A stretch of 64,000 nucleotides of DNA, from NCBI RefSeq assembly GCF_000507245.1, contig NC_023035.1:819001-883000 (forward strand), given 5' to 3'. The notes beneath the pieces are model-generated. The model saw only the letters and a program-made list of their open reading frames with translations, ran no database searches and was not told the DNA's origin. Origin of the DNA: Salinispira pacifica. Its GTDB lineage: Bacteria > Spirochaetota > Spirochaetia > DSM-27196 > Salinispiraceae. Positions within the stretch are counted from its first letter, which is position 1, and each line of letters starts with the position of its first letter. The translations under genes were made by a program, and so were the position numbers. Of this stretch, positions 1 to 64,000 are shown in pieces.

Positions 1-2129
1 AGGACGGAACCTATGAGGCGGTGTTTTCCGTATCGTATGAAAACGGCAATCTGTCCAAATCGGAAGCGGTGGATGTCATCATGGACAGCACGGCTCCTGA
101 AGCCACTCTCTCAGCCGACTCAGCCCCCGAAGGCAGAGAGCTTGGTAATCCCATATATTTCGGGGGAGAAGCCAAACCGTATCTGGCAATCGACGCCCAG
201 TATGAAGAAGGCGTGGAGTGGGAGCTGGTTCTTGAAGATGCCGAGGAGAACCAGACGGTCGTGGCCCTTGAGGAAGTGCTGAACGCCGGAATCGAATTTC
301 CCCTGAACTGGGACGGAACCAATCCCTTGACAGGTAACGAAATCCCCGACGGTAACTATCAGCTCTATTTGAGAGCAACCGATCAGGCAGGAAACCAGGG
401 ACTCTCGGATGTGGCCCGTTTTATTAAAGACACCACCAGCCGGGCTGCCACATCGATTCAATTGTCCGGAACCGTTCTTGCTCCCGGCGGAGATGCGGGC
501 TACGAAGTTGTGAGAATAACGCCCCAGGTTCCCGTCACAGAGGGAATCGAGTATTTCGTTCTCACCATTGTCAACAGCGAAGATGGGCGGCCCTATTTTA
601 CCCGTCAGGTAAGGGAAGTAATTCCCTACATCGAATGGGCCGGCGTACGGAACAACAATCAGCCGGTGCCCGACGGCGAATACTTTGTCGAAATGAATAT
701 TATGTATCTCAATGGTGATAATCCTTTTGTACGCAGCGATGAGGCCATTGAAGTGGGCAGAGACCGTCCGGAGGTTACCGCAGATGTGGACCGGAGACTC
801 TTCACTCCCAACGATGACGGAGATCGGGATACCATCTCAATCACCCAGGAATCCAGCGAACAGGATCTCTGGACCGGTACCTTCACCAACGAGGACGGTG
901 AAGTTGTGAAAACCCTCACATGGGAAGGTGAGGTTGAAGATTTTGTCTGGGACGGAACCGGTGAAGACGGAGAAGTGCTCCCCGACGGATTTTACACCTA
1001 CACGGTGAGCGCCGAGAACAAGTTCGGCAACATCGGCAGCGCAAAGCTGGTGAATCTGCGCATCGATAATCTCAGCGCAACCATCAGCATCAAAGCAGAC
1101 GAAGAAGTGTTCAGTCCCAACGGCGATGATTACAAAGACGTTGTGACCCTGCTTCCCTCGGTTGCAATACCCGAAAATCTCCGGGCATGGGAAATCAAGC
1201 TCACCACCCAGGACGGACTTATCAACAAAACCTTCCGGGGCGGAAGCAATCTTCCCGAAGAGATCGTCTGGGACGGGGAGAACGATGCTCGAAACGTACA
1301 GGACGGTGAATACACGGTTACCTTCTTTGTGGAATACAAAAACGGGAACTACACCCAGCGGGAAGCGGATGAAACGGTAATACTCGTTACCAATCCCCCC
1401 CAGGGATACGTAAACCTGGACGATAACGTGTTGTTCAGCCCAGACGGTGACGGAAATAACGACACGGTTACCATCGGTCTGGATGCCAGAGCTGCGGACC
1501 GGCCTATCAGCGGCTGGGATGTGGAAATCCTGGATCCCTACGGAAACAGTTTCAAGACCTGGGAGGGAGAAGGTCTTCCCCCGGAACAGCTGGAATGGAA
1601 CGGAATCGGCGATAACGGCGAGTTGGTGCAGTCAGCCGCCGACTATACGGTAGTCTTCACTCTGGAAGACAATCTGAAAAACACCGGAATTGCCACCGAT
1701 GTAATACCCGTCGATATTCTGGTAATCGCCGAAGGAGATCAGTACAGAATCAACATTCCGTCCATCTACTTTGCAGGATACACCGCCGACCTCTTCGATG
1801 TGGCCGCAGGGGAACAGGAGCGGAATTTTGAGACCCTGCGCAGACTTGAATCCATTCTGAACAAGTACGGAGAGTACGATATCACCATTGAGGGTCATGC
1901 AGTTCAGCTTCTCAGCGGAGCTGCAGCGGAGCGTGAGCAGAGGGAAACTCTTATTCCCCTGAGCCGGCAAAGGGCTTTGGAAGTAAAACAGGCCCTGGCC
2001 ATCCTCGGTGTTGAATGGGAACGAATGGAGATCAGAGGTGTGGGCGGTGCCGATCCGGTGGTGCCTCACAGCGATCTGGATAACCGCTGGAAAAACCGGA
2101 GAGTAGAATTTATTCTCGACAGGGAATAG
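1..2129 (+). CDS. OmpA-family protein with FlgD-like Ig repeats (5' truncated by window edge)
   Basis: The reading frame is open from the first bases of the window, so the N-terminus lies upstream. About 709 residues are visible. At least three Ig/FlgD-like repeats are present, each opening with a Pro-Asn/Asp-Gly-Asp motif (LFTPNDDGDRD, VFSPNGDDYKD, LFSPDGDGNND) and ending in a WDG..DG..LPDG-type turn, as in FlgD Ig-like and CHU_C-type modules. The last 120 residues form an OmpA/MotB-like peptidoglycan-binding domain, shown by the ITIEGHA strand, SRQRALEVKQAL helix and NRWKNRRVEFIL end. The family role is an envelope protein that anchors to peptidoglycan and exposes extracellular or periplasmic Ig modules. 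A strong hairpin terminator follows. The domain assignment is firm; the ligand and exact role are unknown. Confidence 0.85.
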   Translation, partial: DGTYEAVFSVSYENGNLSKSEAVDVIMDSTAPEATLSADSAPEGRELGNPIYFGGEAKPYLAIDAQYEEGVEWELVLEDAEENQTVVALEEVLNAGIEFPLNWDGTNPLTGNEIPDGNYQLYLRATDQAGNQGLSDVARFIKDTTSRAATSIQLSGTVLAPGGDAGYEVVRITPQVPVTEGIEYFVLTIVNSEDGRPYFTRQVREVIPYIEWAGVRNNNQPVPDGEYFVEMNIMYLNGDNPFVRSDEAIEVGRDRPEVTADVDRRLFTPNDDGDRDTISITQESSEQDLWTGTFTNEDGEVVKTLTWEGEVEDFVWDGTGEDGEVLPDGFYTYTVSAENKFGNIGSAKLVNLRIDNLSATISIKADEEVFSPNGDDYKDVVTLLPSVAIPENLRAWEIKLTTQDGLINKTFRGGSNLPEEIVWDGENDARNVQDGEYTVTFFVEYKNGNYTQREADETVILVTNPPQGYVNLDDNVLFSPDGDGNNDTVTIGLDARAADRPISGWDVEILDPYGNSFKTWEGEGLPPEQLEWNGIGDNGELVQSAADYTVVFTLEDNLKNTGIATDVIPVDILVIAEGDQYRINIPSIYFAGYTADLFDVAAGEQERNFETLRRLESILNKYGEYDITIEGHAVQLLSGAAAEREQRETLIPLSRQRALEVKQALAILGVEWERMEIRGVGGADPVVPHSDLDNRWKNRRVEFILDRE

Positions 2130-2164
2130 GCGGCTCGTATCCAGTGTAGCAACAGGAAATATCA

Positions 2165-2204
2165 GGGGCTGTCTGAGCATTGTTCAGGCAGCCCCGTTTT
2201 TTAT
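2165..2204 (+). terminator. Rho-independent terminator after the OmpA-family gene
   Basis: A 12-bp stem (GGGGCTGTCTGA pairing with TCAGGCAGCCCC, one mismatch) and a 7-base loop are followed by G and a run of six T. It sits 36 bases past the stop codon. Confidence 0.85.
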
Positions 2205-2263
2205 TCGGGCAGGTTTGAATTCCCGTCCCCATTCATATTAGGCTATACACAGGGAGGAGCACT

Positions 2264-2836
2264 ATGAGTAAAAAAGCGTATCTGTTTCTTGCAGATGGAT
2301 TTGAAGAGGTTGAAGCTCTCACCCAGGTGGATTTTCTCCGCCGCAGCGGAATAGATGTGACAACAGTCGGCGTGGGAAAAGCCCCGGGAGAACTGGTATC
2401 CGGCGGACACGGTATTGATGTACGCCCGGATATGTATATGGAACAGCTGGATGCCGACGCTTCGGATTACGATGCGCTGATCTGTCCCGGCGGAATGCCC
2501 GGTGCGGCAAATCTGGCGGCGGATCAAAAGCTTCGCAGCATGCTGGTCAAAGGCAATAACGACGGAAAGCTGATGTGCGGAATTTGTGCTGCACCCGCAG
2601 TGGTATTCGGCAATACCGCTGCGGACATTCTTGGCACCCGTAAGTTCACCTGCTACCCCGGCTTTGAGGAGCGCACCGATGCAACCCATCTTACCCGGCA
2701 GCGGGTGGAGACCGACGGCAATCTAATCACATCCATGGGCCCGGGCACCGCAGCGGAGTTTGCCGTTGCCATTATCCGGCGGCTCACCGACGACAACACC
2801 GCAGATACCATCCACAGCTCAACCATCCAGAAATAG
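2264..2836 (+). CDS. DJ-1/PfpI family protein (YajL/ThiJ-like)
   Basis: This 190-residue protein matches the single-domain DJ-1 family in length and pattern. It has the LFLADGFEEVEA N-terminus with the conserved Glu, and the nucleophile-elbow Cys at about residue 108 in CGICAAP. The middle shows the CPGGMPGA loop and the C-terminus the SMGPGTAAEFA segment. Family members act as glyoxalase/deglycase-like or redox-stress proteins in the cytoplasm; which activity this one has cannot be told from sequence. The start is an ATG with a strong GGGAGGAG ribosome-binding site. It is a single-gene unit flanked upstream by a terminator. Confidence 0.93.
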   Translation: MSKKAYLFLADGFEEVEALTQVDFLRRSGIDVTTVGVGKAPGELVSGGHGIDVRPDMYMEQLDADASDYDALICPGGMPGAANLAADQKLRSMLVKGNNDGKLMCGICAAPAVVFGNTAADILGTRKFTCYPGFEERTDATHLTRQRVETDGNLITSMGPGTAAEFAVAIIRRLTDDNTADTIHSSTIQK

Positions 2837-2840
2837 GAAT

Positions 2841-2872
2841 ATCCCCCGGAAGGGTGCTCTCCCTCCGGGGAT
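2841..2872 (+). terminator. GC-rich hairpin after the DJ-1 gene
   Basis: An inverted repeat (CCCCGGAAGGG with CCCTCCGGGG) lies just after the stop codon. No T-run follows, so it may be a transcript-stabilising hairpin rather than a true intrinsic terminator. Confidence 0.4.
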
Positions 2873-2949
2873 CTAACAGAATCCCGCCGTTCTTTCAGAA
2901 AATATCACTCAGACTCAATCACTGAAACGCTTTTTCCGGTATATGGCAT

Positions 2950-5022
2950 GTGAAATCTCTGCATATGCATGGTCCGGGGCATATCCCGATGCCCGGTTCC
3001 GGGTGTAATAGAAGACCGCCGGTACCGCGATCCGTGAAGGCCCGGGGAATAACCGTCCATGTTTACCTGCAATCCCTCATAAGGAAGCGGGTTTTGGTTC
3101 TGATTTTCTGGGCGCTGCTTCCCGGGGCTGTGAGCGGCCAGGAAGGGCCCATCCAGCAAGGAGCTCTTCAGCAGGAAGCCATCCAGGGGGACGCCATCCA
3201 GGGGGACGCCATCCAGCAGGAAGACGGACAGAACCCGGGGCTGAAGCCCGGACCCGTCAATAGCAGCATTGAGACCAGGCTGTGGCCGGGTGACAGCGGC
3301 TTGTCCTATACCGGGGTGAAAGGATTGTCCGGTTTGGGGGCTGAGGGGCTGGAGCTGGGATGGATGGTTCTTCTTATTCCCGATGATTCTCTGTGGTCCG
3401 CCGGGGATCCGGCGGCGGATGAGGCGGGGCCTGACGAGCTCCCCGGGGGGTGGACGGTTTTGGGGGGCAGGGGAGGTACCGGCCCGGCGCTTACTTCGGC
3501 AGTTGAGCTCAGCTTCACCCCGGGCAGAAACTCCGCAGTGGAAGGCGGCTCCGTGGTTACCGCCGGACTGGCTGCAGGGATGCATCGTCCGGGGAACCTT
3601 CTGCTGGGAATCGCATCCCCCTTCTCTTCCTCCGGCGGACGCCCTACTGCTTCACCTCTGAAAAAACCTGCCGGATGGGCGTATCTCAGCTCCGACGGGC
3701 GGCTTCACGGTATTCCTCTTATCTGGTCCGGCCTTCAGTGGGGGAAGAAACGGGATGCTCAGCCTGGGGCTCAGCCGTTTGCCCAGCCTTTCTACCATGC
3801 AATGAAGCATCCGATAAAGCAGCCGATAAAGCAGCCGATAAAGCAGCCCCTTGGACTGCCGGTAAAACAGCCCGTTCAAAGGCCGGTGAAGAAACCGCAT
3901 ACCAGATCAATTGAACTGGATTTACAGACAGCAGTGTCCCCGGATCTGGATCTCGGGATCTGTTCATTGATCTTCCAATCAGAAAGCCCGTATTCAGGGT
4001 TCTATGCCGCACCCGCCGTACTTGCAGCCCGCCGGAAGTGGACGCCGGGAAGTAAAGATGAAGAGCAGCTCAGCGGTACGCTGCTGTGGAGGCCCGGTGA
4101 TATATTACTGATAAACTGGGCACTGTTCACCGGCTGGAAAGCAGTGCGGGTTCCCCGGAACGCCGGAAAATCCTCATCTTCAGTATCGGAGATCTCGGAG
4201 GAGCTGGATCTGTGTCTGGGCATGCAGCAGCTGAAATGGACTGAAGCCTGCGGTGTTTCCTCTCCGCCTTCGCCCTGGCTGAGAAGCCGGTGGGATCTGG
4301 ATATTCTCTATCCCGTCGGGGTGGAAATTTCCCTTGAATTGGAGGGCAGCTTCAATTTCCGGGAGCTGATGTCCCTTGATGCGGAGGGCCGCTCATGCCA
4401 GAGAATTCTCCCGTTCTGGAAAATCAGGGGAATCACAGGGCTTACGATGGGGGAAATGGTTCAGCTGGGTTCGGACCTGATATGGACAGGAAAGCCGGGA
4501 GAGAAAGCTCTGGCAGAATTGCAGAGTCTGACGGCGGATGTGGATACCCATGCTTTCAGCTGCGGGGGGAAGTGGGAAAAACCCGGAGAACCCAGCACCG
4601 GCACTCTGGACCTGTACGCCGGCTTGGCGCTGCACCGCCACTGGCGCATCCGTTGTGAGCTTGGATTCACATCAGCTGAAGACGAAGCCTTGTATCCGGG
4701 GTCTTTCAGTGCTGCGCTGTCATTTCCGGATACCCGTTCCCCTCCGCCGTTCAGGCTCAAGCTTGAGGCAGGGGTGAAGCACGATTCTCCGGGCACTCCC
4801 CCTTCCCCCTTTTCCATGATTCTTGACGGATCCGTCACCGGGGGGTGGCGTGTGCGTCACCGGGATTCAGATATGAACATTGAATTGAAGCTTTCCCTTC
4901 CGCCTGATCTGTATGCGGACCGGCTGATGTATGGTTTTGGTCTCCGGGAAAATCCCGAGTTGAGGATATCCCCCCGAATTGATCTCAGTATAAAGCTGGA
5001 TACTGGTACCGCCGGGGATTGA
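2950..5022 (+). CDS. Unrecognised exported protein with low-complexity repeats
   Basis: A long uninterrupted frame (690 codons from GTG 2950) with no family I recognise. The likely real start is GTG 3034: it would place the basic-hydrophobic-small stretch ([19 protein letters not shown]) as a signal peptide with cleavage near AVSGQE. The mature N-terminus carries [10 protein letters not shown] repeats, and the middle carries a KQPI/KQPV repeat array (about residues 285-315). The remainder alternates aromatic and polar residues ([34 protein letters not shown]) in a pattern resembling outer-membrane beta strands, but no barrel family is identifiable. The end is 105 bases before the chemoreceptor start. 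The coding frame is convincing; function is unknown and the start uncertain. Confidence 0.6.
3151..3222 (+). repeat. In-frame 15-base tandem repeat ([10 protein letters not shown])
   Basis: Tandem copies of a unit reading GCCATCCAGGGGGAC, two of them exact, lie within the mature N-terminus of the exported protein. Flanking degenerate copies (GCLQQE-like) suggest slippage expansion. Confidence 0.75.
3805..3895 (+). repeat. In-frame 12-base tandem repeat (KQPI)
   Basis: Three successive AAGCAGCCGATA-type units plus degenerate neighbours encode (K-x-P-I/V) repeats in the exported protein. The segment is Lys/Pro rich and would be an extended linker. Confidence 0.75.
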
Positions 5023-5126
5023 GAATAGAGATATTGGTGCTTGAAAAATCCCGGCTTTCTATCGATGATGACGGTAATAGAAAAACATGTTCTGCGCCTT
5101 TTGCGGAGCCTTTGGAGCTTACTGAT

Positions 5127-6626
5127 ATGACAATTCTGGTTCTCGTTCTTATTGCAGCCCTGGTGGTCGAATCCCTCTGTCTGCTGGTGGTGTTTCGAAT
5201 GCTTCGCCGGGGACCCGGCGCTATTCTGGAACTGGCGGAAAGCTACCGGCAGGGAAGGGTGGAAGACACGGTACGGACTCTGTCCAAAGGCCGTGCCGGA
5301 AAACACATTCGGAAAGTGGGCGAGATTTTTCAGGCCACCCGTAGTTTCTTCCGGGATATTCAACTGGCGGTGCAAAAGAGCGAACGATCGGGTACCCGGC
5401 TGAGCAGAAACATCCAGAAAACCCTCAAATCCGCAGCTGAGGTGGTACGCACCGCCGGGGATACGGCGGGTATCGCCAGCAAGCTCTCCATGGAGGTGAG
5501 CAACGGATCCGCTGCGGTTGAACAGATTGACGCCACCATCGGCAGCCTGAAGGAACAGCTCATCCACCAGGATGCCAACATTCAGCAGGTGGCAAATTCC
5601 TTTCAGCATATCAACGACCGGATACGGGAAATTTCAGACATCTCCTCCCGTCGAAGCGAGCACATCAAGGATCTGGTTTCCGTTACCGCCCGGGGTAGTG
5701 AAAAGATTCAGGATACGGATGAGGAGATCAGCTCAATAGAACTGAAGATCAACGATGTTATGGAACTGATCACCGTCATCAACGACATCGCATCCACCAC
5801 CAATCTGCTTTCCATGAACGCAGCCATCGAAGCCGCACATGCCGGGGAAGCGGGGCGGGGCTTCGCGGTTGTGGCTGAAGAAATCAGGAAGCTGGCGGAA
5901 TCCACTGCGGAAAATGCCGGGTCCATCGGCGAAACGCTGGCTGGGTTGGGAGAGCAGATTAAACGGGCATCCCGGCTGAGCGAAGAAAGCGGACGGGCGT
6001 TTGTGGATATCGAAAACGGAGTAAATGAGATCAGCCATGCTCTGGAGGATATTAATCATCAGACCAGTGAGGTGTTCAGCAACACCCAGGAAGTGGTGGG
6101 AGTCACCACTGATCTCCAGAATATCAGCAGAAACACCACCCTGAGCATGGATGAGATGACCTACGCCTCCCGGGAAATCACCACCATTCTTGAAAATTCA
6201 AATGATGTGGCCTATGGCCTGGATGAGAGCATGTCCCGGCTTGACGGCAATGCCCGGGAAATCAACCTGGGGATGACAAAAATCTCCTCCAGCTTTCTGG
6301 ATTTCAATAAAACCTACGGCGGCATCATTTCCCGGCTCCGCCGCTTCGAATATTCCGGGCTGGCGAATGCTTCCGGAAAGCAAACCCGGGAAGATGAGAC
6401 CCTGAAACGGCTGGAGTTTTCCAATCTCATCCTCTCCCATATCAATCTGACAGCTCAATGCAGGGCCGTCATAGACGGAACCATGGACCCATCCGGGTTA
6501 TCGCTGGAAGATCCCCGGGGTGTGACCTGGGCAGATGGCTGGATGATGAGCAGTCAGGATCTGATCTTTCGTTCCATAAGAAGCAGCTGCTGGTTGAGCA
6601 TCACCGGAAATTCCATGACCAGGTAG
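5127..6626 (+). CDS. Methyl-accepting chemotaxis protein, N-terminal part of a frameshifted MCP-CZB-hemerythrin gene
   Basis: The start is ATG 5127 with a GGAG ribosome-binding site. One membrane segment (residues about 2-23) is followed directly by a cytoplasmic coiled coil with no periplasmic sensor domain. The conserved signalling hairpin is plain: [44 protein letters not shown], residues about 213-256 (quoted here in part only by key residues E-A-G-x-G-F-A-V-V-A). It would couple to CheA/CheW. At about residue 432 the frame enters the first half of a CZB zinc-binding domain (His in LSHINL), then shifts out of frame at the CCCCGGGG run 6513-6520. The last ~35 codons here (WADGWMM to the stop) are out-of-frame sequence. 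The rest of the protein continues in the +1 frame to 7174. Confidence 0.85.
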
Positions 6627-7174
6627 GGGAGATCCTCGCCGCAGCAGCCCGGGGGGATTTCCGGGAGGCCAACGGATTGTTCAGTCAGCTGAACCGCAGC
6701 TCCGGGGAAATTGTACAGATTCTCATGACAATCGGATATGATCAGTATGTGAGCTGGACGCCGGAACTTTCCGTATCGGTGGAAGAATTTGACAGCCAGC
6801 ACCAGGTGCTCATCGGACTCATCCAGAAGCTGTACGGGGCAATGGAAAACGGCGAGGGCGATGGGGTATCCACCCAGATTGTGAAGGAGCTGATCGATTA
6901 CACTGATTATCACTTTGCAGTGGAAGAAGAGAACTTCCGCATATACGGCTATCCGGATGCAGAGGCCCACATCGCTGAACACCAAACCCTGCTGAAAAAG
7001 GCCCGGGAGCTGTACCAGGGGCTGGAACAGGGCAGAACGGTTCTCAGCAATGAGATTCTGGATTTCCTTCAGGACTGGGTAATGAACCATATTATGAAGA
7101 CCGACGTAAAATACGCCGGTTTTTTCAACAACCGGAAGATTCAGATCAGAGACCGAGCAGCATCTTCGCGGTGA
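6458..7174 (+). CDS. C-terminal part of the same gene: CZB domain second half plus bacteriohemerythrin domain
   Basis: The meaningful part starts near 6521, where this frame reads [11 protein letters not shown], then [10 protein letters not shown]: the Cys and His ligands of the CZB zinc site whose first His lies in the upstream frame. After a short helical linker, a hemerythrin domain carries all ligand motifs ([30 protein letters not shown]), the set expected for a di-iron O2-binding bundle. Codons before 6521 are an out-of-frame read of the chemoreceptor, and the nominal start at 6458 is probably not used. As one protein, 5127-7174 would be a chemoreceptor sensing zinc/oxidant state and oxygen or redox through its C-terminal domains. 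Confidence 0.7.
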
Positions 7175-8489
7175 AGGTGTAAATGCTCAATCCGGTGACA
7201 TCGATAACCGTGGACATCAGGGGCGCTGCAATAACCGTGGGGTCCCAACCAAGTTTATGAATCAGCAGAGGCGCCACCGCACCGATAATGGTTGAGAACA
7301 GCACCACAAATATCAGACTCAACCCGATCACCAGCCCCTCATACCAGGCGATTCCCGGAGGGAGGTATACCGAGCGGAGGATGATTACTCCCCCCAGTAT
7401 CACCCCCATGAACACCCCCACCAGGAATTCCTTCAGCACAACCTTGCCGATATCCGCAAAATCCACATGACCCATGGCGATTCCCCGGATCATCAGGGTG
7501 GAGCTCTGGGTGCCGCTGTTTCCCCCGGTCTGGGTTATAACAGGAATAAAGAGCACCAGAAATGCTGCTGCCGAGAGAATGTCGTCGGTGAGGGCCAGCA
7601 CGTTGGTGGTGATGGTTCCGGTAAGAAGAAGCAGGATGAGCCAGGGAATGCGCTTTTTCAGGAGACGGAAGATGCCGGTTTCCAGGTAGATATCAGAGGA
7701 ACCGTCCATGGCTCCCATTTTGTAGATATCTTCAGTCTGCTCTTCGCGGATTACATCGATGACGTCGTCAAAGGTGATTATTCCCAAAAGGCGGTTATAG
7801 CGGTCGGTTACCGGCAGGGCGATGAAGTCGTAATCTTCCAGAATCCGGGCCACCTCTTCCTGGTCCGTGTCTTCCTGAACGGAGATCACATTGGTGCTCA
7901 TTTTGCTTCCGATCACTTCCGAGTTGTTGGAGAACAGGATTTCCCGCAGAGAGATTACCCCCTGAATTCTCTGGAGCTGATCAACCACGTAGACATAATA
8001 TATGGTTTCAATGTCATCCACACCCTGGCGGATGAAGTGGATGGCTTGTTCCACGGTGATATTTGAGCGCAGGGCGATATATCTGGGGGTCATCAGTCCG
8101 GCGGCATCGTCGCTGTCGAACTTCAGCAGGAACTGGGTCTCCCTTCTTGCTTCTTCGCTGAGACTCTTCCAAACGGAACTGCGTACATCATGGCTCACCG
8201 CCTGGATTATGTCCGCAAGGTCATCCGGTTCAATTTCATCCAGAAGTTCCCGGATTTTTTCAAGGGAGAGGCTTTTCAAAAGCCATTCCTGCTCCGCCTC
8301 CGAGAGGTGGGTAATCAGTTCAACCTTCTGATCCAGCTGGAGGAGCAGGAAGATCTCCATGGCCTCGTCTTCCCCCATTTCCTGCCAGAGATCCAGCATT
8401 TCGCTGAGGGAAAGGTGGTTCAGTTCCTCCCTGAGAAGGTCCCGGTGCATGAGATCCAGATGTTCACGGATGTTGTCGATGTTGCTCAT
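7146..8489 (-). CDS. mgtE: Magnesium transporter MgtE
   Basis: A 447-residue protein with the full MgtE architecture: an acidic N-terminal superhelical domain (residues about 1-125), a CBS pair (about 130-255; the first includes LMTPRYIALR, the second the LGIITFDDVIDVI motif), a connecting helix, and a five-helix membrane domain (about 280-447). The pore-region signature PVITQTGGNSGTQSS is present. The family is a homodimeric Mg2+ channel in the inner membrane, gated by cytosolic Mg2+ binding to the N and CBS domains. Its 3' end overlaps the convergent hemerythrin-domain gene by 29 bases. The ATG start has an upstream GGGGGAG site. Confidence 0.96.
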   Translation of the reverse strand: MSNIDNIREHLDLMHRDLLREELNHLSLSEMLDLWQEMGEDEAMEIFLLLQLDQKVELITHLSEAEQEWLLKSLSLEKIRELLDEIEPDDLADIIQAVSHDVRSSVWKSLSEEARRETQFLLKFDSDDAAGLMTPRYIALRSNITVEQAIHFIRQGVDDIETIYYVYVVDQLQRIQGVISLREILFSNNSEVIGSKMSTNVISVQEDTDQEEVARILEDYDFIALPVTDRYNRLLGIITFDDVIDVIREEQTEDIYKMGAMDGSSDIYLETGIFRLLKKRIPWLILLLLTGTITTNVLALTDDILSAAAFLVLFIPVITQTGGNSGTQSSTLMIRGIAMGHVDFADIGKVVLKEFLVGVFMGVILGGVIILRSVYLPPGIAWYEGLVIGLSLIFVVLFSTIIGAVAPLLIHKLGWDPTVIAAPLMSTVIDVTGLSIYTFTAKMLLGL

Positions 8490-8524
8490 GAACTCCCCCT
8501 GTTCTCCTGCGGTTTTCTGTCATC

Positions 8525-9463
8525 CTAATCCCATTCGCCCACTTTGAGAACCTCGGGCTCCAGCAAAAACCCCAGCTCCTGTTCGACCCGGCTTTGCACC
8601 CGGTCTATGATCTCGGCGATATCCGAGGCACGGGCATTTCCCGTATTAATAATGATATTGGCGTGCTGATCGGAAATTTTGGCACCGCCCACCTGAAGAC
8701 CTCTCATATTCAGGCTGTCGATCAGCTTTCCCGACGGTGCGCCGAATGAGCGGTTGTTTTTGAATACGCTTCCGGCGCAGGGCGCGGCAAAATGCCCCTT
8801 GTTTCGCCGGTCATCTTCCAGTTCTTTCATCCGCTTCCACAGCCCGTTTCCGCTGCCTGGTGTGAGCCGGTATGCACTTTCCAGGATAATCCATGGGCGG
8901 ACCTGAAAGGGGGTTTTCTTGTAAGCAAAATCTCCGTAGCTGGTGGTAACCCCGGGAATCAGGCGCTGTACGCCCTGATCCGGCCGGTCTCCGTCTATAT
9001 AATCCACCCATTCCAGAATTTCCGATATTTCGCCGCCGTAGCACCGGGCGTTCATCCAGACTGCCCCTCCGGTGCTTCCCGGCATTGCGTAGATGAAATC
9101 CAGGCCCTCCAGATTGTGATCCGCGGCAAAGGCTGCAGCATCACTGATCCGGGATCCGGGTCCGGCTATCAGCAGCTCTCCGTCCAGACGGATGTCATTC
9201 ATGGCGGAGGTTGCAATAACCAGTCCCCGAACGCCCTTATCGGAGACCAGTATGTTTGCGCCGCCGCCGAGAATCATCCAGGGGATCCGGTTCTGCCGGG
9301 CCCAGCGGATGAGCAGGAGCAGGTCCTGCTGATTCCCGGGAAAGGCCAGAATATCCGCCGGTCCGCCCACCTGAAATGTGGTGAAATCCTTCAGATTCCG
9401 GTTAAACTCCAGCGTTCCGCTCATGTTGATATTTTTTATGCTATGCAATATTGTTGTATCCAC
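8525..9463 (-). CDS. murB: UDP-N-acetylenolpyruvoylglucosamine reductase MurB
   Basis: A 312-residue type IIb-like MurB that reduces enolpyruvyl-UDP-GlcNAc to UDP-MurNAc with NADPH and FAD, in cytoplasmic peptidoglycan precursor synthesis. FAD-binding signatures are TTFQVGGPAD and GGGANILV. The catalytic Ser is in CAGSVFKN, and the C-terminal catalytic Glu in LEPEVLKVG. The start is ambiguous: GTG 9463 gives the usual ~27 residues before the TTF motif, while ATG 9424 gives a shorter N-terminus; neither has a good ribosome-binding site. The gene is divergent from cysS, leaving only 56 bases between them, and lies 35 bases upstream of mgtE. Confidence 0.95.
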   Translation of the reverse strand: MDTTILHSIKNINMSGTLEFNRNLKDFTTFQVGGPADILAFPGNQQDLLLLIRWARQNRIPWMILGGGANILVSDKGVRGLVIATSAMNDIRLDGELLIAGPGSRISDAAAFAADHNLEGLDFIYAMPGSTGGAVWMNARCYGGEISEILEWVDYIDGDRPDQGVQRLIPGVTTSYGDFAYKKTPFQVRPWIILESAYRLTPGSGNGLWKRMKELEDDRRNKGHFAAPCAGSVFKNNRSFGAPSGKLIDSLNMRGLQVGGAKISDQHANIIINTGNARASDIAEIIDRVQSRVEQELGFLLEPEVLKVGEWD

Positions 9464-9519
9464 GTCGCAAGTATACCTGTGGGGAGAAAATTACAGAAGT
9501 GTCTGGCAAAAAAACTATA

Positions 9520-10944
9520 ATGAATCTGTACAATACGGCATCCCGTTCCAAAGAACCTCTGGAAGTTTCAAATAACCTGGTGAAAATGTATGCCTGCGGA
9601 CCCACCGTGTACAATTACGCCCATATCGGCAACCTGAAAACCTACATCGTCGAAGATCTGCTCCGCCGCAGCCTGAAATTTCTGGGCTACCAGGTGAAAC
9701 ACGTGATGAATATTACCGATGTGGGGCATCTCACAGACGACAACGACCACGGCGAAGACAAAATGGTGAAAAGCGCCCGGGAACAGCAGAAAAGCGTCTG
9801 GGACATCGCCGACCACTACACCCGTGCATTCATGGAAGACAGCCGTCTGCTCAATATTGAAGAGCCCGAGGTGATCTGCAAGGCCACCGACCACATCGGC
9901 GATATGATCGGCATGGTGGAAACCCTTGAAGAGAAGGGCTATGCATACCGTGCCGAAGGAAATGTATATTTCGATATCGAAAAATTCCCCGACTACGGAA
10001 AAATGGCGAAAATCAAACTGGATGATCAGCAGGCCGGAGCCCGGGTTGCCCTGGACAGCGGCAAACACAATCCCCACGACTTCGCCCTGTGGTTCACCCG
10101 TTCAAAATTCGAGAACCAGGCCATGCTCTGGGAGAGCCCCTGGGGAAAAGGGTATCCGGGCTGGCATATAGAATGTTCCGCCATGAGCAGGAAATATCTG
10201 GGAGATCAGTTTGATATTCACTGCGGGGGAACCGACCATATTCCGGTACACCACACCAACGAGATCGCCCAGAGCGAAGCCGCCAGCGGCAAAAGCCCCT
10301 GGGTGCGGTTCTGGTTTCACAGTGCATTTCTGCTTTTCGACAACTCCAAGATGAGTAAATCCAAAGGGACCTTTCTGACTCTGGGAAAACTGCAGGAACT
10401 GGGATACGATCCCCTGGATTACCGCTTCTTCGTCCTCGGTGCAAACTACCGCACCCAGCTGAATTTCAGCGATGAGTCCATGACCGCAGCACAGACCGCC
10501 CGTCACAAACTGATGGATAAAATCGGCGAACTTCCCCCCTGGGATGAATCCTATGCCGGAGCTCCGGCAATGGAACGCCTGGATGCTCCCGCCGCGGAAA
10601 TCTACGGCGCCTTCCGGGATGCACTTGCCGATGATCTGAACACTCCGAAAGCCCTTGCCCAGCTCTGGGGTCTGCTGAAGGAACCGAATATTCCCCAGGT
10701 TCAGAAGCTCACCGTACTTCATGAAATGGACAGGGTACTGGGACTGGACCTTACCCGGGCTGCAGGAGCACATGCAGCAGAGGAGCCGCTGGATGATCGC
10801 ATTCAGCAGCTCATAGAAGAACGCCGGGAGGCGCGCAGTGCCAGGAATTTCGCCAGGGCCGATGAAATACGGGATCAGCTGGCCGAAGAAGGTATCACAC
10901 TTATTGATTCCCCTGAGGGAACAACATGGAAGAAAAATCTGTAA
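9520..10944 (+). CDS. cysS: Cysteinyl-tRNA synthetase
   Basis: A 474-residue class I synthetase that charges tRNA-Cys. The HIGH-type motif is YNYAHIGN and the KMSKS loop is SKMSKSKGT. Zinc ligands are visible in CGPTVYN, WHIECSAM and HCGGTDHIPVHH. The C-terminal helical and anticodon-binding region ends in the usual RAxADxIRDxLxxxGIxLxDSPxGTTW motif. I chose ATG 9520 because the preceding in-frame codons run back into the murB divergent region and family members begin at the LYNT strand. The sigma-factor gene begins 24 bases downstream, suggesting cotranscription. Confidence 0.97.
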   Translation: MNLYNTASRSKEPLEVSNNLVKMYACGPTVYNYAHIGNLKTYIVEDLLRRSLKFLGYQVKHVMNITDVGHLTDDNDHGEDKMVKSAREQQKSVWDIADHYTRAFMEDSRLLNIEEPEVICKATDHIGDMIGMVETLEEKGYAYRAEGNVYFDIEKFPDYGKMAKIKLDDQQAGARVALDSGKHNPHDFALWFTRSKFENQAMLWESPWGKGYPGWHIECSAMSRKYLGDQFDIHCGGTDHIPVHHTNEIAQSEAASGKSPWVRFWFHSAFLLFDNSKMSKSKGTFLTLGKLQELGYDPLDYRFFVLGANYRTQLNFSDESMTAAQTARHKLMDKIGELPPWDESYAGAPAMERLDAPAAEIYGAFRDALADDLNTPKALAQLWGLLKEPNIPQVQKLTVLHEMDRVLGLDLTRAAGAHAAEEPLDDRIQQLIEERREARSARNFARADEIRDQLAEEGITLIDSPEGTTWKKNL

Positions 10945-10968
10945 CGATATACCAGGACCCATTGTTTA

Positions 10969-11496
10969 ATGAATTGGAGCAAAGAACGCAGACAACTGTT
11001 CAACGATGTGTATGAGGAAACATTCCCCATACTCATCCGCATCACCTACCGTATCACCAATGATATGGAGGCTGCAGAAGAACTCTGTCATGACGCCTAC
11101 ATCAAATTATACGAACGGCTCGACCAGCTTCCCGATCAGGCTCAGTCCAAATACTGGCTGATCAGGGTTGCCAAGAATATGGCCTTGAATTACGCCAAAC
11201 GGAAGGGCCGCGAGCGGAAAGCGTATGAACGGGTGCTGTATGAGCCCAAACGCAAAACAGAATCCGGCGAGGATTTGGTGTTGAAGCAGGAGGCCTATGA
11301 GGCCGTTCAGGATGCCCTGGGCAAGATTCCTGAAAAATTCCGTGCGGTTCTGGTTCTAAAGGAATATGCAGGCTTGAGTTATCGAGAAATTGCCAAAATT
11401 CTGGACATTACCGAAGCAAACGTGAAGGTCCGGGCATTCCGGGCCCGGGAAAAGATGGCGGCTCTCTTGGATGAGGAGGGTATACATGTCCCTTAA
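10969..11496 (+). CDS. RNA polymerase sigma factor, ECF-like sigma-70 family
   Basis: A 175-residue two-domain sigma factor. Region 2 (residues about 12-80) contains the NDMEAAEELCHDAYIKLYE helix and the WLIRVAKNMALNYAKRK segment that contacts the -10 element. Region 4 (about 112-170) contains the LVLKEYAGLSYREIAKILDI helix-turn-helix. There is no region 1 or 3, as expected for ECF factors. It is followed by a membrane protein whose gene overlaps its 3' end by 11 bases, the usual place for a cognate anti-sigma factor. The regulon is unknown. Confidence 0.92.
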   Translation: MNWSKERRQLFNDVYEETFPILIRITYRITNDMEAAEELCHDAYIKLYERLDQLPDQAQSKYWLIRVAKNMALNYAKRKGRERKAYERVLYEPKRKTESGEDLVLKQEAYEAVQDALGKIPEKFRAVLVLKEYAGLSYREIAKILDITEANVKVRAFRAREKMAALLDEEGIHVP

Positions 11497-12424
11497 TGAC
11501 GATCTGTTAATGGAAATTCTTGACGATGAGATCCCCGAAGAGTACCGGGACTCAATTGTGGAACAGGTGGCTGAAACACCCCGCCTGAATACCAGACTCA
11601 AACGCTACCGGAAGGTTCAGCAGCTCATGCATCTCCGGGATCATGAACTTGAGAATGAGATAGAACTCAGCCGTGACAGACTGAAAAAACGGATTAACCG
11701 GAACCTGGATGCAGCTGAACAAGGAAGCCGCAGACCTCACATGCTGCTGGATGAAGGCCCAAGGATCAAGCATAATGATGCCCTGCCTCACTCCGGCGCG
11801 CCTTCCCGGGAAGCTGCCGGAGAGATCCGGAATACCCGCCGGCAGAATATTTTTCATCGCTGGATCCGCATACCCGCTCCCGCCGCTGCAGCTGCCCTGG
11901 TCATTTTTGCAGCCGTAGTTGCGTTCAACTTCCTGTCTCCCGGAGGAAATTCCGAAACACAAATGGCCTCTGCACAGGATGATCAGTTTTTCCATATGAA
12001 TCTGGATAACTATTCGGAATTTTCCGAAGTGGATCCCAATCTGGTAAATCTCCTTTCGGTGGGCAGTCAGCAGAAGGAAACCGTTCCCCCGGGACCCAGG
12101 GCGTCAAACGGCGGCAGTACGGAAGCGGGCGACCAGGACAGTCAACAGGGCATAAACCTTCAGATAAATGTACGGGATGTGGAACAGCTTCTCAGACTTC
12201 TTGAAGGCACCCGAAACCTCAACGGAAACATCAGTGAGCTCACCATTCAGCTGCCGGAAATTTCCGAACTGGATCTGCTGGGTGAATCCCGGCTGATGCG
12301 GGCAGATCCTTCCAGAACCCGGCAGTCTGCCGATTCCCCAGCTGCCGCCGATGCCGGGGAAGAAAACGAAGGTACGGATGACCCCCGGGAATCGATCCCT
12401 GACGCCCAAGGGGAGGCTCAATGA
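11486..12424 (+). CDS. Putative anti-sigma factor-like membrane protein
   Basis: About 312 residues, starting at ATG 11486 with a strong GGAGGG site inside the end of the sigma gene. The N-terminal ~125 residues are cytoplasmic and charged. They begin with DDLLMEILDDEIPEEY and a basic KRYRKVQQLMHL helix, like the sigma-binding part of anti-sigma factors, but I see no HxxxCxxC zinc motif. One membrane segment (residues about 128-150, IPAPAAAAALVIFAAVVAF) leads to a periplasmic Ser/Gly/Gln-rich region. Anti-sigma function is inferred from position and topology only. Confidence 0.65.
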   Translation: MSLNDDLLMEILDDEIPEEYRDSIVEQVAETPRLNTRLKRYRKVQQLMHLRDHELENEIELSRDRLKKRINRNLDAAEQGSRRPHMLLDEGPRIKHNDALPHSGAPSREAAGEIRNTRRQNIFHRWIRIPAPAAAAALVIFAAVVAFNFLSPGGNSETQMASAQDDQFFHMNLDNYSEFSEVDPNLVNLLSVGSQQKETVPPGPRASNGGSTEAGDQDSQQGINLQINVRDVEQLLRLLEGTRNLNGNISELTIQLPEISELDLLGESRLMRADPSRTRQSADSPAAADAGEENEGTDDPRESIPDAQGEAQ

Positions 12425-13056
12425 TTACAGCGCTGCTTCGCTCCCGGATGTTATTTATTTCCATAGTTCTCATGGCTGCCTCAGTCGCACAGATGACGGC
12501 CCAGCAGGGTGACGCAACAGCGGAAAGCAGCGGGAACGGGAGCACCGGCAGTGCCCAGGTTCAAACCCGGCCTTCGGATAGTAACGGCAGCAATGCTCTT
12601 CCCAGGGATCCCAACGAGATCCTCCGGGAACTGGAAAACGATGTTCTCAGAGTGTACATCCAGGCCAGAATTCTGGGCAGCGGTGAGGATTCCTCCGGGG
12701 TGATCTGGAATATGGAAATGGATGAGCTCACGGTACCCGGAAGGGGAGTGAAGGTGCGCCTGAATGGACAGAACCTTGTGGTTGAAGTGGAGTTCACCCC
12801 CTATCGCCAGGAAAATGAGACCATCATGCTGGTTGCCCAGGGACAAACCTGGGTGCAGAACAGCAGTGAAGATAAACTTCGCTATCAGACAAGTTTGAAA
12901 AGCATTCCTGTGGATACCGGCGAACCTGTGGTGTTTTATCCTCTGGGGGTGGATACCTCCAACGGAAGTTCGGTTAATCTTGAACTTGAAATAACTGTGA
13001 GCAACTATCGTCTTTCCGGGGGTCAGACCGAAGACTCCGGTGAATCTGCAGACTGA
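12421..13056 (+). CDS. Exported protein of unknown function
   Basis: A 211-residue protein whose ATG overlaps the upstream stop (ATGA), so translation is probably coupled. A signal peptide (MLFISIVLMAASVAQMTAQ) is followed by a low-complexity Ser/Gly/Gln linker, then a beta-rich domain from about residue 65. That domain alternates strands such as VKVRLNGQNLVVEVEFTPY and YQTSLKSIPVDTGEPVVFYPLG. I recognise no family. Its place between the anti-sigma-like gene and the pseudo-transglutaminase suggests all belong to one envelope-stress-type operon. Confidence 0.7.
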   Translation: MITALLRSRMLFISIVLMAASVAQMTAQQGDATAESSGNGSTGSAQVQTRPSDSNGSNALPRDPNEILRELENDVLRVYIQARILGSGEDSSGVIWNMEMDELTVPGRGVKVRLNGQNLVVEVEFTPYRQENETIMLVAQGQTWVQNSSEDKLRYQTSLKSIPVDTGEPVVFYPLGVDTSNGSSVNLELEITVSNYRLSGGQTEDSGESAD

Positions 13057-13067
13057 CGGAACATGCA

Positions 13068-14876
13068 ATGAAATCCTCCCGAAAAAAGCTTCTTGTATTC
13101 AGCGGCATCGCCGCAGTGTTAATACTCTTCGCCGTAAATCTCTTTTTCTTCCTCCGGAAACCCCATCTGGTGTCCATCGATCCCTATCAGGCGCGATCAG
13201 GTGATATTGTCGTTCTTTCCGGGCGCTTTCTGGGACGTCCGGATCCGGGGAATTCCCTGAATGTGGGAGGCCAAAGGATTACATCATCCTACATTCTGGA
13301 GTGGGAACGGGACCGAATCAGTTTCCGAATTCCCGAGGGGCTCTCTTCAGGTGATGTAATCGTCGAGCTTCCCCAGGGCAGAAGCAATCCTCTTCTGTTC
13401 ACCAACGTCGACAGCATTCCCGTCCCTGCCGATTCCCGGGACGAGCCGGAGCTCCAGGCGGCTCTCGCCGAAGAAGCTGATGAAAGCCTGTGGCTGGTGT
13501 CTGTACGGGGGATCGATTTCGGAGAACTTCGCTCAGCCCGCTGGTTCTGGGATGATACGCCATTACCCCGTTCCCGGATAGTTTTTATCAGGGAAGGGGA
13601 AGAGGAGAGCAGGTTTCCGTCAGCCGGACAGAACGCCCGTACGGAAGCTCATGTGGTGGGAATTCATTTGCCTGTGTATGAATACTTTCCATCATTCCTT
13701 CCGGAAGATGAAGACGGGGAGGGGGTGAGCACCCAGGAGATTCGCCGCTCGTTAATGGAAATTCAGAACGAAGTGTCCCGGCGTCTCAGCTTTGCCCTGG
13801 ACTCCCGGTTCTCCTCGGCCCGGGAAGGGCAGCCGGGGGGGGAGACACAGCCGGATAATTCTGTAAGCCTTTTTCAGATCAGAAAGGGAAACAGCTTGTG
13901 GGAAAACCTTTTGTATTCCCGAAGGGAAAATCTTCCCGATAATTCTTCCGGGGATGATATTCCCCTGTATTCCCTGAGTCTTTCCATAGATATCCCGCAG
14001 CCGACAGCGAACGAATCACCTTCGGGACATCAGCCGGGGGCTCCAGAGTATATTCTCACCCTTCCGCTTCCGGAAATAACCAATCCCGGGTATGAGCTCC
14101 GCGGAAATTTCCGGGGTTACCTCCAGGCGCTGCCTTCTCCGGAACAGATTCCTGCATTCAGACTTCTTCCCGGTTCAATGAGTGAACGCCGGAATGAGGG
14201 CAATCTGACTCTTCAGGTGTATGGCCGCCCTCTGCAGCCTGCAGCCCCCCCGCCGGGACTTTTATACGGTTCGGATGATTTCTCCCAGGCCGGGGTGTTC
14301 CGCCCGGTGTATGAAGACTACCTGGCAGTTTCAGGCCAGCCGCTGCTGGATCCTGATCTGAGGCAGGAGCTGCAGGCCTCGATTGCCGCCCGGCAGGGGG
14401 CTCTGCCCCTGGCCCGCGGCATGTATGAGTGGATTTCCCTCCAGGATATATCAGGCATAGAAGGTATCGGGATATTCATCGATGAACTGCGAAGGTTGGG
14501 AATCCCCGCCCGGGAGCGTTGGGGCTATGTACGGAGGCCTGAGGCAAGCGGCGAAATTGACCCCGGTGAAGGCTTCAACTCAAGTACACAGCGGCCGGGA
14601 CGGGATGCAGCTGCAGTCGGGCCGGGCAGGGCCTCTGCTTCTGATGCACCGGTTCGGTCAGGAGGTTTTTCGGTAACTTCCTGGGCGGAGTTCTTCCTTC
14701 CCCGCTGGGGATGGGTTCCGGTGTACCGGGAATCCCTGGAGAATGACGCCCCCTTTGCCTCCACAGCTGCCGAGTATCTTCCGGTTCCCCTGGATCAGCC
14801 CTTTCCCCGTCTGGAGACCATCAACCCGGGGAAGGCTCCTGCACGGCTGGCAACCAGACTCATTGACCGCCATTGA
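13068..14876 (+). CDS. Membrane-anchored IPT/TIG protein with degenerate transglutaminase-like domain
   Basis: A 602-residue protein with an N-terminal membrane anchor (residues about 8-29). A short IPT/TIG-like Ig domain follows (about 34-105, [20 protein letters not shown]). A long middle region is unrecognised. Near the C-terminus, about residues 465-555, the pattern [12 protein letters not shown]...WGYV...[16 protein letters not shown] matches transglutaminase-like (TGc) domains. The positions that should carry Cys, His and Asp hold Gly (15 residues before GIPAR), Ser (SWAEFF instead of HAWVEVY) and Tyr (GWVPVY instead of GWVPVD). It probably binds rather than cleaves or cross-links. It lies 11 bases after the preceding gene. 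Confidence 0.7.
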
Positions 14877-14934
14877 CCCCCGCAGGGGTTTTGACATATT
14901 CTCAGTAAAACCCACCCTGAATCTGGAGGTCCTC

Positions 14935-16221
14935 TTGTCCCGAATTGAAGCTTTTGATCCCGAATTATACGAAGTTATTCAGAAAGAAACCCGGCGTCAG
15001 CTTGAAAAAATCGAACTGATAGCCAGTGAGAATTTCACTTCCCAGGCCGTACTGGAAGCCGCAGGCAGCGTATTAACCGATAAATATGCCGAAGGATATC
15101 CGGGGAAACGCTATTACGGCGGGTGTGAATATGTTGATATGGCGGAGGACCTTGCCCGGGACCGGGTGAAAAAACTCTACAATGCCGATCACGCAAACGT
15201 GCAGCCCCATTCGGGAAGCAGCGCAAACATGGCCGTGTACATGACCCTCCTGAAGCCCGGAGACACCATTCTGGGGATGGATCTGGCCCACGGCGGGCAC
15301 CTTACCCACGGTGCCAGCGTGAACTTCTCCGGTCAGCTCTATAATATCATCAGTTACGGCGTATCCAAAGAAAGCGAACAGCTGGATTACGACGAGATCC
15401 GGAAACTTGCCGAAACCCATAAACCGAAACTGATCATCGCCGGGGCATCCGCATATCCCCGGATAATCGATTTCAAGCGCTTCCGGGAAATTGCCGATTC
15501 AGTCGGTGCATTCTTTGTAACAGATATGGCTCATATAGCGGGACTGGTCGCTGCAGGGCTGCATCCCACACCTCTGCCCCATGCCCACTTCACCACAACC
15601 ACCACCCACAAAACCCTCCGGGGACCCCGTGGCGGACTGATCCTCATCGGAAAGGACGGGGAAAACAGCCTGGGAGTTGTTGCGCCCAAGAGCGGCAGAA
15701 CCAAAAACTGGAGCGAACTGGTGGACTCGGCGGTAATGCCGGGAATTCAGGGCGGGCCGCTTATGCACGTCATTGCAGCCAAGGCCGTGGCATTCAAGGA
15801 AGCCCTGGAACCGGAATTCAAAACCTATCAGCAGCAGATACTGGACAATGCCAAGGCACTGGCATCCCACTTCGCCGAGAACGGTATCCGGGTGGTATCC
15901 GGAGGCACGGAAAATCATCTCATGCTTTTGGATCTCACCGACCTGGGAATCAGCGGTAAAGAGGGAGAGAAAATGCTGGATGCGGCAAATATCACCGTGA
16001 ATAAAAATGGGATCCCCTTTGATACCCGAAGTCCCCTGGTAACCAGCGGTATCCGGGTGGGTACTCCTGCGGTAACCAGCCGGGGCATGAAGGAAGATGA
16101 TGTACGGCAGGTGGGAGACTTCATCATGGAAGTGCTCAAGAGCAAGGGCGATGAGAAGGTGATTTCCAAAGTTGCCGGGGAAGTGAAAACGTTCACCTCC
16201 AAATTTCCCAGAAGAAGCTGA
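14935..16221 (+). CDS. glyA: Serine hydroxymethyltransferase
   Basis: About 428 residues, the usual SHMT length. It interconverts serine and glycine with tetrahydrofolate, using PLP, in the cytoplasm. Signatures: [11 protein letters not shown], the [18 protein letters not shown] substrate loop, and the PLP lysine in [14 protein letters not shown] at about residue 226. I chose TTG 14935, preceded by GGAGGT at 14925-14930, because upstream codons run into the previous gene and no ATG is near the conserved N-terminus. A bidirectional terminator follows. Confidence 0.95.
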
Positions 16222-16257
16222 CCCCTCCCCCTCCCCGCACACACCGGGGGGGAGAAT

Positions 16258-16298
16258 GAAAAACGGGATGCCAAATACCTATTCGGCATCCCGTTTTT
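16258..16298. terminator. Bidirectional terminator between glyA and the convergent oxidoreductase
   Basis: A perfect stem AAAAACGGGATGCC pairs with GGCATCCCGTTTTT around a 12-base loop. The A-run and T-run flank it, so it can terminate both convergent transcripts. Confidence 0.92.
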
Positions 16299-16351
16299 GT
16301 ATGGTCAATGGGTTTTACCCCGGTGATTTGTAACCGCAGGGAGGGCTGTGG

Positions 16352-17389
16352 CTATTTCACCTTCAATCTTTTGCCTTGTTGGGAACTTTTTTTGGCCAGC
16401 TCAATAATTTTCATTACTTCCGCAGCTTCTCCCGCATCAACGGGGGGTTCGGAAGTTCCCTGTATGGCCGATGCAAGAGTGGAGTAAAAATTCTGATATC
16501 TTCCCCGGGCGGTGGGGATTACCAGGGGCGTGCTTCCCTCCGGTGCGGGATAATAGCTGCCGAAATGCTCATCCGCCTCCTCCCCGAAGCTGCCGTCGGT
16601 GAATGGCTTCCCGGCTTTGAGCTGATCCTCCTGGGGATCAAGATGATACTTGATATAGCTTCCGTTATCGCCGTGGACGGCAAAGCGGGGAACCGGAGCG
16701 TTTACCAGCACCGAAATATGCAGTTCCGCCCGGAATTTGCTGTATCCAAGGAGAATGTGCACAAAATCATCGGTCTCAGCCCCCTCTCTCTGGCGTGCGA
16801 TATCGGCCTGTACCCATAACGGACTTCCGAAGAGGTGGATCATCTGATCAATCAGATGGGAGCCCAAATCGTAGAGCAAACCTGAGCCCGGTACGTCTTT
16901 CTCTCTCCAGCGGTCCCGGACATTGGGCCGAAAGCGGTCATAGTGGCTCTCCACATGACTGAGATTGCCGAATTTACCCTGTTCCAGCAGTTCCCTGATG
17001 GTCAGAATATCTCCATCCCATCTGCGGTTATGAAATACGGTGAGAATTCGCTGTGATTTTGCCGCAATTTTCAGCAGATTCAGGGACTCCCGGTGGGTAA
17101 TGGTGAAGGGCTTTTCCACCACCACATGTTTGCCGGCTTCCAGAGCCTTTTTTGCCAGGGGGAAATGGCTTTCGTTGGGCGATGTGATGATTATCAGCTC
17201 AATTTCCCCGTCATTGATCAGTGCTTCAGGGCCGCTGTAGCAGGTGAGCCCCGGCTGTTCCTCTGCAAGGATCTCCTTTTTACGTGTGGAAATGCCAGTG
17301 ACGTGAAATTCTTCCATGTTCAGGATAAACGGCAGATGAAATGTCTTTGCAGACATGCCGTACCCGATAATTCCTGTGCGAATTGCCAT
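16352..17389 (-). CDS. Gfo/Idh/MocA family NAD(P)-dependent oxidoreductase
   Basis: A 345-residue protein with an N-terminal Rossmann fold (GIIGYGMSAKTFHLPFI). The EKPFT motif (VVVEKPFTITH) holds the conserved catalytic-site Lys. The C-terminal alpha/beta domain contains GSGLLYDLGSHLIDQMIHLFG with the Asp and His typical of the family. Similar proteins (YdgJ/MviM-like) oxidise sugars, inositols or related polyols; the substrate here is not predictable. The gene stands alone with its own promoter and ends at a shared terminator. Confidence 0.93.
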   Translation of the reverse strand: MAIRTGIIGYGMSAKTFHLPFILNMEEFHVTGISTRKKEILAEEQPGLTCYSGPEALINDGEIELIIITSPNESHFPLAKKALEAGKHVVVEKPFTITHRESLNLLKIAAKSQRILTVFHNRRWDGDILTIRELLEQGKFGNLSHVESHYDRFRPNVRDRWREKDVPGSGLLYDLGSHLIDQMIHLFGSPLWVQADIARQREGAETDDFVHILLGYSKFRAELHISVLVNAPVPRFAVHGDNGSYIKYHLDPQEDQLKAGKPFTDGSFGEEADEHFGSYYPAPEGSTPLVIPTARGRYQNFYSTLASAIQGTSEPPVDAGEAAEVMKIIELAKKSSQQGKRLKVK

Positions 17390-17413
17390 ACAACCTCCGG
17401 ATAATGCGGTATA

Positions 17414-17442
17414 ATAATCTCAGGGAGATGTGGAATGGTCAA
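17414..17442 (-). promoter_or_regulatory. Sigma-70-type promoter for the oxidoreductase gene
   Basis: On the minus strand TTGACC (17442-17437), a 17-base spacer, then GATTAT (17419-17414). It is about 25 bases upstream of the start codon. Confidence 0.5.
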
Positions 17443-17458
17443 GGATTCTGCGGGCAGA

Positions 17459-17488
17459 TTGACGCAGGCTTTTCTCATCCCCTATACT
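17459..17488 (+). promoter_or_regulatory. Sigma-70-type promoter for the cyclic-nucleotide-domain gene
   Basis: TTGACG (17459-17464), an 18-base spacer, then TATACT (17483-17488). This implies an untranslated leader of about 100 bases before the ATG at 17595. Confidence 0.55.
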
Positions 17489-17594
17489 ATTTCTATGCGA
17501 GCCGTCCGGTTTTCACCCGCAGGGACGGTTCTCACGAATAAATGTAAACTTTGAACCTGGATGAGTTGCGGGACTGCCAGGCCTGGGACGGATT

Positions 17595-18824
17595 ATGAGC
17601 AACCCACTTCAGTTATCAATGGTCTCCTTCAAGCAGGGCGCATATATCATTGTTGAAGGCAAGCAGAACGCCAACCAGTTTTTTATTATTCGCTCAGGGA
17701 AGGTCCGGCTCAGCAAAGAGGTTGAGATCGTTGCCGAAGAAGGGGGGAATGTACTCACCCCCGGCGATTTTTTCGGCGTAGTTTCCACCATGAGCAGCCA
17801 CAGTCACATTGAAACCGCTCAGGCGGTGACTGACGTTAACCTTATTTCAGTCAGCCGGGACAACTACGGACTGCTGATAGAAAAAAACACCCCTGTTGCC
17901 ATGAAGATCATCGAGTCTTTTTCCCGGCGGATGCGCTATCTGGATGAAGCCCTTACCCGTCTCACCCAGCAAAGTGTTGACGGTCAGGCCGGGCAGGATC
18001 ATCTGTTTGAAGTTGCCGAATACTATGTTAAGCAGAATCAGTACAATCAGGCGTATTTTGCCTACCATCAATATCTCCGCTTTAATCCCCAGGGACCCAA
18101 GATTGATCAGGCAAAAGAACGGATGGCGAAGATCAAGCCCTACCAGAAGGCGGTGTACCTGAATGAGGATGAGCAGGAGTTTAACCGTCTCTATCCCAAG
18201 GACACCATGATTTTCACCGAAAACATGCCGGGACAGCAGCTGTACATTATTCAGAAGGGGCAGGTGAAGATCACCAAGATCATGAACGATAACGAGGTGC
18301 TTCTGGCGGTGCTGAAACCCGGAGACATATTCGGAGAGATGAGCCTGCTGGAGCATAAACCCAGATCGGCTTCGGCAATCGCCCATGAAGAATCGGTGCT
18401 GCTGGCGGTGAACCGGGAAAATTTCACCACCATGGTGAAATCCCAGCCCCAGATCATCAGCAAAATCACCACCCTCATGTCTGAACGAATCTGGTTTATC
18501 TACAAACAGCTTGCCAATACCCTGCTGGATAATCCGGTGGGTAAACTCTACGATGCTCTGCTGATCCAGCTGGAGAAAAACCGTGTGGAAGTCCGGGCCG
18601 GGGAAGCCTATTCCTTCGATTTCGGAACCAAGGAACTGATTCACATGGTCGGCCTGAATCAGCTGGAGGGAAATAAAGCCGTCGCCGAGCTTCTGAAAAA
18701 TAAACGCTTCAAGGCTATGGACAATAAGATCTATTGTGCCGATATTGATGAGATCAAGAAACAGGCGGAGTATTACCGGAAAATGCAGCGCATCGCCAGA
18801 AAGCGTGAAAAATCCGGACGGTAA
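17595..18824 (+). CDS. Protein with two cyclic-nucleotide-binding (cNMP) domains
   Basis: A 409-residue cytoplasmic protein with two Crp-type cupin domains. The first spans about 8-120 (IIVEGKQNANQFFIIRSGKVRLSK). The second spans about 195-310 (MIFTENMPGQQLYIIQKGQVKI, then PGDIFGEMSLLEHKPRSASAIA). Only the second keeps the GE.s....pRsA phosphate-binding cassette; the first is degenerate (PGDFFGVVSTMSSHSHIETAQA). Between them is a TPR-like helical hairpin (YYVKQNQYNQAYFAYHQYL). The C-terminal ~90 residues resemble a Crp winged-helix region but lack a clear recognition helix, so DNA binding is uncertain. It has its own promoter and no obvious operon partner. Confidence 0.85.
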   Translation: MSNPLQLSMVSFKQGAYIIVEGKQNANQFFIIRSGKVRLSKEVEIVAEEGGNVLTPGDFFGVVSTMSSHSHIETAQAVTDVNLISVSRDNYGLLIEKNTPVAMKIIESFSRRMRYLDEALTRLTQQSVDGQAGQDHLFEVAEYYVKQNQYNQAYFAYHQYLRFNPQGPKIDQAKERMAKIKPYQKAVYLNEDEQEFNRLYPKDTMIFTENMPGQQLYIIQKGQVKITKIMNDNEVLLAVLKPGDIFGEMSLLEHKPRSASAIAHEESVLLAVNRENFTTMVKSQPQIISKITTLMSERIWFIYKQLANTLLDNPVGKLYDALLIQLEKNRVEVRAGEAYSFDFGTKELIHMVGLNQLEGNKAVAELLKNKRFKAMDNKIYCADIDEIKKQAEYYRKMQRIARKREKSGR

Positions 18825-18909
18825 TTCTCCCGGATACTCATCTCAGGGCACTGTAACGACGGATTCCACCATCGTTTAGGGCCCGGAAAAACGGGCGGGA
18901 CTGGTATAG

Positions 18910-19737
18910 ATGGCAGCGGCGATTTCTTTTCTCATCATTCTTATTATCTCTCTTATTATTGTGAAAATTGCAGCCATTATGCTGCGCCTCACCGGGCTTT
19001 CAGATGACATGGCGAAATTCCAGGCCCGCAGTGCCTTCACCGGTACCGGGTTTACCACCACAGAATCGGAATCCATTGCCAAACATCCGGTGCGGCGGAG
19101 AATCATTCAGAACCTCATGCTGCTTGGTAATGTGGGGATCGTTTCCTTCATGTCCACGCTTATTCTCACCTTTACGTCGTTCACCGACCAGAGAGATATT
19201 CTGGTGAAATCGGGCATTCTGGGGGGCGGCGTGCTCGTGCTTGTTATTATCAGCAGGACGGGAATTGTGGACTGGATGCTCTCGGGTATTATTAAAAGCT
19301 TCCAGAAGCGGTTCACCCGGGTCTACGCCAAAGACTACGATAATCTTCTCTTCCTGGAAGGGGATTATGAGGTTGTTAAATTCCAGCTGAAGGCCGATTC
19401 CTGGCTGGTAAACAGAAGCATGCAGGAACTGCGTCTCATCGATGAAGGAATTCTGGTGCTGGGTGTGCGGAGAGACGACGGATACTATGTAGCCGCGCCC
19501 CGGGGGGAAACCCATCTGTACACCGGCGACGAGATCATCATCTACGGCAGGGAGGAAGCCCTGAAGGATCTCTCTGTAAGGGTTTCGGGAGATGCCGGCG
19601 ACCGTGAGCACCATATTATGGTTGAGCAGCAGCGCAAGCGTGAGGGCAGGGGACCGGAAAAGCTCAGAGCTTCCCGGCGGGCTGCCGAAGCGGTACGAAA
19701 ATCAAAAGGCGTATTCGGAAAAATGTTCCGCCGGTAG
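18910..19737 (+). CDS. Membrane protein with C-terminal TrkA-C (RCK_C) domain
   Basis: A 275-residue protein. Three hydrophobic segments are seen (about 4-26, 70-95 and 97-122). A conserved loop SAFTGTGFTTTESESIAKHPVRRR lies between the first and second, resembling the selectivity-loop region of Trk/Ktr-type proteins in part. From about 145-235 a TrkA-C domain is clear (WLVNRSMQELRLIDEGILVLGVRR, then GDEIIIYGREEAL). The tail is basic. TrkA-C domains bind small ligands and gate ion transport, so a role in potassium or other ion transport or its sensing is plausible. The substrate is not known. Confidence 0.8.
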   Translation: MAAAISFLIILIISLIIVKIAAIMLRLTGLSDDMAKFQARSAFTGTGFTTTESESIAKHPVRRRIIQNLMLLGNVGIVSFMSTLILTFTSFTDQRDILVKSGILGGGVLVLVIISRTGIVDWMLSGIIKSFQKRFTRVYAKDYDNLLFLEGDYEVVKFQLKADSWLVNRSMQELRLIDEGILVLGVRRDDGYYVAAPRGETHLYTGDEIIIYGREEALKDLSVRVSGDAGDREHHIMVEQQRKREGRGPEKLRASRRAAEAVRKSKGVFGKMFRR

Positions 19738-19776
19738 CCTTCCGACGCCGTATCAATCCGACTATCCGTATCATTA

Positions 19777-19805
19777 TTGAAGAGCAGGTATTCTTCTGCT
19801 ATAAA
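19777..19805 (+). promoter_or_regulatory. valS: Sigma-70-type promoter for valS
   Basis: TTGAAG (19777-19782), a 17-base spacer, then TATAAA (19800-19805). The predicted start site near 19812 leaves a leader of about 50 bases. Confidence 0.6.
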
Positions 19806-19860
19806 TATGAGCACAAAAACAGACCATGAAGCTATGAGATCCATTCAGGAGTGAACAGAG

Positions 19861-22542
19861 ATGAAGGCAATTGAGCTTGCAAAAGCGTATGATCCCCGGG
19901 AATTCGAAGGACGGCTGTATGAAATGTGGCAGTCAGGTGGCCATTTTTCGCCGCGTAAACCTGAGCCCGGAGAAGAACCCTTCGTCATCGTCATTCCTCC
20001 CCCCAACGTTACCGGTGTGCTCCATCTTGGACACGGGCTGAACAACAGTCTCCAGGATATTCTCATCCGTTACCACCGCATGAAGGGAAAACCGGCCCTC
20101 TGGGTTCCGGGAACCGATCATGCGGGGATTGCCACCCAGAACGTGGTGGAGAAACGTCTCAGAGAAAAAGGCACAAGCCGCCAGGAACTGGGCAGGGAAA
20201 AATTTGTTGAAGAGACCTGGAAGGTGAAGCACGAGCATCACAAAGTGATCACCGAGCAGCTGAAAAAGATCGGTTCATCCTGCGACTGGGACCGGGAACG
20301 CTTCACCCTGGACGAGGGCTTGAGCGATGCGGTTCAGGAAGTGTTTGTTGAGCTGTATAACCGCGGGCTGATCTACAAGGGCACGTATCTCGTGAACTGG
20401 TCTGTGGGAGTGCAGTCCGCCCTCAGCGACGATGAGGTGGAATTCAAGGAAGTGAACGGCTTCTTTTATCACATCACCTATCCCCTTTCCGACGGAAACG
20501 GCCAGGTACAGATTGCCACCACCCGTCCCGAAACCCTGCTGGGCGACTCTGCTCTGGCGGTGCATCCCGAAGATGAGCGCTACAGACACCTGATCGGAAA
20601 AACCGCGAAGCTGCCCCTTACAGACAGGGAGATCCCCATTATTGCCGACAGCTATGTGGACCCGGAATTCGGAACCGGTGTGGTGAAGATCACCCCCGCC
20701 CACGATTTTAACGACTATGAGGTGGGCAAACGTCACGGTCTGGAAGAAATCAATATTATGAACCCCGACGGGACACTGAACGACCGCGTACCCTCAGCCT
20801 ACCGGGGCATGAGCATGCAGGAAGCCCGGAAAGCGGTGGTCAAAGATCTGGAAGCCGCCGGCCTGTTCATTGAAAAGGAACCCCACCGCCATCAGGTGGG
20901 CCATTGCTACCGCACCAATACCGTGATCGAACCGTATTTGAGCACCCAGTGGTTTGTCCGCATGGAATCCATGGCCCAAAAGGCCCTGAAAGCCTGGGAA
21001 GAAGAGAAAATCCGGTTTTATCCACGGAAATGGGAAAACACCTATAAATCCTGGCTTACCAACATCCGGGACTGGTGCATCAGCCGGCAGCTCTGGTGGG
21101 GCCACAGAATCCCCGCTTGGTACGACGAGGAAAGCGGTGAAATGGTGGTATCCCGCAGCGATCCCGCTGACAGTCCCGAGTATGCCGGAAGGAAATTCCG
21201 CCAGGATGAAGATGTTCTGGACACCTGGTTTTCCAGCTGGCTCTGGCCCTTTTCGGTGATGGGGTGGCCGGAGAAGACCGAGGATCTGAAGGATTTCTTC
21301 CCCACCACCAGTCTGGTGAGCGGTTACGATATTATCTTCTTCTGGATTGCCAGAATGATTATGGCCAGCCTGGAATTTCTGGATGAGGTACCCTTCCGGG
21401 ATATCTACATCACCGGCCTTGTTCGGGATAAAAAGGGCCGGAAAATGTCCAAAAGCCTGGGCAACGGGATTGATCCCATAGAAATTGTGGATGAATACGG
21501 AGCCGACGCCCTGCGCTTTACTCTGGCCTTCCTGGCAACCCAGGGGCAGGATATCCTTCTGGATAAAGATACCTTCTCCATGGGAAGCCGTTTCGCAAAC
21601 AAAATCTGGAATGCCAGCCGCTATCTGCTGATGAACCTGGAAGGACGGAACCTCATACCGGTGCAGGAAATTGCCCGCGGGGATCATGGAGGGCTGAACG
21701 ATCTGGATAAGTGGATTCTCCATCGTCTGAATGCCGCTTCCCGGAAAGCACAAAGCGGCATGGAATCCTACCGTTTCAACGATGCAACCGGCGCGGTGTA
21801 CGAGTTTTTCTGGAACGAGTTCTGCGACTGGTATATTGAAGCCTCCAAGCTCAGCCTGTACTCCGATGATGAGGGGGAAAAAGACCGGGCCATCTCCCTT
21901 CTCATATATCTGCTGGAAGAGGGGCTGAAGCTTCTTCATCCCTTCCTGCCGTATGTGACCGAGGAGATCTTCCAGAAGCTTCCTTCACGGCAAGATGGCG
22001 ACGCCCTCATCTCCACGGCTTATCCGGAAAACGAGGAGTGGCGGCAGTTCCCCCGGGAAGCCCGTGCATTCGAGGATCTTCAGGAACTGGTCCGGCTGGT
22101 TCGCACCCTCCGGTCGGAGTTCACCATTCCCCCCAAGACGGAGATCAGTTTTGCAGTCCAGTTTGAGGAGCATTTTCCCAACCGGGAGTACATGATCTCC
22201 CACGAAGAACTGATCCGGAATCTCACCACGGCCTCCCGCCTCACCTGGGTTCCCGCAGGAGAGAAGGGCGAGCGCAGCGCATCCCTGGCGGTGGTGGGCA
22301 ACGGATTTGAAGCCTATGTGTACATCCGGGATCTCATCGATATCGATGCGGCTCTGAAACGCCTTGAGAAAAATATCACCAAGGAAAGCAAGGCCCTTGA
22401 GCAGACCGAACGGAAACTGAGCAATGAAGGCTTCCTGCAGAAAGCCAGCGCCGAAATCGTGGAGAAGGAACGGCAGAAACGGGAAGAGATGAGCCGGAAG
22501 ATTGAAAAAATGCGGGGATATATCGAGGATCTCAAGCGCTGA
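19861..22542 (+). CDS. valS: Valyl-tRNA synthetase
   Basis: An 893-residue class I synthetase charging tRNA-Val. Signatures: PPPNVTGVLHLGHGLNNS (HIGH motif), the editing domain with ATTRPETLLGDSALAVHPED and GTGVVKITPAHDFNDYEVG, and RKMSKSLGNGIDP (KMSKS). The C-terminal valyl coiled-coil arm is present (from about residue 825; NITKESKALEQTERKL). The length is normal. The ATG is preceded by AGGAG, and the gene has its own promoter. It is likely monocistronic because the next gene has an independent promoter. Confidence 0.98.
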   Translation: MKAIELAKAYDPREFEGRLYEMWQSGGHFSPRKPEPGEEPFVIVIPPPNVTGVLHLGHGLNNSLQDILIRYHRMKGKPALWVPGTDHAGIATQNVVEKRLREKGTSRQELGREKFVEETWKVKHEHHKVITEQLKKIGSSCDWDRERFTLDEGLSDAVQEVFVELYNRGLIYKGTYLVNWSVGVQSALSDDEVEFKEVNGFFYHITYPLSDGNGQVQIATTRPETLLGDSALAVHPEDERYRHLIGKTAKLPLTDREIPIIADSYVDPEFGTGVVKITPAHDFNDYEVGKRHGLEEINIMNPDGTLNDRVPSAYRGMSMQEARKAVVKDLEAAGLFIEKEPHRHQVGHCYRTNTVIEPYLSTQWFVRMESMAQKALKAWEEEKIRFYPRKWENTYKSWLTNIRDWCISRQLWWGHRIPAWYDEESGEMVVSRSDPADSPEYAGRKFRQDEDVLDTWFSSWLWPFSVMGWPEKTEDLKDFFPTTSLVSGYDIIFFWIARMIMASLEFLDEVPFRDIYITGLVRDKKGRKMSKSLGNGIDPIEIVDEYGADALRFTLAFLATQGQDILLDKDTFSMGSRFANKIWNASRYLLMNLEGRNLIPVQEIARGDHGGLNDLDKWILHRLNAASRKAQSGMESYRFNDATGAVYEFFWNEFCDWYIEASKLSLYSDDEGEKDRAISLLIYLLEEGLKLLHPFLPYVTEEIFQKLPSRQDGDALISTAYPENEEWRQFPREARAFEDLQELVRLVRTLRSEFTIPPKTEISFAVQFEEHFPNREYMISHEELIRNLTTASRLTWVPAGEKGERSASLAVVGNGFEAYVYIRDLIDIDAALKRLEKNITKESKALEQTERKLSNEGFLQKASAEIVEKERQKREEMSRKIEKMRGYIEDLKR

Positions 22543-22574
22543 GTGCCGGGTCTGCCCCAAATTCCGGATATAAT

Positions 22575-22604
22575 TTGACACATCTGTAAAAGTCCCCCTA
22601 CAAT
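22575..22604 (+). promoter_or_regulatory. Promoter for the alpha-amylase gene
   Basis: TTGACA (22575-22580), an 18-base spacer ending in a C-run, then TACAAT (22599-22604). The -35 is perfect. The sequence resembles the promoter at 32646-32674. Confidence 0.7.
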
Positions 22605-22740
22605 ATGTCAATTATTGAATGTAGCCCGCCTGTATCTGTGTGAATATACATCACATTGTACATCGCCGCCGCGGTAATCATCTGCATGTTTGGGGCATGC
22701 ATACCCGGCGGGTCGGGTGAAGCTGCATCAAGGGGGAAAT

Positions 22741-25545
22741 ATGGTATCTCATCTCTTCAGGAAACCCGGAGGCGGTTCACACCGCATCTACCGGGTTTTT
22801 GTGTATTCAGCGCTGATGCTGCTTTTGCTCTTCAGCTTTTCTGCCTGCTCGGTTCCCACAGGGGGCGGGGAAACAGTCTCGGCATCGGCTCCTGCGCCGG
22901 CATCCCGGGGAACGGTCGATTCATCGTCGGTGGATTTCCGGGAAGAAAGCATCTATTTTCTGCTTCCCGCCCGTTTCTATGACGGCGATCCGTCCAACAA
23001 TGTACCCACCGAATGGTCTTCCTACAATCCGGACAATCCGAATAATGAGATTACCGACCCGGAAGATGTGAGCTGGCGGGGAGATTTCAAAGGACTCATC
23101 GAACACGGTCTCGACTATATTCAGGATCTGGGGTTCACCGCAGTGTGGCTCACGCCGATTGTCCATAACCGGAGTCCCCTGGACTACCACGGGTATCATG
23201 CATGGGACTTCAACCGGGTGGATCCCCGGCTGGAATCACCGGGCTACGGATACCAGGAGTTTATCGATGCAGCCCATGCCCGGGGCATGAAGGTGATTCA
23301 GGATGTGGTGTGGAACCACTCCGGCCGGTACGGCATCAAAGATGTGGCCGAACTGAAATACAATACCGACCCCGATTCATCCTGGTACGCACCGCCCAAT
23401 CCCGACTGGGAGTACGACGGCATCACGCCCAATCCCGATGACGGCAAACTCTGGAGCCGGGCCAATCTGGCGCCCCTTCCAGCGCCCTACAACCAGGACC
23501 TCAGTCTCTATAATTGGCCCTCCACCATATCCTTTGTGGATACATCCGACCCCGACTGGTTTCATCACTCGGGAAACGGTTTTGCCCAGGGCTGGGACGA
23601 TACGGAAAATCTCTACAACCGCGCCCTGGCCGACGACACGCCCGATCTGAACACCGAAAGCCAGGTTGTCCGGGATTATCTTGTTGATGCCTACACCCGC
23701 TATATCGACATGGGCGTGGACGCCTTCCGGGTGGATACGGTGAAACACATGGCCCGTGACTCGGTGCTCTATTTTGTGGATGCATTCAAAGCCCATGATC
23801 CCGATCTGTTTCTGTTCGGCGAAGTTGCCCAGAAGCGGCATGAGCTGCACCAGGTTGAGGAGATCAACCCCCACTGGTACACCTGGGACGGAGCTGTGGG
23901 AAGCTCAAACAATTCCGGGCTGGCGGTGCTGGATTTTTACGCCCAGGCCACCTTCCACGGAGTGTTTGAATACGGCCATTCCTTCAACGAGGTTCAGGCC
24001 GCAGCCCGATACGATCACCTATACTCCGATCCTTCCACCAATGTGATGTGGCTGGATAACCACGATTTCGGTCCCAACAACGACTGGAACCGCCGGTTCT
24101 CAGGATCGGCGGAGGATCTCGCCGGATACGTGAACTTCACCTGGACATGGCGGGGCATACCAAGCCTCTACTACGGAACGGAAATTCAGTTCAAGAAAGG
24201 GGCGTATACCGATATCCACGAAGCAGCGGATATCAACCGTTCCCTGGATAACACCGGACGGGCCTACTATGGTGATAACATCTTCACCGCATCCAGCCAT
24301 CCGCTGTATCAGCACATCAAAAAAATGAACGCAATACGAAAGGCACTGCCGGCTCTCCAGAAAGGATCCTGGTACTGGGCGGGAAATCCATCCAACGGAA
24401 ACGGGGTGGGCTATGTGCGAAGTCACGGGCCTCAGACCATTGCCGTGGGAATCGCAAAGGGCGGCTCGGCGAGTTTCAATTTTGACGGTCTGCCTGCAGG
24501 AACCTACCGTGATGCGGTCACCGGGGCGGAAATCGAATCCGGAGGCAGCCTCAGCTTCAACGTGGAGCCGGGCTCTGCAGGTATTTACGTCCTTAACGGT
24601 CCCGGTCTCATCGGGGGGCTGGGTGCAGGATTCTTCCAGTCCTCAAGCAGCGGACAGGGCGGAGGCAGCGGCGACGGCGGCTCAGACGATCCCTGGGATC
24701 AGGCCTACTTCCGGGGCACGGCCAACGGCTGGGCGGCGGATGCCATGAGTGTAAATCCTGACACCGGTCTGTGGGAGACCACCGGAACCTTCGGCACGGA
24801 CAATCCCCGGTTCAAGATCGACCGCTACGGCGACTGGAGCGAATCCTACCCCGCCCAGGACTACCTGGTGCAGGAAGGCCCGGGGGAGTATCTCATCAGC
24901 TTTGACGATTCGGACCGCTCAATAACCCTCGTTAAACTTGGAAGCGGCGATGACGGCGGCTCCGGAGACGGAGGCGATGGCAGCGGCGGATGGAACCAGG
25001 CCTACTTCCGGGGGACGGCCAACGGCTGGGCGGCGGACGCCATGAGTGTGAACCCCGACACCGGTTTGTGGGAGACCACCGGAACCTTCGGTACGGACAA
25101 TCCCCGGTTCAAGATCGACCGCTACGGCGACTGGAGCGAATCCTACCCCGCCCAGGACTACCTGGTTGAAGAAGGCGCAGGTGAATATATGATCAGTTTC
25201 GACGCCGCAGATCAGAGCATCCAGCTTGAGAAACTCTCAGACGGAGGCGATCAAAATTCCGGTTCAGGAGAACTGGTGGTTCATTTCGCCGAATATGAGT
25301 CCGCAAGCCGGTACATTCTGCACAGCTGGGACGGTTTGAGCGGCGATTTCTCCATGGAATATGAGGGAAATATCAATAACCGGCACTGGTGGTCGGTGAC
25401 TCTCCAGGATGTACCCGATTCCTTCCTGTTCTGCTTCACCAACAGTAACGGCAACTGGGACGGGGAAAACCGCAGCTACAGCGCCCAGGGAGGTGAAATC
25501 TACATCCTTCCCCGGGATGCCACGGTATACCTGACCAGGCCCTGA
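22741..25545 (+). CDS. Lipoprotein alpha-amylase family enzyme (GH13) with duplicated carbohydrate-binding-like modules
   Basis: About 934 residues from ATG 22741 (site AGGGGGAAAT). A lipobox ends in LFSFSAC, so it should be tethered to the envelope. The GH13 barrel (residues about 60-560) has all four regions: DVVWNH, DAFRVDTVKH (nucleophile Asp, about 330), LFGEVA (acid/base Glu, about 359) and DNHDFG (about 439). Gly/Ser/Asp-rich linkers separate two near-identical ~80-residue modules (AYFRGTANGWAADAM...). A third, different C-terminal module (ELVVHFAEYESASRYILHSW) resembles X25/CBM25-type starch-binding folds. The family acts on alpha-1,4-glucans outside the cell; the exact product is unknown. 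A promoter and terminator flank it as a single gene. Confidence 0.93.
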   Translation: MVSHLFRKPGGGSHRIYRVFVYSALMLLLLFSFSACSVPTGGGETVSASAPAPASRGTVDSSSVDFREESIYFLLPARFYDGDPSNNVPTEWSSYNPDNPNNEITDPEDVSWRGDFKGLIEHGLDYIQDLGFTAVWLTPIVHNRSPLDYHGYHAWDFNRVDPRLESPGYGYQEFIDAAHARGMKVIQDVVWNHSGRYGIKDVAELKYNTDPDSSWYAPPNPDWEYDGITPNPDDGKLWSRANLAPLPAPYNQDLSLYNWPSTISFVDTSDPDWFHHSGNGFAQGWDDTENLYNRALADDTPDLNTESQVVRDYLVDAYTRYIDMGVDAFRVDTVKHMARDSVLYFVDAFKAHDPDLFLFGEVAQKRHELHQVEEINPHWYTWDGAVGSSNNSGLAVLDFYAQATFHGVFEYGHSFNEVQAAARYDHLYSDPSTNVMWLDNHDFGPNNDWNRRFSGSAEDLAGYVNFTWTWRGIPSLYYGTEIQFKKGAYTDIHEAADINRSLDNTGRAYYGDNIFTASSHPLYQHIKKMNAIRKALPALQKGSWYWAGNPSNGNGVGYVRSHGPQTIAVGIAKGGSASFNFDGLPAGTYRDAVTGAEIESGGSLSFNVEPGSAGIYVLNGPGLIGGLGAGFFQSSSSGQGGGSGDGGSDDPWDQAYFRGTANGWAADAMSVNPDTGLWETTGTFGTDNPRFKIDRYGDWSESYPAQDYLVQEGPGEYLISFDDSDRSITLVKLGSGDDGGSGDGGDGSGGWNQAYFRGTANGWAADAMSVNPDTGLWETTGTFGTDNPRFKIDRYGDWSESYPAQDYLVEEGAGEYMISFDAADQSIQLEKLSDGGDQNSGSGELVVHFAEYESASRYILHSWDGLSGDFSMEYEGNINNRHWWSVTLQDVPDSFLFCFTNSNGNWDGENRSYSAQGGEIYILPRDATVYLTRP
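24700..24869 (+). repeat. Duplicated module, copy 1 (amylase gene)
   Basis: This 170-base segment is repeated at 24997-25166 with about seven or eight substitutions, mostly at third codon positions. The offset is 297 bases (99 codons), so the reading frame is kept. Confidence 0.9.
24997..25166 (+). repeat. Duplicated module, copy 2 (amylase gene)
   Basis: Second copy of the 24700-24869 segment. Identity stops within a few bases after the GACTACCTGGT sequence in both copies, where the proteins diverge (VQEGPGEY versus VEEGAGEY). Confidence 0.9.
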
Positions 25546-25559
25546 TGCCGGTCCCATTA

Positions 25560-25579
25560 CTCCCGGCAGCTGCCGGGAG
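25560..25579. repeat. Perfect 20-base palindrome
   Basis: CTCCCGGCAG followed by its exact reverse complement lies 14 bases past the amylase stop codon and just before the terminator. It has no loop and no T-run. It may be a protein-binding site or a remnant hairpin. Confidence 0.6.
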
Positions 25580-25588
25580 ACTCATACA

Positions 25589-25628
25589 AAAACGCCCGAA
25601 GCTCAGTTCCCGGCTTCGGGCGTTTTTT
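25589..25628 (+). terminator. Rho-independent terminator after the amylase gene
   Basis: AACGCCCGAAGC pairs with the GCTTCGGGCG arm (9-base loop) and is followed by a run of T (25623-25628). The A-rich side could also serve the opposite strand. Confidence 0.9.
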
Positions 25629-25826
25629 GTTGATATTAGCGGCTGATATTCCCGCCGGCTGATTCGGCCGGCGGCCCGGGGAAACAGGACGGCGAGCCGT
25701 GAGCAAAAGGCCGGCGAGCCGTGGGAAAAAAGACCGGCGGATAAGGCAGCTGCAGCGGGATGGGGTGTTGAAGTGGGGCGGGGCGCAGATGATGTTGTGA
25801 AGGGGCAGGAGGTGGAAAAGATCCTG
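25629..25826. other. Intergenic region with no gene seen
   Basis: GC-rich sequence between the amylase terminator and the convergent exported protein gene. It holds a short imperfect direct repeat (GGCGAGCCGTGAGCAAAA, then GGCGAGCCGTGGGAAAAA near 25692-25729) and small hairpins. I see no coding frame, RNA gene or promoter. Confidence 0.5.
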
Positions 25827-26327
25827 CTATGCTCCGTCGCCGCCGTTGTTTTCTGCAGGGTCTTCCGTACCGTCCCGGCCGGGGGCGGCGGGTTCTTCGC
25901 CGGAGGGTTCACCTTGTTCGCCGGGAACGAAAAGATATCCGCCGAAGGGCCCGTAACGCAGGGGGTAGAGCTGGCGGTATTCCTTCTCGTAATCCTCTTT
26001 GCTCAAGAGCCTGCCCTGAATGGATACGGTTGAACCCTGGGATTCATTCACAAGGCTGCGTGCGCCGGGACCGATCAGTCCCAGGGAGCTCACTCCTCCG
26101 GTCTGTGTAATCCCGTCTTCATCGAGAATCAGTGCCGGACTGGAGGTTCTGGCATCCCCCAGCATTCTCACAACTCCGGTAAGTGTAATTGACTCCATGC
26201 TCTCATCCACTCCCTGAACAAAGGTCCGGCCGGGCAGCTCCTCCTGGGGTGAGGCGCTGAGGAAAGCTGCCGTCATCATCAAGGCGAGAATAAGACAGAT
26301 AATCTGATATCTGTAATGTCGGTTCAT
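25827..26327 (-). CDS. Small exported protein, possible OB-fold-like
   Basis: A 166-residue protein with a signal peptide (YQIICLILALMMTAAFLSASPQ). A beta-rich core follows (ITLTGVVRMLGDARTSSPALILDEDG...STVSIQGRLLSKEDYEKEY), reminiscent of a small OB-type domain, and the C-terminal tail is Pro/Glu/Gly-rich. The ATG overlaps the stop of the upstream gene (ATGA), so translation is probably coupled. The upstream protein has a similar layout and similar strands, so the pair may be paralogues. No family is recognised. Confidence 0.7.
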   Translation of the reverse strand: MNRHYRYQIICLILALMMTAAFLSASPQEELPGRTFVQGVDESMESITLTGVVRMLGDARTSSPALILDEDGITQTGGVSSLGLIGPGARSLVNESQGSTVSIQGRLLSKEDYEKEYRQLYPLRYGPFGGYLFVPGEQGEPSGEEPAAPGRDGTEDPAENNGGDGA

Positions 26328-26794
26328 TGTGTATCTCCTGCATGTTGAAAATCTATAAGATGATATTCCAGGGATGAAAGTCTTCCGTTCACAAGGTACA
26401 CCGGGCGTACTTCCACGGTGCCCCGAAGGACAATCTCACCGTTTCCGGACAAAACTCCCGTTTCCAGCATCTCTGAGATCCTGTTCTCATCCAGAATATA
26501 ATAATAGTACTCTCCGGATTCAAAGACCTTCAGGGCGGGCCGGTTGAACGGGGTGCTTCCAAGGCTTACCAGATATCCGTTGAGCTCCCGGGACCCCGCA
26601 GGTACAGGCCGGGGCATCTGCTTGGGACCGTCAATCTCTCCGGGGAAGGATGCGCCGTAAAGTTCATCGCTTACCGTCTCTCTTTCCGATTCAGCCCCGC
26701 CGGCTGCGGCTGTGCTCATGGGAGCAAGGGTCAACAGCAGCACCAATACGGTGCTGCAAGAGACGCGTTTTATCACGGTTTTTACATGCATCAC
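26324..26794 (-). CDS. Small exported protein, likely paralogue of its downstream neighbour
   Basis: A 156-residue protein with a signal peptide (CSTVLVLLLTLAPMSTAAAGG) and a core containing ELNGYLVSLGSTPFNRPALKVFESGEYYYYILDE and ...VLRGTVEVRPVYLVNGRLSSLEYHLID. The layout (gain-of-strand, value, 'LDE', glycine-rich turn, 'GTVEVR/GRLLS') mirrors the next gene, suggesting duplication. It overlaps the metalloprotease stop by four bases. Function is unknown; as part of a three-gene unit with a protease it could be a periplasmic or outer-surface accessory. Confidence 0.7.
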   Translation of the reverse strand: MMHVKTVIKRVSCSTVLVLLLTLAPMSTAAAGGAESERETVSDELYGASFPGEIDGPKQMPRPVPAGSRELNGYLVSLGSTPFNRPALKVFESGEYYYYILDENRISEMLETGVLSGNGEIVLRGTVEVRPVYLVNGRLSSLEYHLIDFQHAGDTQ

Positions 26795-28350
26795 GGACCG
26801 TAGACCCTGCCTATGGGCATGGATCCGAAACCCGGGCTGCCGGAGCGGCTTCCCGGGGAGTCTTCAACGTAAAGCATGTTCCGCTCAAATGTTTGGGAGG
26901 TACTGGTGGCCGTGAATGGTCCGGTCTGGATGGCTGCACCGGAGTGCATGGGGTTAAAGGCCACGATTATATACGCTTTACCCTCACTTGATTCCAGATC
27001 TACCTTAGTGAAGTTGGAAAACCCCTGGTAGATTTTCAATTGCTTACCGTCCGAATCTATAGCGGTCGCAACCACAGGGTTGCCAACATTAAAACCCAAA
27101 TATGAAAGCCCGGCTTCATTTTCAATGTCACTCTGGTCGACTTCGCTTACGAAATCCGGGTGGGCATAAATCAGTCTGTCTCCGCCGGATAGGGCGTAGG
27201 ATGAGTTGAAAACATAGAGATCCTGAAGACGTAGTTGGTCTTCTGTGTTCATTTCATCGGAATACCCTATGAGATACTCCGGTGCTAACAGGATTCCCCC
27301 CTGACTGCTCACAATAACACCGTTGGATTCATTGTGATTCACGCTGTCAAAATCCCGGAAGCCGTACAGGCCGCTGGGCTGTAAAAGCACCGTTGCAGCC
27401 AGCCAGGTTCCCAGGGCGTTTTCCCAGGTGGCTGCATCGTTATTGCTCACGTCAAGGCCCCCCAGGTCTGTGCCGTCCCTGTCAGCAATCAGCTTGGTGA
27501 TCGCCCGGTAGTCGCTGTAGGGGGATGAAAAAATATCGGAGTAAACATCCCTGCCGCCGCCGTGGGCGCGGAGCCAGTGAAAAAACAAATAGACGGAGGA
27601 ATAGTCCTCGGCCAGATCCCGGTCCCAGGTAACGAAGTTATTGCCCTTAACATATCGCCTGCCAGGATCAAAATAATAATAGCCCACCCTGTTTTCCAGC
27701 AGACCGTCGGTGTACAGCTCCTCGGCGGAGAGGGAGAGACCTTCATTTACCCATGTTTCCACCTGGGTGTAGCCTCCGGAATCATTGAACACATTCCAGC
27801 GGCTGAAATTCACCAGATGCTGGTACTCGTGGGCAACGGTGGAGAGGATCCCCCCCAGGTTTTCCAATCCGGGATCGGTATCAATATACAGAATCTCACC
27901 GCCGTTGCTGTTTGGATTCATGATTAAGTCTGTACCGTCGAAATAGCCGGCAATGAAGGGATCGCCTTCGAACTTATACCCGTCCTTGATATCCAGAAGA
28001 AGAAGAATTACCCGTCCATTTTCATCCAGATCTGCCGGAGGACCATAGTGTTCTGTAACCAGGGGCAGTATTTCCGAATCGAATTCCTCCAGCATGGTCT
28101 GTATAAGTGACTTATCCACATCTTCGCCTTTTTCAACGTAAATAATGGCGGATTCGCTGTGGGCTTTCAGCCTTGCCTTGATTGTATAAAAGCTATTATC
28201 GATGTTCCGTACATTAAACTCCCGGACTCTTTCGTCGGGCAAAAAGAGATTTCCGCAGGAGCTGAACATGAACACTGTAAGCAGTGCAAGCAGCATGAAG
28301 CCTGTGCGGGGAGGCAGCCCGAAGCGGGAAATATTGACCTTTTTCTTCAT
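26791..28350 (-). CDS. Putative lipoprotein metalloprotease, M30 (hyicolysin)-like
   Basis: A 519-residue protein with a signal peptide ending in a lipobox (VFMFSSCGN). Zinc motif HEYQH at about residue 171 (STVAHEYQHLVNFS) is followed some 30-40 residues later by WVNEGLSLSAEELY, the downstream Glu of gluzincins of the M30/hyicolysin type. The C-terminal half is beta-rich with no recognised domain. The likely role is a secreted or surface-tethered protease. The ATG has an AAAGGA site. It heads a three-gene operon with the two small exported proteins and is divergent from the ferritin-VIT1 gene. Confidence 0.8.
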   Translation of the reverse strand: MKKKVNISRFGLPPRTGFMLLALLTVFMFSSCGNLFLPDERVREFNVRNIDNSFYTIKARLKAHSESAIIYVEKGEDVDKSLIQTMLEEFDSEILPLVTEHYGPPADLDENGRVILLLLDIKDGYKFEGDPFIAGYFDGTDLIMNPNSNGGEILYIDTDPGLENLGGILSTVAHEYQHLVNFSRWNVFNDSGGYTQVETWVNEGLSLSAEELYTDGLLENRVGYYYFDPGRRYVKGNNFVTWDRDLAEDYSSVYLFFHWLRAHGGGRDVYSDIFSSPYSDYRAITKLIADRDGTDLGGLDVSNNDAATWENALGTWLAATVLLQPSGLYGFRDFDSVNHNESNGVIVSSQGGILLAPEYLIGYSDEMNTEDQLRLQDLYVFNSSYALSGGDRLIYAHPDFVSEVDQSDIENEAGLSYLGFNVGNPVVATAIDSDGKQLKIYQGFSNFTKVDLESSEGKAYIIVAFNPMHSGAAIQTGPFTATSTSQTFERNMLYVEDSPGSRSGSPGFGSMPIGRVYGP

Positions 28351-28438
28351 TGAACACTATCCTTTCATTATATTGTACGGATAATATACCCGGTTCGTCA
28401 GTTTTTATCCACGAAAGAATGCGACAAAAGGAGACCAG

Positions 28439-29323
28439 ATGAATGAGCGGAAACTTGACAAAGAAACATTAAAACGTCTCTTTGTATTTCAAAAAAATGA
28501 GGTTACCGAGCATCGGATCTACTCCCGGCTTGCCAAGTCGGAAAAAGACCCGGAAAACCGGAAGGTGCTGGAACATATTGCATCTCAAGAAAAGAAACAC
28601 GCCGATATTTTGGCGAAATACACCGGAAAAAACCCCAGGCCCATGGGGTTCAGACTGTTTTTCTACACCTTTATCGCCCGCACCATGGGCCTCACATTCG
28701 GTGTGAAACTGATGGAAAAGCGCGAGGAAGCCGCCGAAGAGGCGTACCGGGAGATCGCCCACCTGGTGCCCGAGGCTGAACAGATTGCATCTGAAGAGGA
28801 TGAGCATGAAAACCAGCTGGTGAATATGCTGAACGAGGAGCGGCTGGATTACATGGGATCCATTGTGCTGGGACTGAACGATGCGCTGGTTGAACTCACC
28901 GGCGCACTTGCGGGGCTGACCTTTGCCCTTCAGAATACCAGCCTCACTGCAGCCGCCGGATTAATTACCGGAATCGCCGCCAGCATGTCCATGGCAGCCA
29001 GCGAGTATCTGAGTACCACTGCAGATGAAGAGGCAAAGTCCAAGGCGGTGAAATCGGCGGTGTACACCGGGATTGCCTATATTCTCACGGTTATCCTGCT
29101 GATTCTTCCGTATCTGCTTCTCCAGAACGGGATTCTTGCTCTTGCAGTGACTTTGACCATCGCAGTAGCCATAATCTTTTTCTTTAATTATTATATCTCC
29201 ATTGCAAAAGATCTGAATTTCTCCCGCCGATTCTGGGAAATGGCGTTGTTGAGTCTGGGAGTGGCCGCAATCAGTTTCGGAGTGGGCTTTGTGGTTCGCC
29301 AGGTGTTCGGCATAGATGTATAA
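28439..29323 (+). CDS. Ferritin-like/VIT1 (CCC1) family iron transporter fusion
   Basis: A 294-residue protein. The N-terminal ~135 residues form a ferritin-like (rubrerythrin/MbfA-type) helical bundle with Glu and His ligands (FQKNEVTEHRIYSRLA, ASQEKKHADILAKY, ASEEDEHENQL). The C-terminal half is the VIT1/CCC1 membrane domain with DALVELTGALAGLTFAL and ASMSMAASEYLSTTADEEAKS and five predicted helices. Known relatives (MbfA) export iron and reduce oxidative stress. The ATG has an AAGGAG site. A TetR regulator follows within 40 bases, a likely partner. Confidence 0.92.
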   Translation: MNERKLDKETLKRLFVFQKNEVTEHRIYSRLAKSEKDPENRKVLEHIASQEKKHADILAKYTGKNPRPMGFRLFFYTFIARTMGLTFGVKLMEKREEAAEEAYREIAHLVPEAEQIASEEDEHENQLVNMLNEERLDYMGSIVLGLNDALVELTGALAGLTFALQNTSLTAAAGLITGIAASMSMAASEYLSTTADEEAKSKAVKSAVYTGIAYILTVILLILPYLLLQNGILALAVTLTIAVAIIFFFNYYISIAKDLNFSRRFWEMALLSLGVAAISFGVGFVVRQVFGIDV

Positions 29324-29363
29324 AACACATCCCAGCATAAAATGTCCCACAGGATGATGGCAG

Positions 29364-29939
29364 ATGAGAGCCGATAAAGCCCGTAATAAAGAGCAGATTA
29401 TTCAAACCGCTGTAAGCATGATCACCCCCTGGAATTTTGAGGCGGTATCTCTGGATGAGATTGCCAGGGAATCGGGGGTCACCAGGGCTACGGTGTATAA
29501 TCACTTTTCCTCCAAGCTGGAATTAATCAAAGAGATAACCATGCCCTCAATGGACTATATTACCAGTGAGCTGAAAGCGGGGCTGGATGAGGCTGAGGTG
29601 ACCCTCCACGGGCTGTTCGCCATTCTGTTTCGAACCTATGAACTGCATCATCAGGGGTTGGAACTTGCCTCCTGCAAGGGGCTGAATGACGACCCCGACG
29701 TGCTGGCCTCATACGGGGAGTTTATCGGGTACTTTTGGCGCTATATGGAGAGGGCCAGGCCGGAGGGATATCCTCTGGGGAAAGAGGAGTCGGGAAGGCT
29801 GATCTCCCGGATATATCTTCCTGTATTAAATCATATCCATGATGAGAAGAACGGCATCTCCCCGGGGGAAGATCCCCGGCAGGTCCGCCTTGACCGGTTT
29901 TCCCGGATACTCAGCGGTGCTCTGGGGATTTGCGGATAA
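29364..29939 (+). CDS. TetR/AcrR family transcriptional regulator
   Basis: A 191-residue regulator with the N-terminal helix-turn-helix (AVSLDEIARESGVTRATVYNHFSSKLELIKEI, residues about 27-58). The ligand domain is less conserved. It starts 40 bases after the ferritin-VIT1 gene and could regulate it or itself; no operator palindrome was confirmed. The ligand is unknown. Confidence 0.9.
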   Translation: MRADKARNKEQIIQTAVSMITPWNFEAVSLDEIARESGVTRATVYNHFSSKLELIKEITMPSMDYITSELKAGLDEAEVTLHGLFAILFRTYELHHQGLELASCKGLNDDPDVLASYGEFIGYFWRYMERARPEGYPLGKEESGRLISRIYLPVLNHIHDEKNGISPGEDPRQVRLDRFSRILSGALGICG

Positions 29940-30045
29940 ATCCGTGATTCCGGGGGAGGGCAGGCGCTCGCCCCCTCCCCGCGGGCGAGGAGGCCGGGGC
30001 CGGGCTGCATCCGAATTCGGCCGGGCACCTGGCAGCGGCGCACAC

Positions 30046-32601
30046 TTAAATAAAGAGGTTCACCCCGGCGCTGCTTGCGGCTTCCAGATAGCTTGCCACT
30101 CCGCCGATTTCCACGCCGTCGATCAGCTCTTCGGCCTTTACGCCCATCACATCCATGGACATCTGGCATGCAACCATGCGCACACCGTTCTCCCGGGCCT
30201 GATCGATCATGGTTTCCAGACTGTCGATGTTCAGCTTCTTCATTCGTCTGCGCATCATGCCTGCACCCATGCCTGCCATGTTCATTTTGCTCAACCCCAG
30301 CTTTTTACTGCCCCGGGGGAGCATGAGGGAGAACATTTTCCCCATGAAGTCTTTTTTGACGCCCCGGGTCTTCCGGCTCTTTTTGATGACGCTTAATCCC
30401 CAGAAGGTGAAAAAGAGGGTAACTTTTTTTCCGGCGCTGGCTGCACCGTTGGCGATCACGAAGTTGGCCAGGGCCTGATCCAGACTGTCGGAGAATACCA
30501 CCATGGTGCTTTCATTGCCCGCGTTGCTTCCTGATCTGCCTGCAGTGCCGTTTTGCGCTGCACTGTCCCGGGCGGCGGCTTTCCGGACTTCCGCCACGAT
30601 ATTGGCTCCGTCCTGCTCAAGACTCACCAGGGTGTTGCCGGTCATATTGCACCAGCTTTTCACATCCTTGTAGAAGCCCGGATCGGTGGCGGTCTCCCGG
30701 ATTATCTGCCCCTCTGAGGCACTGTCCACGCTTTTTTTCAGGGCCATAATCGGGCCGGGACATTGAAGTCCCCGGGCATCGATTTCCATTTTCTTGATAC
30801 CTGCCGCCGAAGCCATGACAGAATCCGATACCGGTGCAGAGCCCGGCTGTGCACTCTTCCGGTCCGGATCCACCTGATAGATGTTGTCATCCTTCCAGAT
30901 GGTGTCATTTTCAAATATGTCCTCGTTGCTCTGTTTCTGGGCGGCATATTCGTAGGTCTTGTACCCTCCGGAAAGGTTGAATACATCTTCAAATCCATTC
31001 TGTCGGAGAATCCGTTCCGCCTGATATGCCCGCAGTCCCACTCCACAGAACACGATAATGGTTTTGTTCCGGTCAAGTTCACCCAGACGGCTTCGCACTT
31101 CATACACCGGTATGTTCACCGCTCCGTCTATGCTTCCCAGCTGATATTCCTCGGGGGTGCGCACATCCACCAGCTGCATTTCATCAGGGTTGCAGCCTGC
31201 GGCCACCTCGTTCCAGTGGATGTGCCGGCTTCTGCCGGTGAGAATGTTTTCCGCCACGAACCCCGCAATGTTCACCGGATCTTTCGCCGAAGAGTAGGGG
31301 GGCGCATAGGCGTGCTCAAGTTCCATGAGATCCTGGACGCTACCTTCCTGTCGGATTACCGCGGCTATCATATCGATCCGCTTATCAACCCCTTCGTACC
31401 CGATAATCTGGGCCCCAAGAACCCGGCCTTCATCCTTGGAGAAGAGGGTTTTAATGGTTACCGGCATGGCGTTGGGATAGTAGCCTGCGTGGCTTGATCC
31501 GTGGGTGATGATGGAGTGATAGGGTATGCGGTGCTTGTTCAGTGTCTTTTCGCTGGCTCCGGTGGATGCTACGGTGATGTCGAACACCTTGGCGATGGCC
31601 GTGGAAATGGAACCCCGGTACTCTTTTTGATTTCCGAACACAATATTATCTGCGCAAATCCGCCCCTGCTTGTTGGCAGGACCTGCCAGATAGGTGATGG
31701 TGGGCTGTTTGGTGATGGGATTGATGAATTCTATGGCATCGCCCACCGCATAGATATCTTTTTCCGAAGTTTCCAGGTGGGAGTTAACCTTAATGCCTCC
31801 GGTTTCCCCGGTTTCAATTCCGCAATCCCGTGCCAGACGGCTTTCGGGCCGGACGCCGATGGAGAGGATCACCATATCGGTTTCGATGGTTCTGCCGCTC
31901 TGAAGGGTTATGATGATCCGCTCCTGACCGTCTGCTCCCTTCTGTCTGCTGAAATTGCTGACTCCGTCCTGAAGATAGAATTCCACATCCTTGGTTTTCA
32001 GATGCTGATGAACCTGGGCGGCCATCTCATAGTCCACCACATTCATCACCTGCTGGGCCATTTCCACGATGGTGACATAGAGTCCTTTTTCGTGCAGGTT
32101 CTCCGCCATTTCCAGACCGATAAATCCGGCACCCACGATCACCGCTTTACGGGGATTGTGTTCCTCAACGAAGGTTTTAATGGCGTCGGTTTCCGGCACA
32201 GAACGAAGGGTGAAAATACCTTCGGACTGGATGCCCGGAATGGGAGGCTTCACCGGTTCCGCACCGGGAGAGAGCACCAGCTTGTCGTAGCTCTCCCGGT
32301 ATTCTTCCCCTGTTTCCAGATTTTTTACGCTGATATGCTTCGATTCCGGGTCTATGGATGTTACTTCGCTGCGGATTCGTACATCAATATTCAGATTTTC
32401 CCTGAAGCTTTCGGGAGTTTGAACAAAGAGTCGATCCCGGTCCTGAATCACATCGCCGATGTAGTATGGCAGACCGCAGTTTGCGTAACTGATGTACCCG
32501 CCCCGTTCGAAAATAACGATCTCTGCATCTTCCTGAATTCTCCGCAGCCGTGCTGCTGTGGTTGCGCCGCCGGCCACGCCACCGATAATTAGTACTTTCA
32601 T
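30046..32601 (-). CDS. CoA-disulfide reductase-like flavoprotein fused to rhodanese, TusA and DsrE domains
   Basis: About 851 residues from ATG 32601 (site AGGAG, spacing 5), preferred over an earlier ATG. The FAD/NAD(P) reductase (about 1-440) has GGVAGGATTAARLRR and the redox Cys42 (YANCGLPYY) of CoA-disulfide reductases. Rhodanese spans about 460-550, with catalytic Cys near 518 in IVFCGVGLRAYQAE. TusA/SirA spans about 605-680, with its Cys in DARGLQCPGPIMALKK. The DsrE-like domain runs from about 698 to the end (VVFSDSLDQALANFVIANGAAS). The domain set implies handling of persulfide/polysulfide sulfur with NAD(P)H. A strong promoter precedes it. Confidence 0.93.
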   Translation of the reverse strand: MKVLIIGGVAGGATTAARLRRIQEDAEIVIFERGGYISYANCGLPYYIGDVIQDRDRLFVQTPESFRENLNIDVRIRSEVTSIDPESKHISVKNLETGEEYRESYDKLVLSPGAEPVKPPIPGIQSEGIFTLRSVPETDAIKTFVEEHNPRKAVIVGAGFIGLEMAENLHEKGLYVTIVEMAQQVMNVVDYEMAAQVHQHLKTKDVEFYLQDGVSNFSRQKGADGQERIIITLQSGRTIETDMVILSIGVRPESRLARDCGIETGETGGIKVNSHLETSEKDIYAVGDAIEFINPITKQPTITYLAGPANKQGRICADNIVFGNQKEYRGSISTAIAKVFDITVASTGASEKTLNKHRIPYHSIITHGSSHAGYYPNAMPVTIKTLFSKDEGRVLGAQIIGYEGVDKRIDMIAAVIRQEGSVQDLMELEHAYAPPYSSAKDPVNIAGFVAENILTGRSRHIHWNEVAAGCNPDEMQLVDVRTPEEYQLGSIDGAVNIPVYEVRSRLGELDRNKTIIVFCGVGLRAYQAERILRQNGFEDVFNLSGGYKTYEYAAQKQSNEDIFENDTIWKDDNIYQVDPDRKSAQPGSAPVSDSVMASAAGIKKMEIDARGLQCPGPIMALKKSVDSASEGQIIRETATDPGFYKDVKSWCNMTGNTLVSLEQDGANIVAEVRKAAARDSAAQNGTAGRSGSNAGNESTMVVFSDSLDQALANFVIANGAASAGKKVTLFFTFWGLSVIKKSRKTRGVKKDFMGKMFSLMLPRGSKKLGLSKMNMAGMGAGMMRRRMKKLNIDSLETMIDQARENGVRMVACQMSMDVMGVKAEELIDGVEIGGVASYLEAASSAGVNLFI

Positions 32602-32645
32602 ATATGCTCCTAAATACATATGCGGAAAAACTGATATTAGTGGTA

Positions 32646-32674
32646 ATTGTAGGGGGGCGGTGGAATTGTGTCAA
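32646..32674 (-). promoter_or_regulatory. Promoter for the sulfur-redox fusion gene
   Basis: On the minus strand a perfect TTGACA (32674-32669), a 17-base spacer ending in a C-run, then TACAAT (32651-32646). An AT-alternating stretch lies immediately upstream. Confidence 0.75.
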
Positions 32675-32675
32675 C

Positions 32676-32698
32676 AATATATATAAATATATATATAA
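32676..32698. repeat. AT dinucleotide-rich tract
   Basis: Alternating AT sequence broken by single AAA steps lies between the chemoreceptor stop and the sulfur-redox promoter. It could be an UP-like element or weak terminator region. Confidence 0.5.
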
Positions 32699-32700
32699 AA

Positions 32701-34374
32701 TTATATCGAAAATACTTCCACAAGTTCGGATAGTCTGCGGCTCAGGGAGTTGAGTTCATCGGCAGCGGCTGAAAGCTCCTCGGCGCTTGCGGTGTTACTC
32801 TGGGTTACCGCAGATATCTGGTCAATCCCGTCAGTTATCTCGGAAATCTGTGAATCCTGATTCTGCAGTACTCGGCGAACCTCATCCAGTCTGCTGTGAA
32901 TATCTCCTGTGGACTGGGCGACTTTCACCAGCACGGAATTGCCGTTTTCGATCCCGGCCTTTACGCTGCCGGTCAATTCGTTATTCCTGGAGATCAGATC
33001 CCTGGTTTCAGCCACGGCGTCCGTGCTTCTGGCGGCCAGATTCCGCACTTCTTCGGCAACAACAGAAAATCCTTTTCCATATTTACCTGCCCGTGCGGCC
33101 TCCACGTTGGCATTGAGGGCAAGCAGGTTGATCTGGAACGAGATGTCGTCGATGGTTTTGGTGATACTTTGAATATCCGATGCCGATTGCTCCAGCTCCG
33201 CCATGTTCCGGATGAGCTCATTGTTCATTTGAGTGTTCTGTTCCACCAGCTGCCGGGCGTCCCGGGAAGCTTCGGCAACCTTGTCGGCGCTGCGGGTGTT
33301 CTCACGGGACCGGGTGCGGATCTCATTCAGGTTTGAGGAGATCTGTTCCAGGCTGGCCGCCTGCTCACTGGCGCCGCTGGCAACCGTCGATGCGGATTCT
33401 GAAAGTTCGCCGGCTGCAGAACGGCTGTTTTCCGTTGCATTGCGCACCTGATAAATGAGATCGCTAAGGCTGTCCCGTGTCTGGACGAGCGCACGGGCGA
33501 ACCTGTCATCCGGTCCCTCGGCTTGTATTTCCTGTTTCAACTGACCGTTTCCCATTTCCATCAGTAGCTGCATGCGATGGTCGAGCATTCTGCTGAGTTT
33601 GATGAAACTCGATCTGAGTTGACCGATTTCGTCACTCCGTGTGTTTTCAGCCTGAATCTCCGCCAGGGCTCCCCTGCCGAGAATTGCTGCGGTGTCGGTG
33701 ACCTCCTGTAGAGGATTGCTGATACCCCTTCTGATATACACAAGAACCAGCAGACTGTAGACCAGGATGAATCCCAGGATAATAAATTGACCGGTAATAA
33801 GCGATGCCACCTTCCGCTCATTTCCCTCCTGCATCAGTACCACCGCAGCATTCATATCCCCCAGCAATGAAACACTCAAAGAAGAAAGCGAGTTCAGAGC
33901 TGCAGTGTCCGGTAGTTCTGTGTTTTGAGATACCCGGGAAGGTTCCGAAGATCTGTTTTCCCGGCGGCTTTGAAGAACGCTGTCGGCTTCCTGCCGGTAG
34001 CGCTCCCATTTTTCTGTCCCTGCCTCCAGCGCACTGAGAATTTCCGGTGTGAGTGCCCCGGGAATACTGCGATAGCGTTCCATGCTCAGATCAAGGGGAA
34101 TTTGTCCGCCGTCACGAAGGGCGGTAAGGCTTGCATGAAAAACATTTCTGGTATTCCTGTGAGATTCCAGCCACTGATCTTCACCACTGATAAGGTAGTG
34201 AAACAGCTCTTTGGTCATTCTCTGTGTCAGCATTCTCTGACGGCCTGCCATGTTGATCAACACTCCATCGTCGGCCTGCTGACGGGTAATGCTCAGCGTA
34301 AGAATGACCGTGGCAAGGAAAAGCAGAATGTATCCTGATAAAATGGCGAAAAAGCGTGTGGAAAGACGCTGCAT
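32701..34374 (-). CDS. Methyl-accepting chemotaxis protein with PilJ-type sensor domain
   Basis: About 557 residues from ATG 34374 (AGGAGG, spacing 5). An N-terminal membrane helix ([13 protein letters not shown]) precedes a periplasmic PilJ/NarX-type four-helix domain with the signature [20 protein letters not shown] second helix (about 201-222) leads into HAMP ([15 protein letters not shown]), followed by the MCP signalling hairpin with [33 protein letters not shown]. The type-IV-pilus-chemotaxis domain family commonly senses small ions such as nitrate; the ligand is unknown here. It has its own promoter. Confidence 0.95.
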
Positions 34375-34394
34375 TCGGTCCTCCTGATGCACAT

Positions 34395-34423
34395 ATTGTA
34401 GTAAATCAGAGTATTGAGGTCAA
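34395..34423 (-). promoter_or_regulatory. Promoter for the PilJ-type chemoreceptor
   Basis: Minus strand TTGACC (34423-34418), a 17-base spacer, then TACAAT (34400-34395). The predicted start site lies about 14 bases before the ATG, which rules out the upstream in-frame ATG at 34392. Confidence 0.7.
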
Positions 34424-34553
34424 AAAAACGACTCCTGCAGCTGTGACGGTCCTTGTGCGGGTTCTGTGAGGGTGTGAAATGAGTGTGTGACGTGAGCGGC
34501 TGCTATGCCATGGGCACCGATCCCGGAGGGCCTTGCCCCAATCAGGGAGTGGT

Positions 34554-35786
34554 TTATTTCCGGCTGTAGAGAATATCCAGAATTTTGTTCCGCTTCTCAG
34601 GCAGAGCAGGCAGGTTCATGATGTAATCCACAATCCGGGACGTGCCGTTGGTGATCCCGGCCTTGCGTATGCGGGATATGGTGGAGTCGAAGAGTTCGGG
34701 ATGCTCAAGAATTTCGTTAATCTTTTCCATCATCAGCCTGGGCTTGGTGATGAACCACCCCAGCTGGTTGTTCACCACAAAATCCACGTTTCCCTGTTCC
34801 TGGCCGTAAAGCCGCTGGGTGAGGATCAGCGGTTTCTGAAGGAGCAGGGCTTCAAAAATCGTTGCGGGCCCCGCTTTGGTGACAATTACATCCGCCATGT
34901 TCATCAGCTCATACATGAAATTCACAAAACCGAAAACATGGATTGATGCCTGGGAATATTTTTCGGCAATTTCCTGTACCCGTTCGTACTGGCTGATATT
35001 CCGGCCGCATACAAAGACGATCTGGGTGTCCAGCCCCGCCCGGCTGATGGCCTCAAGGTATTTTTCTCCCCGGGGAAGGCCCTCGCCTCCGCCGGCCATG
35101 AGAATCAGCCGCTTATCACGGGAAAACCCGTATTCATCCCGGAGATTGAGGCGGGTTTCCCTGTCCAGGGGGCGGTTGAATTTTGAACTGAGAATGGGGG
35201 GAAGCTGGACCACCTCCCGTTTTCTGGGAAGAAGCATGGGGGGCATGCCCAGCCAGCGTATGGAGGTTCTGGCCTGCTTCTCCGCCCGCTGGGAAAAAAC
35301 GATCATGGGTGCAAACTGGCGGTAAAACCACAGGGGATGGCAGGAAAACGGATCCAGAACCACGGTGACCACCGGAATATCCAGCCGCCGGGTCTGCCTG
35401 AGTGCTCGGAACAGGGGCCTGGTAAGAAGAAAATGAAGGTTCACCACCCGGGTGATCCGGTGCTTTCTGATATATTTCCGTAAAAACGGTACCGAGAAAA
35501 AGTTCATCGCCTTGGTATGGAAGTTCATCACAAAAGGAATGTTGGAAACCTGGTAGATAATAGACCAGAGAAACGGCAGGGTGAGGGTGGAAAAGCGGTA
35601 ACCCCGCTCAACCAGGGTTCTCTGGATCTCGGAACCGTTGTCGGGAATGCCGTCGAAGAGGTGAATTTCCACTTCTTCCGGGGAATATCTGAATTCCAGT
35701 TCGTTGGCCAATGCCCGGGCTGCGGAAATATGCCCGCCTCCGGTGGATAAATACAGAAACAGGATCCGTTCTCTCGTCTCGTTCAT
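34554..35786 (-). CDS. MGDG-synthase/MurG-like glycosyltransferase (GT28)
   Basis: A 410-residue protein with an N-terminal MGDG_synth-type domain (FLYLSTGGGHISAARALANEL) and a C-terminal GT28 nucleotide-sugar-binding domain (LILMAGGGEGLPRGEKY, VIVTKAGPATIFEALLLQKPLI). Family members transfer a sugar from UDP-sugar to diacylglycerol or related lipids at the membrane. The acceptor is inferred, not shown. I found no ribosome-binding site; a TATAGT -10 hexamer is only nine bases upstream of the ATG, raising the chance of a leaderless transcript. Confidence 0.9.
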   Translation of the reverse strand: MNETRERILFLYLSTGGGHISAARALANELEFRYSPEEVEIHLFDGIPDNGSEIQRTLVERGYRFSTLTLPFLWSIIYQVSNIPFVMNFHTKAMNFFSVPFLRKYIRKHRITRVVNLHFLLTRPLFRALRQTRRLDIPVVTVVLDPFSCHPLWFYRQFAPMIVFSQRAEKQARTSIRWLGMPPMLLPRKREVVQLPPILSSKFNRPLDRETRLNLRDEYGFSRDKRLILMAGGGEGLPRGEKYLEAISRAGLDTQIVFVCGRNISQYERVQEIAEKYSQASIHVFGFVNFMYELMNMADVIVTKAGPATIFEALLLQKPLILTQRLYGQEQGNVDFVVNNQLGWFITKPRLMMEKINEILEHPELFDSTISRIRKAGITNGTSRIVDYIMNLPALPEKRNKILDILYSRK

Positions 35787-35880
35787 TGTAAAAGACTATA
35801 CCACAGCAGGGGGAGGCTGTCTTCATGAATCCGGAGCTTCTTTCCCCCTTGGCGGTTCTGTTCATGAACCTTTGTTCAAC

Positions 35881-35909
35881 TTGACCATTGAGTTTATCGT
35901 CATTAGTAT
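35881..35909 (+). promoter_or_regulatory. ileS: Promoter for ileS
   Basis: TTGACC (35881-35886), a 17-base spacer, then TAGTAT (35904-35909). The short leader (about 30 bases) leaves no room for a T-box. Confidence 0.6.
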
Positions 35910-35948
35910 GGTGTCTCTGACCAACCGTACCCTCGTAAGGAGTAAGTT

Positions 35949-38900
35949 TTGTATAAACCAGTAGATCCCAGAGTGAGTTTTCCCAAGATGGAAGAGGCCA
36001 TTCTCAAATTCTGGGAAGATAAGAGTATTTTCCAAAAATCAATAGATCAGCGAGAAGACGCGGAAGAATTTGTTTTTTATGACGGACCTCCATTTGCAAC
36101 GGGACTTCCTCATTTTGGTCATTTTGTCCCGGGAACCATCAAGGATATTATCCCCAGATATCAGGCCATGAACGGCAAAAAAGTTCATCGCAGATTCGGC
36201 TGGGACTGTCACGGGCTTCCCGTTGAATATGAAATGGAAAAAGAGCTGGGAATTTCCGGCAAAAGCCAGATTGAAGAGTACGGAGTTGCCGAATTCAACG
36301 AAGCCTGCCGGGGAATTGTTCTCCGCTACACCGGTGAGTGGGAGCAGACCGTAACCCGGATGGGACGCTGGGTGGATTTTGAAAATGACTACAAGACCAT
36401 GGATCCCGACTACATGGAATCCATCTGGTGGGTGTTCAAGCAGCTGTGGGAGAAGGGGCTCGTCTATGAAGGGGCGTACATTCTGCCCTACAGTCCCAAG
36501 CTTGCCACACCCCTGTCGAATTTCGAAGTGAATCTCGGCGGATATAAGGACGTACACGATCCTGCCATCACCATCAAATTTACCGTAACAGGTGATCAGA
36601 ACGGAAAGCTTCCCTTCAGCGGTAAGGGTGCTGCAGGAAACGGCAAGCTCTCCCTGCTGGCCTGGACGACAACTCCCTGGACCCTGCCTTCCAATCTCGG
36701 GCTTGCAGTGGGGGAAGATATTGACTACGTCCGTATTTCCGACGGCGATGAAGAGTTCATTCTTGCCGAAAGCAGGCTGTCCCATTACTACAAAGATGAA
36801 AACGATTACCGCATTCTCAACCGTCTGAAAGGCAAGGACCTGGAGGGCTGGCAGTATGAACCGGTATTTCCCTATTTCAAGGATCTTCACAATGAAGGCG
36901 GATTCCGGATCCACATGGGTGATTTTGTAACCACCCAGGACGGTACGGGAATTGTACACATTGCTCCGGGTTTCGGAGAAGACGATTACCGTGTTTTGAA
37001 ACACAGCGGACTGCCGGTGGTTGTGCCCATCGATGCAGAGTGTCAGTTCACCGATGAAATTCCCGAATACGCAGGGCTTTTTGTAAAAGACGCCGACCGG
37101 CCCATCATCAATGCCCTGAAGGAAAACGGGAAACTTGTGCGAAGGGAAAACTACCTTCACAGCTATCCCCATTGCTACCGAACCAAAGCGCCTCTCATTT
37201 ACCGGGCCATTTCCTCATGGTTTGTGGATATCGAAAAAATCAAGCAGATCATGCTGGATGCAAACGATGAAATCAACTGGATACCCGGACATCTGCAGAA
37301 GGGAAGGTTCGGAAAATGGCTGGAGAATGCCCGTGAATGGGCCATCAGCAGAAACCGTTTCTGGGGTAATCCTCTGCCGGTCTGGAAATGCGAAGAATGC
37401 GGTCATACAGAATGTGTGGGAAGCCGCCAGGAGTTGAAGGACAAATCCGGTGTGATGGTTGAAGATCTCCACAAGCATTATGTTGATGAGATCAGCTGGA
37501 GCTGTTCCTGCGGGAAGGGCGAGATGAAGCGGATTCCCGAAGTCCTGGACTGCTGGTTTGAATCAGGCGCCATGCCCTATGCCCAGAACCATTATCCCTT
37601 TGAAAACAAGGAATCCTTTGAAGCAAATTTCCCGGCGAATTTCATCGCCGAGGGTCTGGATCAGACCAGGGGGTGGTTCTACACTCTCACCGTTCTGGCC
37701 GCCGCCCTCTTCGAGAAGCCGGCGTTCAAGAATGTGGTGGTGAACGGACTGGTTCTGGCTGAAGACGGCAGGAAAATGTCCAAGAGCGAACGGAACTACT
37801 CCGATCCGGTGGAAATCATCGGGACATACGGGGCGGATGCTCTGCGTCTCTTCCTCATGGACTCTGCTGTGGTCCGGGCTGAGGATCTCAAGTACTCCGA
37901 CGACGGGGTGAAAGAGGTGCTCAAATCGGTAATAATTCCCCTGTGGAACGCCTACAGCTTCTTTGTCACCTATGCGAATATCGACGGCGTACAGCCCGAT
38001 GCCGCCCCGGAAAACCCCACCAATCCCCTGGACCGCTGGATTCTCTCTGCTATAGAAACCCTGGTGGAGGAAGTCCGGGCGAACCTGGACGCCTATGACC
38101 TTCAGCGTGCAGTGGATCCTGTTGTAAAATTCATCGACCAGTTGAACAACTGGTATATCCGCCGAAGCCGCCGAAGGTTCTGGCGGAGTGAAAACGACGA
38201 CGACAAGCTTGAGGCGTACTCAACCCTGTATGAGGTGCTGGTGAAGCTGGTGAAGGTGGCTGCACCCTTCGTTCCTTTTATCAGTGAGGAGATTTTCCAG
38301 AATCTGAAAACCGACGGCATGAGCGAATCGGTGCACCTCTGTGATTTCCCCCAGGTTAACAGCCGGCGCCGGGACAGTCTTCTTGAACACAAGATGGCCA
38401 TAACCCAGCAGGCTGTGAGCATGGGCCGTGCAATCCGCAGCCTTCATAACCTGAAGGTCCGGCAGCCTCTGAACGCCATCCATCTGGTTACCAAAAACCG
38501 GGATGAAAAAAACATTCTCATTGAAATGGAAGACATCATCCGGGAAGAACTGAATGTGAAGGAAGTGATCTTCCGGGACAACGAGGAAGATCTGGTGGAA
38601 TATTCCGCCAAGGCGAACTTCCGGGTTCTGGGAAAGGAACTGGGCAAGGATATGAAGGAAGCCGCCGGAAAAATCGCATCCCTCAGCCCCACCGAGATTC
38701 AGAGCATTCTGGACGGGAACACCCTGAGCATCGATATCAGCACCAGAAGCATCGACCTCACCGTGGATTCGATCATCGTTCAGCGGGAGGAGAAGGAAGG
38801 ACTGAAAGTTCTCAACGAAGGAAGCCTTACCGTTGCCCTGGACCCTGTGGTTACCGAAGAGTTGAAACAGGAAGGCCTGGTGCGGGACCTGGTCCGGGGA

Positions 38901-39116
38901 ATCCAAAATCTCCGAAAGGAGAGCGGCCTGGAAGTTACCGACCGGATTACACTGGTGGTGAACGGGGATGATGAACTTCAGGAATCTCTGGAGGCTCACA
39001 AGGAATACTTCCAGAGCGAAGTTCTGTGTGACAGTCTGGAATTCAGCTCCGACTCCCAGCCGTCCCAGGTCAATTCCGGAGAAGTTTCATGTACAGTAAA
39101 TCTGGCAAAAAGCTGA
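35949..39116 (+). CDS. ileS: Isoleucyl-tRNA synthetase (type 2 like)
   Basis: A 1055-residue class I synthetase for tRNA-Ile. Motifs: [17 protein letters not shown] (HIGH variant), [22 protein letters not shown], an editing domain with [37 protein letters not shown] (KMSKS), and C-terminal ADxLR-type and DUF5915-like segments. The N-terminal pattern matches the eukaryote-like or type-2 IleS rather than the E. coli type. The start is TTG 35949 with AAGGAG six bases upstream. The lipoprotein gene overlaps its 3' end by 28 bases. Confidence 0.96.
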   Translation: [1055 protein letters not shown]

Positions 39117-40279
39117 ATATTCTGGCGGCATTCCTCCGGCAGGTCATTATCCTGCCGGCGGCAGCTGCCTTGCTCCTCTTTGCAGGCTGTGTAAGCACCG
39201 ATCTGCCGGGGCTTCGGGATGAAGTCTCCCTGCCTGCCGGTGTTCCTGGGCTTGAGCCGGCTCCCCATTTCACCCTGCTGTCCGCTTCCGGCATCGATGT
39301 TATTCAGCTTGAAATTGCATCAACTCCGGAAGAGCTGCTGAGAGCGTTTCTGCCGGAGAACATCGACGACAGATCGCTGAACCTTATCCGGCGCTACTTC
39401 CGTCGCCTGGTAATCGCATTTCCCCGGCGGGGTATGCTTCCCGGCGAGGGGCCGGTAATTTTAGCCGGTCATTCGGTTCCCTGGTGGATTCTCCGTTCCC
39501 AACTGAAGAAAAACGGCTTTGAAAAGCTGCGCTTCCACGGTCCCGACGGGCGGGTGACCCGTTTTGTCATGCCCTCCCGGGGCATCGGCAGCATGACGGT
39601 GATGAAGGTCGGCGCCGGAACCGCAGCCGTCACCATCGGTACCCCGCTGAATGCATCCCCGTCGGAAATTCTGGCTGAACAGGAGAGAATTTCCTCTGTT
39701 CGCTCTATCATCCAAAGCAGCAGCCGAACCTCCCTTGCCGCTGAAGATCAGTACATGAAGAACGGTGAAAATTCTCAACTCACCGAAACTTCCGGGCAGT
39801 CTGACACATCCGGTCAGTCTGATACCGCCGGTCAGTCTGAGACCGCCGGTCAGTCTGAGACCGCCGGACAGGTGGAAATTCTCCAAAACCATATCGGGGA
39901 AATTCTCCGGGAGGATCAGTTTCTTCTGGGGGCAATCGGTTCAGGCAGTGCCATGGGCGGAACCGGGATGGCAGGCGTTACCCCTTCAAGCCCTGTACCG
40001 GGTTTTCTGTCCCTTGACCCGGGGCTTCTGGACTCCATGTGGATCGGGCTGCACCCCAAGGGCGAGCTGATGGGGATGAATGTGCTCATCATGAGCAGAG
40101 GGGAAGGCCGGGCCAGAGCCCTCAGCGGAGTGCTCCGCCTGCTGCTTTTGCGTCAGCTCAGAAAGACTCTTCCGGGTCTGGACGAGCCGGAGTACCGGGA
40201 GCTGATCCGGATGGAACGCCGGGGTAATGTCCTGATTATTAAAGATTACCCCCTGAGCAGCGCTGCCCTTCTGAACTGA
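39089..40279 (+). CDS. Putative lipoprotein of unknown function
   Basis: A 396-residue protein beginning inside the last 28 bases of ileS. The signal peptide ends in lipobox LLFAGC at about residue 30. The following ~150 residues contain ELLRAFLPENIDDRSLNLIRRYFRRLVIAFPRRG, after which comes a 30-residue T-(S/A)-G-Q-S-(D/E) repeat tract and a C-terminal region (LLDSMWIGLHPKGELMGMNVLIMSRGEGRARALSGVLRLLLLRQLR). No family was recognised. Spirochaete lipoproteins are often surface or inner-membrane tethered; where this one is directed is not visible. Confidence 0.72.
   Translation: MYSKSGKKLNILAAFLRQVIILPAAAALLLFAGCVSTDLPGLRDEVSLPAGVPGLEPAPHFTLLSASGIDVIQLEIASTPEELLRAFLPENIDDRSLNLIRRYFRRLVIAFPRRGMLPGEGPVILAGHSVPWWILRSQLKKNGFEKLRFHGPDGRVTRFVMPSRGIGSMTVMKVGAGTAAVTIGTPLNASPSEILAEQERISSVRSIIQSSSRTSLAAEDQYMKNGENSQLTETSGQSDTSGQSDTAGQSETAGQSETAGQVEILQNHIGEILREDQFLLGAIGSGSAMGGTGMAGVTPSSPVPGFLSLDPGLLDSMWIGLHPKGELMGMNVLIMSRGEGRARALSGVLRLLLLRQLRKTLPGLDEPEYRELIRMERRGNVLIIKDYPLSSAALLN
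39788..39877 (+). repeat. In-frame 18-base tandem repeat (five copies)
   Basis: Five adjacent 18-base units encode TSGQSD, TSGQSD, TAGQSE, TAGQSE, TAGQVE within the lipoprotein. Units 3 and 4 are nearly identical, so length polymorphism between strains is likely. Confidence 0.85.
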
Positions 40280-40341
40280 CCGGCTGACCGCCTCCCGATC
40301 CCCGGGTGGGGAGTGAAAACGGCATGAATCAAGGAGATATA

Positions 40342-40974
40342 ATGATAACCGTAATTGATTATGATGCAGGCAACCTCCGTTCGGTGGAAACTGCCCTGGA
40401 ACATCTGGGGGCCTCCTACCGGGTAAGCCCCGACCCCGCAGATATTGCAACTGCCGATAAAATTCTCTTTCCCGGGGTGGGTGAGGCTGCCCATGCCATG
40501 GCGGTGCTCCGAAAGCGGGGCATTCCCCAGGCCCTTACCGAAGCGGTGAAAAAGGGAACTCCTGTTCTGGGAATTTGTATCGGAAGCCAGATTATTCTGG
40601 ATGCCTCCGATGAAGGACCCACCGAATGTCTGGGTCTGGAAGCCGGCCGGGCGAAATACTTCAGCAGCGAATTCCAGGCCCACGGCATTACCGGATTGAA
40701 AGTGCCCCACATGGGCTGGAATCAGGTGCGGGTGAATGAGTCCCATCCTTCTGCCGGGCTGTTCAGGGGCATTCCGGAGAATTCCAGTTTTTACTTTGTT
40801 CACAGCTATTATCCGGAGCCCCGGGATGCATCGGTTCACCTGGCGGAGACCGAATACGGTTTTCCCTTTGTTTCCGCCTACGGCAGGGAAAATCTTATTG
40901 CATGTCAGTTTCATCCCGAAAAGTCAGGTCCTGCAGGGCTGCGGCTTCTGGATAATTTTATCAGGAATTTTTAG
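40342..40974 (+). CDS. hisH: Imidazole glycerol phosphate synthase glutaminase subunit HisH
   Basis: About 210 residues, the usual HisH length. I chose ATG 40342, six bases after AAGGAG. The glutaminase triad is visible: Cys in [11 protein letters not shown], and His/Glu in CQFHPEKSG. The protein supplies ammonia to HisF in histidine and purine (AICAR) linked biosynthesis. Its partner hisF follows 29 bases later. No other his biosynthesis genes occur in the window, and hisS is far away on the other strand. Confidence 0.95.
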
Positions 40975-41003
40975 AAAGCAGATGGTTTCAACGGAGGATT
41001 CAC

Positions 41004-41783
41004 ATGCTGGAAAAACGGGTAATCGTCTGTCTGGATGTCCGGGACGGCAAGACGACCAAAGGAATTAAATTCAAGGGCAATGTTGATATCGGCGATCCGG
41101 TGGAGATGGCCCGGGATTATTATGAACAGGGCTGTGATGAACTGGTGTTTTATGATATCACCGCATCCAGTGAAGACCGGGGCATATTCATCGACGTGGT
41201 TGAAAAGGTCGCCAGGGAAATTTTTATCCCGTTCTGCGTGGGCGGCGGCCTTTCAGGGATTGAAGATATCCGGAGGGTAATATCTGCCGGCGCAGAGAAG
41301 GTGAGCCTGAACTCACAGGCTGTGAAAAATCCGGAGATCATTTCCCAGGGGGCGGCAGTATTCGGCAGACAGTGTATTGTTCTGGGGATGGACGCACTGA
41401 AGGATGCCGATATGCCTTCGGGCTACCAGGTGGTGATTAACGGAGGCCGGACCCGTACGGGAAAAGATGCCCTGGAGTGGGCTCTGAAAGCCCAGGAGCT
41501 GGGAGCCGGCGAAATTGTCCTCAATTCCATCGATACAGACGGCGTACGCAACGGCTATGAAATCGAGCTCACTTCCATGATCAGCAAGGCGGTGGACATC
41601 CCCGTGGTGGCTTCCGGCGGGGCGGGACGCCCTGAGCATCTCAGCGAAGTACTCACCCGGGGGCATGCCGATGCGGCTCTTGTTGCCAGCATGGTTCACT
41701 ACGGGGACTTCAGCATCCATCAGATTAAGGATGCTCTCAGGAAAGACGGAGTGGCGGTGCGCATCCCTGAAGAGATACTGTAG
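41004..41783 (+). CDS. hisF: Imidazole glycerol phosphate synthase cyclase subunit HisF
   Basis: A 259-residue (beta/alpha)8-barrel protein. Catalytic Asp11-equivalent is in VCLDVRDGK and the second Asp in VLGMDALKD. Phosphate-binding loops are [13 protein letters not shown] and [12 protein letters not shown]. It closes the imidazole ring of IGP using ammonia from HisH. The set of conserved residues supports an active cyclase rather than the sugar-modification homologues. Translation is probably coupled or cotranscribed with hisH. Confidence 0.95.
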
Positions 41784-41792
41784 CGGAATATC

Positions 41793-41821
41793 TTGTCCTA
41801 ATGCAAAAAAACCGATATATT
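41793..41821 (+). promoter_or_regulatory. Possible promoter for the fmdB-like gene
   Basis: TTGTCC (41793-41798), a 17-base spacer, then TATATT (41816-41821), in an AT-rich stretch just after hisF. Other -10-like sequences lie nearer the start codon, so the choice is uncertain. Confidence 0.35.
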
Positions 41822-41880
41822 TATCTGGAAACTACTTTCTTATATATTAAAAATGTTATATAGTATAACGGAGAAGAGAA

Positions 41881-42141
41881 ATGCCATATTATGATTACGA
41901 ATGTAAAAGCTGCGGGCATGAGTTTGAAACCTTCCAAAGTATGTCCGATGCACCTCTTCAGGAGTGTCCGGAATGCCGAAAAGAAAGCCTGCGCCGGCTC
42001 ATCGGCGGAGGAAGCGGTGTGATATTTAAAGGCAGCGGTTTTTACATCAATGACAGCCGGAACAAAAGCGGCGGAGACCAGGGCGGCGGCAGCAAGAATG
42101 GCAGTTCCCAGAGCAGCCCGGCAGCCAGCTCTGCCAAATAG
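41881..42141 (+). CDS. FmdB-family zinc-ribbon protein
   Basis: An 86-residue protein with the FmdB/CxxC-CxxC pattern: MPYYDYECKSCGHEFE, then CPECRKESLRRLIGG. The C-terminal third is Gly/Ser/Asn-rich and disordered. Such proteins are thought to be small regulatory or nucleic-acid-associated zinc ribbons; function is not established. The ATG has a GGAGAAGAG site. An ArsR-type regulator follows 41 bases later. Confidence 0.9.
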   Translation: MPYYDYECKSCGHEFETFQSMSDAPLQECPECRKESLRRLIGGGSGVIFKGSGFYINDSRNKSGGDQGGGSKNGSSQSSPAASSAK

Positions 42142-42182
42142 CCGGATATTGACGCGATGTGGCTGCGTCTGAGGAGAAATGA

Positions 42183-42563
42183 ATGAGTAATGTTCAACAA
42201 GTTGATTCCTTTGATACTTCCCGGGCGGAAGAATTCGCCGATGCCAACTGTCCTGAAGACGTGATGGCCGATGCAGCGCAGAAACTGAAGGTGTGCGGGC
42301 ATCCTGTGCGACTGAAGCTTCTTTGTATGATCTCCCAGCATGCCGAGCCCTGTGTCAGCGAACTGTGGGTCTGTCTGAATCAGCCCCAGCCGGTGGTGAG
42401 TCAGCACCTTGCAATTCTGAAAGACAGGGGCATTGTACAGTCGGAGGTGAAAGGCAACAGACGAATATACTCCATTGTGGACCCCTTCATTGACCGTCTG
42501 GTGAGCAGTATCAGGAAAAAAGTGGATGAAGTGGAGATGGAAGATACGGCTGTGGAAGCCTGA
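42183..42563 (+). CDS. ArsR-family transcriptional regulator
   Basis: A 126-residue winged-helix regulator. The recognition helix region is LCMISQHAEPCVSELWVCLNQPQPVVSQHLAILKDRGIVQSEVKGNRRIYSIVD. Two Cys flank the region (CMISQHAEPCVSEL), but the classical metal motif ELCVCDL is replaced by ELWVCL, so the usual ArsR metal site is altered. What it senses is unknown. It lies between the fmdB-like gene and aroB. Confidence 0.9.
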   Translation: MSNVQQVDSFDTSRAEEFADANCPEDVMADAAQKLKVCGHPVRLKLLCMISQHAEPCVSELWVCLNQPQPVVSQHLAILKDRGIVQSEVKGNRRIYSIVDPFIDRLVSSIRKKVDEVEMEDTAVEA

Positions 42564-42608
42564 CCCTCCGCTTTACAATCCCGACCTTTCCGCTGTACTC
42601 TTCCCTGC

Positions 42609-43727
42609 ATGAAAAGACAGATGCAATTTACCCTGGGGGAGTTCACCACCCGCCTCAGCCTTCATGAAGATGGAGCTGAGCTGCTGAAAAATCTTGGTAA
42701 TCCCCTGCTTCTCATTTGTGACGAAAACACCCTGAACCTGATTCACTCCCATGGCCTGCTTCCCCCGGGTACCGAAATGCCTGAAATCCGAAGCGGGGAA
42801 GATCTGCAGGGACTGTCAGAAACCTCCCTTCCTTCCCCTGAAACTCCCCGGGCTGCGGTGGTCCTTCCCTCCGGAGAGTCGGGAAAAACTCTCGCCAATG
42901 TTGAATTAATCCTGAAAACCGCCTTCTCCCTGGGCTTTGCACGTGACAGCTGTTTTGTGGGGCTTGGGGGCGGAGTCGTCACCGATATTGCCGCATTTGC
43001 CTCCTCCCTGTTCATGCGGGGGAACAGACTCGTGTTGATTCCCACCACCCTTCTTGCCATGGTGGATGCGGCGTTCGGGGGAAAAACAGGAATCAACTAT
43101 CACGGCTATAAAAATATGGTGGGCAGTTTCTATCCTGCAGAACAATTACGTGTGTACCCGGGGTTCCTCAAGGATTTGCCCCGGCGGGAATACCTCAGCG
43201 GTCTTGCTGAAGTGATCAAAAGCGCCATGCTCGACGACGCCGAGCTGTTTGCCTTCATGGAAGAGCAGAGCACACCCATTTTGAACCGGGAACCCGGGGC
43301 TCTGGAATATATCATCTGGAAAAGCCTTATGGTGAAGGGCCGGGTGGTGCTTGCAGACCTTCGGGAGGGAGGGCTCAGAGCCCAGCTGAATCTGGGACAC
43401 ACCTTTGCCCATGCCCTGGAGGCGGTGAGCGGGTTTGGTCTGTGGAGTCACGGTGAAGCCGTGGCGTGGGGGCTTCTCCGGGCCCTTGAGCTGGGCAGAG
43501 TTCTGGAAATAACCCCGGATTCATACATCTCCCGGGTGGAGGCCCTTCTCGGGACCTACTCATACCGGCTGGATTCAAGCGGCTGTGCCCCGGAACAGCT
43601 GATCAGCGCAATGAAAAATGACAAAAAGAAAAAAGGCGGAAAGGTGGGTTTTATTCTCCAGCGGAATTTGTGCGAAACCCTCCAGAGGCCGGTGGAAGAC
43701 GCAGACGTTCTGAAAGTGCTCAACTGA
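42609..43727 (+). CDS. aroB: 3-dehydroquinate synthase
   Basis: A 372-residue NAD- and zinc-dependent enzyme of the shikimate pathway, making 3-dehydroquinate from DAHP. NAD-binding motif GLGGGVVTDIAAFASSLFMRG, catalytic/metal region PTTLLAMVDAAFGGKTGINYHGYKNMVGSF, zinc ligands Glu in GLAEVIKSA and His in NLGHTFAHALE and HGEAVAWG. An insertion-like variable region precedes residue ~85. The ATG lacks a strong ribosome-binding site. The next gene is convergent with a 26-base gap. Confidence 0.95.
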   Translation: MKRQMQFTLGEFTTRLSLHEDGAELLKNLGNPLLLICDENTLNLIHSHGLLPPGTEMPEIRSGEDLQGLSETSLPSPETPRAAVVLPSGESGKTLANVELILKTAFSLGFARDSCFVGLGGGVVTDIAAFASSLFMRGNRLVLIPTTLLAMVDAAFGGKTGINYHGYKNMVGSFYPAEQLRVYPGFLKDLPRREYLSGLAEVIKSAMLDDAELFAFMEEQSTPILNREPGALEYIIWKSLMVKGRVVLADLREGGLRAQLNLGHTFAHALEAVSGFGLWSHGEAVAWGLLRALELGRVLEITPDSYISRVEALLGTYSYRLDSSGCAPEQLISAMKNDKKKKGGKVGFILQRNLCETLQRPVEDADVLKVLN

Positions 43728-43753
43728 GGGGCTGCAGCCGTATGGGCCGGAGC

Positions 43754-44674
43754 TTAGTCGCTCCCGGGAAGCCTGGCAGCCTCCTCCCTGTCGCTGAGAC
43801 CGGGAGTGCAGGGGACAGTATGGATAGCCCCCGGATGATTCCGGATAAAGGGAATCAGTCTTTGAAGTTCATCGGGCAGCAGCTTCCCGAACCAATCCGG
43901 ATCTTCCCTCCTCCGTTCTGCCAGTCGACTGCGTTTCTGAGCAGAGTAATTCCTTTCCTCCAGCAGGGATCGAAGGAGATCAATATCTCCGCCTGAATAT
44001 ATGCACTCCCCCTGTTCGTCACCTGAAGCGGAAAGACCGACCTGGGCCAGCAGGACGGCTGCGTCCCTGTCGCCTCCCATAATCCCCGGCAGAGCATCAT
44101 AGAGCCGGGCCAGGGTAATCCAGGGATCGGGGAATGCGGGATCCAAAGCTATTGAACGAATCATGCTGTTTCTCACCTCATCGATCTCCCTCAGGGCGGC
44201 GAACACTCCCTTCTGCTCCCCCAAGGCCCCGGCGGCAACCCCGTACCAGTACCAGGCCCGGGATGAATCGGGAGAGAGTTCAAGGGCCCGGCCGGCCCAG
44301 TCCAGGGCCGTTTCGTAATCGGCAATGAGATCATTTTTCGAAAGATGGCTTCCCTCCAGTCTGGTGCGGTTCACCATTGCCCAGGCCTTTCTCCACAAAA
44401 GCTCAGCCCGGAAAATTGGGGCGTCCCCATTCCGGCTTTCCGGCACCGGAGAACTCTCAAGAATGCGGATTTCCTCAAAGGCAGCGGGGTACTTTCCTTC
44501 CCGGATCAGCCCGTCAATATGTTCGAGGGGCCGGTCTAGCTGTTCCAGGGGCTGCTCTATCTTTTCGTGGGGCTCCGCAGGGGACTGGGCGGATAGATGC
44601 CCGGATGCACAGAGGCTGATTACAAGAACGGAGGCGAGAAGAGCTGATGTGAAACGGGCGGGATTACAGTTCAT
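43754..44674 (-). CDS. Exported TPR-like protein
   Basis: A 306-residue protein with a signal peptide (LLASVLVISLCASGHLSAQ). Helical repeats resemble TPR units: YETALDWAGRALELSPDSSRAWYWYGVAAGAL and IRSIALDPAFPDPWITLARLYDALPG. The likely role is a periplasmic scaffold; partners are unknown. The start codon overlaps the end of the helicase gene by 11 bases, so the two are probably cotranscribed. Confidence 0.8.
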   Translation of the reverse strand: MNCNPARFTSALLASVLVISLCASGHLSAQSPAEPHEKIEQPLEQLDRPLEHIDGLIREGKYPAAFEEIRILESSPVPESRNGDAPIFRAELLWRKAWAMVNRTRLEGSHLSKNDLIADYETALDWAGRALELSPDSSRAWYWYGVAAGALGEQKGVFAALREIDEVRNSMIRSIALDPAFPDPWITLARLYDALPGIMGGDRDAAVLLAQVGLSASGDEQGECIYSGGDIDLLRSLLEERNYSAQKRSRLAERRREDPDWFGKLLPDELQRLIPFIRNHPGAIHTVPCTPGLSDREEAARLPGSD

Positions 44675-47414
44675 CTAATAACTGCGAAAAGCGCCGGTAG
44701 AGCGATCCGCTGAGCTCCTTCAATTCCGGAATTCCGGGGGGCAGGGTGTCTCCGCCGCCCTGGGATCTCACCGCCTCCAGGGCCGCAAGATCATCAAAGA
44801 GGGAATCCAGGCTGGCTATGCTGTCGCTCATTGAGATGCTGAAATTCTTCACCGATTTCAGCCAGTACAGTCCCTGGTTATCAGTATAGAGGGTAATGAA
44901 ACCCAATTCACGATCATTTTTCTTCACCGGACTGATCCCTGGAAGATAGTTGAGAAGGCTGCTTACTTCCTCGGGGAGTTCCCAGGGACTTACCTTTGCG
45001 GTTTTGGGCCAGTGTTCCCGGAAATGGGTTTCCGGGCTTAAGACCCGGGCTATGCCCAGGGCGTTGCCAAGGCGTTCCTGTTTCAGAAAGATATATTTCC
45101 GGTAGTGCACCATTACCCGAAGATCCCGGTGGGGAGGTATGAGCTCCAGGTCATCGCGGTGGGCAAGGGAAGACAGTTCTCTCCAGCTCAGTTCAAGGAT
45201 CTTCTTTTTCCCCTTAAACGGTTTGAGGGGGAATATCTGCCCGCCGATGCGCACTTCCATTCCATTGGGGCTGACCTGATCCTTTGCCGTTCCCTGACTT
45301 CCGCTTCCCCGGGACGGCCCGGCATAGGCCGGCGGTTCCGCCGATGATTGCGACCATGGGTCTGAAGCATCTGTGGTGCGGATTTTCCGGCGGCCGGTAG
45401 CTCCGGAGGTAGTTTTTCCCCGGGACGCTTTTGTGCCGGTTTCCAGTCTGCGGGCAAGCTCTTTGTTTTTTTTACCTTTTTTACCGCCGCCGGAATTTTT
45501 GTCCAGCTGTCTGGCCAGGATGCCGGATATTTCCGGAGATATCCGTTTTAGCCACTCTGCTTTCAGGGGGCTGACGCTCCGTGCGAAGGTACGGCTGGTT
45601 TTTACTATTTCGCCCGCCACCATAATATCCGGAGTCTCCCGGAACATCACCGAGCCGGGGTGGATTTCGATCCTGTCAGCGGTGAAACTTTTGTAGGAGC
45701 TGCGTCCGGTCCGTACGCAGATGAACTGTACCAGTCCTGTGGAAACCGCACAGAGGTAGGATGCCAGCATTTCCCCTTTCAGGGGAAAGGGGGGGGAAGG
45801 CACGGGCATTCCCATCTCGCCCACAATTTCGCCGAGCTGGTCTTTCACATTGGCGATCTCCGCCATGATCTGTTCATCCAGATAATAGCGCTGACAGAAC
45901 TTTTCCTTGTTCCGGCTGTCCAGGTAGGAGCGAAGCATTTTCAGATAGCTCACGAAGTCCCCGGCCTCGTCCCTGAAATGATGGTGGGCGTTCCGGGCCT
46001 CGCTTTCCTCGCCCTGGGGGAGGAGAAACGGATTGTTGGTGGTGAGAAAGCTGGTTGCGGTAACCACATGATCCAGCACATCAGGATAGCTGAGCATGGC
46101 CTCCACGATCATCCGGGAATGCCGGGGCAGCAGGGGAAAACGGGCCATCCGCTGGCCGATCCGGCTGAGACTGCGCTCATCATCCAGGGCGTCCAGCAGG
46201 TTGAGGGTTTCAACTGCGCTGGCGATTCCGCCCCTGCCCGGGGGAGAGATAAAGTCGAAGGACTCAAAGTCCCGGATACCCAGTTCGGCCATGCGGAGAA
46301 CCACTTCCGAGAGGTCGGTGCGGAAGATCTCCTCCTGGGTGAATTCCGGACGGTACTGAAAATCCTCCATGGGATACAGCCGGTAGCAGGTTCCCGGCCG
46401 GGTTCTTCCCGCTCTGCCCCGGCGCTGGTTGGCGGATGCCTTGGAGATGGGTTTTTCCACCAGACTTGAGGTGAAGGTACGGGGGTTGTAAAAGTTCATT
46501 TTGGCCAGGCCCGAGTCGATCACCGTGGTGATTCCGTCGATGGTGATGGATGTCTCGGCAATATTGGTGGCCACCACAAGTTTGATTTTACCCGGCGGAG
46601 GCGGAGGAAATACCTCATCCTGCTCCTCCTTGCTTAACCTGCCGTACAGAGGGAGAATATAGAGCTTTTTCCGGAACGGCTGGGAGTAGAGGGCGGTTAT
46701 GGTGTCTTTGATGATCCGTTCGCCGGACAAAAATATCAGCATATCTCCAGGCCGCTTCTCATCAATCACATGCCCCACAATCTCTACAATTTTCTGTACC
46801 AGTACCTCATAGTCACCCTGAACGGCAGGAGGGGCATAGATGGTGCTCACCGGAAATGTTTCTGTATCGATACGGACAACCGGAGCCGAGGCGAAATAGT
46901 CGGAGAAGATATCTGCATTGATGGTAGCCGAGGAGATGATCAGTTTCAAATCCGGGCGGAGCTCAAGACTCCGCTTCAGCAGACCCAGGATGAAATCGAT
47001 ATTCAGACTCCGCTCGTGTGCCTCATCCACCATGATCACCGAATAGCGGCTCAAATACGGATCGGCCTTCAGTTCCTGGAGGAGAATGCCGTCGGTCATC
47101 ACTTTAATCCTGGTATCTCCGGTGGTGGTGTCATGAAACCGCATTTTGTAACCGCAGAATGCCTGTGCCTGTTCCCCCAGTTCCTGATGCAGCTGTTTCC
47201 GGATGTAGTCGCTGACGCTCACCGCCGCAATCCGTCTGGGCTGGGTAATACCGATCACACCCCGGCTCTCGAAGCCCGCCTCATGGAGGATTACGGGGAG
47301 CTGGGTGGTTTTTCCGCTGCCTGTGGGACTCTCAACCACCACCACCTGGTGATCACGGAGTGAGCTGAGAATTTTCTCCCGCTGCTGGTATACCGGCAGG
47401 TTTCGGGGATTCAT
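44664..47414 (-). CDS. DEAH-box RNA helicase (HrpA/HrpB-type)
   Basis: A 916-residue helicase. Motif I GPTGSGKTTQLP (about 31), motif II DEAH (about 125), motif III SATIN and motif VI QRRGRAGRTRPGTCYRLY are intact. HA2 and OB/DUF1605-like domains follow. Near residue 640-710 there is a basic low-complexity insert (KKGKKNKELARRLETGTK..., Lys/Arg/Ser/Thr rich), shorter than a true domain. It is shorter than E. coli HrpA (about 1300). Family members remodel RNA or ribosomes in the cytoplasm. The TPR gene overlaps its end. Confidence 0.93.
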   Translation of the reverse strand: MNPRNLPVYQQREKILSSLRDHQVVVVESPTGSGKTTQLPVILHEAGFESRGVIGITQPRRIAAVSVSDYIRKQLHQELGEQAQAFCGYKMRFHDTTTGDTRIKVMTDGILLQELKADPYLSRYSVIMVDEAHERSLNIDFILGLLKRSLELRPDLKLIISSATINADIFSDYFASAPVVRIDTETFPVSTIYAPPAVQGDYEVLVQKIVEIVGHVIDEKRPGDMLIFLSGERIIKDTITALYSQPFRKKLYILPLYGRLSKEEQDEVFPPPPPGKIKLVVATNIAETSITIDGITTVIDSGLAKMNFYNPRTFTSSLVEKPISKASANQRRGRAGRTRPGTCYRLYPMEDFQYRPEFTQEEIFRTDLSEVVLRMAELGIRDFESFDFISPPGRGGIASAVETLNLLDALDDERSLSRIGQRMARFPLLPRHSRMIVEAMLSYPDVLDHVVTATSFLTTNNPFLLPQGEESEARNAHHHFRDEAGDFVSYLKMLRSYLDSRNKEKFCQRYYLDEQIMAEIANVKDQLGEIVGEMGMPVPSPPFPLKGEMLASYLCAVSTGLVQFICVRTGRSSYKSFTADRIEIHPGSVMFRETPDIMVAGEIVKTSRTFARSVSPLKAEWLKRISPEISGILARQLDKNSGGGKKGKKNKELARRLETGTKASRGKTTSGATGRRKIRTTDASDPWSQSSAEPPAYAGPSRGSGSQGTAKDQVSPNGMEVRIGGQIFPLKPFKGKKKILELSWRELSSLAHRDDLELIPPHRDLRVMVHYRKYIFLKQERLGNALGIARVLSPETHFREHWPKTAKVSPWELPEEVSSLLNYLPGISPVKKNDRELGFITLYTDNQGLYWLKSVKNFSISMSDSIASLDSLFDDLAALEAVRSQGGGDTLPPGIPELKELSGSLYRRFSQLLDEL

Positions 47415-47506
47415 ATGCCTTCCTCATGGGTTCGTGCAGTCCGCTCGGATCCGCTGATACGGGAACAGAAGCCATCGGCCCCGACTCATGCCGGAGCCCG
47501 CGGCAA

Positions 47507-48835
47507 CTATATGTTTAAATCTTTTCGGGCCTGTTCCAGGGCCCGGTCAAGAGTAATACCCTCAATGCTTTCCCGGGTGAGCAGATTCTTGTAGTTTACC
47601 GTATCTGATGATATTTCCGCTTCCCCGGCAATAATTCCCAGGGGAATGCGCTTCTTTTCCGCATAGCTGAATTGCTGACCCATCTTCTTGTTCAACGGAA
47701 ATATTTCCGTACGAAGTCCGGATGCCCTCAGCTTCTGGGCCATTCGGGTGTAATTACCCAGATACTTTTCATCCATCATGAAAATCAGAACATCTGCGAA
47801 CCTCAGGGAGGATGGCGTGCTGTCGTCTGATTCCTGGGAATTATTGCGCTCAAGTTCCTCCATGGCCGCCATAAGCCGGTCAAGTCCGATGGAGCTGCCG
47901 ACTCCCTGAATCTCGGTTTTGGTGTAAAGGGAGGCAAGGTCATTGTATCGTCCGCCTGAGCATACCGAACCGATTTCCGGCAGCTCATCCAGGAAGGTTT
48001 CGTACACGATGCCGGTGTAGTAGTCCAGACCCCGGGTGATGGACGGGTTAATATGGAAGAAATCTCCCATGCCGATTGCATCCGCAAGCTGGAGAATCTC
48101 TCTCAGTCTCCGGCTGTGCTCCGAGGCTCCGCCGGCAAGACGCTCCATCTTATCCAGGGTTTCGGCATTGCCTGCTTCGCTGTGAATGAAATCGAGAATC
48201 TCAGCGGCAGGGCCTGCTCCGGTTATTTCTGTGAGATTCTCCCGGGTTTTTTCGGCCCCCAGCTTGCTCAGTTTATCTACGCTTCGCAGAACATCTTCAC
48301 TCTTGCTGCCGACTCCCAGAGTCCCGAGGAACTGATTGAAGATTCCCCGGTGATTAATGTGGAATTTCACCTTACGGATTCCCATATCTGAAAAGTTCGC
48401 GTACATGAGCTGGAGAATCTCGAAATCCGCGGCCGGGCTGTCCACGCCGACAATATCAAAATCGCACTGCATGAACTCCCGGTAGCGCCCTTTCTGGGTG
48501 TTTTCTCCCCTGAAGACCTTTCCGAAATGATAGCGTTTGAACGGCAGATAGAGTTCGTTCACATGTGCGCCCATGAAGCGGGCGAAGGGAACGGTAAGAT
48601 CGAAGCGCATGGAAACATCCCGCTTGCCGTGGTCCTGAAAGCGGTAAATCTGCTTATCCGTTTCACCGCTTCCTTTGCCCAGTAGCACTTCGCTGTACTC
48701 CAGAACCGGGGTGTCGATGGGAACGAATCCGAAACTTCTGCAACTGTCTTCGATGCTTCGGAGAATGTTCCTCCGAAGGATTTCCTGATCCGGGAGAATA
48801 TCCCGAAAACCTTTTAAAACTCTGGGCTGTATCAT
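47507..48835 (-). CDS. hisS: Histidyl-tRNA synthetase
   Basis: A 442-residue class II synthetase for tRNA-His. Motif 2 KVFRGENTQKGRYREFMQCDFDI and motif 3 IGLDRLMAAMEE are clear. Histidine-specific loop is GLDYYTGIVYE with GSVCSGGRYNDLA. The C-terminal anticodon-binding domain ends at about residue 440. The length fits. It is not adjacent to hisH-hisF. The gene to its right on the map (48960-49736, minus strand) is a folate-branch gene. Confidence 0.97.
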   Translation of the reverse strand: MIQPRVLKGFRDILPDQEILRRNILRSIEDSCRSFGFVPIDTPVLEYSEVLLGKGSGETDKQIYRFQDHGKRDVSMRFDLTVPFARFMGAHVNELYLPFKRYHFGKVFRGENTQKGRYREFMQCDFDIVGVDSPAADFEILQLMYANFSDMGIRKVKFHINHRGIFNQFLGTLGVGSKSEDVLRSVDKLSKLGAEKTRENLTEITGAGPAAEILDFIHSEAGNAETLDKMERLAGGASEHSRRLREILQLADAIGMGDFFHINPSITRGLDYYTGIVYETFLDELPEIGSVCSGGRYNDLASLYTKTEIQGVGSSIGLDRLMAAMEELERNNSQESDDSTPSSLRFADVLIFMMDEKYLGNYTRMAQKLRASGLRTEIFPLNKKMGQQFSYAEKKRIPLGIIAGEAEISSDTVNYKNLLTRESIEGITLDRALEQARKDLNI

Positions 48836-48959
48836 GCCAAAGAGTCTAATAAAACAATTGGGGATTGTACATAGCGGCCGGTTTGCAGCTAATCCGCAGC
48901 TGGCTAATCCGCAGCTGAAGGACGGGCAGCTCCTTCACGACTGTTCCGGGGCGGGTGCA
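48836..48959. other. Intergenic stretch with short direct repeats
   Basis: Between hisS and pabC. It contains CAGCTAATCCGCAGCTGGCTAATCCGCAGCTG-like short direct repeats (unit about GCTAATCCGCAG) near 48890-48920. No gene is seen. Confidence 0.4.
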
Positions 48960-49736
48960 TCAGCCGCAGACATGCAATGTTTCCGGGAGGACCCATCCCA
49001 GCTGCCCCGGGGGATTCAGGGCATTAATAAAGCCCAGGCGCCATCCATGGGGCAGCCTGCGAAGGTGAAGGGGCCGGGTAATCAGTAAGCCTTGCGCCAT
49101 CAGTTCCCTCCGCCTGCATCCCTCAAGCAGGGGCGTGGAGGGGGTGAGACAGGGATGGTGGTGAGCCGGGAGTGTCGGCGGGCAGAGGATGAGATTGGTG
49201 AAGGTTCCGTCGCTCAGGTAGCCGTTGCGGGTAATAATAATTTCATCAAAACCGGGATATTGCCTGTGAAGTTCGCTGAACAGCCGACGGTCGGCAACTT
49301 TGCTGGAGTATTCAGCGTCGGGGAGTTCCACCGCCGCCGCCCTGCGGATCTTCCCGGGCTGGAATTCCCTGATTTGAATGTCCAGATGGATGGTGTCCGG
49401 GTCTTCCTCCCTCTTGTTTGGCGATGCCTCCTGTACGGCGGGGGCGTATTGCAGACGAATCCGGAGGCGGCGGGGGCTACCTCCGTGGATTTCTCCTCGG
49501 AGTATTTCACCCTGGAGTATTTCACCCTGCCGGCACTGCCGGGTTATGGTGCGAAGAAGCAGGCCGGGCTCCGGGGCGGAGCCGGGAAAGAGGGTTCGGG
49601 TCATCCGCTCCATGTGCCGGTGAAACAGGGGAATACTCAACTCCTTACCCGACCAGAGCCCCAGCATGGTCTCCAGGAAACCCCGTTCCGGTTGCATTTT
49701 GTCAACTAGTTGAATTTCTGAATGGTTCTCTTTCAT
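48960..49736 (-). CDS. pabC: Class IV aminotransferase, probable aminodeoxychorismate lyase (PabC)
   Basis: A 258-residue PLP fold-type IV protein. The start (RGFLETMLGLWSGKELSIPLFHRHMERM) and Arg near it are typical. The PLP Lys candidate is in SSKVADRRLF. The DEIIITRNGYLSDGTFTNLIL strand and TPSTPLLEGCRRREL region match branched-chain/ADC-lyase types. Downstream of pabB in the same direction, it would convert aminodeoxychorismate to p-aminobenzoate. The substrate is inferred from neighbour pabB. Confidence 0.82.
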   Translation of the reverse strand: MKENHSEIQLVDKMQPERGFLETMLGLWSGKELSIPLFHRHMERMTRTLFPGSAPEPGLLLRTITRQCRQGEILQGEILRGEIHGGSPRRLRIRLQYAPAVQEASPNKREEDPDTIHLDIQIREFQPGKIRRAAAVELPDAEYSSKVADRRLFSELHRQYPGFDEIIITRNGYLSDGTFTNLILCPPTLPAHHHPCLTPSTPLLEGCRRRELMAQGLLITRPLHLRRLPHGWRLGFINALNPPGQLGWVLPETLHVCG

Positions 49737-49877
49737 TCTGCCGTCCTTCCCATTTTACCCTTGTCGCTTCCCGTTCCCCGTCACTCTATTCATTCCGTCT
49801 CATCATTTCCATTTCAGCGCACTCTACCCATTCCGGCGTACTTTTTCTATTCTCCGGATCACTCTCTCTATTCTGTA
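49737..49877 (-). repeat. Purine-rich degenerate repeats between pabB and pabC
   Basis: On the minus strand a 140-base gap holds imperfect units such as CCGGAATGGGTAGAGTG and ACGGAATGAATAGAGTG plus GAGAATAGA stretches, all purine rich. No gene is seen. It may be remnant coding sequence or an mRNA spacer. Confidence 0.45.
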
Positions 49878-50996
49878 TCAGCGCTTCTCCAGGGGAAGTT
49901 TCACTTTGGCCTGGAGTTCCGAATATTCATCCGCTTCATTGCTGTAGATTGTAATCCCTCCGCCGCTTCTGAACAGCAGGGGGGCAGATGGTTCCCCGGG
50001 ATCGCCGTTCCAGCTTGATCCCCAGGGCTGTTTTTCCCCGGGGCGTTCCAGATACCGGATCATCACTCCGGAGTTCAGATTGTATCCGTCGAATATGCCG
50101 CATACCCCGGTGTAAAACCCCCTGGGCGCACCCTCCGCCTGGGCAATAATCCTGCAGGTTTCCCGCTTGGGCGCACCGCTCACAGAACCGGCTGGGAGGA
50201 GGCGGGCGGTCATGTCCCCCAGCCGCCGCTTCCAGTCCCCGGGAAGCAGGGCACTGATTCTGCTTGATATCTGGATCAGGCGGCCTCCGTTCACGGGTAT
50301 TGCATCGGCATAGCGGAACCGCTCCACCTGAATATCCCGCCCGACCCGTCCCAGGTCGTTGCGGAGCAGATCCACCACGGTAATATGTTCAGCCCGTTCC
50401 TTTTCATCCTCAAGCAGGGTTTTTTCAGCCCTGTCCAGGCTTTCTCCTTCGGGCACCAGTGACGTGCCTTTCATCGGGTAGGTGTATATTCTTCCATGGT
50501 GGGTCTGCACAAAAGTCTCAGGGCTGAAAAGGAGAAATTCCCTGGGCATCTCTTCCGCCGCCGCGGACGGATCCTGAAGAAATTCCCGGGGAAGCCGTTC
50601 CGCATTCATGTAAACCCGGTAGGGGGCGTGGACCCGGTAATACAGCTCCCTGAGTCTGATGGTTGGGTCCGGCTCCAGAAGAGTGGGGAAGGTGAGATTG
50701 CAGAGAAAGGAATTGCCGGCCTTCATTTCGCTTTGCACCAGGTGAAAGGCCCGGGAATAATCCGCTCTTGATATGAAGCGGGGGTTCAGGCTAATATTAT
50801 CAGACATATTCGCAGATACTGTGTGATGCCGGCTGTAGTCGTTACTCCTGCCTTGAATGTTGAAGAGCAGAAAACCGCCGTGCATCCGGCTCAGAGGTAC
50901 TATTACGGGAAACCGCATTTCAAAATCAATTGCGAAGAAAAACGGAGTCCCGGACCGCCCCAGGCGGTTCATTTTATCAATCCAATCTGAGTTCAT
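49878..50996 (-). CDS. pabB: Aminodeoxychorismate synthase component I (PabB)
   Basis: A 372-residue chorismate-binding enzyme. It has SPETFVQ, the PMKGT motif (YTYPMKGTSLVPEG), the LLRNDLGRVGRDIQVERF segment and the SVSGAPKRETCRII catalytic-site helix; the C-terminal FYTGVCGIFDG and RSGGGITIYSNEADEYSE motifs match PabB. It makes aminodeoxychorismate from chorismate and ammonia. The N-terminal domain is short, as in compact PabB proteins. No pabA glutaminase is visible in the window. The gene is divergent from pcnB. Confidence 0.9.
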   Translation of the reverse strand: MNSDWIDKMNRLGRSGTPFFFAIDFEMRFPVIVPLSRMHGGFLLFNIQGRSNDYSRHHTVSANMSDNISLNPRFISRADYSRAFHLVQSEMKAGNSFLCNLTFPTLLEPDPTIRLRELYYRVHAPYRVYMNAERLPREFLQDPSAAAEEMPREFLLFSPETFVQTHHGRIYTYPMKGTSLVPEGESLDRAEKTLLEDEKERAEHITVVDLLRNDLGRVGRDIQVERFRYADAIPVNGGRLIQISSRISALLPGDWKRRLGDMTARLLPAGSVSGAPKRETCRIIAQAEGAPRGFYTGVCGIFDGYNLNSGVMIRYLERPGEKQPWGSSWNGDPGEPSAPLLFRSGGGITIYSNEADEYSELQAKVKLPLEKR

Positions 50997-51068
50997 ACGT
51001 CAGAAAAGTAGCAGCATGATCTCTGTGCTGCAAGCATGTAAAAGAAGAATTACTACTGGGAGAACCTG

Positions 51069-52187
51069 GTGTTAGTACGCTACAAGACCTTAGAGAATGG
51101 AAAAGCCGTCAAACAGGCGGAAGTGTATACCAAGACTGAACATCATATCCGCCTGTCAGACGTTGACCACGATGCCATCAAAATCATCCGTCGTCTGGAA
51201 AAGGCCGGTCACGAAAGCTATATTGTGGGCGGTGCAGTCCGGGATCTGCTGCTGGGGAAGCGGCCCAAGGATTTCGACATTGTCACCTCGGCGGAGCCCA
51301 ATCATATCCGGAAGCTTTTCAGAAATTCCCGGATCATCGGGAAGCGCTTCCGCCTTGTCCATATCTTTTTCAAAGACAAGAAAATTATCGAAGTTTCCAC
51401 CTTCCGAAGTGCCGATTCAAAGGGCTTTAATAATGTTTTCGGCGAGATCGAGGAAGATGCCCTCCGACGGGATTTCTCCATGAATGCCCTCTATTATCAC
51501 CCCATCAGGGAGCAGGTGGTGGATTTTGTAAAAGGGTATCCTGATATCAAGGCCAGGAGACTGAAGGCCGTAATTCCCCTGGGAAGGATATTTGAGGAAG
51601 ATCCGGTACGGATCATCCGTGCCATTAAATACAGCGAAAAAACCGGGCTGAAACCGGGATTCAGGCTGAAGCGGAAGATGCGTTCCCAGGCGGAGCTCCT
51701 GAAAGGTGTTTCCTATTCACGGCTTACCGAAGAGATTTATAAAATACTGGGAAGCGGATATGCCCGTCCCATTTTTCAGTCGCTGTTTGATCATAATATT
51801 ACAGAATACATTCTGCCGGGGCTGGATCAGTTTTTCCGGGGCAGGGATCAGACCCATGCAAATAACCGGAAGGTGTTCTTCGAACATCTGGGAACCCTGG
51901 ATGATATTATCAATAAACAGCGGGAAACCCCCAGAAGCGTAATGATTCAGTATCTGGTGCGGGATTTCGTCATGCGCATCGGTCCCTGGAAGGCCCAAAA
52001 GCGGATCCACTTCCCCGAAGTGTATTCCGGTATCAAGGATATTCTCAAACCCATGGTTCCTGCAAATAAGGACGTTGAAGATGTGGTTGTGACCCTTATG
52101 CGTGAGCGTCAGGAAGCGCTGGGAATTCCCAAGAAACGAAGCCGCCGCCGTCGGAGAAAACCATCTTCCAGACGCAGCTCCGGCTGA
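51069..52187 (+). CDS. pcnB: Poly(A) polymerase / tRNA nucleotidyltransferase family (PcnB)
   Basis: A 372-residue class II nucleotidyltransferase. The active site is YIVGGAVRDLLLGKRPKDFDIVTSA (metal Asp in DFDIV), followed by HIFFKDKKIIEVSTFR and RRDFSMNALYY. The tail is strongly basic (KKRSRRRRRKPSSRRSS), typical of PcnB proteins. It adds A tails to RNA; CCA-adding activity cannot be excluded. The start is GTG 51069 with a GGGAG site about seven bases upstream. Confidence 0.9.
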   Translation: MLVRYKTLENGKAVKQAEVYTKTEHHIRLSDVDHDAIKIIRRLEKAGHESYIVGGAVRDLLLGKRPKDFDIVTSAEPNHIRKLFRNSRIIGKRFRLVHIFFKDKKIIEVSTFRSADSKGFNNVFGEIEEDALRRDFSMNALYYHPIREQVVDFVKGYPDIKARRLKAVIPLGRIFEEDPVRIIRAIKYSEKTGLKPGFRLKRKMRSQAELLKGVSYSRLTEEIYKILGSGYARPIFQSLFDHNITEYILPGLDQFFRGRDQTHANNRKVFFEHLGTLDDIINKQRETPRSVMIQYLVRDFVMRIGPWKAQKRIHFPEVYSGIKDILKPMVPANKDVEDVVVTLMRERQEALGIPKKRSRRRRRKPSSRRSSG

Positions 52188-52254
52188 GTTCTTCAGGGGA
52201 TTCGCTCCGCGCATCAGTATCTGCGACCCCATTTCCATAGCCTGCATTCTGATA

Positions 52255-52408
52255 TCTCCTGATATACAGTGCACCAAAGCTTGTGAAAACTATCTATTTC
52301 GAAAAACTCTACCGTACTGGTGGGGTCGGGCATTTTTCAGGCGCTACATATGTTGGGTTTTGTTGGAAAAAGTGGTGCTTCACAAGCTTCTGTGCACTGA
52401 TCTCCTGA
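52255..52408. mobile_element. Candidate 138-bp MITE (non-autonomous element) with 21-bp terminal inverted repeats
   Basis: The element 52263-52400 is flanked by an 8-base direct repeat TCTCCTGA at 52255-52262 and 52401-52408. The inner ends, 52267-52287 and 52379-52399, are inverted copies of a 21-base arm (CAGTGCACNNAAGCTTGTGAA, 19 of 21 matching). No coding frame is inside. These are the marks of a small inverted-repeat element with an 8-bp target duplication. The parental transposase is not in the window. Confidence 0.7.
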
Positions 52409-52413
52409 CAAAC

Positions 52414-52448
52414 AAAAACGGCGGCCCGAAATCAGGCCGCCGTCTTTC
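52414..52448 (-). terminator. Terminator for the TPR/peptidase-like gene
   Basis: An arm ACGGCGGCC pairs with GGCCGCCGT. On the minus strand it ends in a T-rich run (CCGTTTTTG). It lies just past the minus-strand stop codon. Confidence 0.85.
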
Positions 52449-52465
52449 TGTTCAATGTTTTCAGA

Positions 52466-53650
52466 TTATCCTTCAATCCGCTCCAGAATTCTGGTCACCT
52501 TTTGGGTGTAGTTTGAGGGGTCCAGTTGTACGGTGGTCTCAAGAAACTCCTGAGCCTCCTCCAGCCTGTTGTCCGCAAAAGCGTTTACGCCCATTGCATA
52601 ATAGGTGAGGGCTGCGGTGCTGCCTTTCTCCAGCGCTTTGCGGTAATTCAGTTCCGCCAGGGTGTAATTGCCTCTGTCGTAATTGATCAGACCCAGATAG
52701 TAATAGGGGATGTGACTGATGTCCCGGCGGTTAATGGCTATGAGGAAATTCTCTTCCGATGAATCCAGGTTTCCCGACTCGTACTCGGCAATTCCCTCTT
52801 CAATCAGCTCCCGATAGGTTTTCTTGTTCTGGAAGTACTCCAGGAAGCTGTTTTGAAGCTCTTCCTGATTCACCCACTGGAAGGCTGAGTTATACACCCG
52901 CTGGGAGTTGGTTTTCAGGTCCGCCCGGGGATCCATTGCCGAAATTGCGTCCCAGAGTATGCGGTTGTGGCTTCTGTTGTCCGTGTTCACCAGATAATTG
53001 ATCATTCCCCATGCTTCCGGGTAAAAAGCCTCAATCCGGTCTTTGGCCCCTTCCACATCTATGGCAAGTATTTCTTCGGGGGTGAGGGCTTCGTTGCTGC
53101 GGCTGCCGAAGAGAATTTCCTTCAGGGTTTCCAGCCATGCCAGGTTTTCCCGGTTATTCACAGCCACAAAATTTTCGTTGAAGCGGGCTTTTTCGAAATA
53201 CACCGCAAAGCCTTCCCTCAGCCACAGGGGCGGGTTATCTATAAAGGCTCTGAGAAACTGGATGAATGCCTGGTGGGTGAAGCTTTCATCAAGATCTTCC
53301 CCGTCCTCCAGGGCTCCCACAAGTTCCGAACGGCTTACATCGCTGTAATGCAGGTACACAAACTCGTTTCTTGTCTCATCGATCACCCGGTTCAGATAGC
53401 GGTCGTATGCGCTTTGTCCGTTGAATATCTGCACTTTCATTTTGAAATCAAGGCTGTCCAGCTCAAAATGAAAATAGTCGTTGAACAGATCCAGATATGC
53501 TTCCAGACGCTCAGCTGCCTGATCAGCATGATTTTGACTGATGTGTGAGCGCACGCGGTAGTGGTCGCTTTCGGATACAAAAGACTCCTGGGCCCAGACA
53601 CTTCCCGCTGCAGTCAGCAGTATGAGCAGAATAAAGATACTCTTCTTCAT
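52466..53650 (-). CDS. Exported TPR protein with degenerate peptidase_MA-like domain
   Basis: A 394-residue protein with a signal peptide (MKKSIFILLILLTAAGSVWAQE). Residues about 25-160 resemble a DUF1570/peptidase_MA gluzincin: the downstream motif LWLREGFAVYFE is present, but the zinc motif HExxH reads ESFTH, so His and Glu are replaced. The C-terminal half has TPR-like units (YRELIEEGIAEYESGNLDSSEENFLIAI, YYLGLINYDRGNYTLAELNYRKALE, YYAMGVNAFADNRLEEAQEFLE). A catalytically dead or binding role is inferred. It has its own promoter and terminator. Confidence 0.85.
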   Translation of the reverse strand: MKKSIFILLILLTAAGSVWAQESFVSESDHYRVRSHISQNHADQAAERLEAYLDLFNDYFHFELDSLDFKMKVQIFNGQSAYDRYLNRVIDETRNEFVYLHYSDVSRSELVGALEDGEDLDESFTHQAFIQFLRAFIDNPPLWLREGFAVYFEKARFNENFVAVNNRENLAWLETLKEILFGSRSNEALTPEEILAIDVEGAKDRIEAFYPEAWGMINYLVNTDNRSHNRILWDAISAMDPRADLKTNSQRVYNSAFQWVNQEELQNSFLEYFQNKKTYRELIEEGIAEYESGNLDSSEENFLIAINRRDISHIPYYYLGLINYDRGNYTLAELNYRKALEKGSTAALTYYAMGVNAFADNRLEEAQEFLETTVQLDPSNYTQKVTRILERIEG

Positions 53651-53667
53651 TGTGTACCTCCGATTAC

Positions 53668-53697
53668 AGTATCGAACACGGCAATATTGCAGGTCAA
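53668..53697 (-). promoter_or_regulatory. Promoter for the TPR/peptidase-like gene
   Basis: Minus strand TTGACC (53697-53692), an 18-base spacer, then GATACT (53673-53668). The start site is about 10-15 bases before the ATG at 53650. Confidence 0.5.
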
Positions 53698-53766
53698 ATT
53701 TTATTATCTTCCATGCATCATATCGGCAGAATCCATGAGAAACTTTAGCTGATGGGGCATATCGCC

Positions 53767-54765
53767 TCAGGTTTTCCGTCCGGATCGTTTCCTGCCGGAT
53801 TTGGAGGGTTTTCCCTGTCCATCATTCCGGGGTTCCTGAGGCGCTTTTTTGGATGCTTTTCTGTCCTCCGGGCTTCTGAACTCATCGATGCTGTCGATGG
53901 AAACATGAAGTTCCTCGATAATGATGCCCGTATACTTTTCTATCTTCTCAATAATATAATCATGCAGGCTGTGGAGACTGGTGGCCAGTTCGTAGCCGAA
54001 GGGTACTGCAAGTCCCACATCGAGAATGTATCCGCCCTTGTCCTGGCGCACAATAATTTTGGTAAGCCTTACAGAGTTCAGTTTTTCCTGCACGCAATGG
54101 AGAATCATCTGGCTCAGAGCCGCCTCGGAGATGCTCACCATTCCCTTCCTGCTGAATTCAGGCCGAACCACCGACTTCTCGAACTCCGATTCTCTGGCAA
54201 AAACCCCCAGTCCCCGGCGGAAAAATACCTTGATGGAATCTGCCATGATTCTGGGATAGGTTCGTTTCACTTCAATGGCGGGGACAGGGATTACATGCTT
54301 TCCGTGATGTTTCCGGAAATGGATTGCCGTCTCGATTTCATCAGCAGTGGCGATATCTTCTATCTGGATGGTCTTGGACGGGGGCGGCAGCTGGAGAGTA
54401 CGGCAGATTTTTGCGATCATTTTGGTGCTTGTACCGATAATGAGAACCTTCTTGGTATGACTCTGCTCCAGATAATGTTTGACTTCCCTACGGTGTTCTT
54501 TATCGGTGAACAGGGCGGTTTTTACCGCCGAGAGGTACGCCTTTTCCTTTTTTGCCGATTTTCCCGCCACAATGCGGCTGTTCTCTATGAGGAGACCGTC
54601 ATCCACAATCACCGGAATCTTGTACTTCTCCGCAATGAGTCCGGCCCGAAAGCTTTTTCCGGTACCGCTTTTGCCTACCAGGGCAAAAACCTTGAGTCCC
54701 CGCACCCTCCACATTGCTTTGGTCCATGCGCGGTGAATAGATGTAAAAATGCCCTGTGAAGCCAT
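53767..54765 (-). CDS. P-loop ATPase fused to an Asp23/Gls24 domain
   Basis: A 332-residue protein. The N-terminal half is a P-loop domain (Walker A GKSGTGKS, residues about 32-39; VIVDDGLLIEN; KKVLIIGTSTKMIAKICRTL). The C-terminal half is an Asp23/Gls24 (DUF322) domain (GMVSISEAALSQMILHC, then DKGGYILDVGLAVPFGYEL, followed by IIEELHVSIDSI). The tail is basic and Pro/Ser/Lys rich. Asp23 proteins are alkaline-shock, membrane-associated proteins in Firmicutes; the fusion's role is unknown. The DUF212 gene is divergent. Confidence 0.85.
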   Translation of the reverse strand: MASQGIFTSIHRAWTKAMWRVRGLKVFALVGKSGTGKSFRAGLIAEKYKIPVIVDDGLLIENSRIVAGKSAKKEKAYLSAVKTALFTDKEHRREVKHYLEQSHTKKVLIIGTSTKMIAKICRTLQLPPPSKTIQIEDIATADEIETAIHFRKHHGKHVIPVPAIEVKRTYPRIMADSIKVFFRRGLGVFARESEFEKSVVRPEFSRKGMVSISEAALSQMILHCVQEKLNSVRLTKIIVRQDKGGYILDVGLAVPFGYELATSLHSLHDYIIEKIEKYTGIIIEELHVSIDSIDEFRSPEDRKASKKAPQEPRNDGQGKPSKSGRKRSGRKT

Positions 54766-54796
54766 ATGCCCTCGCTATTGTTGTCTTTCTCTTTAC

Positions 54797-54825
54797 ATTA
54801 TATAACACTGATATGCTATTATAAT
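54797..54825. promoter_or_regulatory. AT-rich divergent promoter region
   Basis: The plus strand has a perfect TATAAT (54820-54825) and the minus strand a perfect TATAAT (54802-54797). Neither has a good -35 at 16-18 bases. It probably drives the ATPase-Asp23 gene and the DUF212 gene. Confidence 0.35.
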
Positions 54826-54850
54826 GCACATTATTCGCCCTGGAGTGTAG

Positions 54851-55312
54851 ATGTTCAACACGGTCAATCCGGTTTTCACCTCGGCTCTGCTGAGCTGGTT
54901 CGCAGCACAATTTATCAAGACGATTCTCAATGCCATATATAAGCGCCGACTTCACAATGCAGCGGATATCATCGCCAGTCTCATGTGGCGCACCGGAGGA
55001 ATGCCTTCAAGCCATTCGGCCCTGGTGACCGCCCTTGCGGTGAGCACCGGGATTCTTGAGGGGATCAACACCACTCTGTTTGCACTGTCTCTGTTTTTCG
55101 CAATTGTTGTAATTCGGGACGCTCTGGGTGTCCGTCTGTCCACCGGCCGTCAGGCTCAGGCGCTGAACAGGCTGGGCCGGACCCTTGAGGCCCGGGAAGA
55201 GATAGAATTCGCTCCGGTGAAAGAGGTTCACGGTCACACACCTCCCGAGGTTCTGGCGGGAGTTCTCCTGGGCGGAGCCATCGCTCTTCTCACAAGTCTG
55301 ATGGCATCATGA
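54851..55312 (+). CDS. DUF212 (divergent PAP2) membrane protein
   Basis: A 153-residue protein with three to four hydrophobic segments and the divergent phosphatase motif WRTGGMPSSHSALVTALAVSTG and VIRDALGVRLSTGRQAQALNRL. The PSSHS and VRRxxGxH-type residues relate it to PAP2 phosphatases; H in HGHTPPEV may take part. Similar proteins are membrane acid-phosphatase-like but uncharacterised. It overlaps the next gene by four bases. Confidence 0.85.
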   Translation: MFNTVNPVFTSALLSWFAAQFIKTILNAIYKRRLHNAADIIASLMWRTGGMPSSHSALVTALAVSTGILEGINTTLFALSLFFAIVVIRDALGVRLSTGRQAQALNRLGRTLEAREEIEFAPVKEVHGHTPPEVLAGVLLGGAIALLTSLMAS

Positions 55313-57000
55313 AAACGAATGTAAATTCTCTGGCCAGTCCGCTGTTCTGGACCGCACGGATCCTGCCTGCGGGGTTTCTGCTGCTTATGCTGGCGTCCCT
55401 GTTTTTCCTCTTTCCCGGAATCAGTTCTATGGAACGGGGGGACGGGTCCCGGGATCAGGGAAATATGCTCATTATTGAAGTGCCCGGCTCAACCGGTCCG
55501 GCTTCTGAGGTGCTGGAAGATTACGGGGTTGAAGGTATTCTCCACCGCGGTAACGCCACCCTGCAGTTTAATAATTTTTCCGGCACCGAAGTGATCCGGT
55601 TGACCGAGCTTCTTCTGCGGAATTCTCCCGAGGATCCCAGAATTCCCCCCTACCTTTCGGATCTGGCTGGAGTTTTCCAGGCCTCCCGGCATGACGGCGG
55701 GCTGTTGTATGTGGTTCATGATGATGAATCTGTGCCTGATCCGGATGCCCTTTCCCGTCATCTTTCCCGGAACGGAATTGCCAATTTCATCCATGTGGAT
55801 AAACGTCTGCCCCCTCTGTTCGGTGTGCTCATCTGGACCATTCTGTTCATCCTGGTTCTGATCTACAACGATGGACGCTTCTGGACGTTAATAGCCGGTG
55901 CGGTTGTGTTACCTCTTTTTTCTGTACGCATACCTATCCATTTTTCCCTTCTGATTATCTACTTCATTGCCCTCAGGGATCTCTTTCACCGCCAGGATCT
56001 GGAATATCAGAGGGCACTCAACAGGAATGAAGCCGGTGAACCACGGCAGCCGGGCCTCCCGGGGCTTCTGAAATATTTTCTCCGTATGCTGTACAGCCAG
56101 CACCCGTATCATCTTTTCTGGATCGCCGGCCTGGGAGTAGCCATACTTCTCTCAGCGCTGTCTTACTCCAGTCTTGAGAGCATCATGCTCATTCCCCTGA
56201 CGGCCGCCGGCTTCTGGGTACTTCTGGGCGTAATGAATCATCACCGGCACATGAGTACCCAGAGGGAACATCCGCTGTTCTTCACCCGGGGGATTACCCC
56301 ATCCTGGGATCAGCCGGGCCGGAAGGAACGGATACTGGTAATCGCGGCGGTCCTCATTGCGGTGAGCGTTCCGGTAGTGTTCCGGGTGAATGCCGCCGGT
56401 TTTCCGGTCACATTTATTTCCGCAGAAGTCACTGGCAGTCTGGAGAACCGGTCAGATACAGATGCCCTCCTCCGGGAGGTGAAAGAGGTGATGGATCTCA
56501 GAGTGGTTAATGAAGACCGCCCCGGGGCATACAGCTCCTTTTCCCCTGCCGGACTTATCCTTGCAAACCGGGCATATCAACAGGCCTTCCCCTATCTCGC
56601 CCTGCGGCAGAGCGATGCACAGCAGGCTGGAAGGTACCGGGACGGCCGTGTTCTTCTCAGCCGATACCGGAGAGTTGAGGACGGCGAACTGGAATCTTAT
56701 GATGAGGTGGTGCTGGAGATCGGCCCCGGCTGGCTGGAAGAGCAGCTGGAAGTGATGGCAGACAATTCCATGCTTCAATTGTATAGTGACGGAGAAAGAT
56801 GGTATGATGTGCGCCCGGAAAGTTCCGTCCCGGTATTTTCCCGGGGCTGGAGTCTGATTCCCGAATTAATTCTTCTGCTGCTTGCAGCCTTTCCATGGAT
56901 CAGCAAAGCCCGGTTTACGGTTATCAGCAGAATAATTCACCGCCTGAAAACCGGAAGCGGGAATACATCCCGGGGCGGGAAGAGTTCCCGGAACAGATAG
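55309..57000 (+). CDS. Unrecognised integral membrane protein
   Basis: A 563-residue protein. Hydrophobic segments are at about 18-37, 165-190, 195-235, 265-310 (two), 340-360 and near the C-terminus (LIPELILLLLAAFPWI). A soluble, probably periplasmic, domain (about 50-160) lies after the first segment, and another (about 370-510) near the end. No family is recognised. It overlaps the DUF212 gene and precedes the Rnf-type operon by 60 bases, so it may be a partner. Confidence 0.7.
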   Translation: MKTNVNSLASPLFWTARILPAGFLLLMLASLFFLFPGISSMERGDGSRDQGNMLIIEVPGSTGPASEVLEDYGVEGILHRGNATLQFNNFSGTEVIRLTELLLRNSPEDPRIPPYLSDLAGVFQASRHDGGLLYVVHDDESVPDPDALSRHLSRNGIANFIHVDKRLPPLFGVLIWTILFILVLIYNDGRFWTLIAGAVVLPLFSVRIPIHFSLLIIYFIALRDLFHRQDLEYQRALNRNEAGEPRQPGLPGLLKYFLRMLYSQHPYHLFWIAGLGVAILLSALSYSSLESIMLIPLTAAGFWVLLGVMNHHRHMSTQREHPLFFTRGITPSWDQPGRKERILVIAAVLIAVSVPVVFRVNAAGFPVTFISAEVTGSLENRSDTDALLREVKEVMDLRVVNEDRPGAYSSFSPAGLILANRAYQQAFPYLALRQSDAQQAGRYRDGRVLLSRYRRVEDGELESYDEVVLEIGPGWLEEQLEVMADNSMLQLYSDGERWYDVRPESSVPVFSRGWSLIPELILLLLAAFPWISKARFTVISRIIHRLKTGSGNTSRGGKSSRNR

Positions 57001-57060
57001 AACTTTTTCCGGCTCACTGAAAACCGGGGGATACGGGCCCCAATTTCCGTCCAGAAAGAG

Positions 57061-58434
57061 GTGATCGTGATAGCTCATGATAAGGGTATTAAACCCTATT
57101 CAATAATAGCGCCGGACTTTTCCCGTCCGGTGTGGTCTGCATCCCTGCCGTATCATGCAATAGTCCCTTTGCTTCAGCATCAGGGTGTGGAAGCCCTTCC
57201 CCTGGTGAAAAAAGGCGACCATGTAAGAGAAGGTTTACTCATCGGCCGCTGTGAAGAAGGGAAGGGGGCGGCAGTTCATGCACCCATCCCCGGCGTGGTG
57301 GAGGATGTGGTGGACATGAATCTTCCCAGCGGGGAAGCCTGCCGTGGTGTTCTCATCAGGCTGGAAGGACAATTTGATTATCTGGGAAAACCCCGGGAAC
57401 CCCATGCCTGGCAGGACCTCAGTCCCCTTGCTCTTATCGATCTCATTTCCGAGAAGGGACTGGTGCACATGGACGGGTTCACCGAGCCTCTTGGTGATAT
57501 GCTCCGGGATATGCGGAAACACAAGGCAGGTTCCATCGTTGTGAACGCAGCCAGCGGATATCCGTTTTTATCCAATGAAATCAGGCTGTTGAAAGAGCAT
57601 CCGGCAGAAATTGTGGAAGCTCTGAAAATTCTGTCCAGGATTCTCAGCACCGAGGATGTGTGGCTGGTGCACCCGGCTTCGCACCGCCGCTATATCTCGG
57701 AGTTCGGGAAAACCGCCCGCTCCCAGGGTGTGAAACTCCGGCGTAAGCCGCGTTCAGACAAGTATCCCGCCGGAGATCCCTATGAACTGATTCACCTGGT
57801 CTCAAAGAAAGAACTCATGCCCCAGGCTGATTTTTCCAGTTCTCCGGTGGCTGTGCTTGCGGTTTCCACCCTGTTTGCCGTATATGAGGCGGTGGTGCTG
57901 CGAAAAGCCCTTGTGGACCGGCTTATCACATTGGGAGGCGGAGCCCTGGGGGAAACCCGCACCGTGAGGGTGCGTATCGGCACCCCGATTTCTGCGGTAT
58001 TTGAAGAGGTGGGCGGTCTTCAGCAGGAAGCGGCCAAGCTCCTGGTAGGAAATCCTCTGCAGGGATACGAAATAGTTGAAGCAAACAGTCCTGTTACCAA
58101 ACAGGTGACGGCGGTGCTTGCTCTCACCCGGGAGGAACTGGGAGTTGAGCAGGAGAGGCCCTGCATCCAATGCGGGGCCTGTGTTGATCATTGTCCGGCA
58201 AACCTGGAGCCGGTGATACTCCATAAGCTTCTCCGTCAGGACAGGCTGGATGAAGCTCTGGAGGCGGGGCTGAACGCATGCCGGGTATGCGGTATTTGTT
58301 CCCATGTGTGTCCGTCCCACATTCCCCTCACACAGATAATCAGGGACGGGATGGTGAAAAGCGGCGAAACATCCGCCATTGATGAGTCATCAGAATCAGA
58401 ACGAAAGGGAGGCGGCCGTGAGTTCACGAATTAA
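57061..58434 (+). CDS. rnfC: RnfC-like subunit with degenerate flavin/NADH-binding motifs
   Basis: A 457-residue protein with the RnfC layout: N-terminal barrel-sandwich (LVKKGDHVREGLLIGRCEEG), central domain, SLBB-like strand RVRIGTPISAVFEEVGG, and two [4Fe-4S] motifs CIQCGACVDHCP (about 368) and CRVCGICSHVCP (about 407). The FMN/NADH motifs are changed: GLGGAGFPT becomes HMDGFTEPL, NAAECEP becomes NAASGYP, and GIEDNKP becomes HPASHRR. The start is GTG 57061 or 57067, with GAGGTGAT just upstream. This opens a five-gene overlapping operon. Confidence 0.85.
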   Translation: MIVIAHDKGIKPYSIIAPDFSRPVWSASLPYHAIVPLLQHQGVEALPLVKKGDHVREGLLIGRCEEGKGAAVHAPIPGVVEDVVDMNLPSGEACRGVLIRLEGQFDYLGKPREPHAWQDLSPLALIDLISEKGLVHMDGFTEPLGDMLRDMRKHKAGSIVVNAASGYPFLSNEIRLLKEHPAEIVEALKILSRILSTEDVWLVHPASHRRYISEFGKTARSQGVKLRRKPRSDKYPAGDPYELIHLVSKKELMPQADFSSSPVAVLAVSTLFAVYEAVVLRKALVDRLITLGGGALGETRTVRVRIGTPISAVFEEVGGLQQEAAKLLVGNPLQGYEIVEANSPVTKQVTAVLALTREELGVEQERPCIQCGACVDHCPANLEPVILHKLLRQDRLDEALEAGLNACRVCGICSHVCPSHIPLTQIIRDGMVKSGETSAIDESSESERKGGGREFTN

Positions 58435-59566
58435 TATGCCGAGAAATCTTGCAGCTGCTGCCCTGCCCCATTATTCAGGGGCCATATCCGCCGCCCGGGG
58501 GATGTGGATGATGTCTGCTCTTCTGCTGCCGCTGCTGATTTGGGGCGTTCTCATTTTCGGCCTCTACAGTCTGGCGGTGGTTATATTGGCGGTATTCAGT
58601 ACGCTGGCCGGCGAGCTTCTGGGGATGATCTTCACCCGCAGGTCGAGTTTTACTATTCAGCTGTTTATTGATGAGTTGAGCAACGGAAGTGCAGTGCTTG
58701 CCGGTCTGCTGCTGGGACTGATTCTTCCGGTGACGGTGAGCCCCTTCATTCCCCTGATTGCCGGGATCTTCGGCATGGTTGTGGTGAAGTGGAGTTTTGG
58801 AGGTCTGGGTGCCAATTGGCTGAATCCGGCTCTGGCGGGCACCCTGTTTGCGGGGCTGAGCTGGCCCGGGGGAATGCACGCCCGGGAGTGGGGCGCTGCG
58901 CTTATCTCCGGATTGAACTGGAATCCACCGAGCGGCAGTCTTACTGACATGGCAAGGCTGAAAATGAGCCTTATACAAGACGGGTCTCCCCGGATTTTCC
59001 GGCCCATGGAGATGATCGGCAGGGAATTTACCAATGCGGACAGTTTTATCTCCCGTTTTCTCAACGAGCAGATTCTCCTTTCCGGGGGCACCAGACTGCC
59101 CGGAGGATATATTGACTACATTCTGGGATTCAAGCTGGAAGGTATCGGACAGACTTCAATTCTCCTCATTCTCCTGGTTTCGGTGTTTCTCTTCGCCCGG
59201 GGAATTATTTCCTGGCAGATTCCCACAGGAGGAGTCCTGGCCCTCAGTGTCCTGACTGCGCTGTTCTCCGGGGTGAATTGGGGAGGGGGCTTTTTCTCCG
59301 GGGATGTTCTGTTTGCACTGAGCAGCGGAGGGTTTCTTTTTATTCTGTTTTTCATGGCCACAGATCCGGTAACCACTCCCTACACTTCAGGCGGTAAACT
59401 GATCTTCGGTGTGGGAGTGGGGGTCCTGGTTTTTCTGTTCCGTGAATTTTCCCTGCTTCCCGACGGATCTGTGCTTGCAGTTCTTATCATGAACATGCTC
59501 AATCCGGTGATTATTATCCTCACACGACCCAAACCCTTCGGTTTTGAGAGGAGGGCGGTGAAATGA
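58418..59566 (+). CDS. rnfD: RnfD-like subunit
   Basis: About 382 residues from GTG 58418 (GGGAGG site), which overlaps rnfC by 17 bases; ATG 58382 is an alternative. A multi-helix membrane protein with the RnfD signatures WLNPALAGTLFAGL, EGIGQTSILLILL and FFMATDPVTTP. The FMN-attachment motif reads SGGT (residues about 222-225) instead of SGAT, keeping the Thr. It would anchor FMN and contact quinone-side or riboflavin carriers in canonical complexes. Confidence 0.87.
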   Translation: MSSRINMPRNLAAAALPHYSGAISAARGMWMMSALLLPLLIWGVLIFGLYSLAVVILAVFSTLAGELLGMIFTRRSSFTIQLFIDELSNGSAVLAGLLLGLILPVTVSPFIPLIAGIFGMVVVKWSFGGLGANWLNPALAGTLFAGLSWPGGMHAREWGAALISGLNWNPPSGSLTDMARLKMSLIQDGSPRIFRPMEMIGREFTNADSFISRFLNEQILLSGGTRLPGGYIDYILGFKLEGIGQTSILLILLVSVFLFARGIISWQIPTGGVLALSVLTALFSGVNWGGGFFSGDVLFALSSGGFLFILFFMATDPVTTPYTSGGKLIFGVGVGVLVFLFREFSLLPDGSVLAVLIMNMLNPVIIILTRPKPFGFERRAVK

Positions 59567-60036
59567 CCAGAAAAAACGGTTACGCAATTCTGCAATTTTC
59601 CCTGTTGATCCTTTTTTCCGTTCTGCTCATCCTGCTCATTCTGCTTTTGAGCAGCGGAGTGAAGGATGATACTCTTCTCAGGTATGAACGGCAGGCTCTG
59701 GAAACCCTGGATATCGGCGGACGAATCGTGGAAGTCCGCGAACTGCCCCAGGGTCCGGCCAGAAGAATATATATCAGTTCCGAAGGAGATCAGGTGCTTC
59801 TCATGGAAGAGGATACCGGGCTTTCCCGCCTGCGGATTCTGGTACATCTGGATGCAGGGGGTTCCTACGCCGCCCACCGCCTGGTGCACATCCACAACCC
59901 TCTGGAAGGCTGGTACATGGGAAACGGTCATATGTGGAACCACGGAGATGATCCCTTCAGCCCCCGGCCCAGAGATCCCCAATGGGCGCAGAGGCTGCGT
60001 GACATTATCCGTGAAGCGGGAGAGTATGCCTTATGA
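59563..60036 (+). CDS. Short RnfG-position protein lacking the FMN motif
   Basis: A 157-residue protein with one N-terminal membrane helix (about 10-32) and a small periplasmic region. Its position between D and E, ATGA overlaps on both sides and N-terminal pattern suggest RnfG, which is normally near 200 residues. The SGATxTS motif that attaches FMN in RnfG is absent, and the C-terminal third of the usual domain is missing. Homology to RnfG is weak and rests mainly on position. Confidence 0.6.
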   Translation: MTRKNGYAILQFSLLILFSVLLILLILLLSSGVKDDTLLRYERQALETLDIGGRIVEVRELPQGPARRIYISSEGDQVLLMEEDTGLSRLRILVHLDAGGSYAAHRLVHIHNPLEGWYMGNGHMWNHGDDPFSPRPRDPQWAQRLRDIIREAGEYAL

Positions 60037-60647
60037 AGCGGTTTTTCAATAATATGTATCAAACGAATACCCTGCTGTTCACCGTTGCAGGCATAGGTCC
60101 GGTGCTGCTTCTTTCCACCAGACTCATCTATTCCCTGAGCATCAGCGCAGTTCTTCTCATCTATACATCGTTGCTCATCCTGATGAATCTCATTATTCAG
60201 AATCTTTTTGACGAGCGCTTATGGTATTCAGCACGAATACTCTCGGCTGCGGTGTGGATCAGCATTATAGATATTCTTGTGGGAAGTTTTTTCCCCCTGC
60301 TGCGCAGTGACCTGGGAATTCTCCTTCCCATGATCCTGGTCCTGAATCAGAGTCTGCTCTTTCTTCTTCCCGGTGAGCTGAAGCTTCCCGGGGGAGTGAG
60401 CATTCCCGGGGACCGCAGAGATCCTCCGGCGCTTTTTGCAGGGCTGTTCGGCTACATTCTTTTACTGAATTTCATTGCGCTCCTCCGGGAACTTATCAGT
60501 TTCGGCTCGGTGAACCTCCGGCTTCGCCCCTGGGATCCCCAGCTGCTGCAGACACCCGGCCCCTTTATGCTCTTTTCCACAGTGTTCGGTGCACTCATTC
60601 TTCTGGCCTATATCAGATCGGCCATCGAATCCGGGAGGGAAAAATGA
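60033..60647 (+). CDS. rnfE: RnfE-like membrane subunit without cysteines
   Basis: A 204-residue protein with six hydrophobic segments, colinear with RnfE/RsxE: NNSALVQLLGLCPLLAVTS becomes QTNTLLFTVAGIGPVLLLST; FIPLIVTNC becomes LLPMILVLN; LGSLREIIGNG matches IALLRELISFG; and SPFLLAMLPPGAF matches GPFMLFSTVFGAL. The two Cys that help hold the intramembrane [2Fe-2S] in canonical complexes are missing, and the sequence contains no Cys at all. The frame and length are intact. Confidence 0.83.
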   Translation: MKRFFNNMYQTNTLLFTVAGIGPVLLLSTRLIYSLSISAVLLIYTSLLILMNLIIQNLFDERLWYSARILSAAVWISIIDILVGSFFPLLRSDLGILLPMILVLNQSLLFLLPGELKLPGGVSIPGDRRDPPALFAGLFGYILLLNFIALLRELISFGSVNLRLRPWDPQLLQTPGPFMLFSTVFGALILLAYIRSAIESGREK

Positions 60648-61252
60648 ATACCGCATCCCTTGTGTTTATATTCACGGTGAGTCTCAATATTTTTATTCTG
60701 TACCTGGGGGGCATGGCGGAAACTCTTGCCAGTCCCGTAGGCGGACGGAGCATGATTCGGGACAGCCTCAAGCGGCACTGGCTCTATAAGGGCGGCTATC
60801 TGCTGCTGTGGGGAGTTCTGGCCATCCTGATCCAGCGGCTGACCATGATTCTGCCCCGGGGGGAAGCACTTTTTATCAGTTTTTTCACCTTGGCGTATCT
60901 CATTCTCCGGTCGCTTTTTATTTTTATTCTCGCCAGAATCCGGGGGGCTGAGCACCGTGAAGATATCGTAAAGGCGGTTGACAGACTCTTCCGTGATCCT
61001 GTACTTCTCATACCCGTGCTGATCATCGGCTACTCCAGGATTACTGTGTATCAGAGTCTGATAGTGGTTGTTTCCGCATGGGCCGGTCTGGGAATCGCGT
61101 TGCTGGTGTTTGTCTCTATCCGGGTCAAAGTGGATCTTGAGGCGGGAAGACCCCGCCTGAAAGGCAGCAACATGATGATTCTTTCGGCGGCATTGATGGC
61201 CATGTTACTGATTGCCCTGGATCAGGCGTTTTTTATCCGCTTCATGCCATAA
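60644..61252 (+). CDS. rnfA: RnfA-like membrane subunit without cysteines
   Basis: A 202-residue protein, last in the operon. The start LVFIFTVSLNIFILYLGGM is colinear with RsxA [20 protein letters not shown], and the end IRVKVDLEAGRPRLKGSNMMILSAALMAML with [27 protein letters not shown]. The Cys in the GLCPF and TNCAV motifs of RsxA are absent, and no Cys occurs anywhere in the protein. The frame is intact and overlaps the previous gene by four bases. No rnfB follows; the next gene is a GH57 enzyme. Confidence 0.83.
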   Translation: MNTASLVFIFTVSLNIFILYLGGMAETLASPVGGRSMIRDSLKRHWLYKGGYLLLWGVLAILIQRLTMILPRGEALFISFFTLAYLILRSLFIFILARIRGAEHREDIVKAVDRLFRDPVLLIPVLIIGYSRITVYQSLIVVVSAWAGLGIALLVFVSIRVKVDLEAGRPRLKGSNMMILSAALMAMLLIALDQAFFIRFMP

Positions 61253-61267
61253 TTTTCAGTTCAGATG

Positions 61268-61296
61268 TTGAGAGAACCTCTGAGTGCGAGTACAAT
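61268..61296 (+). promoter_or_regulatory. Promoter for the GH57 gene
   Basis: TTGAGA (61268-61273), a 17-base spacer, then TACAAT (61291-61296). The leader is about 35 bases. Confidence 0.65.
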
Positions 61297-61336
61297 TTAG
61301 AGTTATAGGATAACCGTTCATCGGTACACGTTTATC

Positions 61337-63382
61337 ATGAATCAAACCCAGGTCATTTTCGGAAGCGCACATTCTCCTCCCCTCGGTCTCCTTACGGATG
61401 AAATGGAAACCCTGTATCAGAGCTATTACCGCCCCCTTCTGAAAGTTCTCTATGCACACCCCCGTGTGCGCATGGTGCTGTATTTTTCCGGAAGCCTTCT
61501 GGAATGGATAGAAGAGAATCACAGCGAATTCATTGATGTGATCGGAGAAATGGTGAAGCGCCGTCAGCTGGAGTTGATCGGCGGCGGATACTATGCGCCG
61601 GTTTTCAGTCTCATCCCCAAACAGGACCGTATCGGTCAAATAGAGTTGCTCACAACATATCTTCGCCGGAATTTCGGACGACGGCCCCGGGGCTGCTGGG
61701 TTACCGAACAGATCTGGGAGCCGGTAATGCCTTCCAGCTTTAAATCCGCAGGCATGGATTTCGTGTTTCTGGATGAATACCATTTCTGGAAAGCCGGTTT
61801 TGAGGAACGGGATTTCAATACTCCCTGCATTACTGAAGATCAGGGCAAAACCATGGTGGTATTTCCCATCTCCCACGATGTCCGGCAGAATTTCTGGAGC
61901 ATGAGCCCCGACCGGATTCAGAAGAAGATCGAATCGGTGCAGGCAGACCGGGAGGATCAGGTTCTCACCATGATTCACGGAATACACCAGGATGCCGAGG
62001 ACGGTACCCTGGATCCGCGGATCATTGAGGAGCATATGGAGAAAATACTGGGTCGGCTGGATTCCCTGATCCAGGAAAAAAAGGTTGAAACCCTGCTTCC
62101 CGCCAAATATCTCCGGAAAAACCGCAGAAGATCCCGGGGCTATTTTCCTGCTACCTCATTTGATGAAATGCTGGCATACGGCTCCATCAGCGCATTGGAG
62201 CGCTATCTCCGGCGAAAAGGCACCATAACCTCCGGCGTGGGGCGCACCGGCTATTATTACGGAAGCATTTTCCGTCAGAATTTGGGCCGCTACTCGGAAG
62301 TGAACCTCATGTACGCCAAAATGCAGTTTGTACAAAGCCTGACAGCTCAGATCCGGGGAGACAAATACCGCAAGCAGGCAGCACGTGAAGAGCTCTGGCA
62401 TGGGCAGACCCATATGCCGTTATGGCACGGTGAACGGGGAGGCGTCTATTTCAATAACTACCGGAAAGAGATATATTCCTCTCTGATCCGCTCTGAGCTG
62501 ATGACCAGGGAAAAAGGCATATTTGCCCCATCGGTGACCAATTACGATTTTGATATGGACGGTATTGATGAATATCTGTACCAGGGCAATTACATCAACG
62601 CATACGTTCACACACAGGGCGGAATTCTGTTTGAGCTGGATTATCTTGCTTCCCCCTGGAATTATCTGGATAACATGGGGCGGTATCCTGAGGTGTACCA
62701 TGGCCCGGTTCAGGAAGCCCGGGGCTATGACAACTATCCCCGCCGCAGCTTCGTGGATCATTTTCTCAGCGAGGATACGGGAATTCATGAATTCGAACAG
62801 ATGAGTTTCGAGGATTCCGGCAGCTTCATTGCCGATCCCTATGAAGTTGTGGGAAACGGAAGTGCGCTGAAAAAAAAGACCGAACTATCTCTGAGCTGCC
62901 AGGGAATGGTCAATGTTGAGCACGAATCCATTCCCATGCAAATTGAAAAGACCTATTACTTCGATAAAAAATCCATCGTGGTGAAATACCGGATAGAAAA
63001 CATTTCGGACCGGAAGGCGCTTCAGTATTTCGCTCCGGAAATGAATTTGAGTTTCATATCCAATGACGTGCAGTATCTGCGGCTCTATTCCAAGGTGAAT
63101 AAAAGCAAAAAAGTTGAAATCGGGCCTTCCCTGCTGGACATTGAGTCTTCCACGGGGTTCATTTTCGAGGATCTGTTCAACAAGGTGAAGATTGAGGTGG
63201 ATTTTTCCGGGGAAGTCCCGTGCTGGAGCATCCCCCAGATCACCGAGCACCTGGACAGGGAACGGTGGCGGGAAATTTATCAGGCGTCCACAATTATTCC
63301 CCGCTGGAAGCTTGATCTTGAGCCCGGAGAGTCCATGGAATGTGATATCAGTCTTGCCTTTTCACCCCTGCCGAAGCGCTGA
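61337..63382 (+). CDS. Glycoside hydrolase family 57 alpha-glucan enzyme (4-alpha-glucanotransferase/amylase-like)
   Basis: A 681-residue protein with the N-terminal GH57 barrel: FGSAHSPPLG (region I), GGGYYAPVFSLIPKQDRIGQI, and WVTEQIWEP with the likely nucleophile Glu (about 130). DUF1925/1926-type C-terminal beta domains run from about 300 (FDYDMDGIDEYLYQG, YFDKKSIVVKYRIENIS). The family disproportionates or hydrolyses alpha-1,4-glucans in the cytoplasm. The region that carries the acid/base Asp in other members (DDGEKFG) reads HGIHQDAEDG here, so the catalytic acid is not obvious. Confidence 0.88.
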   Translation: MNQTQVIFGSAHSPPLGLLTDEMETLYQSYYRPLLKVLYAHPRVRMVLYFSGSLLEWIEENHSEFIDVIGEMVKRRQLELIGGGYYAPVFSLIPKQDRIGQIELLTTYLRRNFGRRPRGCWVTEQIWEPVMPSSFKSAGMDFVFLDEYHFWKAGFEERDFNTPCITEDQGKTMVVFPISHDVRQNFWSMSPDRIQKKIESVQADREDQVLTMIHGIHQDAEDGTLDPRIIEEHMEKILGRLDSLIQEKKVETLLPAKYLRKNRRRSRGYFPATSFDEMLAYGSISALERYLRRKGTITSGVGRTGYYYGSIFRQNLGRYSEVNLMYAKMQFVQSLTAQIRGDKYRKQAAREELWHGQTHMPLWHGERGGVYFNNYRKEIYSSLIRSELMTREKGIFAPSVTNYDFDMDGIDEYLYQGNYINAYVHTQGGILFELDYLASPWNYLDNMGRYPEVYHGPVQEARGYDNYPRRSFVDHFLSEDTGIHEFEQMSFEDSGSFIADPYEVVGNGSALKKKTELSLSCQGMVNVEHESIPMQIEKTYYFDKKSIVVKYRIENISDRKALQYFAPEMNLSFISNDVQYLRLYSKVNKSKKVEIGPSLLDIESSTGFIFEDLFNKVKIEVDFSGEVPCWSIPQITEHLDRERWREIYQASTIIPRWKLDLEPGESMECDISLAFSPLPKR

Positions 63383-63386
63383 GGGA

Positions 63387-64000
63387 TCAGGAGAGTTCAT
63401 CCAGTATGCGGTTCATCCAGGGAGTGATGATGCTGTAGCCGTCCTCCTGGAGCAGCAGGAACTGGAGAAAGGCATCCTGAATTCTTCCCAGGAAGTAGAG
63501 ACTCTGGGCGTAATAATACCGGGTTCTGAACCCGAGCTCGCCGGTGGGTGACAGACTCAAAAGCCGCTCCAGCTGCCGCCGGGCAATATCATAATTTTCA
63601 AGAGCAAAACTTCCCTGTACGATTTCCGCCAGTACTCTGTCACGGCCCTCAGCTTTACTGAGTTCCCGTTCCCGGGGAAGAATATCCGGCAGGGCCCGGG
63701 GCTTGCTGTCCAGAGTTATTGGTTCCATCAGGGAGGCAACCGCCTGCCTGGTGTTTTCGCTGATGCCGGTTCTGGATGGAATTTCCACCCCGGAAGGGGG
63801 GAGCCTGTCGCCGCTGACAACTGAGGTATTCAGAACCAGAATGGGAAGGGTCTCACCGGATCCCTGTCGCAGGGATGTAAACCCCGAACCCAGGGGCAGT
63901 TCCACCGGTTCCGCCAGGGTATTCTGTCCCCGCACCAGAATTTCACCATCTTCATCCGAGGCAAAATCATCCACCACTGCATAATAGTATGGAATTCCCG
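63387..64000 (-). CDS. TPR-like/FnIII-like protein, N-terminus beyond the window
   Basis: The frame is open through the window edge on the minus strand, so the N-terminus is missing. About 205 residues are visible. The segment at the edge (GIPYYYAVVDDFASDEDGEILVRGQN) looks like the end of an FnIII-type domain. The C-terminal part is helical and TPR-like (AEIVQGSFALENYDIARRQLERLLSL, YYAQSLYFLGRIQDAFLQFLLLQEDG). Convergent to the GH57 gene with a 4-base gap. Function unknown. Confidence 0.75.
   Translation of the reverse strand, partial: GIPYYYAVVDDFASDEDGEILVRGQNTLAEPVELPLGSGFTSLRQGSGETLPILVLNTSVVSGDRLPPSGVEIPSRTGISENTRQAVASLMEPITLDSKPRALPDILPRERELSKAEGRDRVLAEIVQGSFALENYDIARRQLERLLSLSPTGELGFRTRYYYAQSLYFLGRIQDAFLQFLLLQEDGYSIITPWMNRILDELS

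Follow-up and report, generated by a model that had tools for sequence, protein, structure and literature searches.

The gene at positions 13068–14876 of the window, the 64,000-nucleotide stretch of Salinispira pacifica DNA analyzed here, encodes a protein with a transglutaminase-like (TGc) domain that lacks all three catalytic residues. We put the chances at about even that this is the species' copy of a class-wide spirochaete pseudo-transglutaminase, in which the cleft has been kept as a binding site without turnover. Dead transglutaminases are already known as a kind; the pattern here is unusual in that the nucleophile has been lost and drifts while the two helper residues are almost fixed. 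Most of the class, including Treponema (judging by record titles) and probably Borrelia, appears to carry an envelope gene of this kind within a conserved sigma operon. The family points to an uncharacterised envelope component, of which the window copy is the least typical member seen, and it may offer a concrete case of pseudoenzyme evolution in which binding without turnover was followed by a possible return of catalysis.

The preliminary description of this DNA, made from the letters alone, had placed the reading frame exactly. The product matches the class-wide family profile, built without the window, at E 2e-37, and the following features were located:

13068–14876, forward strand: TIG / pseudo-transglutaminase gene, an intact ORF of 602 aa from the ATG at 13068 to the stop at 14876
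13089–13145, forward strand: N-terminal membrane anchor, aa 8–26 (hydropathy maximum 2.6 over 19 residues; helix 2–28 in the model)
13161–13403, forward strand: IPT/TIG domain, aa 32–112 (Pfam 17.5 bits against a cut-off of 20.9; model pLDDT mostly >90)
14454–14456, forward strand: G463, the catalytic Cys position (by alignment and numbering; N-terminus of core helix 463–476 in the model)
14499–14513, forward strand: GIPAR motif of the TGc frame, aa 478–482
14532–14666, forward strand: low-confidence loop, about aa 489–533, nearly 40 residues longer than in relatives
14676–14678, forward strand: T537, the catalytic His position of HxW (two residues before Trp; S538 is the x)
14724–14726, forward strand: Y553, the catalytic Asp position of GWVPVD (placed via GWVPV-Y, four after Trp)

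The protein therefore has a single IPT/TIG domain behind its membrane anchor and, at the C-terminus, an eroded TGc domain whose frame spans aa 463–553. A short basic stretch precedes the anchor, and the part that follows it would sit outside the inner membrane. The Pfam score of the IPT/TIG domain lies under the curated cut-off; by structure the domain has the IPT/TIG fold, its best PDB match being 8co1 (Z 13.7, rmsd 1.7, 86 aligned residues), followed by cyclodextrin glycosyltransferases. The GIPAR/WVPV frame of a TGc domain, which had been noted previously, is present but weak: Pfam Transglut_core aligns with aa 472–552 at E 5.3e-4, its 20.7 bits falling short of the cut-off (23), and the genome search gave 23.2 bits. 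With the TGc profile of the family, 15.5 bits were obtained for the C-terminal part, compared with at most 2.5 for 500 shuffles. On these sequence comparisons the frame appears genuine, though eroded. The long loop sits between the two TGc motif blocks and has a G+C of 0.71 at codon position 2; outside it the codon-position G+C of the gene is coding-like. The preliminary description had mentioned neither the anchor and TIG domain nor the family context.

No Cys-His-Asp triad is found in the window protein, which has G463/T537/Y553 at these positions. The earlier assignments of Gly for Cys and Tyr for Asp were correct; that of Ser for His was off by one, since the His of HxW corresponds to T537. 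In the profile alignment the Y553 column shows a gap for the window protein, and this assignment rests on motif position. The window protein is the sole row without Asp among 126 aligned, and Cys and His are absent from it too. A frameshift or sequencing error masking the triad was considered and is thought unlikely: no TGc motif is present across the insert in either of the other forward frames, the flanking motifs share one frame, and three separate sites differ.

In a search with the window protein, 52 of 61 genomes (its own included) gave a match, almost wholly via the N-terminal TIG region. A profile built from 28 relatives together with the window protein found matches at E 1e-5 in 300 of 392 genomes from the phylum. 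Of the matches listed, those that are near-full-length fall within the window's class and the weaker ones elsewhere are partial. A named collection yielded 398 relatives, 80 of which were examined; 79 of these carry spirochaete names, many of them Treponema, and one record is labeled "bacterium." All 51 members scanned match both Transglut_core (E up to 0.01; 73.8 bits for the first) and TIG. NCBIfam returned weak matches only, the first member scoring 24 bits with LIC10067_lipo, whose cut-off is 200, and no literature on a TIG/pseudo-transglutaminase family was found among open-access papers.

At the Cys position, the 118 in-class orthologs possess Ala (48), Ser (47), Pro (7), Val (4), Thr (3), Cys (2) or Glu (2), with Gly, Asp, Ile, Asn and Lys occurring once each. 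His is kept in 112 of them, the other six having Tyr, and Asp in all 118. Conservation of the substituted positions in relatives, proposed earlier as a check, is thus divided: Cys is replaced in 116/118, whereas His and Asp are kept. The replacement of all three residues describes the window protein and not the family, where the norm is loss of Cys alone. When 178 domain columns are ranked by entropy, Asp is tied for first place, His is sixth and Cys 66th, and 50/118 orthologs have no Cys anywhere in the TGc domain. The 80 named loci (of 398) give a similar picture, with Cys in 0/80, His in 79/80 and Asp in 80/80; the search pattern biases the Asp count. Codons at the Cys position are mostly GCN, TCN and CCN, which are mutually one step apart. 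The six orthologs with Tyr for His (L015, L126, L054, L135, L056 and L138) all retain Asp and do not all fall together on the tree.

Out-of-class relatives served as a positive control: Cys, His and Asp align at these columns in 6/6 rows. Likewise, TGc paralogs from the same genomes have Cys in 14/14 alignable cases (16 fetched, 14 aligned; three further matches not fetched) versus 0/15 orthologs. Regulation of an active TGc paralog was considered as a general role and is unlikely, five of 16 genomes (G001, G007, G052, G203 and G256) having no other TGc match at E 1e-6. Two in-class members, L110 (genome G423) and L137 (G320), both of family f24, do have Cys among Ala- or Ser-bearing relatives, and these two may be active.

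Phylogenetic analysis was carried out with FastTree on 118 rows (111 in-class, six outside and the window protein) and with an IQ-TREE mixture model on 92 rows, from which most long branches were excluded. Each tree gave two changes between Cys and not-Cys; on the FastTree topology these are most simply placed at the boundary that separates the class from the outside rows, and at L110. The latter stands beside the Ala-bearing L094 with a support of 97 (FastTree) and 94 (IQ-TREE). L137, a fragment left out of both trees, has Cys; in the relatives closest to it, L086, L088 and L090 (65% identity), the position holds Ala. On the two trees the position undergoes 35–36 changes between A, S, P, C and other residues (35 with IQ-TREE), and S/A swaps are found between such near relatives as L026/L027 and L009/L028. 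Change counts alone do not separate gain from loss, and the direction is given by the outside rows. Read most simply, the sequences indicate that Cys was lost once, early, that the position then drifted between small residues and that Cys returned twice; L110 and L137 are possibly independent returns of catalysis. The window protein has an end branch of 2.36, compared with a median of 0.5.

The window protein was modeled using AlphaFold2 without templates. The mean pLDDT is 59.8, and the middle (aa 120–420) is poorly predicted, so the architecture there is uncertain. The core helix begins at residue 463, and T537 and Y553 lie in the two expected strands (534–544 and 548–553), with block pLDDT values of 87–92 for the helix and 64–80 for the strands. 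Anchor, TIG domain and TGc helices are well placed in the model, the TGc strands moderately so. In the PDB comparison, of the kind suggested in the preliminary description, the ranges among the matches listed cover the TIG domain only and are neutral on the TGc fold. Neither of the refuting outcomes named beforehand, a fold of another kind or relocated catalytic residues, appeared.

The model of L148, a typical Ser-bearing member, has a pLDDT of 91.3 and reveals an anchor, two TIG domains, a β domain and a TGc domain with a papain-like core, in which a helix is followed by the His and Asp strands. Ser422 heads this core helix, where papain-like enzymes carry Cys according to the portion consulted of PMC10318531. 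For the β and TGc part the best PDB match is 3isr (Z 20.2 over 256 residues), a putative cysteine protease from Cytophaga; further matches are TglA (9crn, Z 15.0), transglutaminase 2 (Z 11.9) and TgpA (6g4h, Z 11.5). The C-terminal half of the family therefore has its fold in common with Transglut_core-type proteins such as 3isr, TglA and TgpA, together with the motifs GIPAR, HxWxE and GWVPxD. It differs from them in lacking the nucleophile Cys in all but two of the in-class orthologs and in carrying TIG domains and a membrane anchor as well; His and Asp are likewise absent from the window copy.

The window gene is the fourth in an operon encoding an ECF sigma factor, an anti-sigma factor, a small exported protein and the TGc protein, and is followed by a gene that we take to be glyA:

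10969–11496, forward strand: ECF sigma factor (Sigma70_r2 and r4; family profile 3.6e-82)
11489–12424, forward strand: putative anti-sigma factor (family profile 2.6e-32; membrane-spanning by eye)
12421–13056, forward strand: third gene, small exported protein (family profile 3.8e-54; 4-base overlap with the anti-sigma gene)
14935–16221, forward strand: presumed glyA (probable TTG start behind GGAGG)

These E-values, like that of the TGc gene, were obtained with family profiles built excluding the window, and they confirm that a TGc domain without catalytic residues lies inside a sigma/anti-sigma operon, as had been proposed. The genes of the operon overlap or nearly adjoin. The anti-sigma ORF was listed from 11471, and the start at 11489 is preceded by GAGGAGG; zf-HC2 scored above cut-off in one of four anti-sigma relatives scanned and not in the window anti-sigma. 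No Pfam family above cut-off was found for the third-gene product in four relatives and the window protein. For the presumed glyA, the listed ATG at 14743 falls within the TGc gene, and the true start is probably the TTG at 14935.

Linkage of the TGc gene with the ECF sigma and anti-sigma genes extends beyond the window. The order sigma – anti-sigma – third gene – TGc is found in 61 of the 62 named loci having at least 3 kb upstream, L198 being without the third gene. Most of 20 fetched neighborhoods contain murB, cysS, sigma, anti-sigma, third gene and TGc, and often glyA, a gene for a cyclic-nucleotide-binding-like protein and valS downstream, the names of these neighbors (murB, cysS, glyA, the cyclic-nucleotide-binding-like protein and valS) being our assumption from their sequences. 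The Cys-bearing L110 occupies the ordinary slot (locus L231), where the third gene was not detected.

The co-occurrence is not obligatory. The Borrelia-like loci L228 and L229 read murB-cysS-TGc-glyA, with sigma, anti-sigma and third gene not detected, and sigma was not found in 4/4 genomes of the Borrelia-like family f26. Conversely, in G115 and two f16 genomes (family f16 including, e.g., G053 and G332; loci L236 and L237) the sigma and anti-sigma genes adjoin cysS; these 3.5-kb loci contain no third gene, and the genomes as a whole no TIG/TGc gene. The parts of the operon are, on this gene content, separable, and because the gene occurs without the pair in one lineage and the pair without the gene in others, an obligatory sigma sensor is unlikely.

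A strict link to flagella was considered and discarded, as G410 and G419 are without FliG yet keep the gene. FliG was absent from the 14 f16 genomes tested, and in 12 of these the family profile found no match. The remaining two matched in the TGc part only, with no TIG, as did seven further f16 genomes whose matches were weak. In genus g27 of family f19 single weak FliG matches only were found (1e-17 to 1e-19). Penicillin-binding protein (PBP) transpeptidase matches number 0–1 in 28 f16 genomes versus 3–6 in 28 gene-bearing genomes, one of which in this comparison, G292, carries a partial gene only. This is a hint of a peptidoglycan link; f16 is one clade and perhaps represents one event. G115 and G051 have three PBP matches each yet no TIG/TGc gene. 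Together, the carriers without FliG and the PBP-bearing non-carriers argue against any simple link to motility or peptidoglycan.

We infer for the family a periplasmic location, ligand binding and a role in the cell envelope. The protein would be anchored in the inner membrane, with its TIG and pseudo-transglutaminase domains in the periplasm, and made from the sigma/anti-sigma operon. The sequences show that nearly all members examined are without the nucleophile, most simply through an early loss followed by drift between small residues, and that His and Asp remain among the best-conserved positions. The family would perform neither transglutaminase nor cysteine-peptidase chemistry; its papain-like cleft and His-Asp pair would hold a peptide-like ligand, such as an envelope protein or a peptidoglycan stem peptide. 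Laboratory substrate-trap mutants, in which Cys is changed to Ala or Ser, provide an analogue of ligand holding without turnover. The family would serve the envelope, expressed with the sigma/anti-sigma pair without being obliged to signal to it. In the window copy the pocket residues are gone; if it is working, this protein would most likely act as a scaffold or protein–protein surface via its anchor, TIG domain and remaining fold. The binding or sensory module envisaged in the preliminary description hence fits the family better than the window protein: for the family a binding role appears plausible, for this member, with its pocket residues gone, less so, and the gene content speaks against obligatory sensing for sigma. 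His and Asp might also be kept for folding, and not for binding.

A bolder form of this reading, which we hold tentatively and rather doubt, is that the class possesses an ancient natural substrate trap: the nucleophile was removed once, early in its history, the His-Asp pair holds an envelope ligand and the protein, encoded beside an ECF sigma operon, reports on or organises the cell wall. On this view the site remained close enough to catalysis for Cys to return, as it has in L110 and L137 at least. That the protein is a dedicated sensor, with sigma released when a ligand in the pseudo-TGc cleft alters contact with the anti-sigma factor or the third-gene product, would account for the operon order in nearly all named loci and the close packing of the genes in the window; we judge it unlikely, given the Borrelia-like loci and genomes with the gene and no detected sigma, and the genomes that keep the sigma pair without a TIG/TGc gene. 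Far less probable is a changed enzyme, a serine hydrolase or acyltransferase in which Ser or another residue serves with His-Asp as a new nucleophile. Ser in 47/118 orthologs, an invariant Asp and a nearly invariant His are what such an enzyme would have, but most of the remaining members carry Ala, Pro, Val or others at the position, near relatives swap Ser and Ala, and the 50 domains devoid of Cys argue against it as well.

On this one genome, either a scaffold or decay may describe the window copy. It is possible, although we lean against it, that the window protein is decaying, a relaxed long-branch copy nearing loss whose TGc part has no present function. The complete loss of the triad, with Asp missing in this row alone, the length of its end branch, and the long low-confidence loop and low-confidence middle all point that way; against this, the 602-aa ORF is intact with coding-like codon-position G+C outside the loop, the TIG domain is well kept, and the three upstream genes of the operon match their families. 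Inactive proteins of this kind have precedents. In the portion consulted of PMC10318531, EPB42, FBXO21, CC2D2A, menin and bacterial DUF1175 are described as inactive TGc/papain-like proteins with scaffold or binding roles, and DUF1175 is said to bind peptidoglycan. The latter is a bacterial precedent; as far as that portion goes, all five are separate families and none is an exported TIG/TGc protein, and the word searched for found no mention of spirochaetes there.

Borrelia burgdorferi bb0600 is probably an ortholog of the family. We take it to lie between cysS and glyA, and the Borrelia-like loci L228 and L229 hold the gene in the matching slot, murB – cysS – [gene] – glyA. Compared with the typical family the Borrelia-like C-terminal domain is strongly diverged, the Cys position being Glu, Glu and Lys in L144–L146, with His and Asp kept. 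In the parts of PMC2845121 consulted, bb0600 is listed only with a cyclodextrin transglycosylase domain, in keeping with the kinship of the TIG domain with cyclodextrin glycosyltransferases; no bb0600 mutant is reported in those parts. Finally, TDE0581, annotated as "Transglutaminase," is among the lowered genes in the portion consulted of PMC7586716.
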